64,000 nucleotides of DNA from NCBI RefSeq assembly GCF_019739195.1, contig NZ_JAHHDS010000003.1, positions 62,001 to 126,000 of the forward strand. Direction: 5' to 3'. The notes below the pieces were generated by a model. The model did no database searches, was not told where the DNA came from, and was given only the letters and a program-made list of their open reading frames with translations. This DNA comes from Microcella sp. GTDB taxonomy: Bacteria > Actinomycetota > Actinomycetes > Actinomycetales > Microbacteriaceae. Below, piece by piece: positions 1 through 64,000 of this stretch. Each line of letters begins with the position of its first letter. Position 1 is the first letter of the stretch. A program made the position numbers and the translations under genes.

Positions 1-35
1 AGGGCTCGCCCGAGCTCGCGAGGCAGGTCGGCTGA
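1..35 (+). CDS. 3' end of an upstream gene, probably imuA-like (partial)
   Basis: Only the last ten codons and a TGA stop are present (ending in PELARQVG). The stop overlaps the ATG of the next gene as TGATG, so the two are translationally coupled. In actinobacterial mutasome operons the gene directly upstream of imuB is an ImuA'/RecA-like factor, so that is the likely identity. The tail alone cannot prove it. Confidence 0.45.
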   Translation, partial: GSPELARQVG

Positions 36-1615
36 TGCAGCGCACGCTCGTGCTGTGGGTGCCCGACTGGCCCGTCATCGCGGCCGTGCGCGACGGGCTC
101 GCTGCGGCGGGCGCACCGATCGCCGTCATGGCGGCGAACCGGGTTGTCGCGTGCTCGCCTGCCGCGCGGGCAGAAGGAGTGCGCGCGGGGCAGCGTCGAC
201 GCGAAGCCCAGTCGCTCTGCACGAGTCTCGTTGTCGTGCCGTTCGATGAGGGGCGCGACCATCGGCTGTTCGCGCCGCTCATCGACGTCGTCGAAGGGCT
301 CGTCGCCGGAGTGCAGGTCGTGCGCCCCGGCCTGCTCGCCCTCGCCGCGCGCGGGCCTGCCCGTTACTACGGAGGTGAGAAAGCCGCAGCACTGGCGCTG
401 CGCGGGGCCGTGCGGGCTGACGACGTGGTCGACACGCGCATCGGCATCGCCGACGGAACTTTCGCGGCCGAGCTCGCCGCGCGCACGGTGGCGCCCTCCG
501 ATGCGCATCAGAACAGTGGGGTGCAGATTGTCGCGAGCGGAGCATCCGCACCCTTCCTCGCCCCGTTCTCGGTGACGACGCTCGGCGACCCCGACCTCGC
601 GACGCTGCTGGGGCGGCTCGGGGTACGCACGCTCGGCGACTTCGCCGCACTGCCCGCCGACGCCGTGCGCGACCGCCTCGGTGCAGCCGGAGCCCATCGG
701 CACGCCCTCGCGGGTGCGGCCGATGCGACGATGCTCGTGCCCCGTACTCCCCCGCCCGACCTCGAGCGCGTGCTCGAGCTCGAGCCGCCCCTCGATCGCG
801 TCGACCAGCTCGCCTTCGCCGTGCGGCAGCTCGCCGACGACCTCGTCGAGAGCCTCACCGGCCGGCTGCTCGTCGCCACCGCGATCCGCATCGGGTTTCG
901 CGACGAGCACGGCACCGAAACCGAGCGGGCGTGGCTGCACCCGCGATCGTTCCGCGCGAGCGAGATCGTCGACCGCGTGCGCTGGCAGCTCAGCGGCGAG
1001 ACGCGCACCGCCGGAACCAGAGCCGACGCCGACCGCGGGCCAGGTCTGCGGTCGGCCATCACCCGCGTGCGCATCGTGCCTGAGAGCGTCGACGACCTCG
1101 CCCACCACGAGCCGGGGCTGTGGGGCAGCGCCCCCGATGAGCGCGTGCACCACGCCCTCTCGCGCGTGCAGAGCCTGCTCGGCCACGAGGCCGTGCTCAC
1201 CGCGCAGCGCACGGGCGGTCGCACGCTCGCCGAGCGATCCGTGCTCGTGCCCTGGGGTGACCGCGCCGTCATCACCCGGCCCGTCGAGCGGCCCTGGCCC
1301 GGCGCCCTGCCGCAACCGGCGCCCAGCACCGTATTCCCCTCGCGGCATGCGGTCACGGTCGTCGACGCGCTGGGTGCCCCGGTCGGCATCGATGACCGAA
1401 TGCGGCTCTCCGCCGCCCCCGCCGGGTTCGCCCCCGCTGCGGGCGGAACGACACGGCCCGTGACCTCGTGGGCGGGGCCGTGGCCGCTCGACGAGCAGTG
1501 GTGGAGCATCCGTCGCCGGCGACTGCATCGTCTGCAGGTGGTCGACGCTGCCGGTATCGCCTGGCTGCTCGTGCTCGAGGGCAGCAGCTGGTGGGCCGAG
1601 GCGCGCTATGACTGA
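35..1615 (+). CDS. imuB: ImuB-like Y-family polymerase homologue (mutasome adaptor)
   Basis: A 526-residue protein with Y-family polymerase architecture in its N-terminal two thirds. It lacks the catalytic carboxylates of active Y-family enzymes. Where DinB has DMDAFFASVE, this protein reads WVPDWPVIAAV near its N-terminus, and the SIDEAF motif is replaced by RPGLLALAAR near residue 98. That degeneracy is the hallmark of ImuB, which acts as a scaffold linking the beta clamp and DnaE2 in damage-induced mutagenesis rather than as a polymerase. It is coupled to the upstream gene and followed 42 bases later by dnaE2, giving the classic imuA'-imuB-dnaE2 order. No LexA box could be checked because the operon promoter lies outside the window. 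Confidence 0.88.
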   Translation: MQRTLVLWVPDWPVIAAVRDGLAAAGAPIAVMAANRVVACSPAARAEGVRAGQRRREAQSLCTSLVVVPFDEGRDHRLFAPLIDVVEGLVAGVQVVRPGLLALAARGPARYYGGEKAAALALRGAVRADDVVDTRIGIADGTFAAELAARTVAPSDAHQNSGVQIVASGASAPFLAPFSVTTLGDPDLATLLGRLGVRTLGDFAALPADAVRDRLGAAGAHRHALAGAADATMLVPRTPPPDLERVLELEPPLDRVDQLAFAVRQLADDLVESLTGRLLVATAIRIGFRDEHGTETERAWLHPRSFRASEIVDRVRWQLSGETRTAGTRADADRGPGLRSAITRVRIVPESVDDLAHHEPGLWGSAPDERVHHALSRVQSLLGHEAVLTAQRTGGRTLAERSVLVPWGDRAVITRPVERPWPGALPQPAPSTVFPSRHAVTVVDALGAPVGIDDRMRLSAAPAGFAPAAGGTTRPVTSWAGPWPLDEQWWSIRRRRLHRLQVVDAAGIAWLLVLEGSSWWAEARYD

Positions 1616-1657
1616 GTGCGCATCGGCTGAGCGCACTCGCACGGCGGGGTCGCGCTG

Positions 1658-4600
1658 ATGGCCGGCTGGCACAACCCGCCGATACCGTGGAGCGAGTTCG
1701 AGCGCAACCTGCGCGAGGGCTCGCGCCCCGGCTCGAGCCCGCCGCTCGGGGGCGATGCGGGCGACTCCCCCGCGTGGTCGCACAAGCGCGGGGCCTACCA
1801 GCGTCGAGGTATCGAGCAGCCCGACCCCGCAACGATCGTGCCCTACGCCGAGCTGCACGCGCACTCCAGTTTCAGCTTTCTCGACGGCGCCTCGAGCCCC
1901 GAAGAGCTGCTCGAAGAGGCCGCGCGGCTCGGGCTGACCGGGCTCGCGATGACCGACCACGACGGCTTCTACGGCGTCGTGCGCATGGCCGAAGCGGCCG
2001 AGCCGTACGGCATCACGACGGTGTTCGGCGCCGAACTCTCGCTCGATCTGACCGGCCCGCAGCAGGGCGTGCCCGACCCCGAGGGCACCCACCTGCTCGT
2101 GCTCGCGCGCGGGCAGGCCGGCTACCACCGCCTCGCCGCCGCCATCACCGACGCTCAGCTCGCGGGCGCCGAGAAGGGCCGCCCGGTCTACGACCTCGAC
2201 GTGCTCGCCGAGCACGCGGGCCGCGGCGGCGATGCGACGGCTGGCGACCACTGGATGATCCTCACCGGCTGCCGCAAGGGCGCGGTGCGGTCGGCCTTGG
2301 AAGGTCGGCTGTTTGAACAAGCACAGCCCAGGCGCGCGGGCAACGACGGTGCTCTCTCGGATGGCGTCGCCCGCGCGCGGCCGACGCGCGCCCACATCGC
2401 CGCGGCGGGCGCCGAGCTCGACGCGCTCGTCGACCGGTTCGGAGCATCCAATGTCTGCATCGAGCTCTTCGATCACGGCCGCCCCCTCGACACCGTGCAC
2501 AACGACGTGCTCGCCGCTCTCGCCGCCGAGCGCGGGCTGCCGGTCGTCGCGACGGGCGCCGTGCACTACGCGACTCCAGCGCGGTACCCCCTCGCGACCG
2601 CGTTCGCCGCCCTGCGCGCGCGCCGCAGCCTCGACGAGATGCAGGGCTGGCTGCCCGCGGCCGGTACATCGCACTTGCGCAGCGGCACAGAGATGCAGCG
2701 GCTGTTCGCGCGGTACCCCGGGGCCGTGGCGCGCAGCGTCGAACTCGCGACCGAGCTCGGCTTCAGCTTGCGGCAGGCCAAGCCGAACCTGCCGAAGCAG
2801 GAGGTGCCGCCCGGCCACACTCCGATGAGCTGGCTGCGCGAGCTCGTGTGGGCGGCTGTGCCGCACAAGTATCCCGAGGCCAGCGACGCCGACCGTGCCC
2901 GCATCGCACGCGAGCTTGAGGTGATCGAGCAAAAAGACTTTCCCGGCTACTTCCTCATCGTGCACGACATCGTGCAGTACGCCCGCGGGCTCGGCATCCT
3001 CTGCCAGGGCCGCGGCTCGGCAGCCAATTCGGCCGTCTGCTACCTGCTCGACATCACGGCGGTCGACTCGATCGGCTATCAGCTGCCGTTCGAGCGCTTT
3101 CTGTCGGCCCTGCGCGACGAAGAGCCCGACATCGACGTCGACTTCGACTCTGATCGGCGGGAGGAGGTCATCCAGTACGTCTTCGAGAAGTACGGACGCC
3201 GCAACGCCGCGCAGGTCGCGAACGTCATCAGCTACCGGCCGAAGAACGCCGTGCGCGACATGGCACGCGCGCTCGGTTACTCCACCGGTCAGCAAGACGC
3301 CTGGAGCAAGCAGGTCGAGCGCTGGGGCGCGGTGCTCTCGAGCGACGACCACGACATTCCCGAGCCCGTCGTCGATCTCGCGCAGCAGGTGCTCACCTAC
3401 CCTCGGCATCTGGGCATCCACTCGGGCGGCATGGTGCTCACCGACCGGCCCGTCGGCGAGATCGTGCCGATCGAGCACGCGCGCATGGAGAACCGCACGG
3501 TGCTGCAGTGGGACAAAGATGACTGCGCTTGGATGGGCCTCGTCAAGTTCGACCTGCTCGGCCTCGGCATGCTCGCCGCCCTGCAGTACTCGTTCGACCT
3601 GATGCGCGATCACCTGGGCGAGCAGTGGGAGCTCGCGACCCTGCCGAAAGAGGAGCAGGCGACCTACGACATGCTCTGCCGCGCCGACTCGATCGGCGTC
3701 TTCCAGGTCGAGAGCCGCGCGCAGATGGGTCTGCTGCCGCGCCTGCAGCCGCGCAAGTTCTACGACCTCGTCGTGCAGATTGCGCTCGTGCGGCCGGGCC
3801 CCATTCAGGGCGGCGCCGTGCACCCCTTCGTGCGCCGCAAGCTCGGGCACGAGCCCATCACCTACGACCACCCCAAGCTCGTCGAGCCGCTCGAGCGCAC
3901 CCTCGGCATCCCGATCTTTCAAGAGCAGCTGATGCAAGTGGCGATGGCGGTCGGCGGCTGCACGGGCGACGACGCCGACCTGCTGCGGCGCGCGATGGGC
4001 AGCAAGCGCGGCCTCGAGCGCATCGACTCTCTGCGCGAGACCCTCTACGCCGGCATGGCGAGCAACGGCATCACCGGCCAACTCGCCGACGAGATCTACG
4101 GCCGTATTCAGGCCTTCGCCAACTTCGGCTTCGCCGAGAGCCACTCCATCAGCTTCGCGCTGCTCGTTTACGCGAGCTCGTGGATCAAGCTGCACTATCC
4201 GGGCGTCTTCCTCGCCTCACTGCTGCGCGCCCAGCCGATGGGCTTCTACGCGCCCGCCAGTCTCACGGCCGACGCCGAACGTCACGGCGTCGAGGTGCGC
4301 ACGCCGTGCATCCTGCGGTCGGGGGTCGAGGCCGGGCTCGAGCGCATCGATCTGGTGGCCGCGTCAGCGCATGAACCGGTGGCTGCGGATGCTCGCCGCG
4401 CGTCGCCCACGGGCCTCGAGCAGTGCATCCACCGCCAGCAGCCGCCCGTGCCCGAGTTCGAGCCCGCGTCGACGAACGGCTACCTCGCCGACTGCGCGCT
4501 GCACCGCCGCGACGGTGAGCTCGCGGTGCGGCTGGGGCTCGCCGAGGTCACCGGGATCGGTCGGCCGACGGCCCAGCGCATCGTCGCCGAGCGCGATCGG

Positions 4601-5224
4601 GGCGGCCCGTTCCGCGACCTCACCGAGCTCGTCTACCGCACCGGGCTCACGGGGCCCCAAGTCGAGGCGCTGGCCACCGCCGGCGCCTTCGACGTGCTCG
4701 GCCTGTCACGGCGCGAGGCGCTGTGGGCGGCGGGTGCGGCGGCGCAGGCCCGGCCCGAGTATCTGCCGGGGGTGGTCACGGCCGTGCAGCCGCCGCTGTT
4801 CACCGACCTCGACGAGTACGAGGTCATGGTCGCGAACCTCGTGTCGACGGGCATCGCGCCCGGCGACCACCCCGTGCGCTTCGTGCGCGCTCTGCTGCGC
4901 GAACGCGGCGTGCTGAGCTCGCGCGAACTGCGGCAGGCCGAGCCGGGGCGTCGCGTCGAGGTCGCGGGCGTCGTCACCCACCGCCAGCGGCCCGCGACCG
5001 CGAGCGGCATCACCTTCCTCAACCTCGAAGACGAGACGGGCCTCGTCAACGTCATCTGCTCGGTCGGGCTGTGGGGCCGCTACCGCCGCACGGTGCGCGA
5101 GAGCCGCGCCCTCATCGTCCGGGGCACGCTCGAGCGCTCACCCGAGGGCGTCGTCAACATCGTCGCCGACCGCGTCGAGTCGCTGCCACTGCGCGTCACG
5201 ATGCCGAGCCGTGACTTCCGCTAG
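1658..5224 (+). CDS. dnaE2: Error-prone DNA polymerase DnaE2 (C-family alpha subunit)
   Basis: A 1188-residue C-family polymerase used for translesion synthesis with ImuA' and ImuB. An N-terminal PHP domain starts near residue 65 (HAHSSFSFLDGASS, then MTDHDGFYGV). The palm carries PDIDVDFDSDRR with acidic residues around 493-497. A helix-hairpin-helix region (VTGIGRPTAQRI) and a C-terminal OB fold (VEVAGVVTHRQRPAT) follow. Length is slightly above the usual 1050-1150. Part of the excess is an unusual stretch in the PHP domain around residues 210-245 with lower-GC codons. The ATG follows imuB by 42 bases on the same strand, so it probably belongs to the same damage-inducible transcript. Confidence 0.95.
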   Translation: MAGWHNPPIPWSEFERNLREGSRPGSSPPLGGDAGDSPAWSHKRGAYQRRGIEQPDPATIVPYAELHAHSSFSFLDGASSPEELLEEAARLGLTGLAMTDHDGFYGVVRMAEAAEPYGITTVFGAELSLDLTGPQQGVPDPEGTHLLVLARGQAGYHRLAAAITDAQLAGAEKGRPVYDLDVLAEHAGRGGDATAGDHWMILTGCRKGAVRSALEGRLFEQAQPRRAGNDGALSDGVARARPTRAHIAAAGAELDALVDRFGASNVCIELFDHGRPLDTVHNDVLAALAAERGLPVVATGAVHYATPARYPLATAFAALRARRSLDEMQGWLPAAGTSHLRSGTEMQRLFARYPGAVARSVELATELGFSLRQAKPNLPKQEVPPGHTPMSWLRELVWAAVPHKYPEASDADRARIARELEVIEQKDFPGYFLIVHDIVQYARGLGILCQGRGSAANSAVCYLLDITAVDSIGYQLPFERFLSALRDEEPDIDVDFDSDRREEVIQYVFEKYGRRNAAQVANVISYRPKNAVRDMARALGYSTGQQDAWSKQVERWGAVLSSDDHDIPEPVVDLAQQVLTYPRHLGIHSGGMVLTDRPVGEIVPIEHARMENRTVLQWDKDDCAWMGLVKFDLLGLGMLAALQYSFDLMRDHLGEQWELATLPKEEQATYDMLCRADSIGVFQVESRAQMGLLPRLQPRKFYDLVVQIALVRPGPIQGGAVHPFVRRKLGHEPITYDHPKLVEPLERTLGIPIFQEQLMQVAMAVGGCTGDDADLLRRAMGSKRGLERIDSLRETLYAGMASNGITGQLADEIYGRIQAFANFGFAESHSISFALLVYASSWIKLHYPGVFLASLLRAQPMGFYAPASLTADAERHGVEVRTPCILRSGVEAGLERIDLVAASAHEPVAADARRASPTGLEQCIHRQQPPVPEFEPASTNGYLADCALHRRDGELAVRLGLAEVTGIGRPTAQRIVAERDRGGPFRDLTELVYRTGLTGPQVEALATAGAFDVLGLSRREALWAAGAAAQARPEYLPGVVTAVQPPLFTDLDEYEVMVANLVSTGIAPGDHPVRFVRALLRERGVLSSRELRQAEPGRRVEVAGVVTHRQRPATASGITFLNLEDETGLVNVICSVGLWGRYRRTVRESRALIVRGTLERSPEGVVNIVADRVESLPLRVTMPSRDFR

Positions 5225-5241
5225 CCGTTTGCGCGAAACCC

Positions 5242-5247
5242 TACGAT
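5242..5247 (+). promoter_or_regulatory. -10 box of a probable leaderless promoter (acetyltransferase gene)
   Basis: TACGAT lies six bases before the ATG at 5254. That spacing puts the transcription start at or next to the A of the start codon. No Shine-Dalgarno sequence is present, and no good -35 is seen. Confidence 0.45.
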
Positions 5248-5253
5248 CGACTC

Positions 5254-5781
5254 ATGATGAACTCCCCGCCCGCACTTCCCGCCGGCTTCACGAGCCGGCC
5301 GCTGCGCGAGAGCGACCACCTGCCGGTGATCGCCGCAGTCGGCGAGTGGTGGGGCACACCGCAGGCGCCCGAGCTGGGCCTGCTGCTACCGCGACTGTTC
5401 TTCCAGCACTTCACGGTGCTCAGCGAGGTCGTCGAGGTGACCAACGAGGGAAGCGGCCCTCATCTCGCCGCCTTCCTCATCGCTTTCCACTCGGCGACGC
5501 ACCCCGACCGGGTATATATCCACTTCGTCGGCGTCGATCCGCAGTGGCGCGGTCGAGGCATTGCCGCCGGTCTCTACGAGAGGCTCTTCTCCGCCGCCCG
5601 AGGTATCGGTTGCACTCGAGTCGATGCCATCACCAGCCCGGCGAATCGCGGCTCGCAGGCCTTCCATGAAGCCCTGGGCTTCACGACGCACGGCGACCAG
5701 CAGATCGAAGGCGTCACCGCCTATGCCGACTACGACGGTCCGGGGCATGCGCGCGTCGCACTGATGCGCACGCTCGACTGA
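5254..5781 (+). CDS. GNAT-family N-acetyltransferase
   Basis: A 175-residue single-domain GNAT protein that would transfer an acetyl group from acetyl-CoA to an amine of unknown identity. The acetyl-CoA loop is visible as VDPQWRGRGIAAGLYERLF around residues 92-110, matching the Q/RxxGxG/A motif. It is followed by VDAITSPANRGSQAFHEALGF, a normal GNAT C-terminal half. The start is the ATG at 5254; a second Met follows immediately. It lies 29 bases after dnaE2 but has its own -10, so co-expression with the mutasome is doubtful. The substrate cannot be predicted. Confidence 0.85.
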   Translation: MMNSPPALPAGFTSRPLRESDHLPVIAAVGEWWGTPQAPELGLLLPRLFFQHFTVLSEVVEVTNEGSGPHLAAFLIAFHSATHPDRVYIHFVGVDPQWRGRGIAAGLYERLFSAARGIGCTRVDAITSPANRGSQAFHEALGFTTHGDQQIEGVTAYADYDGPGHARVALMRTLD

Positions 5782-5884
5782 CGACCAGCAACACCTGTGC
5801 CTACGCGTCAGGCTGCATCGCCGCTCCTTCGCTAGCCGCTCTCGGAGGCTCGGTCAAGGCATGGGCAGCACCACGTCGCAGACC

Positions 5885-5890
5885 TACCCT
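5885..5890 (+). promoter_or_regulatory. -10 box of a probable leaderless promoter (DUF1206 gene)
   Basis: TACCCT lies six bases before the ATG at 5897, with no ribosome binding site between. This supports 5897 rather than the in-frame ATG at 5861 as the start. Confidence 0.4.
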
Positions 5891-5896
5891 GGGCAC

Positions 5897-6718
5897 ATGG
5901 TCGACGACGTGAAGAAGACGGTGAAGCGTGCCGTGGCGAAGGTCGACAAGGTGCACGAAAGCTCATGGTTCGAACGCGCCGCTCGCGCCGGGTTCGCCGT
6001 CAATGGTCTGCTGCACGTGCTCATCGGCGTGCTCGCTATCTCGGTCGCCCTCGGAGTCGGCGCCGACGAGGCCGACCCAGGCGGCGCATTGCGGGCAGTC
6101 GCCCAGACCCCCGGCGGCATCGTGCTCATCTGGGTATTGGCCGCAGGTCTCGCGGCACTGTCTCTCTGGATGCTGCTGGAAGCCGTGCTCGAGCATCTGC
6201 TCCCACGCGACTGGAAGCGCGGTCTGATCATGCTCGCCAAAGCGCTGGCCTACGGAGCCCTCGCCGTGCCCGCCGTCACGATCGGTCTCGGCGGTCGGGT
6301 CGACACCGACTCCGACGTACGCGAGGTCAGCACGTTTCTCGTGCAGTCTCCGCTCGGCATCGCTGCGCTGATCGCCGCCGGCGCGGGCGTCGTCGCCGTG
6401 GGCGGCTTCTTCATCGCTAAAGGAGTGCGCCGCACCTTTCTCGACGACATCCGCACTCCGCGCGGCGACCTCGGCAAGGCCGTGATCGTGCTCGGCACCG
6501 TCGGCTACATCGCGAAGGGTGTTGCTCTCATAGCCGTTGGTGTGTTGCTCGTCATCACGGCGGTCACGGTCGACCCCTCAGAAGCAGGCGGCTTCGACGA
6601 GGCCTTCCGGTCAGTCGCCGAGCTGCCGCTAGGAGCGATCATGCTCATACTCGTCGCCCTCGGCCTGATCGTCTACGGGCTGTACTGCTTCGTTCGTGCG
6701 CGTCGCTCGAACATCTAG
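5897..6718 (+). CDS. DUF1206 family integral membrane protein
   Basis: A 273-residue protein with about six hydrophobic segments arranged as three similar two-helix units. Each unit begins with a Gly-rich helix (ARAGFAVNGLLHVLIGVLAI, then LAKALAYGALAVPAVTIGL, then LGTVGYIAKGVALIAVGVL). This triplicated layout is typical of DUF1206 proteins, common in actinobacteria and of unknown function. The N-terminus is charged and cytoplasmic in character. I chose the ATG at 5897 because of the -10 box six bases before it; an upstream in-frame ATG at 5861 would add twelve residues. Its 3' end overlaps the convergent CPBP gene by 90 bases. Confidence 0.82.
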   Translation: MVDDVKKTVKRAVAKVDKVHESSWFERAARAGFAVNGLLHVLIGVLAISVALGVGADEADPGGALRAVAQTPGGIVLIWVLAAGLAALSLWMLLEAVLEHLLPRDWKRGLIMLAKALAYGALAVPAVTIGLGGRVDTDSDVREVSTFLVQSPLGIAALIAAGAGVVAVGGFFIAKGVRRTFLDDIRTPRGDLGKAVIVLGTVGYIAKGVALIAVGVLLVITAVTVDPSEAGGFDEAFRSVAELPLGAIMLILVALGLIVYGLYCFVRARRSNI

Positions 6719-7603
6719 CTGCCGAGGCGCCCAGCGCAGCACGATGAGCGTGATGATCGCGATCACGGCCATCGGTACGAGCGCGAGCGGCCCTGCTGAG
6801 CCGACGCCGCGGTCAAACGACTCCTCAAGCGAGCTCAGCACGACGGCAGGTCCGAGCAGCAGCACGTTATTGAGTGCGTGGATCAGCACCGCGATCTCGA
6901 GCCCGCCTGTCGCGCGCACGATCAGTGACATCGACACTGCGAACACGAGGTAGTAGGCGATGAGCCAGGGGTCGGCCGCGAGGTGCACGAGGGCGAAGAC
7001 GATCGATGCCGTGGCCGTGCCCAGTGCGAACGACACTCCTGGTCGGTCTGACCACGACCCGACCGTGCGGGTCAGGAAGCCGCGGAAGCCGAACTCCTCG
7101 CCCGCCGCCTGTAGCGGAGTGGTCAGCACGATCATCACGAGCAGGGCGATCGTCGTGCCGCTGGGCGGCTGCTCGATGAGCGACACCGTGGCGAGAGCGA
7201 GCCCACCCCCGGTGTAGAGCAAGAAGATCGGCACGATGAACAGTGCCGAGCGGCGCACGAGGTGCCAGCGCCATGCGCCCGTGACGGAGAGCATCCATCG
7301 CGGGCGCACGCCGAAGAACGCCCACTGCAACAGCATCGAGATCGGGATGAGCGCTGCGAGCACGAGGTTGTTCGCGAGAAACACCGTCGGTGTGATGACG
7401 ATCGAACCGTCAGCGACGCTGTCGAGCGTCGAGAGACCGAGCCGCAGATCGATCTCGAGGGCCGCGAATGACAACAGCACACTGACCATGACCACGAGAC
7501 CCGCGAAGGTGAGCAGTGCGAGAGTGGCGACCCACCAGGGTCGTCGAGGCTCGCTCAGAGCCTCGTGGTAACGGCGCCCGACGGCCGGGGTCTGAACCCT
7601 CAC
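6629..7603 (-). CDS. CPBP family intramembrane glutamic endopeptidase
   Basis: A 324-residue multi-pass membrane protein with about eight hydrophobic segments. The CPBP (ABI/Rce1-like) signature is present: adjacent glutamates at 169-170 in GEEFGFRGFL, a later VHLAADP histidine, and HALNNVLLL near the C-terminal part. Such proteins are membrane proteases or have immunity-like roles; the target here is unknown. The GTG start overlaps the stop of the upstream PLP-enzyme gene by four bases (GTGA on the minus strand), so the two are co-translated. The last 30 or so residues are polar and lie antisense to the end of the DUF1206 gene. Confidence 0.85.
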   Translation of the reverse strand: MRVQTPAVGRRYHEALSEPRRPWWVATLALLTFAGLVVMVSVLLSFAALEIDLRLGLSTLDSVADGSIVITPTVFLANNLVLAALIPISMLLQWAFFGVRPRWMLSVTGAWRWHLVRRSALFIVPIFLLYTGGGLALATVSLIEQPPSGTTIALLVMIVLTTPLQAAGEEFGFRGFLTRTVGSWSDRPGVSFALGTATASIVFALVHLAADPWLIAYYLVFAVSMSLIVRATGGLEIAVLIHALNNVLLLGPAVVLSSLEESFDRGVGSAGPLALVPMAVIAIITLIVLRWAPRQLDVRATRTNEAVQPVDDQAEGDEYEHDRS

Positions 7604-8682
7604 GTGTTGGCCCCGCGCGCATCGACGGTCCAGACCGTCACCTCGCGCGCGTTCTGCTCGACGACGAGCTCGTCGGCGAGGTTGATGGCCGCGCAGACGT
7701 GGTTGGGTGCGATGCGCACTCGCGAGCCGAGAGCGGGCGCCGCATCGGCGGCCGAGAACTCGATCGTCGCGTGGTGTTCAGAGAGTGCCACGATGCGGGC
7801 CTCAGGCGACGCGGGCAGTCTCCCGAAGCCGCTCGCGTACCCCGCGCGATCGGCCCCGAGAACCTTGTTGCCCGCATCGACGACGACGCGCGAGCCGCGC
7901 ACGCTCACGACGGTTGCGACGGCGGTGAGTGCGATGCGACCAGGGCCGGCCGTGCCGAGCTCCCACTGCTGCGCGTCGAAGAACGGGTACACCCCGGGCC
8001 GCAACTCGGTGAGCACGCCCCCGCTCGCCCGCCCCTCGGCGGCGTCGGCACTGGGTGTCGAGCCGCCGCTCACGACCGGGCACGCCAGGCCGAGGCCGAG
8101 CAGCGCCTCGCGCGCGATCTCGAGCGCGAGCGCTTCGTCGTGGGCCGCGCTCGCCCGCGCCTCGGGGGCATACGAGTGCCCCGGAAAGGTGAAGACCCCA
8201 TCGACCCGTAGACCGTACTCGGCGGCCGCGGCGGCCACAGTGCCGGCCTGGTCGGGTGCGACTCCCGTGCGGTGATGGCCGCTGTCGACCTCGACCGCGA
8301 CGGCGAGCGGTGCGGGATGCTCGCCACTCGCGACCGCGTGCGCGAGCATCCGCGCCCCCTCGATCGAGTCGACGCCGACACGCAGCCGCACACGACCAGC
8401 TAGTGCCTGCAGGCGAGGCGCGCGGGGCCCTTCAGCCCAGATCGGGTAGGCGATGAACAGGTCGTCGAACCCGGCGTCGGCGAAGATCTCGGCCTCGCTG
8501 ACGGTCGCGACGGTGAGTCCGACCGCACCGTGCGCAAGCTGACGCCGCGCAACCTCGGCGCTCTTATGCGTCTTCGCGTGCGGGCGCAGTGCGACCCCGA
8601 GCTGGCGGGCGTGCTCGGCCATGGCCGTGAGGTTCGCCTCGAACAGCTGCTCGTCGACGGCGAGGTAGGGAGTATCACGCAC
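7600..8682 (-). CDS. D-threonine aldolase / D-serine dehydratase-like PLP enzyme (alanine racemase fold)
   Basis: A 360-residue fold-type III PLP enzyme. The N-terminal TIM barrel has the lysine motif RPHAKTHKS (K37 is the likely Schiff-base residue). Near the C-terminus is NHVCAAINLADEL, the His-x-Cys metal site of the D-threonine aldolase and eukaryotic-type D-serine dehydratase family. Expected chemistry is cleavage or dehydration of a D-3-hydroxy amino acid; the exact substrate is open. The start is GTG with a CATGAT box six bases upstream, suggesting a leaderless transcript. It overlaps the downstream CPBP gene by four bases. Confidence 0.85.
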   Translation of the reverse strand: MRDTPYLAVDEQLFEANLTAMAEHARQLGVALRPHAKTHKSAEVARRQLAHGAVGLTVATVSEAEIFADAGFDDLFIAYPIWAEGPRAPRLQALAGRVRLRVGVDSIEGARMLAHAVASGEHPAPLAVAVEVDSGHHRTGVAPDQAGTVAAAAAEYGLRVDGVFTFPGHSYAPEARASAAHDEALALEIAREALLGLGLACPVVSGGSTPSADAAEGRASGGVLTELRPGVYPFFDAQQWELGTAGPGRIALTAVATVVSVRGSRVVVDAGNKVLGADRAGYASGFGRLPASPEARIVALSEHHATIEFSAADAAPALGSRVRIAPNHVCAAINLADELVVEQNAREVTVWTVDARGANT

Positions 8683-8688
8683 TCCCCC

Positions 8689-8694
8689 ATCATG
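8689..8694 (-). promoter_or_regulatory. -10 box of a probable leaderless promoter (PLP enzyme gene)
   Basis: Read on the minus strand, CATGAT lies six bases before the GTG at 8682. The intervening bases are G-rich, so a weak ribosome binding role cannot be excluded. Confidence 0.35.
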
Positions 8695-8712
8695 CCGCGG
8701 CGAGCTGGGTGC

Positions 8713-10485
8713 CTACGTGCCGTGCAGCTGCCGACGCAGCGTGTCGATGCGCGCCTGCAGCTGGGCGACCGTCGCCTGGCCCACCGCGGGCCCGCCGCAC
8801 TGCCGCCGCAGCTCGGCGTGGATGTGCCCGTGCGGCTGACCGGTGAGCTTCGCCCGCAGACCGACGAGGCTGTTGAGCAGCGACCGCTGCTCAGTGAGAG
8901 AACGGTAGAGCGCTTGCGGTGCCGGCTGCGAGGCAGGCCGTTCGGCCGCGCGGCGCGACTGGCGCTGCTGCCTGGCGTGCAGCACCTCGCGCACTTGGTC
9001 AGGCTCGAGAATGCCGGGCAGGCCGAGAAAGTCGAGCTCTTCGAGGCTGCCGACCTCCGCGAGGTATCCGAAGGTGTCGCCCTCGTAGAGCACGGTGTCG
9101 AACATCGCGCTCGACTCGAGCGCCCGGTACGTGAACTCGGCGAGTTCGGATTCGCTCGCCTTCTCCTCCCGCTCGGCCGCCGCGAGCAGGGCATCGTCGA
9201 GCAGCTCATCGCTCGCCCGGTCGAGCGCGTGGTCGCGCTCGCGCTCGAGCTCGCTCGCCAGTCGACGGATGCTCGGCACGCTCGGCACGAAGATCGATGC
9301 GATCTCACCGCGTCGGCGGGCGCGCACGAACCGCCCGATCGCCTGCGCGAAGTAGAGCGGCGTCGAGGCGCTCGTGGCGTAGACGCCCACCGCGAGCCGC
9401 GGCACATCGACGCCCTCGGAGACCATTCGCACGGCGACGAGCCAGCGTGCTTCCGACTCTGCGAACTCGGCGATGCGGGCAGACGCGCCGCTTTCGTCAC
9501 TCAGCACCACGACCGGCTCTTCCCCCGCGATCGAGGCCAGCAGTTCTGCATAGGCCCGCGCGGTCGCCTGGTCGGTGGCGATGACGAGGCCGCCTGCATC
9601 CGGAATCGCATGCCGCACTTCAGTCAGCCGAGTCTCGGCCGCTCGCAGCACACCGCTTATCCACTCGCCGCCGGGGTCGAGCGCCGTGCGCCAGGCCTGG
9701 GCCGTGATGTCTGCGGTGTCGTCTTGGCCGAGCACGGCCTCTATCTCGTCGCCCGTGGTCGTGCGCCACCGCGTGCGGCCGCCGTACGAGAGGAAGATGA
9801 CGGGCCGCACGACGCCGTCCCGAAGCGCGCGCCCGTAGCCGTACTGATAGTCGGTCTGCGAGAGGCGCACGCCGTCGGCGTCGGGCACGTAGCTCACGAA
9901 GGGAATTGGCGCCGTGTCGCTGCGGAACGGCGTGCCCGTCAGCGAGAGCCTGCGGGTGGCGCCGCCGAACGCCTCGCGCATGGCGTCGCCCCAGCTGAGG
10001 GCGTCACCGCCGTGGTGCACCTCGTCGAGAATCACGAGCGTCGTCGCTTGCTCGACGAGCACGCGGTGCACGAAGGGCTGTGCGGCGACTTGCGCGTAGG
10101 TCACCGCTGCGCCGTGGAACGCGCGCGGAATCAGGCGTGACGAGTTGCGAAACGCCGGATCAAGACGGATACCCACCCGATGCGCCGCGTCGGCCCACTG
10201 CCGCTTCAGGTGCTCGGTGGGTGCGACGACGATGACGCGTTCGACGGTGCGGCGCGCCAGCAGCTCGGCCGCGAGTCGCAGGGCGAAGGTCGTCTTGCCG
10301 GCACCCGGGGTCGCCGCTGCGAGAAAGTCGCGAGGCTCGGTCTCGAAGTACTGATCGAGAGCCTCGGCCTGCCAGGCCCTCAGCCTGTCGGCCGTGCCGC
10401 GTGCGGCGCGCTCGGGATACGCGGGTGACAGGTGCTCCGCGGCGAAGGTGCCCACGTGCGGGGCACGGCGGAAAGAAGCAGTCAC
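8713..10485 (-). CDS. Superfamily 2 DEAD/DEAH-box helicase
   Basis: A 590-residue helicase of the type III restriction/UvrB-like SF2 group. Motifs in order: Walker A TPGAGKTT around 59-66, DEVH at 154-157 in the Walker B position, motif III SLTGTPFRS around 181-189, and motif VI QAIGRFVRARR in the second RecA-like domain. The C-terminal ~200 residues are charged and helical with no recognised domain. No methyltransferase or nuclease gene is adjacent, so this is probably a stand-alone nucleic-acid helicase common in actinobacteria rather than a restriction subunit. The start is GTG with AAGG five bases upstream. Confidence 0.88.
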   Translation of the reverse strand: MTASFRRAPHVGTFAAEHLSPAYPERAARGTADRLRAWQAEALDQYFETEPRDFLAAATPGAGKTTFALRLAAELLARRTVERVIVVAPTEHLKRQWADAAHRVGIRLDPAFRNSSRLIPRAFHGAAVTYAQVAAQPFVHRVLVEQATTLVILDEVHHGGDALSWGDAMREAFGGATRRLSLTGTPFRSDTAPIPFVSYVPDADGVRLSQTDYQYGYGRALRDGVVRPVIFLSYGGRTRWRTTTGDEIEAVLGQDDTADITAQAWRTALDPGGEWISGVLRAAETRLTEVRHAIPDAGGLVIATDQATARAYAELLASIAGEEPVVVLSDESGASARIAEFAESEARWLVAVRMVSEGVDVPRLAVGVYATSASTPLYFAQAIGRFVRARRRGEIASIFVPSVPSIRRLASELERERDHALDRASDELLDDALLAAAEREEKASESELAEFTYRALESSAMFDTVLYEGDTFGYLAEVGSLEELDFLGLPGILEPDQVREVLHARQQRQSRRAAERPASQPAPQALYRSLTEQRSLLNSLVGLRAKLTGQPHGHIHAELRRQCGGPAVGQATVAQLQARIDTLRRQLHGT

Positions 10486-10558
10486 GAGACCTTGATGCTA
10501 GCCCAGCCCTCCGACGTCGCTGGGCGGTGCGGCAGGAGTCGCCGTCGCGCGGATCGCG

Positions 10559-11812
10559 TCAGTCGCCCCCGCCGTTGGGCACGCTTCCGCGCCGAGGCGA
10601 AGGGTCGCGCAGCAGGGATGCCCGCTGCACGGCGCCGCGCCCGAACTTCTCTGCCAACGCGTCGATGGCTCCTTCGGCCTCGCGCCATCCCTCGTCGTCG
10701 TCCCACAGCCCACGCGCGACGGCGCCTGTCGGCAGCAAATTCTCGGCGCGCACGCCGATGAGTCGCAGGCCACGACCGACGACGGGCGACGCCGCATAGA
10801 GGGCGCGCGCTTCGGTCGCGATGCGCTGCGCGACATCCGTCGGCTCAGCGAGCGTCTGCGAGCGCGTGATGGTCTCGAAGTCGCCGAAGCGCAGTTTGAC
10901 CGAGACCGTGCGGGTCACCCAGCCGCCGCGACGCAGCCGTTCGGCGACCCGGTCTGCCAGTCGTAGCAGCTCGCGGTCGATCGTGGCGCGATCGGTGATG
11001 TCGCGCTCGAAGGTCACCTCGTGACCGATCGACTTTTCGAGACGTTCCGGAGTCACCGAGCGCGCGTCTCGCCCGTTCGCGAGAGCGTGCAGGTGCCCAG
11101 CATTGGCCGGCCCGAGAGCGCGGGTGAGGGCGTCGAGCGGTGCATCGGCCACATCGCCGATGGTGCGCAGGCCGAGCCTCTCGAGTCGTTGAGCTGAAGC
11201 CGCGCCGACTCCCCAGAGCGCCGTGACCGGCTGGGGGTGTAAGAAGTCGAGGGTCGCGGTCGCGGGCACGACGAGCAGGCCGTCGGGTTTGGCACGGCCC
11301 GACGCAAGCTTGGCGACGAACTTCGTCGAAGCGGCGCCGACCGAGGCGACGAGACCCGTCTCGGCGCGGATGCGCGCTCGCAGCGCCGTGCCGATCGCGT
11401 ACGGCGGCCCGAAGAGGCCGACCGCTCCCGCCACGTCGAGGAACGCCTCATCGATGCTGAGCGGCTCGACGAGAGGCGTCACGTCACCGAGAATGCCCAT
11501 GACCGCGCTCGACGCCGCGGTGTAGCGCTCGTAGTGCGGTTCAAGCACGACCGCGTGCGGGCAGCGTCGCAGAGCGACTGCCATCGGCATGGCCGAGTTG
11601 ACGCCGTAGCGACGGGCTTCATAGGTGGCGGCAGTGACGACGGAGCGGGCCCCGCGGTGTCCCACGATGACGGGGTGACCGCGCAGCTCGGGCCGGTCGA
11701 GCAGCTCGACCGAGGCGAAGAAGGCGTCCATGTCGAGGTGCAGAATGTGCGCGCTGAGGTCAGCGGTCGGGGTCGAGGTGACCAGCCGACCGCTACCGTC
11801 TTGCTTGCTCAT
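10559..11812 (-). CDS. dinB: DNA polymerase IV (Y-family, DinB)
   Basis: A 417-residue translesion polymerase. The catalytic motifs are intact: LDMDAFFASVE with D27 and D29, and PLSIDEAFLDV with D121 and E122. Palm, fingers, thumb with helix-hairpin-helix (RLERLGLRTIGDVAD) and little-finger domain (SKxQTLAEPTD-like region) follow in order. The frame stays open far upstream, but the ATG at 11812 gives the normal DinB N-terminus. Its leader can form a long-range inverted repeat ending two bases before the start. It is the catalytically competent Y-family member of this window, in contrast to ImuB. Confidence 0.93.
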   Translation of the reverse strand: MSKQDGSGRLVTSTPTADLSAHILHLDMDAFFASVELLDRPELRGHPVIVGHRGARSVVTAATYEARRYGVNSAMPMAVALRRCPHAVVLEPHYERYTAASSAVMGILGDVTPLVEPLSIDEAFLDVAGAVGLFGPPYAIGTALRARIRAETGLVASVGAASTKFVAKLASGRAKPDGLLVVPATATLDFLHPQPVTALWGVGAASAQRLERLGLRTIGDVADAPLDALTRALGPANAGHLHALANGRDARSVTPERLEKSIGHEVTFERDITDRATIDRELLRLADRVAERLRRGGWVTRTVSVKLRFGDFETITRSQTLAEPTDVAQRIATEARALYAASPVVGRGLRLIGVRAENLLPTGAVARGLWDDDEGWREAEGAIDALAEKFGRGAVQRASLLRDPSPRRGSVPNGGGD

Positions 11813-11814
11813 GA

Positions 11815-11880
11815 CGAACGCCCCACGCGGCCATCCTGTCACCGTGCGCTGACGGTCGGCAGAGACGCGAGGGGCGTTCG
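11815..11880 (-). promoter_or_regulatory. Inverted repeat covering the dinB translation start region
   Basis: Ten-base perfect arms CGAACGCCCC (11815-11824) and GGGGCGTTCG (11871-11880) are separated by 46 bases. The intervening bases contain a smaller ACCGT/ACGGT stem (11841-11856). In a transcript reading into dinB the G-rich arm ends two bases before the ATG and contains the only plausible ribosome binding sequence. The structure could therefore sequester it. It could alternatively act as a terminator for the GlsB-like gene upstream on the same strand, although no T-run follows. Confidence 0.45.
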
Positions 11881-11895
11881 CGGTGCGGATGAGAC

Positions 11896-12153
11896 TTAGC
11901 GCTTGCGGGTGATGAGGCCCCACACGAGAATCACCAGAATCGAACCGCCGATGGCCAGCAACCAGGTGCCGATGCTGAAGAACTCGTCGACCGAGCCCAG
12001 ACCGAGCAGACTGCCGATCCAGCCGCCGACGAAGGCGCCGATGACACCCAGGATCAGGGTCGAGATCCAGCCGCCACCCTGCTTGCCCGGCAAGATCGCC
12101 TTCGCGATGGCGCCGGCGATGAGGCCGAGGAGGAGGAATGCGAGAAAGCCCAT
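11896..12153 (-). CDS. GlsB/YeaQ/YmgE family membrane protein
   Basis: An 85-residue protein with three hydrophobic helices and the family's Gly-rich pattern (LLLGLIAGAIAKAILPGKQGGGW, then GVIGAFVGGWIGSLLG). These are transglycosylase-associated, stress-related inner-membrane proteins whose biochemical role is unknown. A strong AAAGGAG ribosome binding site precedes the ATG. It is transcribed toward dinB with an 83-base gap that holds the inverted repeat described separately. Confidence 0.9.
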   Translation of the reverse strand: MGFLAFLLLGLIAGAIAKAILPGKQGGGWISTLILGVIGAFVGGWIGSLLGLGSVDEFFSIGTWLLAIGGSILVILVWGLITRKR

Positions 12154-12214
12154 GGGCTTCTCCTTTCGTTGGGGTGTTCCACTGTGGCACAGCGTGCGCG
12201 GGGGGCGATAGGTC

Positions 12215-12223
12215 TGACAGGCT
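12215..12223 (+). promoter_or_regulatory. Extended -10 box of a probable leaderless promoter (SGNH hydrolase gene)
   Basis: TGACAGGCT reads as TGn plus a weak -10 (CAGGCT). It ends six bases before the ATG at 12230. If used, the earlier in-frame ATG at 12224 would lie upstream of the transcription start. Confidence 0.3.
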
Positions 12224-12229
12224 ATGGCT

Positions 12230-12997
12230 ATGCCTCAGCTTCACCCGTGGTCGCGCTACGTGGCGATCGGCGACTCGTTCACCGAGGGCATCGGAGACCC
12301 CGAGCCGCAGAGCCCCGGGGGCACCCGCGGCTGGGCCGACCGCGTGGCCGAGGTGCTCGCCGAGCGCACCGAAGACTTCGCCTACGCGAACCTCGCGATT
12401 CGCGGTCGCCTCCTGCAGCAGATCGCTGACGAGCAGGTGGATGCTGCGCTCGCGCTGCGCCCCGACCTCATCTCTATCTCGGGCGGAGGCAACGACATCA
12501 TCCGGCCGGGCACCGACCCCGACCAGGTGGCTGAGCTGTTCGATGACACCATCGGCCGACTGCGGTCGAACGGCGCCACGGTCGTCATGTTCAACGGCCC
12601 CGACATCGGCATGACCCCGGTGCTGCGTCGCGTGCGCGGCAAAGTCGCCATCTACAACGAGAACCTGCGCTACGTCGCAGCCAAACACGACGCGATCGTC
12701 GCCGACATGTGGGCGTTGCGCCAGCTCAAGAACCCGCAGATGTGGGCGCCCGACCGCCTGCACTTTTCTCCCCTGGGCCACCACACGATCGCGATCATGA
12801 CGCTTGACGCTCTCGGTGTCGCGCATGATCTTGAACCCCTGCACCCCGAGCCTCTGCCGGTGCGCTCGTGGCGCTCGGCGCGCGGCGATGACATGGGGTG
12901 GGCGCGTGAGTACCTCGTGCCGTGGGTGGTCAGGCGCATTCGCCACCAATCGTCGGGTGACCTCGTGCGCCCCAAGCGGCCGACTCTGCCGGACTAA
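12230..12997 (+). CDS. SGNH/GDSL family hydrolase
   Basis: A 255-residue cytoplasmic esterase-like protein. SGNH blocks are visible: I with GDSFTEGIGD (catalytic Ser), III with SGGGNDI, and V with DRLHFSPLGHH (catalytic Asp and His). No signal peptide is seen, so an intracellular ester or acyl substrate is likely but unidentified. Two in-frame ATGs (12224 and 12230) are possible; I prefer 12230 because of the weak -10 six bases before it. The 3' end shares four bases (CTAA) with the convergent carboxypeptidase gene, leaving no room for a terminator. Confidence 0.88.
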   Translation: MPQLHPWSRYVAIGDSFTEGIGDPEPQSPGGTRGWADRVAEVLAERTEDFAYANLAIRGRLLQQIADEQVDAALALRPDLISISGGGNDIIRPGTDPDQVAELFDDTIGRLRSNGATVVMFNGPDIGMTPVLRRVRGKVAIYNENLRYVAAKHDAIVADMWALRQLKNPQMWAPDRLHFSPLGHHTIAIMTLDALGVAHDLEPLHPEPLPVRSWRSARGDDMGWAREYLVPWVVRRIRHQSSGDLVRPKRPTLPD

Positions 12998-14244
12998 CCG
13001 ACACCGAGCGCCGCGATGAGCTCCTTGAGGGGCTGCGCGAGACGCCAGTCGAGCGGTGGTTCGTTGATCGTCCCGATCCATTGCAGAGGCACGCGCACGC
13101 GCTCACTGGCATAGCGCACCTCGAGAGTCGGCTCGTCGTCGACGTCCACTCCGGGCTGCAGGTCAGACGCCCGCGCTGACACGACCGACACCATCTCGCC
13201 CCACACCACGTCGTCTACCCCGCTGGCGGTGCGCACCTCGGCGATGTCGCCCCACGGAGAGGTATAGCGCGCGACAAGTGAACCTTCAGGGACCAGCTCT
13301 ACCTCGTGGTAGTCGTCGCGCACGCTCAGCAAGAGCGCTCGGGCGTCTGCGGCGACGCGCGGTCCGTCAGGGCCGTTCAGCACGACGCCCACGACTCGAT
13401 GCTCGCCGGTCGGCCCCGCGTGCTCGGCCGAGAAGAGCAGCGACGAGCCCGAGGCACGCAGGGTGCCTGTTTTCAGCCCGGAGACTCCGTCGACGCCGAT
13501 GATCAGGTTGCGGTTCTCGAAACTGCCGATGCCAGGCACCGCGACGCGGGGCAGCGCGGCAGCGGCAGCGACCACCGGATCAGCCGTGGCGATGCGAGCG
13601 AGCCGCAGCAGTGAGCGCGGGCTCGCGCGATTCTCGGGCGAGAACCCGGTCGTATCTGCGACGCTGATGCCCATCAGGTCGTTCTCATCGAGCCAGCTGC
13701 GAGCCGCAGATAGGTAGGCGTCGACCGAACCGAATGCCCATACCGCGAGCGTCTCGGCATAGTTGTTCGCCGAGTGCACCATCATGAGCTCGATGACTGC
13801 CCGCTGGGTGATCGTGCCGCCGGCCGGAGCCGGTGCCGTCGTGCCGTTGATGGCCGCGTACCGCGAGACGAGTCGGCTATCGGCTGCGGTCAAGGTGAGG
13901 GTCGCACCGTCGGTTCCCGCTTCCATCGGATGCTCGTGCAGCACCACGAGCGCCGTGATCACCTTGGTCAACGAGGCGATCGGACGCGGCGTGTCGACAT
14001 CGACGCCGGCGAAGAGATGATCACTCTCGGCATCGCCGATCGCACTGCCGCCGTAACTCGGCAGCGCGACTTCGGCAGCAGGCGTCGCGACGGTCTCAAG
14101 CTCGAGCATCTGCGGCTCGATCGGCTCGAGCGGGGCCAGCAGCGCGAAGCCCGCGTAGGTCGAGGCCGCCAGCACCATTGCGGTGACGGCCGCAGCCGCT
14201 ACCGCACCCGCCCGTCGTCGCCGGACCGTCTGCGCCTCTGTCAT
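12994..14244 (-). CDS. D-alanyl-D-alanine carboxypeptidase (peptidase S11)
   Basis: A 416-residue penicillin-binding protein of low molecular mass that trims the terminal D-Ala of peptidoglycan stem peptides outside the membrane. An N-terminal Arg-rich segment and one hydrophobic helix (about residues 13-37) form a signal anchor. The three active-site motifs are present: SLTK from S91, SAN at 158-160, and KTG at 258-260. The C-terminal domain after about 310 resembles the beta-rich PBP5-type tail. It starts 16 bases after the lacI-type gene on the same strand and may be co-transcribed with it, though the functions are unrelated. Confidence 0.92.
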   Translation of the reverse strand: MTEAQTVRRRRAGAVAAAAVTAMVLAASTYAGFALLAPLEPIEPQMLELETVATPAAEVALPSYGGSAIGDAESDHLFAGVDVDTPRPIASLTKVITALVVLHEHPMEAGTDGATLTLTAADSRLVSRYAAINGTTAPAPAGGTITQRAVIELMMVHSANNYAETLAVWAFGSVDAYLSAARSWLDENDLMGISVADTTGFSPENRASPRSLLRLARIATADPVVAAAAALPRVAVPGIGSFENRNLIIGVDGVSGLKTGTLRASGSSLLFSAEHAGPTGEHRVVGVVLNGPDGPRVAADARALLLSVRDDYHEVELVPEGSLVARYTSPWGDIAEVRTASGVDDVVWGEMVSVVSARASDLQPGVDVDDEPTLEVRYASERVRVPLQWIGTINEPPLDWRLAQPLKELIAALGVG

Positions 14245-14260
14245 CGCCTGTCGAACACCA

Positions 14261-15283
14261 TCACGCCGAGTGGCGCCAAACGATCTCCGTGGGCAGCATC
14301 ACGCCCTGATCGGTCGGTGCGCCCGAGCGCACCTGCTCGAGCACGAGTTCGGCGGCCCGCGCGCCGAGCTGGCCGGCGGGCTGGCGCACCGTCGAGAGCT
14401 CGGGTTGTGCTCGATGCGCCCACGAGCTGTCGTCGAAGCCGATGATGCCGACGTCTGCGGGTACCGACCGACCAGCCGATCTCAGAGTCTCCATGGCTCC
14501 CGCCGCGACCGCGTCTGAGGCCGCGAACACGCCGTCGATGTCGGGGGCGATCTCGAGCAGCTCGCGCATGCCGGCCACTCCTGCCGCATAGGTGTAGAAG
14601 CGTTGCTGCGAGACGAGAGCGCTCTCGAAACGGGCACCGAGAGCATCCTGAAACCCGGCCAGGCGATCGCGGCCGCTGTCGCGATCGAGGCCAGCAGCGA
14701 CCATGCCGATGCGACGACGGCCCGTGGCCATCAGGCGCGAGGTGATCTCGCGGGCGGCCCCTCGGTTGTCGATGCCGACCCAGGGCAGCTGAGGCTGGTT
14801 GTCGGGTCGACCGATCATCACGGCGGGCAGACGCAGATCGGCGATGGCTTGCGAGATGGGGTCGCCCTCGCGCGCGGAGACGATGATGGCCCCGTCGACG
14901 AAGCCGCCGCCGAGGTACCCCGTCACGCGTTCAGAGTCGCGGTCGGTGTCGATCAGCAACGAGACGAGCTGATAATCGGCAGACGAGAGCGCCGCGTTGG
15001 CGCCGAGCAGAATCGCCCCGATGTTCGGGTCGTCGATAAAGACCGAGTCGGGCTCGTGCACGATGAGCGCGATCGCCCCGGACGACTGCTTGGCGAGATT
15101 ACGGGCGGCCGTGTTGCGCACGTATCCGACTTTCGCGATCGCGGCCTCGATCGCTTCTCGAGCAGCTGCTGAGACGTAGGGTTCGCCGTTCAGCACGCGC
15201 GAGACCGTGCCTCGCGACACGCCCGCTTCTGCCGCCACGTCAAAGATCGTGGCGCGCTTGAGTCGGGTCAACGAATCGGACAC
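14261..15283 (-). CDS. LacI-family transcriptional regulator of the galactoside locus
   Basis: A 340-residue repressor. The N-terminal helix-turn-helix is typical of LacI (TIFDVAAEAGVSRGTVSRVLNG), with the minor-groove hinge at AARNLAKQSSG. It is followed by a periplasmic-binding-protein-like ligand domain (FAASDAVAAGAME, GIIGFDDSSWA). It is divergent from the beta-galactosidase operon, whose promoter carries a perfect palindrome. The natural inference is local repression relieved by a galactose-containing inducer. The GTG start has TACACT six bases upstream, so its own mRNA is probably leaderless. Confidence 0.92.
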   Translation of the reverse strand: MSDSLTRLKRATIFDVAAEAGVSRGTVSRVLNGEPYVSAAAREAIEAAIAKVGYVRNTAARNLAKQSSGAIALIVHEPDSVFIDDPNIGAILLGANAALSSADYQLVSLLIDTDRDSERVTGYLGGGFVDGAIIVSAREGDPISQAIADLRLPAVMIGRPDNQPQLPWVGIDNRGAAREITSRLMATGRRRIGMVAAGLDRDSGRDRLAGFQDALGARFESALVSQQRFYTYAAGVAGMRELLEIAPDIDGVFAASDAVAAGAMETLRSAGRSVPADVGIIGFDDSSWAHRAQPELSTVRQPAGQLGARAAELVLEQVRSGAPTDQGVMLPTEIVWRHSA

Positions 15284-15289
15284 GCGCTC

Positions 15290-15295
15290 AGTGTA
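15290..15295 (-). promoter_or_regulatory. -10 box of a probable leaderless promoter (lacI-type gene)
   Basis: On the minus strand TACACT is followed by six bases and then the GTG at 15283. It lies about 75 bases from the operator, so direct autorepression through that site is not obvious. Confidence 0.45.
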
Positions 15296-15341
15296 ACCAG
15301 GCGGCGAGGGGGCCGACGGTGGCGCACCGGTCGACGAAGTG

Positions 15342-15369
15342 TTGACAGGAGCGCGATGGTCTGTCTACT
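15342..15369 (+). promoter_or_regulatory. Promoter of the galactoside utilisation operon
   Basis: A perfect TTGACA (15342-15347) is followed by a 16-base spacer and TCTACT (15364-15369; four of six matches to TATAAT). This is the best sigma-70-type promoter in the window. The transcript would have a leader of about 110 bases before the beta-galactosidase start at 15485. Confidence 0.75.
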
Positions 15370-15385
15370 CTGTGAGCGCTCACAG
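15370..15385. promoter_or_regulatory. LacI-type operator, perfect 16-bp palindrome
   Basis: CTGTGAGCGCTCACAG is identical on both strands. Its central GCGC and flanking GTGAGC/GCTCAC are the usual LacI-family operator style. It abuts the -10 element and covers the expected transcription start, so binding would block RNA polymerase. Confidence 0.85.
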
Positions 15386-15484
15386 AAAACCCACCCGGGC
15401 AACAGGTCACATCGATCTGTGCACGCTCCCAGGGGAGGGGGTTCGGAGCAACGACGATGTTGACCCGCCCCGGAAGGACGGACT

Positions 15485-17524
15485 GTGACCACTCCCCTGA
15501 CCCTCAGCAGCGAGCTGACGCTCGTGCCGGGCTGGGCGACGGGCACGATCACCCTCGGCTGCGACTACAACCCCGAGCAGTGGGATGAGGCGGTCTGGCA
15601 CGACGACATCGCCCTCATGTGCGAACTGGGCGTCGACCTGGTCGCCATCAACATCTTCGGCTGGGCGCAGCTGCAGCCGAAGCCCGGCCCCTTCGACTTC
15701 AGTCGCCTCGATCGCATCATCGAGCTGCTGCACGCAGCCGGAATCCGCGTGAATCTCGGCACGGGCACAGCCTCGCCGCCTCCGTGGCTCGCGCGCCTGC
15801 ATCCCGAGACGCTGCCGCAGGCCGCCGACGGCACCGTCGCGTGGCCCGGGGGGCGACAGGCATGGTGCCCGAGCTCTGCGGTCTTCCGGCAGAGGGCGCT
15901 CGAGCTCGTCACCGCCATGGCCGATCGTTTCGGCTCTCACCCCGCTGTGGCGCTGTGGCACGTGTCGAACGAGCTGGGCTGCCACAACGCGTTGTGCTAC
16001 TGCGACGAGTCGGCGATGGCGTTCCGCACCTGGCTGCGCGCCCGGTACGGCACCCTCGAGAACCTCAACGCTGCGTGGGGCACGGCGTTCTGGAGCCAGC
16101 GCTACGGGGTGTGGGAAGACGTGCTGCCGCCCCGCACCACGCGTTCAGCAGGCAACCCGGCGCAGCTGCTCGATTTCAAGCGCTTCTCCTCCGACGCGCT
16201 GCTCGAGTACTACCGGGCCGAGGCTGCCGTGCTGCGCGAGCGCTCAAAGGCTCCCGTCACCACGAACCTCATGGTCACGGCGCACATCCAGACGCAGAAC
16301 TACACCGACTGGGCGCCAGAGCTCGACCTCATCGCCAACGACCACTACCTCGACCACCGTCTCGCCGACCCACTGGCCGAGCTGGCGTTCAGCGCCGACC
16401 TCACGCGCGGGCTCGCGCAGGGAGGGCCGTGGATGCTCATGGAGACCTCGACGAGCGCCGTCAGCTGGCAGCCGGTCAATCACGCGAAGCGCGAGGGCGA
16501 ACTGGTGCGCACGGCACTGGGACACGTGGCCCGCGGTGCTGACTCGATCTGCTTCTTCCAGTGGCGGGCATCGCGCAGCGGCGCGGAGAAGTTCCACTCG
16601 GCACTGCTGCCGCACAGCGGAACGGCCGGAGAGGGCTGGGCGCAGAGCATCGAGCTCTCAGCACTGCTCGACAGGCTTACCCCGGTGGTCGGCTCGCGCG
16701 TTCACGCGCGCGCTGCTCTCGTTTTCTCGTGGGAGGCGTGGTGGGCCGCGGAAGGCGACTCGCAGCCGAGCAGCCTGCTGCGCTACCTGCCCGAGGCGCA
16801 CCGCTATCACCGCGCCCTGCGCGCCCTGGGCGTGACTGTCGATCTCGTCGCGCCGAACGCCGAGCTGTCGGGCTACAACCTGGTCGTCGTGCCGACCCTC
16901 TACACGCTGACGGATGCTGAGGCCGCGTCGATCGCGCACGCCGCCTCGACCGGCGCCACCGTGCTGGTCACGCCCTTCAGCGGCATCGTCGACGAGAGCG
17001 ACGCGATCCGCCTCGGCGGCTACCCCGGCGCCTTCCGCGATTTTCTCGGGCTCACGATCGACGAGTTCCGTCCGCTCGCCGCCGAGGCCACCGTGACACT
17101 CTCCTCCGGTGCGCGCGGCAGCATCTGGAGCGAGTCGGTGCGCGTGGCCGATGCCGAGGTGATCGCGACCTTCGTCGACGGGCCGGCCGCAGCATCCCCC
17201 GCTCTGACGCGTCGGGCTGTCGGCTCGGGCGCCGCGTGGTACACCGCGACCATGCTCGACGACGACGGGCTGCTCGCCCTGTTGCGCCGCTTGTGCGCTG
17301 ACTCCGACGTTCCGATCGTCGAGGTGGGTTTCGATGTCGACATCGTCACCAGGCGTTCGCCTTCCGCCGACTTCACCTTCATCATCAATCATCGCGACCT
17401 GCCCCTCACGGTGCCGGTCGCGGGTCTCGACCTGGTCTCGGGCGAGACGGTCGATGACGCCACTCCGCTAGCCGGCGGCTCGGTGCGCGTCGTCATGTCA
17501 GAGAGGAGCGATCGTGGCGCGTGA
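15485..17524 (+). CDS. Beta-galactosidase, glycoside hydrolase family 42
   Basis: A 679-residue cytoplasmic GH42 enzyme that hydrolyses terminal beta-galactosides. The TIM barrel begins with LGCDYNPEQWDEAVW. The acid/base glutamate is E163 in HVSNELG, and the nucleophile is E320 in LMETSTS. A Cys cluster (CHNALCYC, just after residue 165) matches the zinc site seen in several GH42 enzymes. A trimerisation and a small beta domain complete the length. The start is GTG. It is the first gene after the operator and overlaps the first permease gene by 11 bases. There is no signal peptide, so the substrate must be imported by the neighbouring ABC system. Confidence 0.94.
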   Translation: MTTPLTLSSELTLVPGWATGTITLGCDYNPEQWDEAVWHDDIALMCELGVDLVAINIFGWAQLQPKPGPFDFSRLDRIIELLHAAGIRVNLGTGTASPPPWLARLHPETLPQAADGTVAWPGGRQAWCPSSAVFRQRALELVTAMADRFGSHPAVALWHVSNELGCHNALCYCDESAMAFRTWLRARYGTLENLNAAWGTAFWSQRYGVWEDVLPPRTTRSAGNPAQLLDFKRFSSDALLEYYRAEAAVLRERSKAPVTTNLMVTAHIQTQNYTDWAPELDLIANDHYLDHRLADPLAELAFSADLTRGLAQGGPWMLMETSTSAVSWQPVNHAKREGELVRTALGHVARGADSICFFQWRASRSGAEKFHSALLPHSGTAGEGWAQSIELSALLDRLTPVVGSRVHARAALVFSWEAWWAAEGDSQPSSLLRYLPEAHRYHRALRALGVTVDLVAPNAELSGYNLVVVPTLYTLTDAEAASIAHAASTGATVLVTPFSGIVDESDAIRLGGYPGAFRDFLGLTIDEFRPLAAEATVTLSSGARGSIWSESVRVADAEVIATFVDGPAAASPALTRRAVGSGAAWYTATMLDDDGLLALLRRLCADSDVPIVEVGFDVDIVTRRSPSADFTFIINHRDLPLTVPVAGLDLVSGETVDDATPLAGGSVRVVMSERSDRGA

Positions 17525-18410
17525 CACTGCCGTCAAGGCCTCGAACGCCGTCAGTCACAAGAAGGCGCTCGCCGTCTTCCTCATCCCCTTCGGGTCGCTG
17601 TTCGTGCTCTTCTACCTCGTGCCGATCCTGTACGCGATCTATCAGTCGCTGCTGACGGTCGAGCGCGAGGGCACCTTCGGCCCGGCGGTGCAGGTCTTCG
17701 GCGGGTTGACCCAGTACATTGCGGTGTTCCAGAACGAGCCGTTCTGGGCATCCATCGGTCGAGTGCTGCTCTTCGGGGTCGTGCAGGTGCCTGTGATGCT
17801 CGGCGTCGCGCTGCTCCTGGCCCTGCTACTTGACTCGCCTCTCGTGCGGGGCACCAAGTTCTTCCGCCTCGCGTTCTTCGCGCCCTACGCCGTGCCGAGC
17901 GTCATCGCGGCGATCATGTGGGGCTTCCTCTACTCACCCAACCTGTCGCCCTTCACGGCGGTGACGTCGACCGTCGACTTCCTGTCGGCTGAGACGGTGC
18001 TGTGGTCGATCGCCAACGTCGTCACGTGGGTGTATGTCGGCTACAACATGCTCATCATCTACTCAGCCCTGCTCTCGATACCTCAAGAGATCTACGAGGC
18101 GGCTCGACTCGACGGCGCGGGCCAGTTCCGCATCGCGTTCTCGATCAAGATCCCCCTCGTGGTGCCCGCTCTCGTGCTCACGGGCATCTTCTCGATCATC
18201 GGCACGCTGCAGCTGCTCGCCGAGCCGCAGGTGTTCCAGAGCTTCTCGAACGCCGTCACGAGCACCTTCACCCCCAACCTCACGATCTACTCCACCGCGT
18301 CGGTGCCGAACATCAGCCTCGCCGCCGCCATGTCGGTCGTGCTCGCACTGGCGACCTTCGTGCTCTCGTTCACCGTGCTCAAGCTCACGCAGCGGAGGAC
18401 CACATCATGA
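17514..18410 (+). CDS. Sugar ABC transporter permease, MalF/UgpA type
   Basis: A 298-residue inner-membrane subunit with about six hydrophobic helices. The EAA loop that docks the ATPase is visible as YEAARLDGAGQFRIAFSIKIPLV near residues 195-217. The GTG start has GAGAGGAG just upstream and overlaps the beta-galactosidase stop by 11 bases. Its own stop overlaps the next permease as ATGA. With the second permease and the lipoprotein downstream it forms a CUT1-type oligosaccharide importer. No ATP-binding subunit is encoded here, so a shared MsiK-like ATPase is expected elsewhere. Confidence 0.93.
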   Translation: MARDTAVKASNAVSHKKALAVFLIPFGSLFVLFYLVPILYAIYQSLLTVEREGTFGPAVQVFGGLTQYIAVFQNEPFWASIGRVLLFGVVQVPVMLGVALLLALLLDSPLVRGTKFFRLAFFAPYAVPSVIAAIMWGFLYSPNLSPFTAVTSTVDFLSAETVLWSIANVVTWVYVGYNMLIIYSALLSIPQEIYEAARLDGAGQFRIAFSIKIPLVVPALVLTGIFSIIGTLQLLAEPQVFQSFSNAVTSTFTPNLTIYSTASVPNISLAAAMSVVLALATFVLSFTVLKLTQRRTTS

Positions 18411-19315
18411 CCGAATCGACTGACACCCGCACGCTGCGCACGCAGGGCGCGAAGAAGCCCGCTCGCGACGGCGGCATCCGCGAGAGCGCGGTGTCGCGCA
18501 CGGTCGCCATGGCGGTCATGATCGTGGCCACGCTGTACTTCTTGACGCCGCTCTGGTGGCTGCTCGTGGCCTCGACCAAGACCCGCAGCGACTTCACCAC
18601 GACGAACCCGCTCTGGTTCGCCGACTTCGCTCTGTTCGACAACATCGCGGCGCTCGTGACCTACCGTGACGGAGTCTTCCTGCAGTGGCTCGCCAACAGT
18701 GCGCTCTACGCGGGAGTCGGAGCACTGCTGGCTACGCTCTTCGCCGCGATGGCCGGTTACGCGATCGCGAAGTACACCTTCCGTGGTCGCGAGACGCTCT
18801 TCAACGTCATCCTCGGCGGCGTGCTCGTGCCCGCCACTGCGCTCGCCCTGCCGCTCTTCCTGCTCTTCAGTCAGGCCGGTGCGACGAACACCATCTGGGC
18901 CGTGCTGCTGCCGAGCCTGGTCAGCCCCTTCGGCGTGTACCTCTCGCGCATCTATGCGGCCGCGAGCGTGCCCGACGAGATCATCGAGGCAGCACGCATC
19001 GACGGCGCCGGCGAGGTGCGCACCTTCTTCACCGTCGCGACGCGCCTCATGGCACCTGCGCTCGTCACGATCTTCCTCTTCCAGTTCGTGGCGATCTGGA
19101 ACAATTTCTTCTTGCCGCTCATCATGCTGCGCGACGAGAACTTGTTCCCTGTCACGCTCGGCCTCTACGTCTGGAACACGCAGGTCAGCCAGATTCCCGA
19201 CATCCGCGCGCTCGTCGTCATCGGGTCGCTGCTGTCGATCATCCCCCTCATCGTCACCTTCCTCGCGCTGCAGCGGTTCTGGCAGTCGGGGTTGGCGAAC
19301 GGCGGTCTCAAGTGA
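18407..19315 (+). CDS. Sugar ABC transporter permease, MalG/UgpE type
   Basis: A 302-residue partner permease with a short hydrophilic N-terminus and six hydrophobic segments. The EAA loop reads IEAARIDGAGEVRTFFTVATRLM. The ATG at 18407 sits in an ATGA overlap with the preceding stop and has AGCGGAGG upstream, so translation is coupled and subunit stoichiometry kept equal. It is followed by a 77-base spacer containing a stable hairpin before the binding-protein gene. Confidence 0.93.
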   Translation: MTESTDTRTLRTQGAKKPARDGGIRESAVSRTVAMAVMIVATLYFLTPLWWLLVASTKTRSDFTTTNPLWFADFALFDNIAALVTYRDGVFLQWLANSALYAGVGALLATLFAAMAGYAIAKYTFRGRETLFNVILGGVLVPATALALPLFLLFSQAGATNTIWAVLLPSLVSPFGVYLSRIYAAASVPDEIIEAARIDGAGEVRTFFTVATRLMAPALVTIFLFQFVAIWNNFFLPLIMLRDENLFPVTLGLYVWNTQVSQIPDIRALVVIGSLLSIIPLIVTFLALQRFWQSGLANGGLK

Positions 19316-19329
19316 GCCGCCGGCAGGCC

Positions 19330-19350
19330 CTCGACCGCAGCGCGGTCGAG
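19330..19350 (+). repeat. Intercistronic hairpin between permease and binding-protein genes
   Basis: CTCGACCGC and GCGGTCGAG form a perfect nine-base stem with a three-base loop. No T-run follows, so it is unlikely to terminate transcription. Its position, just upstream of the ribosome binding site of the lipoprotein gene, fits an RNA-stability element that raises binding-protein expression over the permeases. Confidence 0.55.
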
Positions 19351-19392
19351 CGGAGCACCACCACCAGCACCACCAACCGAAAGGAACACAGC

Positions 19393-20721
19393 ATGGCGAT
19401 CACGCGATTCGCGCGTGCGGGGGCCGTTGCGGCCATCTCCGCGCTCGCACTCACGGCCTGCGCGACCGGCGGCACCGACGCCCCCGGCGCGAGCGGCGAC
19501 TGCGCTCCCTCTGACGGACCGGTCACCCTGACCTTCACGAGCTGGCTGCCCGGCGTCGAAGAGGCCGTGGCGATTTGGAACGACGAGAACCCCGACATTC
19601 AGGTCGAGGTGCAGACCGGCCCCAACGGCAACGGCGGCACCTACCAGAACTTCTTCAACCAGCTCGCGGCCGGCAACGCGCCCGACCTGGGTCAGATCGA
19701 GTTCGACGCGATGCCGAACTTCCGCGTGCAAGACGGGCTCGAGAACATCGCGGCCTGCAAAGGCATCCTCGAAGCAGAAGACCAGTTCGTGGGCTGGACC
19801 TGAAGCCAGGTCACCTTCGGCGAGGAGAACGCGGTCTACGCGATTCCGCAAGACACCGGCCCCATGGCCATGTTCTACCGTGCTGACCTCTTCGAGGCTG
19901 CGGGCATCGCGATTCCGACCACGTGGGAGGAGTACGAGGCAGCAGCCGTGCAGATCCGTGAGCAGGGCGGTTACATCAACAACTTCTCGCAGAGCGACAT
20001 CAACGCCTTCGCAGGCCTGGTGTGGCAGGCAGACGGCCAGTGGTTCTCGAACGACGCCGACGGGTGGACGGTCGACCTGACCGGTGCCGAGACCACTCAG
20101 GTGGCCGAGTACTGGCAGGGCCTGATCGACAACGACCTCGTCGCGGTGTACCCGCCGTGGACCGACGAGTGGAACGCCGCGTACAACTCGAGCGAGCTGT
20201 GGACCTGGGTCTCGGCCGTCTGGGGTGCCAACACCATCGCGAGCGGTGCGCCCGACACGGCCGGCAACTGGGCAGTCGCCCCGATGCCGCAGTGGGAGGC
20301 CGGCGCGAGCGCAGCGGGCAACTGGGGTGGCTCGACCACCGCCGTGCTCAAGGGCTCTGACCACCCGTACGAGGCCGCGCAGTTCGCTCTGTGGCTGAAC
20401 ACCGATGCTGACGCGCTCACGGCGATGAACCGCACGGCGAACATCTACCCCGCCACGATCGAGGGCGCCAACCTGCCCGCGTTCTCGGAGGGTGTGGAGT
20501 TCTACGGCGGTCAGAACATCTACGAGGTGTTCGCCGAGGCCGGCAACAACGTCAACCCCGACTTCACGTGGGGCCCGACGATGACGCAGGTCTACAACGA
20601 TGTCGCCGACGGCTTCTCCGGAGCCGTCTCGGGCAACGGTACGCTCCTGGAAGCCCTGACCGCCGGTCAGGCCTCCACGATCGCAGCCCTCAAGGCGGCC
20701 TCGATTCCCGTCAAGGAGTAG
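19393..20721 (+). pseudogene. Sugar ABC transporter substrate-binding lipoprotein, interrupted by an in-frame TGA
   Basis: The frame encodes a 442-residue CUT1 solute-binding protein. A lipoprotein signal peptide has its lipobox Cys at residue 23 (ALTAC). The body follows: LTFTSWLPG, the binding cleft, and a C-terminal AQFALWLN region. At codon 137 (19801-19803) the frame holds TGA between GWT and SQVTFGEE. After it the same frame continues with clear homology (AVYAIPQDTGPMAMFYRADLF). A Trp codon (TGG) is expected there, so one G-to-A change explains the break. As read, only 136 residues would be made and the importer would lack a receptor. Possible explanations are a true nonsense mutation, a base-calling error or stop readthrough. 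The ribosome binding site (AAAGGAA) is good. Confidence 0.85.
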
Positions 20722-20723
20722 GT

Positions 20724-22853
20724 ATCTCGCTTCTCCACCTCCGTGCCGCGGGTGTCAGCTTCGTGCTCGACGCCCGCGGCACGGCCGTGCCACGGCTCGC
20801 GCACTGGGGTCACGACCTCGGATCGGTCGAGCCGCTCATGCTCGAGCAGGTGGCGACCGCACTACCCGCGGTCGCCCCCAGCTCGCCTGATCTGCCACTC
20901 GTGCCGTCGATTCTCGCCGGCCCCGCAGAGGGCTGGAGCGGGTTCCCGGCTCTCATCGCCCACCGCTCGGCCAGCGGGCCCGCCCGCCTGCCGCTGCGCA
21001 TCCGTCGCACCGGGCTGTCACAGCTCGATGAGAGTTCCGTGTCGATCGAGCTGGTCGTGCACGACGACGACGGCCCCTTGCTCACGGTCGGCTGGCACGC
21101 CCGGCTGACGCCCCAGGGCGTGCTCGTCATCGGCCTGGATGCCCGCGCCGAGGCCCCCGAAGGCGTCGAATTGCATCGCCTCGCAGCGACCTTGCCGGTT
21201 CCCGCACGAGCGAGCGACCTGCTCGACTTCACGGGCGTCTGGGCGGGCGAGCGGATGCCGCAGCGGGGTGCCGTGCGCGACGGCTTGCACCTGCGCGACC
21301 AGCGTCGAGGCCGCCCCGGCCACGACGCGCCCTTTCTCACCGTGCTCGGCACGCCCGGCTTCGGCTTCCGCTCCGGCGAAGTGTGGGCGATGCACCACGC
21401 CTGGAGCGGCAACAGCACGACGGGCGTCGAGTCGCTGCCAACGGGCCACCGCCGCCTGCTCGCCACCGAGCTGCTCGACCCGGCCGAGGTCGTGCTGGGT
21501 AAAGGCGAGACCTACACCGCGCCCGAGACCATGCTTGCCTGGTCGAGCGAGGGCCTCGACGGCCTGAGCGACCGCCTGCACCCTTTCGTGCGCGCCCTGA
21601 CTCCCCCGACGCACCGGCCGGTCGTGCTCAACACCTGGGAGGCGGTCTACTTCGACCATGCCCTCGAGTCGCTGCTGCCTCTCGTCGATGCCGCGGCGGA
21701 TCTCGGAATCGAGCGTTTCGTGCTCGACGACGGCTGGTTCACGGGCCGCACCGACGACCGCCGCGCTCTCGGCGACTGGACGGTCGACCCTGAGCGCTGG
21801 CCCTCCGGCCTGCACCCGCTCGCCGACGCGGTTGTCGCCCACGGCATGGAGTTCGGGCTGTGGGTCGAGCCCGAGATGGTGAGCCCCGAGTCGCGGCTCG
21901 CGCGCGAGCATCCCGAGTGGATGCTCGCCGAAACGTCCACGGAGACCGAGACCCACCATCCCCCTACCTGGCGCTTTCAGCACTCCCTCGATCTGACCGT
22001 GCCTGCCGCGCGGGGCCACGTGCTCGAGGCGCTCAGCGCGCTGCTCACCGAGTACCCCATCGCCTTTCTCAAGTGGGACCATAACCGCGATCAGCACGCA
22101 GGCACCGCAGCGGCTCACACTCGAGCCGTCTACGGGCTCATCGACGACCTCACCGCCCGTTTTCCGCACGTCGCCATCGAGAGCTGCGCATCGGGTGGCG
22201 CGCGCGTCGATCTGGGCATGGCGAGCCGCGTGCACCGCTTCTGGACGAGCGACACCAACGACGCTCTCGACCGCCAGCGCATCCAGCGGTACAGCGGGCT
22301 GCTCATGCCGCCCGAGATGATGGGCGGCCACGTCGGCGCCCCGCGCGCCCACATCACGGGTCGCACGCACGACCTTTCGTTCCGGCTCGCCACGGCGATT
22401 TTCGGCAGCGCGGGCATCGAGTGGAACATCACGACGGCCGATGCCGCCCAGCTCGACGCGCTGCGCGAGTGGGTCGCGACCGTCAAGCTGCTGCGCCCGC
22501 TGCTGATCTCGGGTCGCACGGTGCGCACCGACGAAGCAGTCGACGACCGCTACGTGCACGGACTTGTCGCCCCAGACGACGCTGAGGCCTTGATCGCCCT
22601 CGTGACCCTCGCGACGGCGCCGGTGTCGGTGCCCCCGCCCCTGCGGTTTCCTGGGCTCGACCCCGACCGTCGCTATCGCATCGAACCACTCGCGGTCGGC
22701 GGGGCGCCGCGCACGGTGCAGGATTCTCCCCCCGCGTGGCTCGCCGAGGGCGGCATCACGATCACGGGCCGCCTGCTTGCCGATCTCGGGCTGCCCGTGC
22801 CACTGCTCGCGCCCGAGCAGGCCCTGCTGCTGCGCGCGATCGCGGTCGACTAG
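20724..22853 (+). CDS. Alpha-galactosidase, glycoside hydrolase family 36
   Basis: About 709 residues, the normal GH36 length. The N-terminal beta-supersandwich begins LLHLRAAGVSFVLDARG. The catalytic barrel has the nucleophile D452 in FLKWDHNRD and the acid/base D510 in WTSDTND, preceded by SCASGGARVDLG. It removes alpha-1,6-galactose from melibiose, raffinose and related sugars. The start is unusual: no ATG, GTG or TTG lies where the N-terminus should begin. The best-placed codon is ATC at 20724, five bases after AAGGAG. The next usable codon, GTG at 20763, would remove thirteen residues including the first strand. It follows the binding-protein stop by two bases. Confidence 0.9.
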   Translation: MSLLHLRAAGVSFVLDARGTAVPRLAHWGHDLGSVEPLMLEQVATALPAVAPSSPDLPLVPSILAGPAEGWSGFPALIAHRSASGPARLPLRIRRTGLSQLDESSVSIELVVHDDDGPLLTVGWHARLTPQGVLVIGLDARAEAPEGVELHRLAATLPVPARASDLLDFTGVWAGERMPQRGAVRDGLHLRDQRRGRPGHDAPFLTVLGTPGFGFRSGEVWAMHHAWSGNSTTGVESLPTGHRRLLATELLDPAEVVLGKGETYTAPETMLAWSSEGLDGLSDRLHPFVRALTPPTHRPVVLNTWEAVYFDHALESLLPLVDAAADLGIERFVLDDGWFTGRTDDRRALGDWTVDPERWPSGLHPLADAVVAHGMEFGLWVEPEMVSPESRLAREHPEWMLAETSTETETHHPPTWRFQHSLDLTVPAARGHVLEALSALLTEYPIAFLKWDHNRDQHAGTAAAHTRAVYGLIDDLTARFPHVAIESCASGGARVDLGMASRVHRFWTSDTNDALDRQRIQRYSGLLMPPEMMGGHVGAPRAHITGRTHDLSFRLATAIFGSAGIEWNITTADAAQLDALREWVATVKLLRPLLISGRTVRTDEAVDDRYVHGLVAPDDAEALIALVTLATAPVSVPPPLRFPGLDPDRRYRIEPLAVGGAPRTVQDSPPAWLAEGGITITGRLLADLGLPVPLLAPEQALLLRAIAVD

Positions 22854-23650
22854 GTCTGCAACGAGTAGAGAGCCACGGCGCTCGCGGCCGCGACGTTGAG
22901 CGAGTCGACGCCGTGCGCCATGGGGATGGTGACGACGACGTCGGCCGCGTCGAGCGCAGCCCGACTCAGCCCGTCGCCCTCCGCACCGACGACGATCGCG
23001 ACGCGCTCGGGTGCCGTCGCCGCGAAGTCGCGCAGTCCGACGGCGTCATCAGCAAGGGCCAGCGCGGCGATCGTGAACCCAGCCTCGTGCAGCACCGGCA
23101 CGGCCTCGTCCCATTCCGGCAGCCGCGTCCAGGGCACCTGCAGCACGGTGCCCATCGACACGCGCACGCTGCGGCGGTAGAGCGGGTCGGCGCAGCGCGG
23201 CGTGACGAGCACGGCATCCGCGCCGAGGCCCGCCACCGAGCGGAAGATCGCGCCGACGTTAGTGTGATCCATGACGTCTTCGACGATGACCACCAGCCGA
23301 GCATCCCGCAGCAGCGTCGTCAGGTCGAGCGGCTCGGGGCGGTGCATGCTCGCGAGGGCCCCACGGTGCAGGTGGAACCCCGTGAGCTCTTCGAGCAACC
23401 CGGGCGCGCCGACGTAAACCGTGACGTCGTGGTCGCCCAGCAGCGCCTGCAGCTCGGGCAGCCAGCGCTCGCTCGTGAGCACCGATCTCGGTCGGTGCCC
23501 AGCCCGCAGCGCGCGGCCGATCACGGTGATCGATTCGGCGATGTACAGGCCGCCCTCGGGTTCGGTGACACGCCTCAGGGCCACATCGGTGAGACGCGCG
23601 TAGTCGGCGAGGGCGGGTTCGTCGAGCGTCGTGATGTGCACGATGTGCAT
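22850..23650 (-). CDS. SpoU/TrmH family RNA 2'-O-methyltransferase
   Basis: A 266-residue SPOUT methyltransferase that would methylate a ribose 2'-OH in rRNA or tRNA using S-adenosylmethionine. An N-terminal substrate-binding domain (about 1-100) precedes the trefoil-knot catalytic domain. The knot motifs are VVIVEDVMDHTNVGAIFRS (Asn-Val-Gly core), AIVVGAEGDGLS and IPMAHGVDSLNVAAASAVALY. I chose the ATG at 23650, which gives a standard N-terminus; the frame is open further upstream. The 3' end shares CTAG with the convergent alpha-galactosidase stop. The exact RNA target is not deducible. Confidence 0.92.
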   Translation of the reverse strand: MHIVHITTLDEPALADYARLTDVALRRVTEPEGGLYIAESITVIGRALRAGHRPRSVLTSERWLPELQALLGDHDVTVYVGAPGLLEELTGFHLHRGALASMHRPEPLDLTTLLRDARLVVIVEDVMDHTNVGAIFRSVAGLGADAVLVTPRCADPLYRRSVRVSMGTVLQVPWTRLPEWDEAVPVLHEAGFTIAALALADDAVGLRDFAATAPERVAIVVGAEGDGLSRAALDAADVVVTIPMAHGVDSLNVAAASAVALYSLQT

Positions 23651-23701
23651 GGATGCCCGCTCTCTGCTCGGTGGCCACCAGTCGCCCTGCCAGCCTCCGG
23701 A

Positions 23702-23707
23702 AACATA
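23702..23707 (-). promoter_or_regulatory. -10 box for the SpoU methyltransferase gene
   Basis: TATGTT on the minus strand lies about 52 bases before the ATG at 23650, which implies a leader of about 45 bases. A clear -35 is not seen. Confidence 0.35.
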
Positions 23708-23725
23708 TCCGAAACCAGAGCGTTC

Positions 23726-23731
23726 TAGTCT
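23726..23731 (+). promoter_or_regulatory. -10 box for the sirtuin gene
   Basis: TAGTCT lies 23 bases before the ATG at 23755. The short leader contains CGGAGG as ribosome binding site, so this transcript is not leaderless. Confidence 0.45.
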
Positions 23732-23754
23732 GCGAGTGAACCACCGGAGGCCCC

Positions 23755-24606
23755 ATGTCGATCGCCGCACCGCTCGTCGAGCTCGATGCGGCTGCGCGCG
23801 CCGTCGTCGAGCAGGCGATCGAGCTGCTGCGCGGGCGACGCATCGCCGTGCTGACCGGGGCCGGGGTGAGCACCGACTCTGGTATTCCCGACTACCGCGG
23901 TGCGGGCGCCCCCGTGCGCACGCCCATGACCTACAGCCAGTTTCTCTCTGACGAGCCGTACCGCAAGCGCTACTGGGCGGGCAGCCACCTCGGGTGGGCG
24001 CGCTTCGCCGCCGCCGGCCCGAACGCCGGCCACCGCACGCTTGCAGATCTCGAGCTCGGCGGCATCGTCAGCGGAGTGGTCACCCAGAACGTCGACGGCC
24101 TGCACGTGCGCGCCGGCAGCCGGCGCGTCGTCGACCTGCACGGCAGCATGGACCGCGTCACGTGCCTGCACTGCGGCCAGACCTTCGACCGCGGCGCCGT
24201 CGCCGAGCGCATCGCCCGCCTCAACCCCTGGCTGACCGACGCCGACGCGACGATGAATCCGGATGGCGATGCCGAGGTCGCCGACATCTCACGCTTCTCG
24301 GTGCCCGAGTGCTCGGTCTGCGGCGGAACCCTCAAGCCCGACATCGTCTTCTTCGGCGAGTTCGTGCCGCCCGTGAAGTTCGAAGAGGCCCGTGGCATCG
24401 TGGCCCGCTCCGATGCGCTGCTCGTGCTCGGGTCATCGCTCGTGGTGAACTCGGGCATCCGTCTGGTCGGCCAGGCCGCGAAGAAGCGCATTCCGACCGT
24501 CATCGTCAACCGCGGCGAGACGAAGGCCGACAGCCGTGCGGCCCTTAAGATTGATGCGGGCACCACCGAGACGCTCGCCGCGCTGAGCGAGGCTCTGTTG
24601 CCCTAG
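23755..24606 (+). CDS. Sir2-family NAD-dependent protein deacylase
   Basis: A 283-residue sirtuin that removes acyl groups from lysines using NAD+. The NAD motif GAGVSTDSGIPDYRG appears near residues 35-50, TQNVDGLH near 110, and the catalytic His in DLHGSMDRVTC. The zinc ribbon has two Cys pairs (CLHCG, and CSVCG about 45 residues later). GSSLVVNSG and IVNRGET complete the Rossmann part. The insert between the Cys pairs is longer than in CobB and is typical of one actinobacterial/proteobacterial class. The GGAGG ribosome binding site is strong. Confidence 0.94.
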   Translation: MSIAAPLVELDAAARAVVEQAIELLRGRRIAVLTGAGVSTDSGIPDYRGAGAPVRTPMTYSQFLSDEPYRKRYWAGSHLGWARFAAAGPNAGHRTLADLELGGIVSGVVTQNVDGLHVRAGSRRVVDLHGSMDRVTCLHCGQTFDRGAVAERIARLNPWLTDADATMNPDGDAEVADISRFSVPECSVCGGTLKPDIVFFGEFVPPVKFEEARGIVARSDALLVLGSSLVVNSGIRLVGQAAKKRIPTVIVNRGETKADSRAALKIDAGTTETLAALSEALLP

Positions 24607-24641
24607 CCGGCCTCTTGCCTTAGAAGCGCACGCCGGCGCGA

Positions 24642-24998
24642 CTACTCGGCAGCCGCCGGCTTCACGTGCGCGCGGACATTCGGGAACCAACTAAGGGTGA
24701 TCACGACAACCCCTAGTACCGCCGAAGCGATTGAATCCCAGGCCAGCCCACCGAGCAGGTCGGCGACCGCCCACAGACCAAGCACCGTTGTCACAATCAG
24801 GGCCCAGGACACCGGACGGATCAACCAATAGACGGCCAGGCCATGGACTCCTACGAGGAATAGCCCGCTTCCCACCACTACGGCGATCTCAGGCGCTGTT
24901 GACGCTCCAACGAGGAACAGTCGTAACGCCAGAATGAGAGCGATACCTGCGAGGCAGACCACGATGGCGAGAACAGTGATTGGCCAACTTTTCGTCAT
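24642..24998 (-). CDS. Hypothetical four-helix membrane protein
   Basis: A 118-residue protein made almost entirely of four hydrophobic helices (ITVLAIVVCLAGIALILALRLF; a second ending in AVYWLI; SWALIVTTVLGLWAVADLL; a fourth ending in LSWF), with a short Ala-rich tail. I do not recognise a family. The ATG at 24998 (MTKSWPI) starts just before the first helix; the frame is open upstream but reads as Arg-rich non-protein-like sequence. Codon use is less GC-biased than that of neighbours, and the surrounding 400 bases also look lower in GC. This may reflect recent acquisition or weak selection. Confidence 0.65.
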   Translation of the reverse strand: MTKSWPITVLAIVVCLAGIALILALRLFLVGASTAPEIAVVVGSGLFLVGVHGLAVYWLIRPVSWALIVTTVLGLWAVADLLGGLAWDSIASAVLGVVVITLSWFPNVRAHVKPAAAE

Positions 24999-25115
24999 GT
25001 GGTTCTCTGCACTGCCTCTCGACGGACGCCGCAACCGGATGTACGTAGGCAGGGTCGATCTTAGGCGGGGCCCGCGCCCCCTTAGGGTTGGAAAGTTGAT
25101 CGAAAGGGAATCCTC

Positions 25116-25745
25116 ATGACGGTGTTCGCACTCGTGCGCCACGGCGAGACTGACTGGAACCGCGAACGGCGCATCCAGGGTTCGACCGACATTCCCCTCA
25201 ACGACACAGGGCGCGACCAGGCCCGTGCGACCGGCGCGCTGCTAGCCAGCCGACGCTGGAACGCGCTTGTCGCGTCACCGCTCTCGCGTGCCGCCGAGAC
25301 CGCGCGTCTGATCGGCGCGCATGTCGGACTCGCCGAGCCAGAGCTCGAGCCGCGCCTCGTCGAGCGCGACTACGGCGCCGCGGAAGGCCTCACGGGCACG
25401 GAGATCGACGCTCTCTACCCCGATGGCGCCGAGGTTCCCGGGCGCGAGCCCCGCGAGGCCGTCGCCGTGCGCGCCGTCGACGCCCTGCACGATCTCGCGG
25501 CGCGGCACCCCGGTGAGGCCATCATCGTCGTGGCGCACGGCGGCGTGATCCGCAGCGTGCTCGAGTCGGTCGAGCCCGGTCGGCACCGCGGCATGATCAC
25601 GAACGGATCGGTGCACTCGTTCCGTCACGCCGACGGAGCCCTCGAACTCGTCGCCTTCGACGACCCGATCGATGAGCAGTCGATCTTTCCGTTCGCCGAC
25701 GATTTCGAGCAGCAGAACGCGCTCGCTGCCCGCGAAGGCCGCTGA
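25116..25745 (+). CDS. Histidine phosphatase family protein (phosphoglycerate mutase-like)
   Basis: A 209-residue enzyme with the phosphohistidine motif LVRHGETDWN (catalytic His 9) at the N-terminus. The second half of the site is VVAHGGVIRSVL near residue 140, with ASPLSRAAETA in between. The fold covers cofactor-dependent mutases and broad-specificity phosphatases; the small size and lack of mutase-specific loops favour a phosphatase. GAAAGGGA precedes the ATG. It overlaps the next gene by one base (TGATG), indicating a two-gene operon. Confidence 0.88.
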   Translation: MTVFALVRHGETDWNRERRIQGSTDIPLNDTGRDQARATGALLASRRWNALVASPLSRAAETARLIGAHVGLAEPELEPRLVERDYGAAEGLTGTEIDALYPDGAEVPGREPREAVAVRAVDALHDLAARHPGEAIIVVAHGGVIRSVLESVEPGRHRGMITNGSVHSFRHADGALELVAFDDPIDEQSIFPFADDFEQQNALAAREGR

Positions 25746-26221
25746 TGGCGAGCGGCCCCGAACGATTTCTCGCGGCGACGGCGCACTTGCCCATCACGCC
25801 CCGACGGATGCCCGACTCCACCCACACCGCCGCCGAAGCCGCTGCTGCCGTCGGCTGCGCGGTCGGCGCGATCGTCAAGTCGCTCGTCTTCGTCGCCGTG
25901 CACGCTGACGACCACCGTGAGCCCCTGATCGCTCTCGTGTGCGGCGACAACCGCGCCGACCTCGAGGCTCTCGCCGCCGTGGTCGGAGCCCGCATCGAGA
26001 AGGCCGACGCGAGCACCGTCAAGCAGGCGACGGGCTTCTCGATCGGCGGCGTGCCCCCGCTCGGTCATCCTGCCCCCGTACGCACGGTCGTCGACCGCGA
26101 CCTGCTGCGCTTCGAGACCGTGTGGTCGGCCGCGGGCAGCGCCTACGATGTGTTCCCGGCGGCCCCGCAGCAACTCATCGAGTGGGCGGGCGGCGAGCTC
26201 GCCGACATCGGCACCCGCTGA
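25745..26221 (+). CDS. YbaK/ProX-type aminoacyl-tRNA deacylase
   Basis: A 158-residue single-domain YbaK/EbsC protein, the editing fold that hydrolyses mischarged Cys-tRNA(Pro) or Ala-tRNA(Pro). Typical blocks are seen: HTAAEAAAAVGC, IVKSLVFVA with the conserved Lys, QATGFSIGGVPPLGH, and AGSAYDVFPAAPQQL near the C-terminus. Which mischarged tRNA it clears cannot be told from sequence. It is coupled to the preceding phosphatase gene through TGATG. Confidence 0.92.
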   Translation: MASGPERFLAATAHLPITPRRMPDSTHTAAEAAAAVGCAVGAIVKSLVFVAVHADDHREPLIALVCGDNRADLEALAAVVGARIEKADASTVKQATGFSIGGVPPLGHPAPVRTVVDRDLLRFETVWSAAGSAYDVFPAAPQQLIEWAGGELADIGTR

Positions 26222-26273
26222 CGGGGGTCCTTGGATTCGGGAGCGCGCCGGCCACGACGCCCCAGCCCAGGCG

Positions 26274-27368
26274 CTAGCGACGCGAGTGGCCGAGCGCGGC
26301 CTGCTCGCGCAGCAGCTCGAGCAGCACCGCGGCCGAGCGGCCCCAGTCGAAGCGCGCGGCCTCGGCGGGAGTAGCGGCCGAGCGTCGCTCCCACTCCCCC
26401 GGTTCCAGCAGCTCGGTGATGCGCGCGGCGAAGGCCTCAGCATCCCCCGTCACCGCATAGAGCGCCGTGTCGCCGCCGATCTCGCGGAAGATCGGGATGT
26501 CGCTGACGACAACGGGCGTGCCGCGCCCCATGGCCTCGACGAGCGGGATGCCGAAGCCCTCGTCGCGCGAGGCCGTCACGAGTGCCGTGGCACCGTCGAG
26601 AAGCTCGGCGTACTCGTCGTCGCTCACGCCGTTGTGCACGACGAGCGACCCCGCGGGTGCGGCCGCCTCGAATCGCTCGCGCTCGGCGGGCCGGATGCGG
26701 CTCAGCAGGTGCAGTCGCGCCCCGGGCAGGAGGTGCAGCGCCTCGACGAGCGTGTCGACACCCTTGTAGGGCATGAACGAGCCCATGTAGACGAGCTCGA
26801 TGCCCTCAGGCCGCGTGCGCGGCGTCACCGTCGTGGGCCGATCCGCTGCGTTCGGCACGACCGTGATCGAGCGCTTCGTGAGCCGCTTCGAGATCATGAG
26901 CGCGCGCGTTGTCTCACTCACCGTCACGACGGCGTCGGCCCGATTGAGCAGTACCCGCTGCGGCCACCACGCCAGGTGGTAGAGCCGCCAGCCGACCCGC
27001 ACCGGCCACGGCAGATCGCGCGGCGGCGTGGGATGCGCGTAGTAGATGAGGTCGTGCAGTGTCAGCACGAGCGGGTAGCGCCGCCAGAGCGCCCCCATGG
27101 TCTGCATGGGGCTGAACACGACGTCGGGCGACACTCGGTTGACCTGGCGCGCCACGAAAGGCTCACGCGGGCTCGTGGGGCCGCTCACGAGATGCCACGG
27201 CAGACCCTCGGGCAGCATGGCGAGTTGGCCTTCGTCGCTGATCAGCAGCTCGAGCGCCTCGGACTCGGCGAGCTGGCCGCGCAGAGCATCCACGAGACCC
27301 GCCGTGAACCGGCTGATGCCGTCGTGGCGCGGAAACCGCACGTAGCGGCAATCAACGACGATCTTCAT
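26274..27368 (-). CDS. Glycosyltransferase family 4 protein
   Basis: A 364-residue GT-B enzyme. The N-terminal domain starts MKIVVDCRYVRFPRHDGISRF with the acceptor-side GIxRF loop. The C-terminal donor domain has VYMGSFMPYKGVDTLVEAL and the GT4 EX7E motif, seen as SRDEGFGIPLVEAMGRGTPVV. The donor is likely a nucleotide sugar such as GDP-mannose, by analogy with mannosyltransferases of this group, but that is inference. It overlaps the upstream alpha/beta hydrolase gene by four bases (ATGA), so the pair is co-translated. Confidence 0.9.
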   Translation of the reverse strand: MKIVVDCRYVRFPRHDGISRFTAGLVDALRGQLAESEALELLISDEGQLAMLPEGLPWHLVSGPTSPREPFVARQVNRVSPDVVFSPMQTMGALWRRYPLVLTLHDLIYYAHPTPPRDLPWPVRVGWRLYHLAWWPQRVLLNRADAVVTVSETTRALMISKRLTKRSITVVPNAADRPTTVTPRTRPEGIELVYMGSFMPYKGVDTLVEALHLLPGARLHLLSRIRPAERERFEAAAPAGSLVVHNGVSDDEYAELLDGATALVTASRDEGFGIPLVEAMGRGTPVVVSDIPIFREIGGDTALYAVTGDAEAFAARITELLEPGEWERRSAATPAEAARFDWGRSAAVLLELLREQAALGHSRR

Positions 27369-28249
27369 GACAAGAACGTCTCGATCGCGGCAGCAGCCTC
27401 GACGGGCTTCTCGTAGTGGATGAGGTGCCCGACGCCCTCGATGACCGCGAGCTCAGCATCCGGAAACATGGTCACCAAGCGTCGCTGGGCCTCGAGAGGC
27501 GTGATGTCGTCGTGGTCGGCCACGACGAGCAGCGTCTGCTGGTGGATGCTCGCCGCGAACTCGCTCACATCGTGCGAGACCGACGTACGAAACGCTTCGA
27601 GCAGGCTCTGCCGGGTGGCGAACGCTGAGAAATAGCGGTCGTGCTCTTCGTGGATCCAGCGGCGCAGCGCCTTGTCGTCGGTCTTCGCCATCGTGACGCT
27701 CATGATGCGGGTGACGAGGCGACTGCGCAGCACCGCGAAGCCGAGCTTCTCTGGCAAGGCCGCGCCCACGCGGTAGAACCCGACCGCGAGGCGTGTGAGC
27801 ACTCCGCGAGGGCCTGCGAGGGCGTTCTGCCCGATCGGGTTGACGAGAATCACGCGGGGTGTGGGCACTCCTGAGGCGACAGCCGCCGCGACGACGATCG
27901 AGCCGAACGAGTGGCCGAGCAGCACCGCGGTGCCGTGTACTCCCGTCGTGCGCAAGAAGGCCTCGAGCCAGGCGGTGTAGCCGGCCAGGTCGTGCGCGCC
28001 CGCCGCGAGGGGCGCACTCGCGCCAAAGCCCGGCAGGTCTGGAGCGATAAAGCGCACGTGGGGCAGCTGCGCCACGACCGGACCGAGCCCGTGGTGGTCA
28101 CCGCGAAAGCCGTGCACGAGCACGAGCGTGCGCTCAGCATCGACCGGCCCGTACTCGACCCAGTGCGTACGCGCACCGAGCACCTCGGACGTGCGGTCGA
28201 CCGAGGAGATCCGCGCGAGGTCGGCGGCATACGGAGAGGGGGCGGCCAT
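27365..28249 (-). CDS. Alpha/beta hydrolase fold protein
   Basis: A 294-residue hydrolase. The oxyanion region is LVLVHGFRGDHHG and the nucleophile elbow is LLGHSFGSIV. A late Asp lies in VVADHDDITPLEAQ, and the catalytic His is in VGHLIHYEKP. The lid region between the elbow and the Asp is helical. The substrate is unknown. I set the start at the ATG at 28249, giving a natural N-terminus; the open frame continuing through the opposite strand of treS is a GC-rich shadow. TAGACT lies seven bases before the ATG, so the mRNA is probably leaderless. Confidence 0.88.
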   Translation of the reverse strand: MAAPSPYAADLARISSVDRTSEVLGARTHWVEYGPVDAERTLVLVHGFRGDHHGLGPVVAQLPHVRFIAPDLPGFGASAPLAAGAHDLAGYTAWLEAFLRTTGVHGTAVLLGHSFGSIVVAAAVASGVPTPRVILVNPIGQNALAGPRGVLTRLAVGFYRVGAALPEKLGFAVLRSRLVTRIMSVTMAKTDDKALRRWIHEEHDRYFSAFATRQSLLEAFRTSVSHDVSEFAASIHQQTLLVVADHDDITPLEAQRRLVTMFPDAELAVIEGVGHLIHYEKPVEAAAAIETFLS

Positions 28250-28255
28250 CGTGAT

Positions 28256-28262
28256 TAGTCTA
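28256..28262. promoter_or_regulatory. Shared bidirectional -10 element (hydrolase / treS)
   Basis: TAGTCTA gives TAGTCT on the plus strand (28256-28261), six bases before the treS GTG. It also gives TAGACT on the minus strand (28262-28257), seven bases before the hydrolase ATG. The two boxes overlap by five base pairs. Neither strand shows a good -35. Confidence 0.55.
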
Positions 28263-28267
28263 GGCAG

Positions 28268-29965
<1,698 letters not shown>

Positions 29966-30007
29966 CGGCGAGGGGTGTGCCGCTGTGTCGCAGTCAGAGC
30001 ACCGCTC

Positions 30008-30013
30008 TAGGCT
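30008..30013 (+). promoter_or_regulatory. -10 box of a probable leaderless promoter (exonuclease gene)
   Basis: TAGGCT lies exactly six bases before the GTG at 30020. There is no ribosome binding site. Confidence 0.45.
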
Positions 30014-30019
30014 GACTCT

Positions 30020-30709
30020 GTGACCTTGCTGCAGCGCGACCTCGCCGTGTTCGACCTCGAGACCACGGGGGTGGATGTTCGCACCTCGCGCATCGTCACC
30101 GCCTGCGTGGCCCTGCTCGATGCCAGCGGCACTGTCGTCTCGAGGCGTGACTGGCTCGCCGATCCGGGCGTGGAGATTCCGGAGGGCGCTGCAGCGGTCC
30201 ACGGCATCAGCACTGAGCGTGCTCGCGCCGAGGGCCGCCCGGCAGTCGAGGTCGTCACCGAGATTGTCGACGAGTTGCGCGCCGTACTCGGCCGCGGCAC
30301 GCCCCTTGTGGTCTACAACGCCCCCTACGACCTGACCCTGCTCGCGTGTGAGGCCGCCCGGCACGGCGTCGCGCCTCTCGTCGACCCGGCTCCCGTCATC
30401 GACCCGCTCGTCATCGACAAGGCCGTCGACCGCTACCGCAAGGGCAAGCGCACGCTGGAGGCCGCTGCCGCCCACTACAGCGTCGCTCTCGACGGGGCGC
30501 ACGACGCGGGCGTCGACGCGATCGCCGCCGGGCTCGTGGCCCGCGCGATCGCAGAGCAGCATGCCGCTGTTCTGCCTGCCACGCTAGAGGAGCTGCAGAC
30601 CGCGCAGGCCGCCTGGCACGACCAGCAGGCCAGTAGCTTCGAGGACTACATGCGCACGCAGCGCGATCACACCTTCACAGTCGACCGCGGCTGGCCCGTT
30701 CGCCACTGA
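30020..30709 (+). CDS. DEDDh 3'-5' exonuclease (DnaQ-like)
   Basis: A 229-residue exonuclease domain protein. The metal-binding acids are in AVFDLETTG near residue 10, Asp in VVYNAPYDLTLL near 100, and the His-x4-Asp pair in AHDAGVDAIAAG near 158. The family includes proofreading epsilon subunits and stand-alone exonucleases. The absence of a polymerase-binding tail suggests a stand-alone repair or nucleic-acid processing role. The GTG start appears to be at the mRNA 5' end. Confidence 0.9.
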   Translation: MTLLQRDLAVFDLETTGVDVRTSRIVTACVALLDASGTVVSRRDWLADPGVEIPEGAAAVHGISTERARAEGRPAVEVVTEIVDELRAVLGRGTPLVVYNAPYDLTLLACEAARHGVAPLVDPAPVIDPLVIDKAVDRYRKGKRTLEAAAAHYSVALDGAHDAGVDAIAAGLVARAIAEQHAAVLPATLEELQTAQAAWHDQQASSFEDYMRTQRDHTFTVDRGWPVRH

Positions 30710-30741
30710 CGAATTCGCCCGCGGTCTGCCACACTCTCCGC

Positions 30742-31671
30742 ATGCCAGGTGCGTCATCGATCTCGGTGAGCAGACTCACCAAGCGGTACGACGATCTCGT
30801 CGCGGTCGACGAGATCTCTTTCGAGGTGCAGGCAGGCAGTGTCTTCGCTTTTCTCGGCACCAACGGGGCGGGCAAATCAACGACCATCGGTTGCATCACC
30901 ACGGTGCTCTCGAGCGATGCCGGTGAGATCGTCGTCGACGGCCACGACGTGCGCCGCGATCCCGAGCCGGTGCGCGAGCGCATCGGAGTGGTTTTTCAAG
31001 AGTCGATGCTCGACGCGCCGCTTACCGCCCGCGAGAACCTTCGCACCCGGGCCCGCTTCTACGGCGCCGATCGTGAGCAGATCGACGATCGCATCGCCGA
31101 ACTCGGTGCGCTCATCGGCGTGGAGGAGTTTCTCGACAGGCGGTACGGCACCCTCTCGGGCGGGCAACGTCGCCGGGTCGACATCGCTCGCGCGCTGCTG
31201 CACTCACCGTCGATCCTGTTCCTCGACGAGCCCACCGCGGGCCTCGACCCGGCCAGCCGCGCCGTGGTGTGGTCGACCATCCACGACCTGCGCGATCGTC
31301 ACGGCTTGACGGTCTTCTTGACGACGCACTACATGGAAGAGACCGAGAACGCCGATCAGGTGAGCATCATTGAACGAGGCCGCATCATCGCTCAGGGCTC
31401 GCCGGCCGAGCTGCGAACTCGCCACAGTTCGAGCGTGCTCTCGGTGACCACGCGCAATCGCTCGGCGTTGACGAAGCTCGCCCGAGTCCACGGGCTCGAG
31501 GTGCGCGAGCACGGTGAGGTGATCGAAATGCGCGTCGACGGTGCCGACGTAGCTCGACGACTCATCGCTGACCACGGCGATGACGTGCTCGACTTCGAAT
31601 TTCGGCACGGTTCGATGGACGACGTCTTTCTCGCACTCACGGGGCGCACGCCCGAGCCAGAGGGGGCGTGA
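30742..31671 (+). CDS. ABC-2 type exporter ATP-binding protein
   Basis: A 309-residue ATPase of the DrrA/CcmA group. Walker A is GTNGAGKST at 39-47, the Q-loop lies in VVFQESMLDAPLT, the signature is TLSGGQRRRVDIARAL, and Walker B is LFLDEPTAGLDP, followed by the switch His in LTTHYMEE. A C-terminal extension after about 225 is usual for this group. The stop overlaps the start of the next gene, its permease partner. A weak CACACT box lies six bases before the ATG. The exported compound is unknown. Confidence 0.93.
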   Translation: MPGASSISVSRLTKRYDDLVAVDEISFEVQAGSVFAFLGTNGAGKSTTIGCITTVLSSDAGEIVVDGHDVRRDPEPVRERIGVVFQESMLDAPLTARENLRTRARFYGADREQIDDRIAELGALIGVEEFLDRRYGTLSGGQRRRVDIARALLHSPSILFLDEPTAGLDPASRAVVWSTIHDLRDRHGLTVFLTTHYMEETENADQVSIIERGRIIAQGSPAELRTRHSSSVLSVTTRNRSALTKLARVHGLEVREHGEVIEMRVDGADVARRLIADHGDDVLDFEFRHGSMDDVFLALTGRTPEPEGA

Positions 31672-32549
31672 TGAGACTCGCTGTCACGATCATGGGGCGC
31701 AATCTGCGGCTCTTCTTCCGCGACCGCGCAGGCGTCGCCTTCTCGCTTCTGGGCGCCCTCATCGTCTTCGTGCTCTACGCGCTGTTCCTCTCCGATTTGC
31801 AGGCGCGCTCGATCGCATCCTCATTCCCGGATGCGACGATGTCAGACGTGCGGGCCTTCGTCGACACCTGGATGTTCGCCGGCATCATCGCGATGACCTC
31901 GAGCACCACCTCGCTCGGCGCGCTCGGAGTCTTCGTCGACGACGCCGCGACGGGCCGAGTGCGAGACTTCCTGGTGTCGCCGATCCGCCAGTGGCAGCTG
32001 GTGCTCGGCTATCTGCTCGCCACCATCGTCGTTGCACTCGTGATGACCGTCATCGTGCTGATGGTGAGCCTGGCCTATCTGTTTTTTGTCGACGGAGTGA
32101 CGATCGGCTTCGCCGAGGTGGTGGCCACCCTGGTCTGGATCACTCTCTCGTGCTGCGCCTTTGCCGCGGTGTGGGCCTTCGTGGCCTCGTTCCTGCGCAC
32201 GACCGCGGCGTTCTCTGCCCTGTCGACGGTCGTGGGCACCCTCATCGGCTTTCTCGCCGGGGCGTTCATCGCGGTCGGGCTGTTTCCGTCGGGTGTGCGC
32301 GACCTCGTCAACGCGCTGCCCTTCGCCCAGTCGGCCATGCTGATGAGGCAACAGTTCACGGCTGAGAGCCTCACCGCTCTCGTCGGCGACGAATCCGCAG
32401 CCACCGCCGCGCTCAGCGAGTTCTACGGCATCACCACCGTGATCGGGGGCGAGGTCGTTCCGGTGCCCGTCGTCGCAGGTCTGCTGCTGGTCTACGGGCT
32501 CGTCTTCACGGCGCTGGCCGTTTGGCGCATTCGCGCGCGCATCACCTAG
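31671..32549 (+). CDS. ABC-2 type exporter permease
   Basis: A 292-residue integral membrane protein with six hydrophobic segments and the ABC-2 permease layout. It has an N-terminal amphipathic MRLAVTIMGRNLRLFFRDRAG, a large first extracytoplasmic loop (about 42-60), a mid-protein FLVSPIRQWQLVLGYLLA element, and a final helix LLLVYGLVFTALAVWRI. The ATG at 31671 shares TGATG with the ATPase stop; a GTG three bases earlier is an alternative. With the ATPase it forms a simple exporter. Confidence 0.9.
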   Translation: MRLAVTIMGRNLRLFFRDRAGVAFSLLGALIVFVLYALFLSDLQARSIASSFPDATMSDVRAFVDTWMFAGIIAMTSSTTSLGALGVFVDDAATGRVRDFLVSPIRQWQLVLGYLLATIVVALVMTVIVLMVSLAYLFFVDGVTIGFAEVVATLVWITLSCCAFAAVWAFVASFLRTTAAFSALSTVVGTLIGFLAGAFIAVGLFPSGVRDLVNALPFAQSAMLMRQQFTAESLTALVGDESAATAALSEFYGITTVIGGEVVPVPVVAGLLLVYGLVFTALAVWRIRARIT

Positions 32550-32600
32550 TCGGTGGAGTGTCCGCGTTCGAGAGACCAGTAGGCGCTCCCGGCGGCAACA

Positions 32601-32633
32601 ACGAAGGGCCCCACCAGCGGCGGGGCCCTTCGT
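32601..32633 (-). terminator. Intrinsic terminator after rpmE2, possibly bidirectional
   Basis: ACGAAGGGCCCC (32601-32612) pairs perfectly with GGGGCCCTTCGT (32622-32633), a twelve-base stem with a nine-base loop. It lies 15 bases beyond the rpmE2 stop and between two convergent genes. The minus-strand exit is moderately T-rich (TTGTTG). Confidence 0.75.
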
Positions 32634-32648
32634 GATGCAGAAGGTTGA

Positions 32649-32897
32649 CTAGTTGCCGAAGCCCTTGAAGCGCTGGTTGAACTTCTCGACGCGACCGGCC
32701 GAGTCCATGATGCGCTGCTTGCCCGTGTAGAACGGGTGCGAGGCCGACGAGATCTCGACGTCGATGACCGGGTAGGTCACACCGTCGAGGTCGATCGTCT
32801 TCTCGCTCGTCACCGTTGAACGGGTGAGGAACGTCTCGCCCGAGGCGAGGTCGCGGAATACGATCGCCGCGTACTCGGGGTGAATGTCAGTCTTCAT
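32649..32897 (-). CDS. rpmE2: Ribosomal protein L31 type B
   Basis: An 82-residue type B L31. Family landmarks are [37 protein letters not shown] and [11 protein letters not shown]. It lacks the Cys residues of zinc-binding type A L31, so it is the zinc-independent paralogue often induced by zinc limitation. The ATG at 32897 has AAGGA upstream; the frame extends further, but that would not match the family. The leader can form two hairpins, described separately. Confidence 0.96.
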
Positions 32898-32980
32898 GAA
32901 CGGATTCCTTGAGAAGTCTTGGCCGGTGGTAGACCACCGGGGCACGATGATGGGCCCGTCAGGCCCAGCTATCGAGAATA
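32898..32980 (-). promoter_or_regulatory. rpmE2 promoter and structured leader
   Basis: On the minus strand a TATTCT -10 candidate (32975-32980) would start transcription near 32968. The leader then contains GGGCC/GGCCC (32952-32966) and a strong eight-base stem CCGGTGGT/ACCACCGG with a two-base loop (32923-32940), before AAGGA and the ATG. L31 genes are known to carry autoregulatory leaders in several bacterial groups, including actinobacteria. The palindrome does not resemble a Zur box. Confidence 0.5.
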
Positions 32981-33006
32981 GCAGAGGGCGGCGCGAACAG
33001 CCGCGA

Positions 33007-33789
<783 letters not shown>

Positions 33790-33824
33790 GATGGCTCCAG
33801 CGTAGAGCACCGAGCCGGCAGCTC

Positions 33825-35009
33825 TCAGACCAGCAGACCGGCGTAGAGCTCGCTCGTGCGCGACGCAATCGTGTCCCACGAGAACATGTGCTCGGCGCGC
33901 TTGCGCCCCTCGGCACCCATCGCCCGCGCCGCGTCGGGGTCTGCCACGACCTCGGTGAGCACGGCTGCGAGATCGGCGATGAAGCGCTCGGGGTCGAGCG
34001 GCGTGCCCGACCCGTCGTGCACCTGGTCGATCGGTACGAGGCGCCCCGTGACGCCGTCGTCGACGACCTCAGGAATGCCGCCGGTGTTCGTGCCGACGAC
34101 GGCGACTCCGCACGCCATTGCCTCGAGGTTCACGATCCCTAAGGGCTCGTAGACGCTCGGACAGACGAAGGTCGTGGCGCTCGACAGCACGGCCGAGAGC
34201 TCGAGCGGCGAGAGCATGCGCTCGATCCACACGACGCCGGTGCGCTCGGCCTGCAACGCGGCGACGCCGTGCTGCACTTCGCGCAGAATCTCGGGCGTAT
34301 CAGGTGCTCCGGCGCACAAGATCAGTTGAACGTCGGAAGGCAGACGACGGGCCGCCTGAAGCAAGTAGGGCAGACCCTTCTGCCGCGTGATGCGGCCGAC
34401 GAACACCACGGATGGGCGATCAGGGTCGATGCCGAGCGACCGCACCGCGTCGTGGTCGATCACGCGCTGCCAGCGGTCGAGATCGATGCCGTTGTGGATC
34501 ACCGAGACCCGAGACTCGTCGATCTCGGGGTAGCACCGCAGAATGTCGCGACGCATGCCCTCGCTCACGGCGATCACAGCATCCGCCGTTTCGAAAGCGT
34601 TCTTCTCGATCCACCGCGAGACGCGGTAGCCGCCGCCGAGTTGCTCGGCCTTCCACGGACGCAACGGCTCGAGGCTGTGTGCCGTGACGACGTGCGGGAT
34701 ACCGTGCAGCAGCTGAGCCAGCTGGCCAGCCGCATTCGCGTACCACGTGTGCGAGTGCACCAGGTCGGCGCCATCGACATCATCGGCAATCGCAAGGTCG
34801 ACGCCCAGCGTCGCGAGAGCAGGGTTCGCCGAGCTGAGCGTGCCGGGCACGAGGTAGGCGTGCGTGTCGGCCTCGTTGCGCGGCGCCCCGAAACAGCGCA
34901 CGCGCACGTCGAGCGTGTGCCGCAGGGCCCGCACGAGCTCGGCGACGTGCACACCTGCTCCCCCGTAGACCTCGGGCGGGTATTCACGGCTGATCACGTC
35001 GACGCGCAT
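33825..35009 (-). CDS. glgA: Glycogen synthase, actinobacterial GT4 type (GlgA/GlgM)
   Basis: A 394-residue GT-B enzyme. The N-terminal EYPPEVYGGAGVHVAELVRAL holds the GGxG substrate loop. The donor domain has VFVGRITRQKGLPYLLQA and an EX7E region reading SVYEPLGIVNLEAMACG. This shorter form belongs to GT4, unlike the roughly 480-residue GT5 GlgA of enterobacteria. In mycobacteria the same family uses ADP-glucose to make maltose-1-phosphate (GlgM) or to extend glucan. It is divergent from glgC, which makes the ADP-glucose donor. TACCGT six bases before the ATG suggests a leaderless mRNA. Confidence 0.92.
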   Translation of the reverse strand: MRVDVISREYPPEVYGGAGVHVAELVRALRHTLDVRVRCFGAPRNEADTHAYLVPGTLSSANPALATLGVDLAIADDVDGADLVHSHTWYANAAGQLAQLLHGIPHVVTAHSLEPLRPWKAEQLGGGYRVSRWIEKNAFETADAVIAVSEGMRRDILRCYPEIDESRVSVIHNGIDLDRWQRVIDHDAVRSLGIDPDRPSVVFVGRITRQKGLPYLLQAARRLPSDVQLILCAGAPDTPEILREVQHGVAALQAERTGVVWIERMLSPLELSAVLSSATTFVCPSVYEPLGIVNLEAMACGVAVVGTNTGGIPEVVDDGVTGRLVPIDQVHDGSGTPLDPERFIADLAAVLTEVVADPDAARAMGAEGRKRAEHMFSWDTIASRTSELYAGLLV

Positions 35010-35015
35010 GAGTTG

Positions 35016-35021
35016 ACGGTA
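35016..35021 (-). promoter_or_regulatory. -10 box of a probable leaderless promoter (glgA)
   Basis: On the minus strand TACCGT is followed by six bases and the ATG at 35009. Confidence 0.45.
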
Positions 35022-35058
35022 GTACAGCCTGCCTCTCCCCTTGCACGCGTGGCTCGCC

Positions 35059-35064
35059 TAGTGT
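35059..35064 (+). promoter_or_regulatory. -10 box of a probable leaderless promoter (glgC)
   Basis: TAGTGT is followed by six bases and the ATG at 35071. It lies 38 bases from the divergent glgA box, so the two promoters could influence each other. Confidence 0.45.
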
Positions 35065-35070
35065 GGGGCC

Positions 35071-36306
35071 ATGTCGACACCCAAGATCTTCGGAATCGTG
35101 CTCGCCGGCGGCGAGGGCAAGCGCCTCATGCCCCTCACGGTCGACCGCGCCAAGCCCGGGGTTCCCTTCGCCGGTGGCTACCGCCTGATCGACTTCGCTT
35201 TGTCAAACCTCATCAACTCAGGGCTGCGTCAGATTGTCGTGCTGACGCAGTACAAGAGCCACTCGCTCGACCGTCACGTGAGCCAGGTCTGGCGCTTGAG
35301 CGGCATGCTCAATTCGTACGTCGCGTCGGTGCCAGCCCAGCAGCGGCTCGGCAAGAGATGGTTCTCGGGGTCGGCCGACGCCATCTTCCAGAGCCTCAAC
35401 CTCATCCGTGACGAGAAGCCCGACATCGTCATCGTGGTCGGCGCCGATCACGTGTACCGCATGGACTTCCGGCAGATGATCGATGCCCACATCGCCAACG
35501 GTGCCGGCGTCACCGTGGCCGGTATCCGTCAGCCGATCGCCCTGGCCGATCAGTTCGGCGTCATCGAGACCGACCCCGCGAACCCCCAGCGCATCGCCGC
35601 CTTCCACGAGAAGCCGAAGAACGCGATCGGGCTGCAGGATGCTCCGCACGAGGTTCTCGCGTCGATGGGCAACTACGTGTTCGACGCCGATGTGCTCATG
35701 GACGCCGTAACCCGTGACGCCGACGACGCCGACTCGTCGCACGACATGGGTGGCGACATCGTGCCCGATTTCGTCACGCGCGGCGAAGCCTTTGTCTACG
35801 ACCTCAACCTCAATGATGTTCCGGGTTCGACCGATCGTGACAAGTTCTACTGGCGCGACGTCGGCACGATCGAGTCGTTCTTCGATGCTCACCAAGACCT
35901 CATCTCGGCCTTGCCGGTGTTCAACCTGTACAACTCTGAGTGGCCGATCTACGCGCAGCAGCTCAACTCACCGCCCGCCAAGTTCGTGCGCGATGCGAGC
36001 GGCTCGACCGGTGCCGTCATAGACTCGATCGTCTCGCTCGGCTCGGTGATCTCGGGCTCGCACATCGAACGCAGCGTCATCGGACCCTGGGTGACGATCG
36101 AATCGGCAACGATCACTGACGCGGTCGTCTTCGAGCGCACAGTGATCGGCGCAGGTGCCGTCGTGCGGCGGGCTATTCTCGACAAAGAGGTCGTCGTGGC
36201 CCCCGGCGCTCAGGTGGGCGTCGACCACGCGGCCGACATCGCCCGGGGGCTCACCGTTACCGAGACCGGCATCACGGTAGCCGGCAAGGGCGTGCACATC
36301 AGCTGA
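35071..36306 (+). CDS. glgC: Glucose-1-phosphate adenylyltransferase
   Basis: A 411-residue enzyme that makes ADP-glucose from glucose-1-phosphate and ATP, the committed step of glycogen synthesis. The nucleotidyltransferase domain begins [16 protein letters not shown] and includes [16 protein letters not shown] and [14 protein letters not shown] left-handed beta-helix domain follows ([24 protein letters not shown], then [11 protein letters not shown]). The length matches bacterial GlgC. It is divergent from glgA with 61 bases between start codons. Confidence 0.97.
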
Positions 36307-36336
36307 CCGACTTCTAAGCCTTCGAGGAGCCCCGCC

Positions 36337-36969
36337 ATGGCACGGTTTCTCGTCGTGCTCGACGTCGACTCGACGCTCATCGAGCAAGAAGTCATCGAGC
36401 TGCTGGCCGAGGAGGCCGGATCGCTCGAGCAGGTCGCCGCGATCACCGCGCGGGCGATGGCGGGCGAGCTCGACTTCAGCCGCTCGCTGGTCGAGCGCGT
36501 CGCAACGCTGCAGGGCCTCGAGGCGGCTGCACTCGAGCGGGTGTCGGCGCGCGTCGAGCTCACGCGCGGGGCAGAACAGCTCGTGGAGGGCATCCACGCC
36601 GCTGACGGCGCCGTCACCGTGGTCTCGGGAGGCTTTCACGAACTGCTCGACCCGATCGCGGCCCGGCTGGGGCTCAATGCCCACCGGGCGAACCGGCTCG
36701 AGGTCACCGATGCCCGCCTCACGGGGCGCACAACGGGTGCGATCATCGACGCAGCCGCGAAGCGGGATGCTCTGCTCGAGTGGGCGCACCAGTTCGACGT
36801 GCCGCTGACCCGCACTGTGGCGATCGGCGACGGCGCGAACGATCTCGCCATGATGCAGGCGGCCGCGCTGTCGATCGCGTTCGACGCGAAGCCCGTCGTG
36901 CGCGACGCGGCGCACGTGAGCGTGCCGGAGCGTGACCTCTCGGTCGTGCTGGCGGTGCTGGGCCTTTAG
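36337..36969 (+). CDS. serB: Phosphoserine phosphatase (single-domain HAD)
   Basis: A 210-residue HAD hydrolase releasing serine from phosphoserine in the last step of serine synthesis. Motif I is LDVDSTLIEQE (nucleophile D9, acid D11), motif II is VVSGGFHELLDP, and motif III/IV is IGDGANDLAMMQAA. The ACT regulatory domains found in longer SerB proteins are absent. GAGGAG precedes the ATG. The stop shares TTAG with the convergent fabG stop. Confidence 0.92.
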   Translation: MARFLVVLDVDSTLIEQEVIELLAEEAGSLEQVAAITARAMAGELDFSRSLVERVATLQGLEAAALERVSARVELTRGAEQLVEGIHAADGAVTVVSGGFHELLDPIAARLGLNAHRANRLEVTDARLTGRTTGAIIDAAAKRDALLEWAHQFDVPLTRTVAIGDGANDLAMMQAAALSIAFDAKPVVRDAAHVSVPERDLSVVLAVLGL

Positions 36970-37688
36970 TGGCCCATACCCAACCCGCCGTCGACGGGGA
37001 TGACGGCTCCGCTGATGTACGCGGCGTCGTCGCTCGCGAGCCACGTCACGACGCGGGCAACCTCGGTAGGAGTCGCGAAGCGGCCAGCGGGGATCGACTG
37101 CTGGTACGCCTTCTGCTGGTCCTCGGGCAGCGCAGCCGTCATATCGGTCTCGATGAAGCCCGGAGCAACCACGTTCGCGGTGATGCCGCGCCCGCCGAGC
37201 TCGCGCGTGAGCGACCGGGCCATGCCGACGAGTGCCGACTTCGAGGCGCTGTAGTTGACCTGACCCGCCGAGCCGTAGAGGCCGACGACGCTCGAGATGA
37301 GGACGATGCGGCCGAAGCGAGCCTTCAGCATGCCCTTCGAGGCGCGCTTGACGGTGCGGAAGGCGCCCGTGAGGTTCGTGTCGATGACGTCGGTGAAGTC
37401 GTCGTCGCTCATGCGCATGAGCAGCATGTCGCGGGTGATGCCGGCGTTGGCCACGACGACCTCGACCGGGCCGAGTTCGGCCTCGACGGTCGTGAACGCC
37501 GCGTCGAGGGAGGCGGAGTCGGTGACGTCGGCCTGCACGGTGAGCGAGCCTTCGGGGCCGCTGCCTGAGCGTGCGGTGACGGCGACCCGGTGGCCTTGCG
37601 CGATGAACTCTTCGGCGATCGAGAAGCCGATGCCGCGGTTGCCGCCGGTGACGAGAACGGTGCGGGGGGAAGACGTACCTGGGGTCAT
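36966..37688 (-). CDS. fabG: 3-oxoacyl-[ACP] reductase family SDR
   Basis: A 240-residue short-chain dehydrogenase. The cofactor motif is VLVTGGNRGIGFSIAEEF, followed by NAG in VVVANAGITRDM. The catalytic residues are Ser in LISSVVGLYG and Tyr-x3-Lys in YSASKSALVG. PGFIETDMTAALP and DGGLGMGH at the C-terminus match FabG. It would reduce 3-oxoacyl-ACP with NADPH in fatty acid elongation. The ATG at 37688 has TATGCT eight bases upstream. Confidence 0.9.
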   Translation of the reverse strand: MTPGTSSPRTVLVTGGNRGIGFSIAEEFIAQGHRVAVTARSGSGPEGSLTVQADVTDSASLDAAFTTVEAELGPVEVVVANAGITRDMLLMRMSDDDFTDVIDTNLTGAFRTVKRASKGMLKARFGRIVLISSVVGLYGSAGQVNYSASKSALVGMARSLTRELGGRGITANVVAPGFIETDMTAALPEDQQKAYQQSIPAGRFATPTEVARVVTWLASDDAAYISGAVIPVDGGLGMGH

Positions 37689-37696
37689 GGCTCCCC

Positions 37697-37702
37697 AGCA
37701 TA
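37697..37702 (-). promoter_or_regulatory. -10 box for fabG
   Basis: TATGCT on the minus strand ends eight bases before the ATG at 37688. It implies no leader or a leader of one or two bases. Confidence 0.4.
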
Positions 37703-37719
37703 TGCGCAACGTCGAGAGC

Positions 37720-37725
37720 TACGAT
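37720..37725 (+). promoter_or_regulatory. -10 box of a probable leaderless promoter (DUF3099 gene)
   Basis: TACGAT is followed by six bases and an in-frame GTG at 37732. This favours that codon over the upstream ATGs at 37687 and 37702. Confidence 0.45.
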
Positions 37726-37731
37726 TCTGAG

Positions 37732-38016
37732 GTGCCGAGCCAACCGTCGAGTGCCATCACGAGCCTGCCGATGTCTCCCGATGAGGAGCGCAAGGTTCGC
37801 ATGGTGCGGTACGCGACGGCCATGGGTATCCGCATGATCTGCATCGCGGCGTGCTTCTTCACACCGGGCTGGTGGTTGCTGATTCCCGCCCTCGGCGCGA
37901 TCGCCCTCCCCTACTTCGCCGTGATCGCCGCGAACACGGTCGTGAACCGCAGCGGTCCGGCCGTCGAGCGCCCCGGCGCACTCCTGCCGTACGTGTCGCG
38001 CGACGGAGCCTCGTGA
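37732..38016 (+). CDS. DUF3099 family membrane protein
   Basis: A 94-residue protein with the DUF3099 pattern. It has AITSLPMSPDEERKVRMVRY, then two hydrophobic helices (GIRMICIAACFFTPGWWLLI and a GAIALPYFAVIAANT helix), and a short tail. The family is actinobacterial and of unknown function. The start is set at the GTG six bases after a TACGAT box; earlier in-frame ATGs at 37687 and 37702 would overlap the fabG start region. Its stop overlaps the next GTG by GTGA. Confidence 0.82.
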   Translation: MPSQPSSAITSLPMSPDEERKVRMVRYATAMGIRMICIAACFFTPGWWLLIPALGAIALPYFAVIAANTVVNRSGPAVERPGALLPYVSRDGAS

Positions 38017-38255
38017 TCGATCTGCCGGGGGCGATCAGCAGCATCCGTTGCTCGCGCAGCGGCTGCCGCGAGTCGGCCGACTGGGCCGTGAACTGGCGCA
38101 ACCCGCGCATTCACGGTCCTGAGCGGGTCAAGATCTGGCTCGCGTGCGATGAACACCGCGACTACCTCTACGACTACGTGGCGGCCCGTGGCTTCCCCGT
38201 GACGATCACCCCGGCCGGTGTCGTCGTCGAGCGGTTGCCCGACGCGGCAGAATAG
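38013..38255 (+). CDS. Small conserved actinobacterial protein with a Cys/His cluster
   Basis: An 80-residue protein containing CSRSGCRESADWAVNWRNPRI, and LACDEHRDYLYDY further on. The two Cys residues plus the Cys-x2-His pair look like a small zinc site. Similar proteins sit beside SURF1 and fabG in related genomes and are sometimes mislabelled acetone carboxylase. The function is unknown. GTGA overlap with the DUF3099 gene and a six-base gap to the SURF1 gene suggest one operon. Confidence 0.8.
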   Translation: MIDLPGAISSIRCSRSGCRESADWAVNWRNPRIHGPERVKIWLACDEHRDYLYDYVAARGFPVTITPAGVVVERLPDAAE

Positions 38256-38261
38256 CGTTCG

Positions 38262-39086
38262 ATGAGCATCCTCTCGCTGGCCCTGACGCGCCGGTGGCTC
38301 GGCTGGCTCGCGTTCACGACGGTGTTCGCGGTGGTCTGCGTGCTGCTCGCCCAGTGGCAGTGGTCTCGTCGGGTTGAGGTGGTCGCTGAGATGCGCGTCA
38401 TCGCCGAGAACTGGGATTCGGTGCCCGTCGAGCTGCGCGAGGTGCTGCCGCCCGGTGCCGAGCTCGACCCCGCGAGCGAGTGGTCGCCCGTCGCCCTCGA
38501 GGGCGAATACCTGCTCGAGTCGCAGGTTCTCGTGCGCAACCGGCCGCTCAACGCCCGCCCGGGCTTTGAGGTGCTGACGCCCCTGCTGCTCGACTCGGGC
38601 GAGGTCTTCATCGTCGACCGCGGCTGGCTGCCTGTCGGTTCAGCACAAGACTCCCCCGACGTCGTGCCCGCACCGCCCGAGGGCCGCGTGCAGGTCGTCG
38701 TGCGTCTCAAGCCTGGCGAGCCGACGATCGCGGGCCGCGGGGCACCCGAAGGTCAGATCGCCACCATCCATCTACCCGAGCTCGCCGAGAGCATCGATGC
38801 CGGCGAAGTCATCACCGGTGCCTACGGCCTGCTCGACAGCGAGTCGCCCAGCGTCGCCGAACGGCCGACAGCCGCGACTCGGCCCGTGAACGACGAGGGC
38901 CCGCACTTGAGCTACACGTTCCAGTGGTACCTCTTCGCACTGCTCGGCTTCGTCGGCTTCGGCTGGGCGCTGCGGCAAGAGCACCGCACCGCGCGTGCGG
39001 CCGAGACAGGCGAGGCGCTGCCGACACCGAAGCGCGGTCTCGACGCCGAGGTCGAAGATGCGATTCTGGATGCTCGCGAGCGCTGA
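38262..39086 (+). CDS. SURF1 family cytochrome oxidase assembly protein
   Basis: A 274-residue membrane protein with one helix near each end (residues about 12-30 and 223-243) enclosing an extracytoplasmic domain, the standard SURF1 topology. SURF1 marks are LAQWQWSRRVEV, VLVRNRPLNARPGFEVLTPL and FIVDRGWLPVG. It helps insert haem a into subunit I of aa3-type oxidase. Haem A synthesis genes ctaA and ctaB lie 7-9 kb away. It is the last gene of a short plus-strand operon. Confidence 0.93.
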   Translation: MSILSLALTRRWLGWLAFTTVFAVVCVLLAQWQWSRRVEVVAEMRVIAENWDSVPVELREVLPPGAELDPASEWSPVALEGEYLLESQVLVRNRPLNARPGFEVLTPLLLDSGEVFIVDRGWLPVGSAQDSPDVVPAPPEGRVQVVVRLKPGEPTIAGRGAPEGQIATIHLPELAESIDAGEVITGAYGLLDSESPSVAERPTAATRPVNDEGPHLSYTFQWYLFALLGFVGFGWALRQEHRTARAAETGEALPTPKRGLDAEVEDAILDARER

Positions 39087-39131
39087 GCGAGCATCCCGAC
39101 CCCGATCGGCGCACGTGCGCCGCTGCCCCGG

Positions 39132-40730
39132 TCAGGCGAGTGAGATCAGTTCCGCGTAATCAGCCGTCCAGAGGTCTTCGACGCCGTCGGGCATGATGAG
39201 CACGCGCTCCGGGTTGAGCGCCTCGACGGCGCCCTCGTCGTGGCTCACGAGAATGACGGCGCCGGCGTAGCTCGCGAGCGCGCCGAGGATTTCTTCTCGG
39301 CTGGCGGGGTCGAGGTTGTTGGTCGGCTCATCGAGCAGCAGCAGGTTGGCTTTCGAGACGACGAGCGTCGCGAGCGACAGGCGGGTCTTCTCGCCGCCCG
39401 AGAGCACGCCGGCGGGCTTCTGCACGTCGTCGCCCACGAAGAGGAACGAGCCCAGCACGCTGCGCGCCTCGCGCTCGGTGATGGCCTCGCTCGCGCTCAT
39501 CATGTTCTCGAGCACGCTGCGTCTCACATCAAGCGTCTCGTGCTCTTGCGCGTAATAGCCGACGCGCAGGCCGTGGCCCGGTTCGAGAACACCCGTGTCG
39601 GGAGCGTCGACGCCCGCGAGAATGCGCAGCAGCGTCGTCTTGCCCGCTCCGTTGAGCCCGAGAATGACGACGCGCGAGCCCTTGTCGACGGCAAGGTCGA
39701 CGGCGGTGAAGATCTCGAGCGAGCCGTAGCTCTTCGACAGGTTCTTGGCCTGCAGCGGCGTCTTGCCGACCGGCGCCGGCTCGGGGAAGCGCAGTTTGGC
39801 GACTCGATCGACAGCGCGCACCTCGTCGAGCCCTGACAGCATCTTCTCGGCGCGGGCGACCATCTGGTGCGCGGCGGCGGCCTTCGATGCCTTGGCGCCG
39901 AACCGGGCCGCCTGCAACTGCAGCGACGTGGCTTTCTTCTCGACGTTGACGCGCTCTTTCTTGCGGCGCTCTTCGTCAGCCTCGCGCTGGCGCAAATAGT
40001 GCTTCCAGCCCATGTTGTAGATGTCGATGACTTGGCGGTTGGCGTCGAGGTAGAACACGCGGTTGACCGTCTCCTCGACGAGCTGCACATCGTGACTGAT
40101 GACGATGAAACCGCCCTGGTACTGCTTCAAGAACTCGCGTAGCCACACGACCGAGTCGGCATCGAGGTGGTTCGTCGGCTCGTCGAGAATCATCGTCTCG
40201 GCATCGCTGAACAGGATGCGGGCCAGCTCGATGCGGCGCCGCTGACCGCCCGAGAGCGTGCTGAGCGGTTGGCTGAGAATGCGATCGGGCAGAGACAGGT
40301 TGCTCGCGATCGCCGCCGCTTCGGCTTCAGCCGCGTATCCGCCCAGCGCCTGGAAGCGGTCGGTGAGCCGTCCATAGCGATCCATGGCTTTCTCCGACAC
40401 CGCGGCATCCGCGCTGCCCATGTCGATGGAGGCCTGCTGCATGTCGATGACGAGCTGCCCAAGGCCGCGGGCATCGAGAATGCGCGTGCGCGCGAGCTGC
40501 TCAGGGTCGCCCGCACGAGGGTCTTGCGGCAGATAGCCGATCTCGCCCGTGCGGGTGATCGAGCCGCCCGTCGGTGCCCCTTCGCCGGCGAGTGCGCGGG
40601 TCATCGTGGTCTTGCCGGCGCCATTGCGCCCGACCAGACCGATCTTGTCGCCCTTGTCCACGCGAAAGCTGACGTTCTCCATGAGCAGGCGCGCTCCGAC
40701 CCTGATCTCGAGGTCTTGCACAGCGAGCAC
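39132..40730 (-). CDS. ABC-F family ATPase (ribosome-associated)
   Basis: A 532-residue soluble protein with two ABC domains and no membrane segment. The first has GRNGAGKTT and TLSGGQRRRIELARIL; the second has GLNGAGKTT, VLSGGEKTRLSLATLV and LLLDEPTNNLDP. The charged linker (YLRQREADEERRKKERVN) is the P-site tRNA interaction motif of ABC-F proteins. These act on the ribosomal E-site in translation control or antibiotic protection; which of the two applies is not clear from sequence. The start is GTG. It is convergent with SURF1 and divergent from bioY. Confidence 0.93.
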   Translation of the reverse strand: MLAVQDLEIRVGARLLMENVSFRVDKGDKIGLVGRNGAGKTTMTRALAGEGAPTGGSITRTGEIGYLPQDPRAGDPEQLARTRILDARGLGQLVIDMQQASIDMGSADAAVSEKAMDRYGRLTDRFQALGGYAAEAEAAAIASNLSLPDRILSQPLSTLSGGQRRRIELARILFSDAETMILDEPTNHLDADSVVWLREFLKQYQGGFIVISHDVQLVEETVNRVFYLDANRQVIDIYNMGWKHYLRQREADEERRKKERVNVEKKATSLQLQAARFGAKASKAAAAHQMVARAEKMLSGLDEVRAVDRVAKLRFPEPAPVGKTPLQAKNLSKSYGSLEIFTAVDLAVDKGSRVVILGLNGAGKTTLLRILAGVDAPDTGVLEPGHGLRVGYYAQEHETLDVRRSVLENMMSASEAITEREARSVLGSFLFVGDDVQKPAGVLSGGEKTRLSLATLVVSKANLLLLDEPTNNLDPASREEILGALASYAGAVILVSHDEGAVEALNPERVLIMPDGVEDLWTADYAELISLA

Positions 40731-40789
40731 AGCGAAAGTCCGTTTCTTTGGTGGGATTCGGCCAGACCCGTCAGCGGGGGCCAGCCCGA

Positions 40790-40796
40790 TAGTCTA
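40790..40796. promoter_or_regulatory. Possible bidirectional -10 element between ABC-F and bioY
   Basis: TAGTCTA provides TAGTCT on the plus strand (40790-40795) and TAGACT on the minus strand (40796-40791). Predicted starts give leaders of about 36 bases to bioY and 54 bases to the ABC-F gene. Confidence 0.45.
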
Positions 40797-40837
40797 ACGC
40801 TGTCCCCTGCACCCGACTTCTCGTGAGGAAGCCCGTC

Positions 40838-41446
40838 GTGACGACTGCCACCACTCCCCTGCTGCGCCCCACTCTCGTCGACCGTGTGGTCACCCGCACC
40901 TGGCTGAGCGACATCGCGCTCGTCGTCGCCGGCACCGCGCTCGTCGCCGTGCTCGCCCAGGTCGCGATTCCGCTCTGGCCCGTTCCGGTCACCGGCCAGA
41001 CGCTCGCGGTGCTGCTCGTGGGTGCGAGCCTCGGTGCCGCTCGCGGTGCCGCTTCGCTCGCGCTCTACGCGGTGCTCGGCGGTCTCGGTCTGCCGATCTA
41101 CAGCGACGCTTCTGGTGGCTGGAGCGTGCTGCTCGGCCCGACCGGCGGGTACATCATCGGGTTCATCGTCTCGGCCGCCCTCGTCGGCTGGGCCGCCGAG
41201 CGCGCCTGGGACCGCGGCTGGTACAAGCCGATCATTACTTTCATCGGCGGCTCGCTCGTCGTGTTCGCCATTGGGCTGCCCTGGCTCGCCGTCTCGCTCG
41301 GCCAGCTCGGGCTGCCCAACGACCTGCAGTCGGTGCTCGTCGCGGGCTTCTACCCGTTCATCATCGGCGGGCTGATCAAGGCCGCCATTGCCGCCGCACT
41401 GTTGCCCGCCCTGTGGGCGGCGGCAGAGCGGTCGCAACAGAAGTAG
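40838..41446 (+). CDS. bioY: BioY biotin uptake protein
   Basis: A 202-residue membrane protein with six hydrophobic segments, the substrate-binding S-component of the biotin ECF transporter. Signature regions are QVAIPLWPVPVTGQTLAVLL, GAARGAASLALYAVLGGLGLP, and GPTGGYIIGFIVSA with Gly-rich packing. I chose the GTG at 40838 because GAGGAAG lies seven bases upstream; a GTG at 40823 would be inside that site. No bioM or bioN is nearby, so it works alone or with a shared ECF module. A terminator follows. Confidence 0.93.
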   Translation: MTTATTPLLRPTLVDRVVTRTWLSDIALVVAGTALVAVLAQVAIPLWPVPVTGQTLAVLLVGASLGAARGAASLALYAVLGGLGLPIYSDASGGWSVLLGPTGGYIIGFIVSAALVGWAAERAWDRGWYKPIITFIGGSLVVFAIGLPWLAVSLGQLGLPNDLQSVLVAGFYPFIIGGLIKAAIAAALLPALWAAAERSQQK

Positions 41447-41458
41447 CTCTAGCGCGAC

Positions 41459-41492
41459 GAAGGGCCCCTACCGCATTCGGTAAGGGCCCTTT
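41459..41492. terminator. Bidirectional intrinsic terminator between bioY and sufT
   Basis: AGGGCCCCTACCG (41461-41473) and CGGTAAGGGCCCT (41478-41490) form a 13-base stem with one mismatch and a four-base loop. It lies between two convergent stops, and the plus-strand exit is TTTC. It resembles the rpmE2 terminator in its GAAGGGCCCC arm. Confidence 0.75.
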
Positions 41493-41505
41493 CGCGTAGA
41501 TCACG

Positions 41506-41835
41506 TTAGATCGAGAATCCCAGCGCTCTCATCATGTCGCGGCCGTCGTCCGTGATGCGCTCGGGGCCCCACGGGGGCATCCACACCCAGTTGATGCGGA
41601 ACTGCTCGACAATGCCGTCGAGTGAGTTCGCGATCGACTCCTCGATCACGTCGGTGAGCGGGCAACCGGCGGAGGTGAGAGTCATCGAGATGATGAGCGC
41701 GTCGCTCTCTTCATCCCAGGCGAGGTCGTAGACGAGGCCGAGGTCGACGATGTTGACGCCCAGCTCGGGGTCGACGACGTCTTTCAGCCCTTCTTCGACT
41801 TTGTCGAAGAGTTGCGGTTCGAGTGCGGTGGGCAT
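41506..41835 (-). CDS. sufT: Metal-sulfur cluster assembly factor, SufT/MIP18 (DUF59) family
   Basis: A 109-residue DUF59 protein. Landmarks are GLKDVVDPELGVNIVDLGLVYDL and MTLTSAGCPLTDVIEES with the conserved Cys, then WVWMPPWGPERIT. It takes part in Fe-S cluster maturation or transfer to targets. It is the last gene of the suf cluster, four bases after sufC, and ends at a strong terminator. Confidence 0.92.
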   Translation of the reverse strand: MPTALEPQLFDKVEEGLKDVVDPELGVNIVDLGLVYDLAWDEESDALIISMTLTSAGCPLTDVIEESIANSLDGIVEQFRINWVWMPPWGPERITDDGRDMMRALGFSI

Positions 41836-41839
41836 GCGC

Positions 41840-42604
<765 letters not shown>

Positions 42605-42617
42605 GTCTGAATCTTCC

Positions 42618-42944
42618 TTACGGGGTCTGGATCGTGTCGACGTCTACCAGCACGTCACCGTTCTCCACGGTGACGGCGTAGACGGGTACCGGCTCGTAGG
42701 CCGGAAAATTGCGGGGCTTGCCCGTGGTGAGCTCGAACTTCGAGCCGTGTGCCCAGCACTCGATCGCGTCATCTTCGACGAAGCCCTCGCTCAGCGAGAT
42801 CTCACCGTGGGTGCAGGTGTCGCCCAGTGCATGCACTGCGCCGGCCGAATCCATGACAACGGCGACGGGGCGGCCGTCAACGACGACCTTCTTGGCGCTC
42901 GCCGGGCTCAACTCGTCGAGGCCGCAGACGCGGGTTGCCGCCAT
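42618..42944 (-). CDS. Rieske-type ferredoxin subunit within the suf cluster
   Basis: A 108-residue [2Fe-2S] Rieske protein. The ligand boxes are CTH (in ALGDTCTHGEISLS) and CWAH (in DDAIECWAHGSKFEL). These match the ferredoxin component of non-haem iron oxygenases, but no oxygenase is nearby. Its place between sufD and sufC, one base after sufD, is a recurring actinobacterial arrangement. It suggests an electron-transfer or cluster-carrier role in Fe-S assembly; that role is inference. Confidence 0.9.
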   Translation of the reverse strand: MAATRVCGLDELSPASAKKVVVDGRPVAVVMDSAGAVHALGDTCTHGEISLSEGFVEDDAIECWAHGSKFELTTGKPRNFPAYEPVPVYAVTVENGDVLVDVDTIQTP

Positions 42945-42945
42945 G

Positions 42946-44142
42946 TCACACCACCTCGACAGCTTCGAGCTCGCGCTCGATCGCTGCGACGAGCCGTGCC
43001 TCGAGCTCGGCGTTGCCGATCTTCTGCACGACGTCGATCAAGAAGCCCTGCACCACGAGCCGGCGGGCCTCCTGCTCATCGATGCCGCGCGAACGCAAGT
43101 AGAAGAGCTGCTCGTCGTCGAAGCGCCCGGTAGCACTGGCGTGACCAGCCCCCGCGATGTCGCCGGTCTCGATCTCGAGGTTGGGAATCGAGTCGGCGCG
43201 CGTTCCGTCGCTCAGCACCAGGTTGCGGTTTTGCTCGTACGAGTCGGTGCCCGTGGCATCGCGGCCGATGAGCACATCGCCGACCCAGACGGTGCGAGCA
43301 CCCTGACCGTTGAGAGCGCCCTTGTAGTTGACACGGCTGATCGTGTGAGGCGCGATGTGGTGCACGTAGACACGCTGCTCGAGGTGTTGGCCGGCGTCGG
43401 CGAAGTAGAGGCCGAGCAACTGGCCATCGGCACCGGCACCGGAGAGGTGCACCGAGGGGTTCACCCGCACGACGGAGCCGCCGAGTGAGACGACGACGTG
43501 CTTGAGGCGAGCATCCCGATCGACACGGCCGAACTGGCTCGACAGGTGAACCGACTCGTCATCCCATTCCTGCAGGCTGACGACGGTGAGATCGCTGCCG
43601 GCCTCGGCGACGACCTCGACGTTCTCGCTCAACCGCGTAGAGCCCCGGTTGTCGATGATGACGAGCCCGCGAGCGTTCGGTTTCGCGGTGATGATCGTGT
43701 GGGCGGCCCGGGGAGTGCTGTCGGCACCGGCGCGGTCGATCGTCACGACAACGGGCTCTTCAGCCGTGAGGGTCACTGACAGCGCCTCCTCGAACCGCGA
43801 CCAGGCGTTGGCGGCCGCTCGCTCTTCCGCGAGACCGGCGGTGCCGATGCGCGCGTCGGTGCGGTCGATCCACTCGGTGGTGACACCATCGGCCTCGGAC
43901 ACGACAGCCGGGAACGGCGAGCCGTCGAGCTCGTCGTCGATCAGGTCGCGCACCGCGGCGACCGGAGTCAGCCGCCACTCGAGCTCGCGACCGGTGACGT
44001 CGGCGAAGTCGCCGTGCACGGCCGAGGCGAAGCGGTCAGAGCGTGTCTGCACCGGCACCGGGGAACCGGGGCCGTGCGAGTGCGGCCGCGCGCCGGCGTG
44101 CCCGGCCTCGTCGACGGACGGGGTCGTAGAGGTGGAGCTCAT
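42946..44142 (-). CDS. sufD: Fe-S cluster assembly protein SufD
   Basis: A 398-residue SufB/D-family scaffold subunit. The variable N-terminal half is followed by the conserved beta-helix and C-terminal helices, with IGRDATGTDSYEQNRNLVLSD, HASATGRFDDEQLFYLRSRGI and EARRLVVQGFLIDVVQKIG. It pairs with SufB and SufC. The ATG directly abuts the sufB stop, so translation is coupled. The N-terminal ~30 residues are low-complexity and rich in His, Gly and Pro. Confidence 0.95.
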   Translation of the reverse strand: MSSTSTTPSVDEAGHAGARPHSHGPGSPVPVQTRSDRFASAVHGDFADVTGRELEWRLTPVAAVRDLIDDELDGSPFPAVVSEADGVTTEWIDRTDARIGTAGLAEERAAANAWSRFEEALSVTLTAEEPVVVTIDRAGADSTPRAAHTIITAKPNARGLVIIDNRGSTRLSENVEVVAEAGSDLTVVSLQEWDDESVHLSSQFGRVDRDARLKHVVVSLGGSVVRVNPSVHLSGAGADGQLLGLYFADAGQHLEQRVYVHHIAPHTISRVNYKGALNGQGARTVWVGDVLIGRDATGTDSYEQNRNLVLSDGTRADSIPNLEIETGDIAGAGHASATGRFDDEQLFYLRSRGIDEQEARRLVVQGFLIDVVQKIGNAELEARLVAAIERELEAVEVV

Positions 44143-45561
<1,419 letters not shown>

Positions 45562-45686
45562 GATGTTCCTCTTCTCTTTGCCGAACCCAACCCGCTATTC
45601 GGTCAGGACATTCCCGCTCTCGACACGCACCGCGGTTCGCGGCTGCGGTGCGCGGCACCGTGCGGCGGATGCTCATCCAGCGCATC

Positions 45687-45692
45687 TACACT
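45687..45692 (+). promoter_or_regulatory. -10 box candidate for the haem A synthase gene
   Basis: TACACT lies in the 244-base divergent region between sufB and ctaA, about 115 bases before the GTG at 45806. No matching -35 is visible. The rest of this region shows GC-rich imperfect repeats but no gene that I can support. Confidence 0.3.
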
Positions 45693-45805
45693 GGCGCACG
45701 ACGGGTCGTGCGGGGCAGTTCGACTGCCCGATGAACCCACGATCGTCACTGATGGAGAGCTCCTTGATTCTACAGGGAGGATGCTGAAAGAGGAGGAAGC
45801 TGGCT

Positions 45806-46753
45806 GTGAACCGGCTGTATCAGTGGTTGCCCGCCTCGACTGCCGACCGCCGCGTGCGCGTCATCGCCTGGGCTTCGCTCGTGAGTCAGACACTCATCGT
45901 CGGCACCGGTGGAGCCGTGCGCCTGACCGGCTCCGGTCTCGGCTGCCCCACCTGGCCTCGGTGCACCGAAGACTCGTTCGTGGCCACTCCCGAGATGGGT
46001 ATTCACGGCATCGTCGAGTTCGGCAATCGGCTGCTGACCTTCGTGCTCGTGATCATCGCGATCCTGGCTTTCCTCTCGGTACTGCGCATGCGACGCGAGC
46101 GTCCTGAACTGCTGCGGCTCACGGTCGCGCTCGGGCTCGGAATTCCCCTGCAGGCCGTGATCGGGGGGATCACGGTGCTCACGCAGCTCAACCCGTGGAT
46201 CGTCGGGCTGCACTTCGTCGTATCGGCGGTGCTCGTCGCGCTGGCCGTCGTCTTCGTGCATCGCGTCTACCGCGGCCGCACGACAGGCGAGCTGCTCGTA
46301 CCGCGGCCCGTGCAGTGGCTCGCGCTCGCGACGGCAGCGGGCGCGTGGATCACGGTGCTCGTCGGCATTGTCGTGACCGGCTCGGGGCCGCACGCCGGTG
46401 ATGGCGGCGCCGCTCGCAACGGGCTCGACTCCGAACTGCTGCAGCACGTGCACTCGTGGCCCGCCTACATCACCTTCGGGTTGAGCGTTCTGCTGCTCGT
46501 GGTGGCACTGCGGCTCGGGCTGGCTCCGTTGCGTCGAGCGGTGACCGCGTTGCTCGCCGTCGAGGTCGTGCAGATCGTCGTCGGGCTCGCGCAGGCACGG
46601 CTCGGGCTTCCTGAGCTGCTCGTGGGCATCCACATGGTGCTCGCCTGCGTGCTCATCGCCGTTGTCACGCTCGTGCTGCTCACGCTGCGGCGCATGCAGT
46701 CGGAGCGACTCGTCGAGTCGACCGCAGACGCGCAGCTCGCCAGCGTTCGCTGA
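45806..46753 (+). CDS. ctaA: Haem A synthase (COX15/CtaA)
   Basis: A 315-residue membrane protein with eight hydrophobic segments that oxidises the C8 methyl of haem O to make haem A. Typical features are the N-terminal GGAVRLTGSGLGCPTWPRC, the haem-ligand His in GIVEFGNRLLTF and VGLHFVVSAVLV, and their second-half counterparts in HVHSWPAYITFG and GIHMVLACVLIA. The GTG start has GAGGAGGAAG upstream. It is convergent with ctaB, which supplies haem O. Confidence 0.95.
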   Translation: MNRLYQWLPASTADRRVRVIAWASLVSQTLIVGTGGAVRLTGSGLGCPTWPRCTEDSFVATPEMGIHGIVEFGNRLLTFVLVIIAILAFLSVLRMRRERPELLRLTVALGLGIPLQAVIGGITVLTQLNPWIVGLHFVVSAVLVALAVVFVHRVYRGRTTGELLVPRPVQWLALATAAGAWITVLVGIVVTGSGPHAGDGGAARNGLDSELLQHVHSWPAYITFGLSVLLLVVALRLGLAPLRRAVTALLAVEVVQIVVGLAQARLGLPELLVGIHMVLACVLIAVVTLVLLTLRRMQSERLVESTADAQLASVR

Positions 46754-46771
46754 CCCGCACGCTCCGAGGCG

Positions 46772-47692
46772 CTAGAACGGCAGCAGCGGGTCGATGCCCA
46801 CGGCGACGAACAGAAGCGTCAAGTAGGTGATGCTCGCGTGGAAGACACGCATCGGAGCGGCCTCCTCGCCGCGGACGGCGCGGCCGTGCAACCGGTGGCT
46901 CTCGATGATGAACCAGCCGCCCGACAGCACGGCGACGGCCGTATAGAGCGCGCCCATAGGTGCGATCGGGATGAGCAGGAGCGAGGCGATGACGGTCGCC
47001 CAGGCGTAGAGGATCACCTGCACCCCGACCGTCGCTCGATCGCGCAGGACGGCGAGCATCGGCACCTCGGCCGCCGCGTAGTCATCGCGATACTTCATCG
47101 AGAGCGGCCAGTAGTGGGGCGGGGTCCAGAGGAAGACGACCAGGAAGAGGATGAACGGCGGCCAGTCGAGTGAGCCGGTGACGGCGCTCCAGCCGATGAG
47201 CACCGGGAAGCACCCGGCGATGCCGCCCCAGATGATGTTCTGCTCGGTGCGGCGCTTGAGCACGAGAGTGTAAATCACCACGTAGAACACGATGGCGGCC
47301 AGCGAGAGGGCCGCTGCCAGCCAATTCGTCGTGAGCGCCAGCCAGACGATCGAGACCACGCCGATCGTGTAGGCGAAGACCAGGGCAGAGCGATCGGAGA
47401 TCTCCCCCGTCGCGAGCGGACGGTTGCTCGTGCGCTTCATGAGCCGATCGATGTCGCGATCGATATACATGTTGAAAGCGCCGGCCGATCCAGCCGAGAG
47501 CGCACCGCCGATGAGGGTGGCGAGCACCAGCCAGATGCTCGGTAGGCCTTCGGCAGCCAAAATCATCACAGGGGCGGTCGTGACGAGAAGAAGCTCGATG
47601 ACGCGCGGCTTCGTCAGCGCGACGTAGGCCGCGATGGTGCGGCGGATTCCTCGCGGTCGCGTCATGACGGCGTGCTCGAGCGCGGTATCCAT
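46772..47692 (-). CDS. ctaB: Protohaem IX farnesyltransferase
   Basis: A 306-residue UbiA-family prenyltransferase with eight or nine hydrophobic segments that converts haem B to haem O. The Asp-rich motif is [20 protein letters not shown]. The second conserved loop is [35 protein letters not shown] precedes the ATG. It is convergent with ctaA with 18 bases between stops, so the two haem A steps are adjacent but separately transcribed. Confidence 0.96.
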
Positions 47693-47725
47693 GGCTCCCT
47701 TTGTCGTGAGGGCGGTGCTGGGCTG

Positions 47726-47731
47726 AGTCTA
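47726..47731 (-). promoter_or_regulatory. -10 box for ctaB
   Basis: TAGACT on the minus strand would start transcription about 27 bases before the ctaB ATG. That leaves a short leader with the AAAGGGAG site. Confidence 0.4.
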
Positions 47732-47784
47732 CGGGAGGTGACCATAGAGGTTGCCCTGCACCCTCCGAGGCATACAGCCCTCTC

Positions 47785-47790
47785 TATACT
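47785..47790 (+). promoter_or_regulatory. -10 box for the tkt operon
   Basis: TATACT is the best -10 match in the 186-base ctaB-tkt intergenic region. It gives a leader of about 80 bases. No good -35 at 16-18 bases is visible; TTGCCC at 47751 is too far upstream. Confidence 0.45.
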
Positions 47791-47878
47791 GGCGGGGGTC
47801 GACGACGCCCTGTGCGGGAGTGGTCCGTGCAGGGCGGACGACGTCCGCATCCGATTCGAGAGAGGGCTCTTCGACGCC

Positions 47879-49969
47879 ATGACCGACATCACCTGGGACC
47901 AGATCGACAACGACGCCGTCGACACTGCGAGACTTCTCGCCGCCGACGCCGTCGAGAAGGTCGGCAACGGCCACCCGGGCACGGCGATGTCGCTCGCCCC
48001 CGTGGCCTACCTGCTGCACCAGAAGGTCATGCAGCACGACCCGAGCGACCCCCAGTGGCTCGGCCGCGATCGCTTCATTCTCTCGGCGGGCCACAGTTCA
48101 CTCACGCAGTACGTGCAGCTCTACCTGGGCGGCTACGGCCTCGAACTCGACGACCTCAAGGCTCTGCGCACCTGGGGATCGAAGACTCCCGGCCACCCCG
48201 AGTACGGTCACACCGACGGCGTGGAGATCACCACCGGCCCGCTCGGTCAGGGCCTCGCGTCGGCGGTGGGGTTCGCCTACGCCGCGCGCTTCGAACGCGG
48301 TCTGCTCGACCCCGAGACGCCCGCGGGCGAGAGCGTGTTCGATCACCACATCTATGTGATTGCCGGCGACGGCGACCTGCAAGAGGGCGTCACGAGCGAG
48401 GCGGGATCGCTCGCCGGGCACCAGCAGCTCGGCAACCTCATCGCCATCTACGACTCGAACCAGATCTCGATCGAAGACGACACCGACATCGCCATGACCG
48501 AAGACGTCGCGGCGCGGTACGCCGCCTACGGCTGGCACGTACAGACCGTCGACTGGAAGAAGACCGGCGAGTACGTCGAAGACGTGCACGCGCTGCATGC
48601 GGCTCTGGAGGCGGCGAAGTCCGAGACCTCGAAGCCGAGTCTCGTCATTCTCAAGACCATCATCGGTTGGCCGGCCCCGACGAAGCAGAACACCGGCAAG
48701 ATCCACGGCTCGGCGCTCGGCGGCGACGAGCTCGCGGCGACCAAGACGATTCTCGGCTTCGACCCCGAGCAGCACTTCGTCGTGAGCGACGAGGTCATCG
48801 CGCACACGCGTGCTGCAGTCGATCGAGGGCGCGAACGGCACGCCGCGTGGAACAACCGGTTCGAGACATGGGCTGCCGCGAACCCTGAGCGCAAGGTGCT
48901 TCTCGACCGCATGCAGGCGGGCGAGCTGCCCGCAGACCTCGACGCCGCACTTCCCGTCTTCGAGGGCGGCAGCAGCGTGTCGACGCGGGCTGCCTCGGGA
49001 AAGGTCATCAACGCGATTGCCGCCGTGTTGCCCGAGTTCTGGGGCGGTTCTGCCGACCTCGCCGAGTCGAACCTCACGACCATTGCGGGCGGAGGCTCGT
49101 TCGCGCCGACCGAGCACTCGACGCACGAGTGGAAGGCGAACCCCTACGGCCGCATCCTGCACTTCGGAATCCGCGAGCACGCAATGGGCGCCATCCTCAA
49201 CGGCATTGCGCTGCACGGCCGCACGCGTGTGTTCGGCGGCACGTTCCTCATCTTCAGCGACTACATGCGCCCTTCTGTGCGTCTCGCCGCGCTCATGAAC
49301 GTGCCCGTCACCTACGTCTGGACCCACGACTCCGTCGCCCTCGGCGAAGACGGTCCCACTCACCAGCCGATCGAGCAGCTGGCCTCGCTGCGCGCGATTC
49401 CCGGGCTGTCGATCGTGCGGCCGGCCGACGCGAACGAGACCGCCCACGCCTGGAAGGCTGTGCTCGAGCGCCGCTCCCCCGCGGGCATCGCGCTGACCCG
49501 GCAGAACATTCCGGTCTTTGCGCGCGGCACTGACCTGGCTTCCGGCGACGAGCTGGCGGCCGCGCACCATGTCTCGAAGGGCGCCTACGTGCTCGCCGAG
49601 GCCGCGAACGGTGCGCCTGACGTCATTCTCATCGCGAGCGGCTCCGAGGTCTCGGTGGCGATGGATGCACGCACGCAGCTCGCCGAGCAGGGCATCCACG
49701 CCCGCGTCGTCTCGGCACCGTGTCTCGAATGGTTCGACGAGCAGAGCGCCGAGTACCGCGAGTCGGTGCTGCCGGCAACGGTGACGGCTCGAGTGTCGGT
49801 CGAGGCGGGCCTCGCGTTGAGCTGGCACCGCTACGTCGGCGATCGCGGCCGCAGCGTGTCGATCGAGCACTTCGGTGCCTCGGCCGACTATCAGACCCTG
49901 TTCCGCGAGTTCGGCATCACTCCCGAAGCGGTGGCCACGGCCGCGCTCGAGAGTATTGCGGCCCACTAA
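47879..49969 (+). CDS. tkt: Transketolase
   Basis: A 696-residue thiamine-diphosphate enzyme moving two-carbon units between sugar phosphates. The cofactor motif [20 protein letters not shown] leads to the NQIS end. The pyrimidine domain has [19 protein letters not shown] and [16 protein letters not shown]. The ATG at 47879 ([17 protein letters not shown]) is the natural N-terminus; the frame is open upstream. First gene of a plus-strand pentose-phosphate operon ending with pgl. Confidence 0.97.
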
Positions 49970-50008
49970 CCCCCTCACCGCCGACCACCGACATTGATTG
50001 AGGACCCC

Positions 50009-51118
50009 ATGAGTTCCACGCCCACCGCACAACTCAGCGATCTCGGCGTCAGCATCTGGCTCGACGACTTGTCGCGCGACCGCATCAGCTCTGGCGGCCT
50101 CGCCACGCTGATCACCGACCGCAACGTCGTCGGTGTCACGACGAACCCGACGATCTTCGCGGCCGCATTGGCCACCGGCACGACCTACGACGACCAGGTG
50201 CGCCAGCTCGCCCAGCAGAATACCGACGTCACCCGCGCCGTCTTCGAGATCACGACCGACGACGTTGCCGCCGCGTGCGACATCTTCGACGGCGTCTATG
50301 CCGCGACCAAGGGCGTCGACGGCCGCGTGTCGATCGAGGTCGAGCCGGGTCTCGCGCACGACTCGGCGGGCACGATCGCTGAAGCTCAGCAGCTCTGGAA
50401 GAAGGTCGGTCGGCCCAACGCGATGATCAAGATTCCGGCCACGATCCCCGGGCTCCAGGCCATTACCGAAACGATCGCGGCGGGCATCAGTGTCAATGTC
50501 ACTCTGATCTTCAGCCTCGACCGGCACCGTGCCGTGATCGACGCCTACTTGTCGGGCCTCGAGAAGGCGCACGCTGCTGGCATCGATCTGTCGACGATCC
50601 ACTCGGTCGCCTCATTCTTCGTCTCGAGGGTCGACACCGAGATCGACAAGCGCCTCGTCGCGATCGGAACCCCCGAGGCGCTCGCGCTCAAGAGCAAGGC
50701 GGGAATCGCGAATGCGCGACTCGCCTACGAGGTCTTCGAGAAGGCGTTCGCGAGCGACCGGGCAAAGGCCCTGATCGACGCCGGTGCGAACCTGCAGCGC
50801 CCCCTCTGGGCGTCGACTGGCGTGAAAGACCCGAGCCTGCCCGACACGCTCTACGTCACCGAGCTGGCGGTAGCGCGCACGGTCAACACGATGCCCGAGA
50901 AGACGCTCGAGGCCACTTTCGACCACGCTCGCCTCGAGGGCGACGCCGTGACCGGCACGTACGACGACGCTCGAGACGTTCTCGCTCAGCTCGAGGCTCT
51001 GGGGGTCTCATACGACGAAGTCACCGCACTTCTCGAGAAGGAGGGCGTCGAGAAGTTCGTCGTGAGCTGGAACGAACTGCTCGACACCGTGAGCGCGGCA
51101 CTCGAGGCTGCCCGGTGA
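50009..51118 (+). CDS. tal: Transaldolase
   Basis: A 369-residue class I transaldolase of the longer actinobacterial type. N-terminal [12 protein letters not shown] and [11 protein letters not shown] are followed by the Schiff-base Lys in [14 protein letters not shown] and [14 protein letters not shown]. It transfers dihydroxyacetone units between sugar phosphates. The ATG at 50009 has TGAGGA upstream; a TTG at 49994 is less likely. It follows tkt by 39 bases and overlaps pgi through GTGA. Confidence 0.96.
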
Positions 51119-52710
51119 CCGTGACCGTCGCTGCCCGTGGTGCGGCGCAGCATGCGATCGAGCAGCACGTGCCCCGCCTGGTTGAGCAGCTCGTGGCGAG
51201 CCGCATCACGGGCGGCGACGCAAGCCTGTGGGGTCCGGAGGCCGAAGATGAGGCGAGCAAGCGCCTCGGCTGGACGCAGGCCGTCTCCGTATCGCGACCC
51301 CTCGTCGGCGAGATCGTCGCGCTGCGCGAGCAACTGGCCGAGCGCGGCATCACCCGCGTTGTGCTGTGCGGTATGGGCGGGTCATCCCTGGCTCCCGAGG
51401 TCATCACGCGCACGGCGGGGGTCGACCTCGTCGTGCTCGACTCGACCGACCCGACGCAAGTGCGCAGCGCGCTCACCGAGCACCTTGGCCACACCGCCGT
51501 CGTCGTGTCGTCGAAGTCGGGTTCGACCGTCGAGACCGACAGCCAGAAGCGCAGCTTCGAGGGCGCGTTCCGCGATGCGGGCATCGACCCGGCCGAGCGC
51601 ATCATCATCGTGACCGACCCCGGATCACCGCTCGAGGCCTCCTCGCTCGAGGCGGGCTACCGAGTCTTCACAGCCGACCCGACCGTCGGCGGTCGCTACT
51701 CGGCACTCACTGCCTTCGGCCTGGTCCCCTCCGGACTCGCCGGTGTCGATCTCGACGCTTTGCTCGACGAAGCCGAGGCCGCGTCGTTGCCGCTCGCCGT
51801 CGACAGCGAATCGAACCCCGGCCTGCAGCTCGCCGCGGCGATCGCCGGCACCGAGCCGCGTCGCGACAAGCTCGTGATCGTCTCAGACGGTACTCATGTC
51901 GTCGGACTCGGCGACTGGATCGAGCAGCTCGTCGCCGAGTCGACCGGCAAGAACGGCACCGGAATCCTTCCTGTCGTCGTCGGTACCGATGCGCCCGAGC
52001 TCACCACCCGCGCCGAAGACGTGCAGATCGTGCGTCTCGTCGCCGACCGAGGTGCGACGCGCGAGGTCGAGAACAACGAGATCGAGCTATCGGGCACCCT
52101 CGGCGCTCTGCTCATGACCTGGGAGTACGCGACGGCCATCGCCGGCATGATGCTCGGCATCAACCCGTTCGATCAGCCCGACGTCGAGTCGGCCAAGATC
52201 GCGGCACGCGGGCTTCTCGATGCGCGTCCCGAACCCCTCGCCGCCGCGTTCGTCGACCGCGGAGTTGAGGTCGTCGGTTCGCCCGAGCTCATCGGCGACG
52301 CCAGCACACTCGCGCAGGCGATCGGGCGTCTCGAGTCACGGCTCTCCCCCGATGGCTACGTCGCGGTGCAGGTCTACCTCGACCGCCTCGGCCACCCCGA
52401 GCTCGAGGTTTTGCGGCACCGCATCTCGGAACGCACGGGTCGACCGGTCACGTTCGGCTGGGGTCCCCGCTTCCTGCACTCCACAGGCCAGTATCACAAG
52501 GGCGGCCCCGCCCACGGCGTCTTCTTGCAGATCACCGGCACGTTCGCCGATGACCTCGAGATTCCCGACCGCCCGTTCAGCTACCGCGAGCTCATCGCGG
52601 CTCAGGCCGCGGGTGACGCAGTCGTACTGGGCGACCACGGCGCTCCGGTGCTCACGCTGCGCGTTACCGACGAGGATGCTCTCGTCGCGATCATCGATTC
52701 GGTCTCGTGA
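51115..52710 (+). CDS. pgi: Glucose-6-phosphate isomerase
   Basis: A 531-residue double-SIS-domain enzyme interconverting glucose-6-phosphate and fructose-6-phosphate. Motifs include [26 protein letters not shown], the [13 protein letters not shown] region, and the late [19 protein letters not shown] near residue 445. This belongs to the pgi variant found within actinobacterial pentose-phosphate operons. The GTG start overlaps the tal stop, and its stop overlaps the zwf start, both as GTGA. Confidence 0.93.
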
Positions 52711-54236
52711 TCGCTCCCGGGTCAAATCCGCTTCGCTCCCCCGACGATCGCCGTCTCAACCGCATCGCCGGCCCGAGCGGTCTCATCATATTCGGAGTCA
52801 CCGGAGACCTGTCGCGCAAGAAGCTCATGCCCGCCGTCTACGACCTCGCGAACCGCGGACTGCTGCCCCCGGGGTTCGGGCTCGTCGGCTTCGCACGACG
52901 CGACTGGGCGACGCAAGACTTCGAGCAGGTCGTGCACGATGCGGTGAAACAGTACGCTCGCACCCCGTTCGATGAAGAGGTCTGGCGGCAACTCGCGGCG
53001 GGCATCCGCTTCGTCTCGGGCGATTTCGACGATGACGATGCCTTCGAACGTCTCTCGCAGACGCTCGCCGAGCTGGATCGTGACCGCGGCACGATGGGCA
53101 ATCACGCCTTCTACCTCTCGATTCCTCCGAAGTCGTTCCCGCTCGTCACCGAGCAGCTGCGGCGGAGCGGCCTCGCCGACGCTCCCGATGGCGAGTGGCG
53201 GCGCGTCGTCATCGAGAAGCCGTTCGGCAGCGACCTCGCGACGGCACGCGAGCTCAACGATGTCGTCGAGTCGGTCTTTCCGGCCGACTCCGTCTTCCGT
53301 ATCGATCACTATCTCGGCAAAGAGACGGTGCAGAACATTCTTGCGCTGCGGTTCGCCAACATGCTCTACGAACCGCTCTGGAACGCGAACTATGTCGACC
53401 ACGTGCAGATCACCATGGCCGAAGACATCGGCGTAGGTGGGCGAGCGGGCTACTACGACGGCATCGGTGCGGCGCGCGACGTCATTCAGAACCACCTGCT
53501 GCAGCTGCTCGCACTGACCGCCATGGAAGAGCCGGTGTCGTTCGACGCCGCCGATCTGCGCGCTGAGAAGGAGAAGGTGCTGTCTGCAGTGCGGCTGCCG
53601 AAAGATCTCGCCACCGGCACCGCTCGCGGGCAGTACTCGAGCGGCTGGCAGGGAGGCGAGTGGGTCACCGGGTTTCTCGACGAAGAGGGCATGAACCCCG
53701 AGTCGGTCACCGAGACCTACGCGGCGATGCGGCTCGACATCGGCACGAGGCGCTGGGCTGGCGTGCCCTTCTACCTGCGGGCCGGCAAGCGGCTGGGACG
53801 CCGCGTGACCGAGATCGCCGTGGTCTTCAAACGGGCCCCGCAGTACCTGTTCGCCGAGGCGCAGACCTCGGCGCTCGGACAGAACGCCCTCGTGATCCGC
53901 GTTCAGCCCGACGAAGGAGTGACGATCCGATTCGGGTCGAAGGTTCCGGGTGCAGGCATGCAGGTGCGCGACGTCACGATGGACTTCGGGTACGGGCACG
54001 CTTTCACCGAGCAGAGCCCCGAAGCCTATGAGCGCTTAATTCTCGACGTGCTGCTGGGCGAACCGCCGCTCTTTCCCCGCCACGAAGAGGTCGAGCTCAG
54101 CTGGAAGATTCTCGATCCGATCGAAGAGTTCTGGGCGGCGCAAGGTCGTCCCGAGCTGTACTCGCCCGGCACGTGGGGCCCGTCATCCGCTGATGACCTG
54201 CTCGCTCGTGATGGACGCGTTTGGAGGCGGCCATGA
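52707..54236 (+). CDS. zwf: Glucose-6-phosphate 1-dehydrogenase
   Basis: A 509-residue enzyme that oxidises glucose-6-phosphate to 6-phosphogluconolactone, producing NADPH. The cofactor motif is IFGVTGDLSRKKLMPAVYDL near residue 30, the active site RIDHYLGKETVQN near 205, and the substrate region EKPFGSD. The C-terminal alpha+beta domain is complete. It is coupled to pgi (GTGA) and to opcA (ATGA), so its assembly partner is made alongside it. Confidence 0.97.
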   Translation: MIAPGSNPLRSPDDRRLNRIAGPSGLIIFGVTGDLSRKKLMPAVYDLANRGLLPPGFGLVGFARRDWATQDFEQVVHDAVKQYARTPFDEEVWRQLAAGIRFVSGDFDDDDAFERLSQTLAELDRDRGTMGNHAFYLSIPPKSFPLVTEQLRRSGLADAPDGEWRRVVIEKPFGSDLATARELNDVVESVFPADSVFRIDHYLGKETVQNILALRFANMLYEPLWNANYVDHVQITMAEDIGVGGRAGYYDGIGAARDVIQNHLLQLLALTAMEEPVSFDAADLRAEKEKVLSAVRLPKDLATGTARGQYSSGWQGGEWVTGFLDEEGMNPESVTETYAAMRLDIGTRRWAGVPFYLRAGKRLGRRVTEIAVVFKRAPQYLFAEAQTSALGQNALVIRVQPDEGVTIRFGSKVPGAGMQVRDVTMDFGYGHAFTEQSPEAYERLILDVLLGEPPLFPRHEEVELSWKILDPIEEFWAAQGRPELYSPGTWGPSSADDLLARDGRVWRRP

Positions 54237-55162
54237 TCATCGACCTGCCCGATACGACCGCCAGCCAGGTCTCGAAAACCCTCGTGCGCATCCGCGACGA
54301 AGCGGGCGCGGTGGCGCTCGGCCGCGTGCTCACCCTGATCATCTCGAGCGAGATCGGTGACGAAGAAGACGTCATCGCCGCCGCCAACGAGGCCTCGCGC
54401 GAGCATCCGATGCGCATCATCGTCGTCTCGACCGATGCCGAGGCGACGACCGCGCGGCTTGACGCCGAGATTCGCGTGGGCGGCGATGCCGGCGCGAGCG
54501 AGGTCATCGTGCTGCGCGCGCACGGCGGCACCGCGCACGATCTGCGAGGGCTCGTCACCGGCCTGCTGCTGCCCGATGCACCCGTGGTCACGTGGTGGCC
54601 GGGTCAGTGCCCCGACTGCGTCGGCGACACCTCTCTCGGCAAGCTCGCACAGCGCCGCATCACCGACGCGGCTGCCGCGAGCGACCCGACCGACAGTCTG
54701 CGACGCGTCGCCGCCGGCTACCGGCCTGGCGACACCGACTTCGCGTGGACCCGGCTCACCAAGTGGCGGTCGCAACTCGCGGCCACGCTCGACCAGCCGC
54801 CCTTCGACACCGTGCTGCGAGCAGAGGTCTCCGGTGCTGTCGACAGCCCGTCGACGGTGCTGCTCGCGGCCTGGCTCGAGCTGCGGCTTCAGGTGCCAGT
54901 CTCCGTCGATGTCGCCGATGGCAACCCCTCGACGGGCATCCACCGGGTCGTGCTGCACCGCGAGAGCGGACCGATCAGTCTCGAGAGAACCTCCCCCACC
55001 GTCGTCGTGCTGAGCCAGCCGGGACAGCCGACCCACGAGCTCTCGCTGCCGCGGCCGGGTCTGCGCGAATGCCTCGCCGAAGAACTGCGTAGGCTCGACC
55101 CTGACGATGAGTTCGGCGCTGTGCTCGACAACGGCGTGCGCGCGGCTGAGCCCGTCGCCTGA
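54233..55162 (+). CDS. opcA: Glucose-6-phosphate dehydrogenase assembly protein OpcA
   Basis: A 309-residue OpcA protein that promotes or modulates assembly of Zwf in actinobacteria and cyanobacteria. Recognisable parts are the N-terminal DTTASQVSKTLVRIRDEAGAVALG, VVTWWPGQCPDCVGDTSLGKLAQ, and GDTDFAWTRLTKWRSQLAATL. The ATG at 54233 overlaps the zwf stop. It is followed 48 bases later by pgl. Confidence 0.96.
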   Translation: MIIDLPDTTASQVSKTLVRIRDEAGAVALGRVLTLIISSEIGDEEDVIAAANEASREHPMRIIVVSTDAEATTARLDAEIRVGGDAGASEVIVLRAHGGTAHDLRGLVTGLLLPDAPVVTWWPGQCPDCVGDTSLGKLAQRRITDAAAASDPTDSLRRVAAGYRPGDTDFAWTRLTKWRSQLAATLDQPPFDTVLRAEVSGAVDSPSTVLLAAWLELRLQVPVSVDVADGNPSTGIHRVVLHRESGPISLERTSPTVVVLSQPGQPTHELSLPRPGLRECLAEELRRLDPDDEFGAVLDNGVRAAEPVA

Positions 55163-55210
55163 CCGGGCGGTGCTCCCGCACCGTCGCTCCCGAGAAAGGT
55201 ACTGTGCATC

Positions 55211-56023
55211 GTGCCCCACGATCGTCGCGTCATCGTCCACTCCGACCCCGCAGCCCTCGCTGACGCTGTGGCGGCCCGCTTCGTCGAGACGATGATCGAG
55301 CTGCTGAGCTCGCGCGACACCGTGCACATCGCACTGACCGGCGGCTCAGTCGGCATCGGCGTGCTTCGCTCCATTGCCCAGCGAGACGACCGCACGTCGA
55401 TCGACTGGAGCCGAGTGCACGTCTGGTGGGGCGATGAGCGCTGGGTTGATCGTGACCACGCAGATCGCAATGCACGACAGGCGCGCGAGGCCCTGCTCGA
55501 CCACATCAGCATCCCGGACGTCAATGTGCACGAGTTCCCCGCAGCCGACGACGGCGTCGACCTTGAAGTTGCAGCCGCTCGCTATGCAGACGAGCTCGTG
55601 CGCGCCGGCGCGGGAGAACTGCCCCGTTTCGCAATCACCTTCCTAGGAGTCGGGCCCGACGGCCACGTGGCCTCGCTCTTCCCCGAACGCGAAAGTCCGC
55701 GCATCGCTGAGGCCACGGTGATCGCCGTGCACGACTCACCCAAGCCGCCGCCGGGACGACTGTCGCTGAGCCTGCCTCTGCTCAACCTCTCAGAGCGAGT
55801 CTGGTTGGTGCTCGCTGGTGCCGACAAGGCATCCGCGCTCGGCCTCGCTCTAGCGGGAGCATCTTCTGCAGACGTGCCCGTCGCCGGAGTGATGGGCACC
55901 GAGCGCACCATCTTCTTCGTCGACGATGCGGCGTCGTCAGAAGTGCCTGAGTCGCTCATCACGCAGCCCGAATACTGGACGGGCGCGATGGATCAGCCCG
56001 ACTGGAGCCCCAGCGCAGACTAG
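55211..56023 (+). CDS. pgl: 6-phosphogluconolactonase (DevB/SOL family)
   Basis: A 270-residue enzyme hydrolysing 6-phosphogluconolactone, the second step of the oxidative pentose-phosphate pathway. Motifs are ALTGGSVGIGVLR, the RVHVWWGDERWVDRDHADRN region, ITFLGVGPDGHVASLFP and RLSLSLPLLNLSERVWLV. The start is GTG; a GAGAAAGG site lies about 12 bases upstream. It closes the operon; gnd, for the next step, is not in the window. Confidence 0.95.
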   Translation: MPHDRRVIVHSDPAALADAVAARFVETMIELLSSRDTVHIALTGGSVGIGVLRSIAQRDDRTSIDWSRVHVWWGDERWVDRDHADRNARQAREALLDHISIPDVNVHEFPAADDGVDLEVAAARYADELVRAGAGELPRFAITFLGVGPDGHVASLFPERESPRIAEATVIAVHDSPKPPPGRLSLSLPLLNLSERVWLVLAGADKASALGLALAGASSADVPVAGVMGTERTIFFVDDAASSEVPESLITQPEYWTGAMDQPDWSPSAD

Positions 56024-56052
56024 CGGCTCGGCAAGGTGCGCGCCGATGATCT

Positions 56053-56409
56053 CTATGCGGTGCCGCGACGCTGCCGGAGCTTGAGCAGGGCCTCGTCGAG
56101 GATCTGCGTGGCTTCTTCTTCACTGCGACGCTCTTTCACGTACGCGAGGTGCGTCTTGTAGGGCTCGTTCTTGGCGACCTGAGGAGGGTTGTCGCGGTCG
56201 CGGCCCGCGGGAAGCCCCGTCGACGGTGAATCGATGACGTCGGGGATCTCTTCTTCGGGCAGGTTCGCCGCGAAATGCCGCACGGTCTCGTTACCCATCG
56301 CATCCCAGTACGAGATCGAGATGCGGTCAGCGTGCACACCGCGGTCTTGCTCCCCCATGGGGCCGGAGCCGACGCGCGAGCCACGAATGGCGCTTCCGCC
56401 TGAAACCAT
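56053..56409 (-). CDS. rbpA: RNA polymerase-binding protein RbpA (Cys-less form)
   Basis: A 118-residue RNA polymerase accessory factor that stabilises the sigma-factor-containing holoenzyme at promoters. The N-terminal tail GSAIRGSRVGSGPMGEQDRG and the C-terminal sigma-interacting helices (KTHLAYVKERRSEEEATQIL, ending LRQRRG) match RbpA. The zinc-ribbon Cys residues found in Streptomyces RbpA are absent; the core lacks any Cys. A strong AAGGAG precedes the ATG and overlaps the secG stop region. Confidence 0.92.
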   Translation of the reverse strand: MVSGGSAIRGSRVGSGPMGEQDRGVHADRISISYWDAMGNETVRHFAANLPEEEIPDVIDSPSTGLPAGRDRDNPPQVAKNEPYKTHLAYVKERRSEEEATQILDEALLKLRQRRGTA

Positions 56410-56420
56410 GCTGATGCTCC

Positions 56421-56669
56421 TTAGGCCGCGTCGAAGCGCGTGATGAGGCCGAGAATGACGATCGCGCTGACCCAGACGAGGGCCAGAATGATCGTGATGC
56501 GGTTGAGGTTGCGCTCAGCCACGCCCGAGGCACCGAGATTCGACGTCACGCCGCCCCCGAACATGTCGGAGAGCCCGCCGCCGCGACCGCGGTGCAGCAG
56601 GATCATCAAGGTGAGCAGAAGGCTCGTGATGCCCAGGATCACCTGGAGCACTACCTGAAGAATTTCCAC
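56421..56669 (-). CDS. secG: Preprotein translocase subunit SecG
   Basis: An 82-residue protein with two hydrophobic helices (VVLQVILGITSLLLTLMILL and ITIILALVWVSAIVILGLI). They flank a Gly-rich cytoplasmic loop (HRGRGGGLSDMFGGG) that defines SecG. It assists protein export with SecYE. The start is GTG with AGAGG upstream. Its place after tpiA is the standard actinobacterial gene order. Confidence 0.95.
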   Translation of the reverse strand: MEILQVVLQVILGITSLLLTLMILLHRGRGGGLSDMFGGGVTSNLGASGVAERNLNRITIILALVWVSAIVILGLITRFDAA

Positions 56670-56734
56670 GGAATGGTACCTCTCGCGCTTTTCGGACAGT
56701 CTCCTACCCTACCGGACGCAGGGCGGAGGGATGG

Positions 56735-57526
56735 TCAGGCAGTGCCGACGTGCTGACGGAAGCGCGAGATCGCCGAGAACTCGTCCACGTCGAGACTTGC
56801 GCCGCCCACGAGCGCCCCGTCGACGTCGGGCTGCTTCATGAAGCCCGCGATATTCGCAGCCTTGACCGACCCGCCGTAGAGGATGCGCGTGCGGGCGGCA
56901 GCCTCGTCGCCCAGTGCCGAGGCGATGCGGGCTCGCAGTGCCGAGCACACCTGCTGCGCCTGTTCTGGTGTCGCGGCCTGTCCGGAGCCGATGGCCCAGA
57001 CCGGCTCATACGCGACCACCAGGTCGGCGTCGCCCGACAGTTGCTGCAGCACCACGTCGAGCTGGGCGACCGGCACCGCCGAGGGGCCGTGCTGCTCGAG
57101 ATCGTCGGCCGTCTCGCCGACGCAGACGACCGGCACCAGGCCGTGGCGCACGGCCGCGATCGTCTTCTCGGCCACGAGGGCGTCGCTCTCGTGGTGGAAT
57201 TGCCGTCGCTCACTGTGCCCGATGATGACATATCGGCAGTCAAGCGCTGCCAGGAACGCACCCGAGATCTCGCCCGTATAGGCGCCGCTGTCGTGCACCG
57301 ACAGATCTTGTGCCCCGTACGCGAGCTCGAGCTTGTCGGCAGAGACGAGGGTCTGCACGCTGCGCAGGTCGGTGAACGGCGGGAAGACCGCGACCTCGCA
57401 CGCTCGGTAGTCGTGCTTGGCGTCGCGCAAGCTCCACGCGAGCTTTTGCACGAAGGCGATCGACTGCAGGTGGTCGAGGTTCATCTTCCAGTTGCCCGCG
57501 ATGAGCGGAACACGCGTCACTGCCAT
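56735..57526 (-). CDS. tpiA: Triosephosphate isomerase
   Basis: A 263-residue TIM-barrel enzyme. Catalytic residues are visible: Lys in AGNWKMN, His in VIIGHSERRQF, and Glu in VAYEPVWAIGSGQAATP. It interconverts dihydroxyacetone phosphate and glyceraldehyde-3-phosphate. The start overlaps the end of pgk by ten bases and uses a GGAGG site inside pgk, so the two are coupled. Confidence 0.98.
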   Translation of the reverse strand: MAVTRVPLIAGNWKMNLDHLQSIAFVQKLAWSLRDAKHDYRACEVAVFPPFTDLRSVQTLVSADKLELAYGAQDLSVHDSGAYTGEISGAFLAALDCRYVIIGHSERRQFHHESDALVAEKTIAAVRHGLVPVVCVGETADDLEQHGPSAVPVAQLDVVLQQLSGDADLVVAYEPVWAIGSGQAATPEQAQQVCSALRARIASALGDEAAARTRILYGGSVKAANIAGFMKQPDVDGALVGGASLDVDEFSAISRFRQHVGTA

Positions 57527-58731
57527 CCGAGGACCTCCAGTCCGGGTAGCTTCTTGCCCTCGAGAAACTCGAGGCTGGCGCCGCCGCCCGTTGAGACATG
57601 GCCGAAATCGTCGTCAGAGAAACCGAGGGCGCGCACGGCGGCGGCCGAGTCGCCTCCTCCGACGACGCCCAGTCCCGTGACGCGCGTCAGGGCCTCAGCG
57701 ACCGCTTTCGTGCCAGCGGAGAACGACGCGAACTCGAAGACCCCCATGGGGCCGTTCCAGAAGACGGTGGTCGACGAGGCGACGAGCTCAGCGAAGCGCT
57801 CGGCCGTGCGGGGGCCGATATCGAGCCCGATGCCGGATGCTCCCGCCGGGCCGCTCTCGAGCTCATCGACCGACTGCACGGTGAACGGAGCGTCGGCGGC
57901 GAAGCTCTCGGCGACGAGTACATCGGTCGGCAGCTCGATGTGCACGCCGCGCCGCTCAGCCTCGGCCAGGTAGCCCCGCACCGTGTCGAGCTGATCGGCC
58001 TCGAGCAGACTCGCGCCGACGGCCAGCCCTTTGGCGGCGAGGAAGGTGAACAGCATGCCACCGCCGACGAGAAGACGATCGACCCGTGGCAGCAGGTGAG
58101 CGATGACCCCGAGCTTGTCCGAGACTTTCGAGCCGCCGAGCACCACGGTGTACGGCCGATCGGGGCGCTCGGTGAGGCGCTCGAGCACATCGGTCTCGGT
58201 CTCGATGAGCAGGCCGGCGGCGCTCGGAAGTGCCTGGGCGAGCTCGTAGACGCTGGCCTGCTTGCGGTGCACGACGCCGAAACCGTCAGACACCATGGCG
58301 TCGCCGAGAAGCGCGAGCTGCGCAGCGAAGGCTTCGCGATCATCGTCGCCCTTCGCCGTCTCGCCGGGGTTGAAACGCAGGTTCTCGAGAACCACGACGT
58401 CTCCGTCGGCGAGCGCGGCCACCGCATCCGTCGCCGTCGGGCCCACCGTGTCGCCCGCGAAGGCGACCGGCGATTCGAGCAGCTCGCCGAGCCGTCGCGC
58501 CACCGGAGCCAGGCTGTAGCGGGCGTCGGGCGCCCCGTTGGGGCGACCGAGGTGCGAGACCACGACGACCTTCGCGCCGCGATCGCGCAGCAACCTCAGG
58601 GTCGGAAGCGACGCACGGATGCGCCCGTCGTCCGTCACCGCACCGTCGGTGAGCGGAACGTTGAGGTCGCAACGGACGATGACTCGGCGACCGGTGAGAT
58701 CACCGAGCGAATCGAGAGAGCGCAATGCCAT
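57517..58731 (-). CDS. pgk: Phosphoglycerate kinase
   Basis: A 404-residue two-domain glycolytic kinase. Markers are RRVIVRCDLNVPLTDG, VVSHLGRPNG, the MVSDGFGVVHRKQASV region, and the C-terminal GGGDSAAAVRALG with STGGGASLEFLEG. It transfers phosphate from 1,3-bisphosphoglycerate to ADP. It lies between gap (31 bases upstream) and tpiA (ten-base overlap). Confidence 0.98.
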   Translation of the reverse strand: MALRSLDSLGDLTGRRVIVRCDLNVPLTDGAVTDDGRIRASLPTLRLLRDRGAKVVVVSHLGRPNGAPDARYSLAPVARRLGELLESPVAFAGDTVGPTATDAVAALADGDVVVLENLRFNPGETAKGDDDREAFAAQLALLGDAMVSDGFGVVHRKQASVYELAQALPSAAGLLIETETDVLERLTERPDRPYTVVLGGSKVSDKLGVIAHLLPRVDRLLVGGGMLFTFLAAKGLAVGASLLEADQLDTVRGYLAEAERRGVHIELPTDVLVAESFAADAPFTVQSVDELESGPAGASGIGLDIGPRTAERFAELVASSTTVFWNGPMGVFEFASFSAGTKAVAEALTRVTGLGVVGGGDSAAAVRALGFSDDDFGHVSTGGGASLEFLEGKKLPGLEVLGWQ

Positions 58732-58762
58732 GCGTGAATCTGCCTATCGGCTGGTCGGCCGC

Positions 58763-59797
<1,035 letters not shown>

Positions 59798-59833
59798 CTA
59801 GAGCGCCGGGTGGTGGTAGTGGTGGAGGTGGAG

Positions 59834-59867
59834 AAAAAGCGGTGGCCGGGGCGCGAGCCCCGGCCAC
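59834..59867 (-). terminator. Rho-independent terminator after sodA
   Basis: GTGGCCGGGGC and GCCCCGGCCAC form a perfect eleven-base stem with a four-base loop (59842-59867). On the minus strand they are followed by CGCTTTTTC. This is the clearest intrinsic terminator in the window and separates sodA from gap. Confidence 0.9.
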
Positions 59868-59875
59868 GACGCCGC

Positions 59876-60502
59876 TTACGACAGTAGCAGGAGCCCGTCA
59901 GTCGTCGAACGAGCAGCGGCGAACCGATCGGCCACGTTCTGCCAGTCGACGATGTTCCAGAACGCCTTGACGTAGTCGGCCTTCACGTTGACGTAGTCGA
60001 GGTAGAAGGCGTGCTCCCACATGTCGAGCTGCAACAGCGGCACGGTGGTCTGCGCCGTGTTGCCCTGCTGATCGAACAGCTGCTGGATGATGAGGCGGCG
60101 GCCGATGGGGTCCCACGACAGCACGCCCCAGCCTGATCCCTGGATTCCCATCGAGGCGGCCGTGAAGTGCGCGACGAAAGCGTCGAACGATCCGAAGAAC
60201 TCGTCGATCGCGGCCGCGAGTTCACCCGCGGGCTTATCGCCTCCGTTCGGCGAGAGGTTGGTCCAGAAGATCGAGTGGTTGATGTGGCCGCCGAGATGGA
60301 AAGCCAGGTCTTTCTCGAGTCGGTTGATGTTCGCGAAACTGCCCGACTCGCGCGCCTCGGCCATGCCCTCGAGCGCTGCATTCGCGCCCGCGACATAGGC
60401 GGCGTGGTGCTTCGAGTGGTGCAGTTCCATGATGCGACCGCTAATGTGCGGCTCAAGCGCCGCATAGTCATAACTCAGTTCGGGGAGGGTGTACACGGAC
60501 AT
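59876..60502 (-). CDS. sodA: Superoxide dismutase, Fe/Mn family
   Basis: A 208-residue enzyme that converts superoxide to peroxide and oxygen. Metal ligands lie in [21 protein letters not shown], and [12 protein letters not shown] (Asp and His). [13 protein letters not shown] carries the second-sphere Gln region typical of Mn-preferring enzymes, so manganese is the likely metal. The ATG at 60502 has AGGAGAT upstream; the frame continues further but without homology. It has its own terminator. Confidence 0.96.
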
Positions 60503-60572
60503 AGAGCGATATCTCCTCGCAGTTGTGCGGTCGGCCACCGGTCTTCGCCGACGGCCGCTCTGACAAGGCGTC

Positions 60573-60578
60573 AGTCTA
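60573..60578 (-). promoter_or_regulatory. -10 box for sodA
   Basis: TAGACT on the minus strand gives a leader of roughly 64 bases to the sodA ATG. No convincing -35 is visible. Confidence 0.35.
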
Positions 60579-60631
60579 CCGAGGCCAACCCGCGACCCGT
60601 CGGGAGTGTTCCCTCGGGCTCTGCACGGAAC

Positions 60632-61612
60632 TCAGCCGCCGTCGTAGTCCGGAGGCAGATTCGCATCGGTCCCCGGAATACCCAGAGACTCCGCCTGCTT
60701 ATCAGCCATGGCCAGCAAGCGCCGGATGCGACCGGCCACGGCATCTTTCGTCATGGGAGGATCCGCGAAGTGCCCGAGCTCATCGAGGCTCGCGTCGCGG
60801 TGGTTCAAACGCAGCTGCCCGGCGTACCTCAAGTGATCAGGCAGGTCGTCGCCGAGAATCTCGAGCGCTCGCTCGACCCGCGCGCAGGCGGCGACAGCGG
60901 CTTGCGCTGAGCGACGCAGGTTCGCGTCGTCGAAGTTGACCAACCGATTCGCGGTCGCCCGTACTTCGCGTCTGGCCCTCAGTGCCTCCCAGTCGTCGAC
61001 GGTCGAGACGGCACCGATGAGACGCAGCATCTGACTGATCTTCTCGCCGTCGCGAATCACCACGCGATGCACGCCGCGTACTTCGCGTGCTTTCGCCGAG
61101 ATGCCGAGACGACCGGCGGCACCGACCAGCGCCATCGCCGCCTCGTTGCCGGGGCACGTGATCTCGAGCGCGGCAGAGCGGCCGGGGTCGGTGAGCGAGC
61201 CGTGCGCGAGGAAGGCACCGCGCCAGACTGCCGCGAGCTCGTCGTGCGACCCTGTCGTGAGCTTGTTCGGCAGACCCCGCACGGGTCGCCGTCGCGCGTC
61301 GAGCAACCCGGTCTGCCGCGCGAGCGTCTCCCCGCCCTCCAGAACTCGCACCACGTAGGCCGGCGTCTTGCGGATGCCGCCGGGCGAGAGCATCGCCGCG
61401 TCGCTGCGCATGCCGTAGAGCTCGACGAGATCTTTGCGCACTCGTCGCGCGATCGATGGTGTATCGAGCTCGACCTCGACGGCCACACGCCCCGAGATGA
61501 GGTGCAGCCCACCGGCGAATCTCAGAATGGTCGCGAGCTCGGCAGCGCGCACCGTGGTCTTCGTCACCGCGAGCCGCGAGAGTTCTTCCTTCACGTCAGC
61601 GGTCAGGGCCAC
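60632..61612 (-). CDS. whiA: DNA-binding protein WhiA
   Basis: A 326-residue protein of the conserved Gram-positive WhiA family. The N-terminal LAGLIDADG-homing-endonuclease-like domain includes [16 protein letters not shown] and [14 protein letters not shown]. The C-terminal helix-turn-helix lies in [33 protein letters not shown]. It governs cell division and development genes in Streptomyces. The start is GTG with GAGAGGA. It follows rapZ by 50 bases. Confidence 0.96.
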
Positions 61613-61662
61613 AGAAGCCGTCCTCTCGAATCACGATCTGATGGTGGGTGTGCAGATCGACC

Positions 61663-62535
61663 CTACTCGCGTCCGAGGTCGCGGTGCTTCACGGTCACGG
61701 CGATGCCGGGCATGCCGCGCAGGTGCGCGGCCACATCGTCGATGAGCGCGACCGAGCGGTGCTTGCCGCCCGTGCAGCCGATCGCGATGGTCGCGTGGCG
61801 CTTGTTCTCGCGGGCATAGCCCTTGAGCACGGGCACGAGCATGGCGACGAAAGCATCACGGAATTCGCGAGCACCTTCCTGGGCGAGCACGTAGTCGCTC
61901 ACTGCTGCATCCTGACCGGTCGACTCGCGCAGCTCAGGCTGCCAGAACGGATTCGGCAAGAAGCGGGCGTCTGCCACGATGTCTGCGTCGGCGGGCGAGC
62001 CGTACTTGAAACCGAAGCTCTCGAGCGTGATCGTCACTTCAGCAGTGCCCTGCGGAGCGAACACTTCTGTGACGGTCGTCGCCAACTGGTGAATATTGAA
62101 CTCGGTCGTGTCGATGATGATGTCGGCAAGTTCACGAACCTCAAACATGCGCTCTCGCTCGCGTGCAATGCCGTCGAGCAGCGTGCCGTCTTCCTGCAGC
62201 GGGTGGGGTCGCCGCACTTGCTCAAAACGGCGCACGAGCACAGCATCCGTCGCCTCGAGGAATAGCACGCGGACGATGTCTCTCGACCGCAACTCTGCGA
62301 TGATCGCGGCCAGGTCGGCGAAGAGCTTGCCGCCGCGCACGTCGACGACCGCGGCGATTCGCGGGAGCGCGCTGCCGGGGTGCACCGCCAGGTCGACGAG
62401 CGGACGCAGCATCTGCGGAGGAAGGTTGTCGACGACGTACCAGCCGAGGTCTTCGAGAGCGTTGGCGACTGTCGAGCGCCCCGCGCCCGACATGCCGGTG
62501 ACGATGAGCACATCATGGGGTACGGCGTCGGGCAT
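61663..62535 (-). CDS. rapZ: RNase adapter RapZ / YvcJ-type nucleotide-binding protein
   Basis: A 290-residue P-loop protein. Walker A is VTGMSGAGRSTVANALEDLGW near the N-terminus. The RapZ C-terminal domain has ITLESFGFKYGSPADADIV, DARFLPNPFWQPELRE and GCTGGKHRSVALID. In enterobacteria it guides RNase E to small RNAs; in Gram-positives its role is less clear. I chose the ATG at 62535 because GAGGA lies upstream; a TTG at 62556 is less likely. It follows uvrC closely. Confidence 0.95.
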   Translation of the reverse strand: MPDAVPHDVLIVTGMSGAGRSTVANALEDLGWYVVDNLPPQMLRPLVDLAVHPGSALPRIAAVVDVRGGKLFADLAAIIAELRSRDIVRVLFLEATDAVLVRRFEQVRRPHPLQEDGTLLDGIARERERMFEVRELADIIIDTTEFNIHQLATTVTEVFAPQGTAEVTITLESFGFKYGSPADADIVADARFLPNPFWQPELRESTGQDAAVSDYVLAQEGAREFRDAFVAMLVPVLKGYARENKRHATIAIGCTGGKHRSVALIDDVAAHLRGMPGIAVTVKHRDLGRE

Positions 62536-62572
62536 CGGTCCTCGAGAGCTCGTCAAAGTGGGCGGTTCCAGC

Positions 62573-64000
62573 CTAACCGCCAGACCTCAGGGCACGATGC
62601 ACGAGTTCTGCGGTCGCCGGACCGATGCCGTCGACTGCCACGATCTCATCGACACTCGCCGCGCGCAGCCGTGTGACCGACCCGAAGTGCTTGAGCAGCT
62701 CGCGAATGCGCGACGGTCCGAGACCCGGCACGCTCGAGAGCACGGTGCGGATATCGCGGGAACGCGTGGTGCGCTGGTACCTCAGCGCGAAGCGATGCGC
62801 CTCGTCGCGCAACCGCTGCAGCAGAAACAGGGCGTCGGATGCCCGCGGCAGGATCACCGGAAACTCGCTGTCGGGCAGCCACACCTCTTCGAGCCGCTTC
62901 GCGATGCCGCAGACAGCGATGTCGTCGATGCCCTCGTCGCGCAGCGCTCGAGCTGCGGCGGCCACCTGCGGCTGCCCGCCGTCGATCACGAGCAGACCAG
63001 GGCGGTAGTGAAACGACTTGCGTGTCGGCGCCGGAGCGACCACGGGCTCGCCCGCGCCGTCGACGGTCGCATCGACCCCGTGGAGCTCTGGTGCTGCGGC
63101 ATCGTCGTGCAGGTAGGCGAGGCGGCGGCGCAGCACCTGGTACACCGCGTCGGTGTCATCGCGCGCCTCGGCGATCGCGAATTTGCGGTACTGGTCTTTG
63201 CGCGGCAGCCCATCTTCGAAGACGACCATCGACGCGACCTGGTTCGTGCCGCCGAGGTGCGAGACGTCGAAGCACTCGAGCCGAAGCGGAGCCTCCTCGA
63301 GCCCGAGTGCCTCCTGCAGGTCGGCGAGGGCCTGCGACCGCGCTGTGAAGTCGCCGCTGCGTCGTGTCTTGTAGCGCACGAGCTCACCCGCCGCATTGGT
63401 GCCGACCGTCGCAGCGAGGGCGGCCTTCTCGCCGCGCTGCGCCGTCTTCACCGTGACCGCACCTCGCTCCCCCGCCGTGCGGCGCCGCTCAGTGAGTACG
63501 GTTTGCAGCGCAAGCACGTCGTCGGGCACTTCGGGCACGATCACTTCGCGAGCCGGCACGGTGGTTTCGTCGTAGGCGTTCTGCAGCACGGTGTCGACGA
63601 GCTCGGCGAGGGTGACGTCGAGCTCGGTGTCGACGACCCAGCCCCGCACGCCGCGAATGCGCCCGCCGCGCACGATGAACAGCTGCACGGCGGCTGCCAG
63701 CTCGTCGTGCGCGATGCCGAACACGTCGGCGTCGGTGTCATCGGTCATGACGACGGTGCTCTTCGCGAGGGCCGTCTCGAGCGCACCGATCTGGTCGCGC
63801 AGCCGGGCGGCGGACTCGTAGTCAAGCTCGTGCGCCGCCTCGGCCATGCGCGTCTTCAGGGCCTTCACGTGACCCTCGTCGTTGCCGCCCATGAACGAGG
63901 CGAAGTCGAGTGCGATGCTGCGGTGGTCTTCGGGCGAGATGCGGCCGACGCACGGTGCGGCGCACTTTCCGATGTCGCCGAGCAGACACGGCCGACCGGT
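62573..64000 (-). CDS. uvrC: Excinuclease ABC subunit C (5' end beyond the window)
   Basis: The last 475 residues of UvrC, which makes both incisions in nucleotide excision repair. The fragment begins within [21 protein letters not shown], just after the GIY-YIG domain. It continues with the UVR motif ([20 protein letters not shown]), the RNase H-like endonuclease domain ([35 protein letters not shown]), and C-terminal helix-hairpin-helix motifs ([30 protein letters not shown]). About 130-150 N-terminal residues are expected upstream of position 64000. Confidence 0.96.

Follow-up and report, generated by a model that had tools for sequence, protein, structure and literature searches.

An in-frame TGA at a conserved tryptophan codon of a sugar-binding lipoprotein gene in Microcella sp.

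The operon and its interrupted receptor gene

The stretch of DNA analysed here (the window, 64,000 nucleotides) corresponds to positions 62001-126000 of contig 3 in a genome of 2,880,602 bases, which is assembled in 4 contigs and estimated to be 100% complete. It contains a group of genes whose layout suggests galactoside uptake and intracellular hydrolysis. The features are listed below with their Pfam matches and, where calculated, their dN/dS against the nearest relative (G005):

14261-15283, minus strand: LacI-type regulator (LacI and Peripla_BP_3; dN/dS 0.053)
15485-17524, plus strand: GH42 beta-galactosidase (Glyco_hydro_42, 469.9 bits; dN/dS 0.154)
17514-18410, plus strand: MalF-type permease (BPD_transp_1; dN/dS 0.031)
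18407-19315, plus strand: MalG-type permease (BPD_transp_1; dN/dS 0.015 from 18419 on)
19393-20721, plus strand: sugar-binding lipoprotein gene, interrupted (SBP_bac_1, 99.5 bits; 21 genus orthologues without a stop)
19801-19803, plus strand: in-frame TGA at codon 137 (from translation and a whole-genome search; TGG in 29/29 and 80/80 related loci)
20724-22853, plus strand: GH36 alpha-galactosidase (Melibiase with GH36 N and C domains; dN/dS 0.131; probable AUC start at 20724-20726)

Translation of 19393-20721 on the plus strand gives a single frame of 443 codons that closes with a TAG at 20719-20721. Its sole internal stop is the TGA at 19801-19803, codon 137 of 442, preceded by ...FVGWT and followed by SQVTFGEE..., with the frame unbroken on either side. 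The same lone internal TGA was recovered in a whole-genome search, bearing out the first-pass annotation, which had described a TGA here with an intact reading frame on both sides. With the TGA read as Trp, the protein aligns to the 21 other genus orthologues over residues 1-442 (6-442 in one) at 75-98% identity, and none of these 21 contains a stop codon. Because stop-free orthologues match the read-through protein in this way, the open frame on both sides of the TGA is not a product of chance. An ATG-started ORF of 285 amino acids lies downstream of the TGA, at 19864-20721. A genome search found no close second copy of the receptor; the four other matches are 24-39% identical and mostly partial.

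Read with Trp at codon 137, the protein matches the SBP_bac_1 profile (PF01547) across residues 55-339, at 99.5 bits against a cut-off of 26. Two MalF/MalG-type permease genes, both with BPD_transp_1 matches, lie alongside it (17514-18410 and 18407-19315), as is characteristic of CUT1 importers; the second starts, judging from the sequence, at an ATG overlapping the stop of the first. The closest solved relatives by sequence are 7vfq (E 1.1e-46), 2z8d (E 2.4e-45) and 6h0h (E 2.1e-33). An AlphaFold model of the receptor (mean pLDDT 68.8) recognises the family but is too weak to place Trp137; its top Foldseek matches are again 2z8d and 7vfq, at about 27-29% identity. Together with the GH42 and GH36 neighbours, these structural relatives point to galactosides as the predicted ligands.

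The importer had been described as otherwise complete. The other operon genes are indeed open and under constraint, but the genome profile search found no ABC_tran match between 14261 and 22853 (the nearest in the window is at about 30808), and "complete" is therefore too strong. CUT1-type transporters can share an ATPase that is encoded away from the operon, and given the absence of an ABC_tran match within 14261-22853, the ATPase of this importer is probably such a shared one.

Codon 137 in relatives and the state of the assembly

Codon 137 was compared in two sets of loci, which share several genomes and whose counts are not additive. The first comprised 34 loci: the window's own copy, 29 others aligned across codon 137, and four weak matches from the same genome (L002-L005), which gave no match at E 1e-20 and were left out of the count. 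TGG occupies the codon in all 29 related loci that span it (21 belong to the same genus) and in all 80 loci of the second set, which are the best 80 of the 324 named loci found. The alignment of relatives' homologues proposed in the first-pass annotation thus returns TGG wherever the site is covered. A close receptor orthologue is present in 22 of the 26 genus genomes, with the stop only in the window's genome. Only 16 of the 19 high-quality genus genomes have such an orthologue, leaving three without, and the receptor gene therefore seems dispensable in the genus. A gene naturally split at this point in relatives was rejected; no genus relative was found split and no stop occurs in the 80 named loci.

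In an alignment of 32 rows, the first being the window's protein read with the TGA as Trp, Trp137 is invariant throughout the receptor subfamily. The expectation of a Trp here in CUT1 binding proteins consequently holds for the subfamily (where TGG is found in 29/29 and 80/80 loci) but not for CUT1 proteins at large; 7vfq, the closest solved protein by sequence, has Phe at the aligned site. Orthologues at 84-98% identity come from Microcella, Yonghaparkia, Pseudolysinimonas yzui and several metagenome-assembled Microbacteriaceae or other Actinomycetota and, going by these names, the host is a member of the Microcella clade.

The window was scanned for internal stops by aligning it to the ORFs of seven relatives (of eight, G017 was left out) at no less than 85% amino acid identity over at least 100 residues. 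This replaced a wobble-phase scan, whose 355 stops were too noisy because the genome is GC-rich and antisense frames share the phase, and stops listed in wrong-frame ORFs were likewise discarded in its favour. The 97 resulting alignments cover 15,671 distinct window codons, which fall into 33 stretches of at least 80 codons. Stops appeared at five places, and only the one at 19801 was judged to lie inside a conserved gene, flanked in five relatives by 40 residues on each side at 90-98% identity. The others (18667, 23737, 29963 and 45597) were rejected as internal stops, each being judged a wrong-frame extension, a position before the gene start or a natural end. Of 135 relative ORFs (match of at least 80%), a single one had its match divided between frames; the stretch in question was interpreted as a divergent promoter carrying an over-extended ORF. 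Since the conserved part of the window holds no other internal stop and only this one ORF is split, the assembly looks clean. Further afield, no internal stop was found in the genome's 85 ABC_tran matches or its 15 other SBP_bac_1 matches, a sample of its genes.

Elsewhere in the window, at about 10559-13081, an ORF of 840 amino acids on the minus strand overlaps a plus-strand ORF (12224-12997) with ~92% identity to a segment of an ORF in a relative, and either strand could be coding.

The codons past the stop still look constrained. Compared with G005, the receptor has dN 0.0117, dS 0.293 and dN/dS 0.040 after the stop, and dN/dS 0.019 before it, alongside the values listed above for the other operon genes. 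When changes were polarised with five outgroups, the part after the stop showed 5 synonymous changes and 3 non-synonymous ones (the latter confined to two codons) on the window's branch, and the part before it 2 and 1, all small counts; on the G005 branch the figures were 11 and 3 after it and 2 and 0 before. No relaxation of selection after the stop is seen among the 8 polarised changes on the window's branch, which are too few to speak for or against it. The persisting constraint (dN/dS 0.040) suggests that the stop is either recent or not real, and both fit the pattern equally well. We also saw no decay elsewhere in the operon, either in dN/dS against G005 or in the stop scan against relatives. 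The absence of visible degradation noted by the first-pass annotation is confirmed, as the other genes are open, constrained and without further internal stops, and its view of a recent event looks right on the same grounds.

The start of the alpha-galactosidase gene

In the window, none of ATG, GTG and TTG occurs close to the start of the GH36 gene (start region 20709-20765). The receptor gene ends in AAGGAGTAG; GT comes next and then an ATC at 20724-20726, so that two bases separate it from the receptor's stop. A Shine-Dalgarno-like AAGGAG for the GH36 gene sits in the receptor's last codons. We considered whether the apparently missing start codon was a second lesion, but this was rejected, as relatives have the same ATC or ATT.

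The 22 genus loci, window included, reach ~1.5 kb past the receptor and show the GH36 gene in part. In 21 of them, an ATC (16 loci) or ATT (5 loci) precedes the Arg codon of a conserved LRAAG/IRAAG by exactly 18 bases and follows the receptor's stop at a distance of two to five bases. The entire open stretch upstream is free of canonical starts in 14 of these 21; in the other seven it has only GTG, at least 174 bases before the Arg codon. The exception among the 22 is G003, which has no GH36 match and only a remnant. In this genome (Microbacteriaceae bacterium X2B, locus L064) the GH36 gene is gone, and an N-terminal remnant follows an intact receptor gene from about 11330; the same operon is thus being trimmed in another member of the genus.

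The best 80 of the 324 named loci extend the comparison beyond the genus: 61 of the 80 have a GH36 match, and the N-terminus could be aligned in 60. Where the receptor is at least 84% identical (15 loci), ATC or ATT is always found at -18 and a canonical start is always absent from the 45 bases examined. Outside the clade, 42 of the 45 remaining aligned loci have ATG, GTG or TTG within 45 bases; in two Cryobacterium loci (L125 and L134) the only canonical start lies at -48, and in L071 there is none. Exactly at -18, a GTG, TTG or ATG is found in Cryobacterium, Actinoplanes, Sanguibacter, a Cellulomonadaceae record and Pseudarthrobacter (L118, L128, L100, L105, L119 and others). AUC or AUU is accordingly the probable GH36 start codon. 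Alternatively, the gene could start at an internal GTG, which lies seven codons (17 of the 21 genus loci) or fifteen codons (the other four) past the Arg codon; against this, a conserved in-frame peptide precedes that GTG. The clade may share a non-canonical GH36 start that is coupled to the receptor gene's end.

Five Salinibacterium loci (L072-L076) were classed as canonical solely for a TTG at -39; they too have an ATC, at -12, immediately ahead of the conserved N-terminal peptide. Non-canonical GH36 starts may not be limited to Microcella.

One study has reportedly examined translation initiation from all 64 codons. Among the titles listed by general literature searches, none reported AUC or AUU starts in this gene, which is weak evidence. 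The putative start is more unusual than the receptor's nonsense codon. Gene callers using only AUG, GUG and UUG would miss or mis-trim a gene with such a start throughout the clade, and it would offer a natural test of weak starts aided by translational coupling.

Mutation, error or misreading

The reading we favour, with reasonable but far from complete confidence, is a recent single-base nonsense mutation at the conserved Trp codon: a G-to-A change at its third base (19803) would have turned TGG into TGA. Translation would then end after residue 136 of 442, leaving a useless truncated receptor and an importer that no longer works for want of it. Ribosomes lost at codon 137 might also cut synthesis of the alpha-galactosidase, since its Shine-Dalgarno-like AAGGAG lies in the receptor's last codons and its probable AUC start two bases past the receptor's final stop. 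Any decay of the operon, if real, would have only begun, as the rest is still intact. In kind the change is not odd: at 37,229 positions otherwise invariant among relatives, G>A is the commonest class of window difference (219 of 889).

The main rival is that the base is wrong, whether by a mistake in the consensus or assembly or because the sequenced culture or population contained a minority variant, with the gene intact in the organism. We consider this a real, if clearly less probable, option. A private change without other decay is what an error would look like; however, the conserved part of the window holds no other internal stop and only 1 of the 135 relative ORFs is split, giving the assembly its clean appearance. 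The sequence context also bears on both readings. The intact codon 137 and its neighbours form a CCTGG motif, and systematic error at the CCWGG methylation motif was considered. First counts were small, and a strict test with fully invariant motifs yielded only 2 CCTGG and 4 CCAGG cases and was uninformative. In a comparison with a control, summed over eight relatives that are not independent of one another, a G in the relative faced an A in the window at 45 of 551 motif positions versus 4,739 of 113,075 elsewhere; the reverse (A in the relative, G in the window) was found at 28 of 517 versus 4,010 of 112,147, with the same eight relatives summed. G-to-A differences are thus commoner in the motif than elsewhere in both directions, and because the excess is present in relatives too, the position looks like a mutable site, which fits as well as an error does. 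The mild forward surplus (45/551 versus 28/517) leaves some room for a motif-linked base-calling error.

It is improbable that UGA is read as Trp often enough to give a working receptor, so that the stop would only throttle its synthesis. Of the E. coli stop codons TGA leaks most, and Trp, the very residue lost here, is what is mostly inserted at it; an earlier E. coli study cited in the same paper reported up to 14% read-through (PMC11126739). Constraint also persists past the stop. On the other side, no relative compared has the TGA, and the following base is an A, which is neither the G that favours read-through nor the T that opposes it (PMC11126739). The genome offers no suppressor tRNA among those typed. 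Of its 46 tRNA matches, ARAGORN typed 45 (the last is cut off by a contig end), among which there is a single tRNA-Trp gene, with anticodon CCA, and no UCA anticodon. RF2 is present (481.3 bits against a cut-off of 370), and the genome search put SelB at 195.5 bits against 242.25 and tRNA-Sec at 42.8 against 47, both under their cut-offs, the best tRNA-Sec hit falling on a tRNA-Ser gene. Reassignment of UGA to Trp was rejected on the CCA-only tRNA-Trp, the presence of RF2 and the lack of other internal stops in the sampled genes, and selenocysteine insertion on the sub-threshold SelB and tRNA-Sec; a general code change is very unlikely on this combined evidence.

Occasional misreading of the UGA by tRNA-Trp, as published E. 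coli work would suggest, could still yield a small amount of normal receptor, which is plausible though unsupported here. A bolder version, in which misreading at a useful rate tunes down the receptor and, via coupling at the probable AUC start, the alpha-galactosidase, strikes us as highly improbable; if true, the misread UGA would act as a volume control set by one base, and the gene would not be dead. That the gene now yields two pieces, the second restarting at the ATG at 19864 of the 285-residue ORF, is barely credible, as no genus relative was found split there, the 80 named loci lack a stop, and the second piece would be missing the first third of the protein as well as the lipoprotein signal sequence.

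Among the three options offered by the first-pass annotation, point mutation is thus best supported and base error is possible, but useful read-through is without positive support. Whether freshly broken or wrongly sequenced, the receptor gene calls for caution when galactoside use is predicted from this genome.

The receptor's nearest known counterparts are CUT1-type sugar-binding lipoproteins: the bifidobacterial galactoside receptors GL-BP (2z8d) and GltA (7vfq), and the beta-1,6-galactobiose-binding protein 6h0h. The window's gene differs from them in being interrupted and in having a predicted ligand, and 7vfq has Phe where the window's subfamily has Trp. With the known forms of UGA recoding (Trp-reading codes and selenocysteine), the window shares an in-frame UGA at a Trp position; unlike them, it shows this in only one gene among those sampled, with RF2 present, no UCA tRNA, and SelB and tRNA-Sec under their cut-offs. 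The finding itself is an ordinary one of a kind already known, namely either a base error or a nonsense codon private to a single genome. It most resembles a recent nonsense pseudogene, with one private premature stop, absent from the orthologues, in a gene that is otherwise intact and constrained in relatives.
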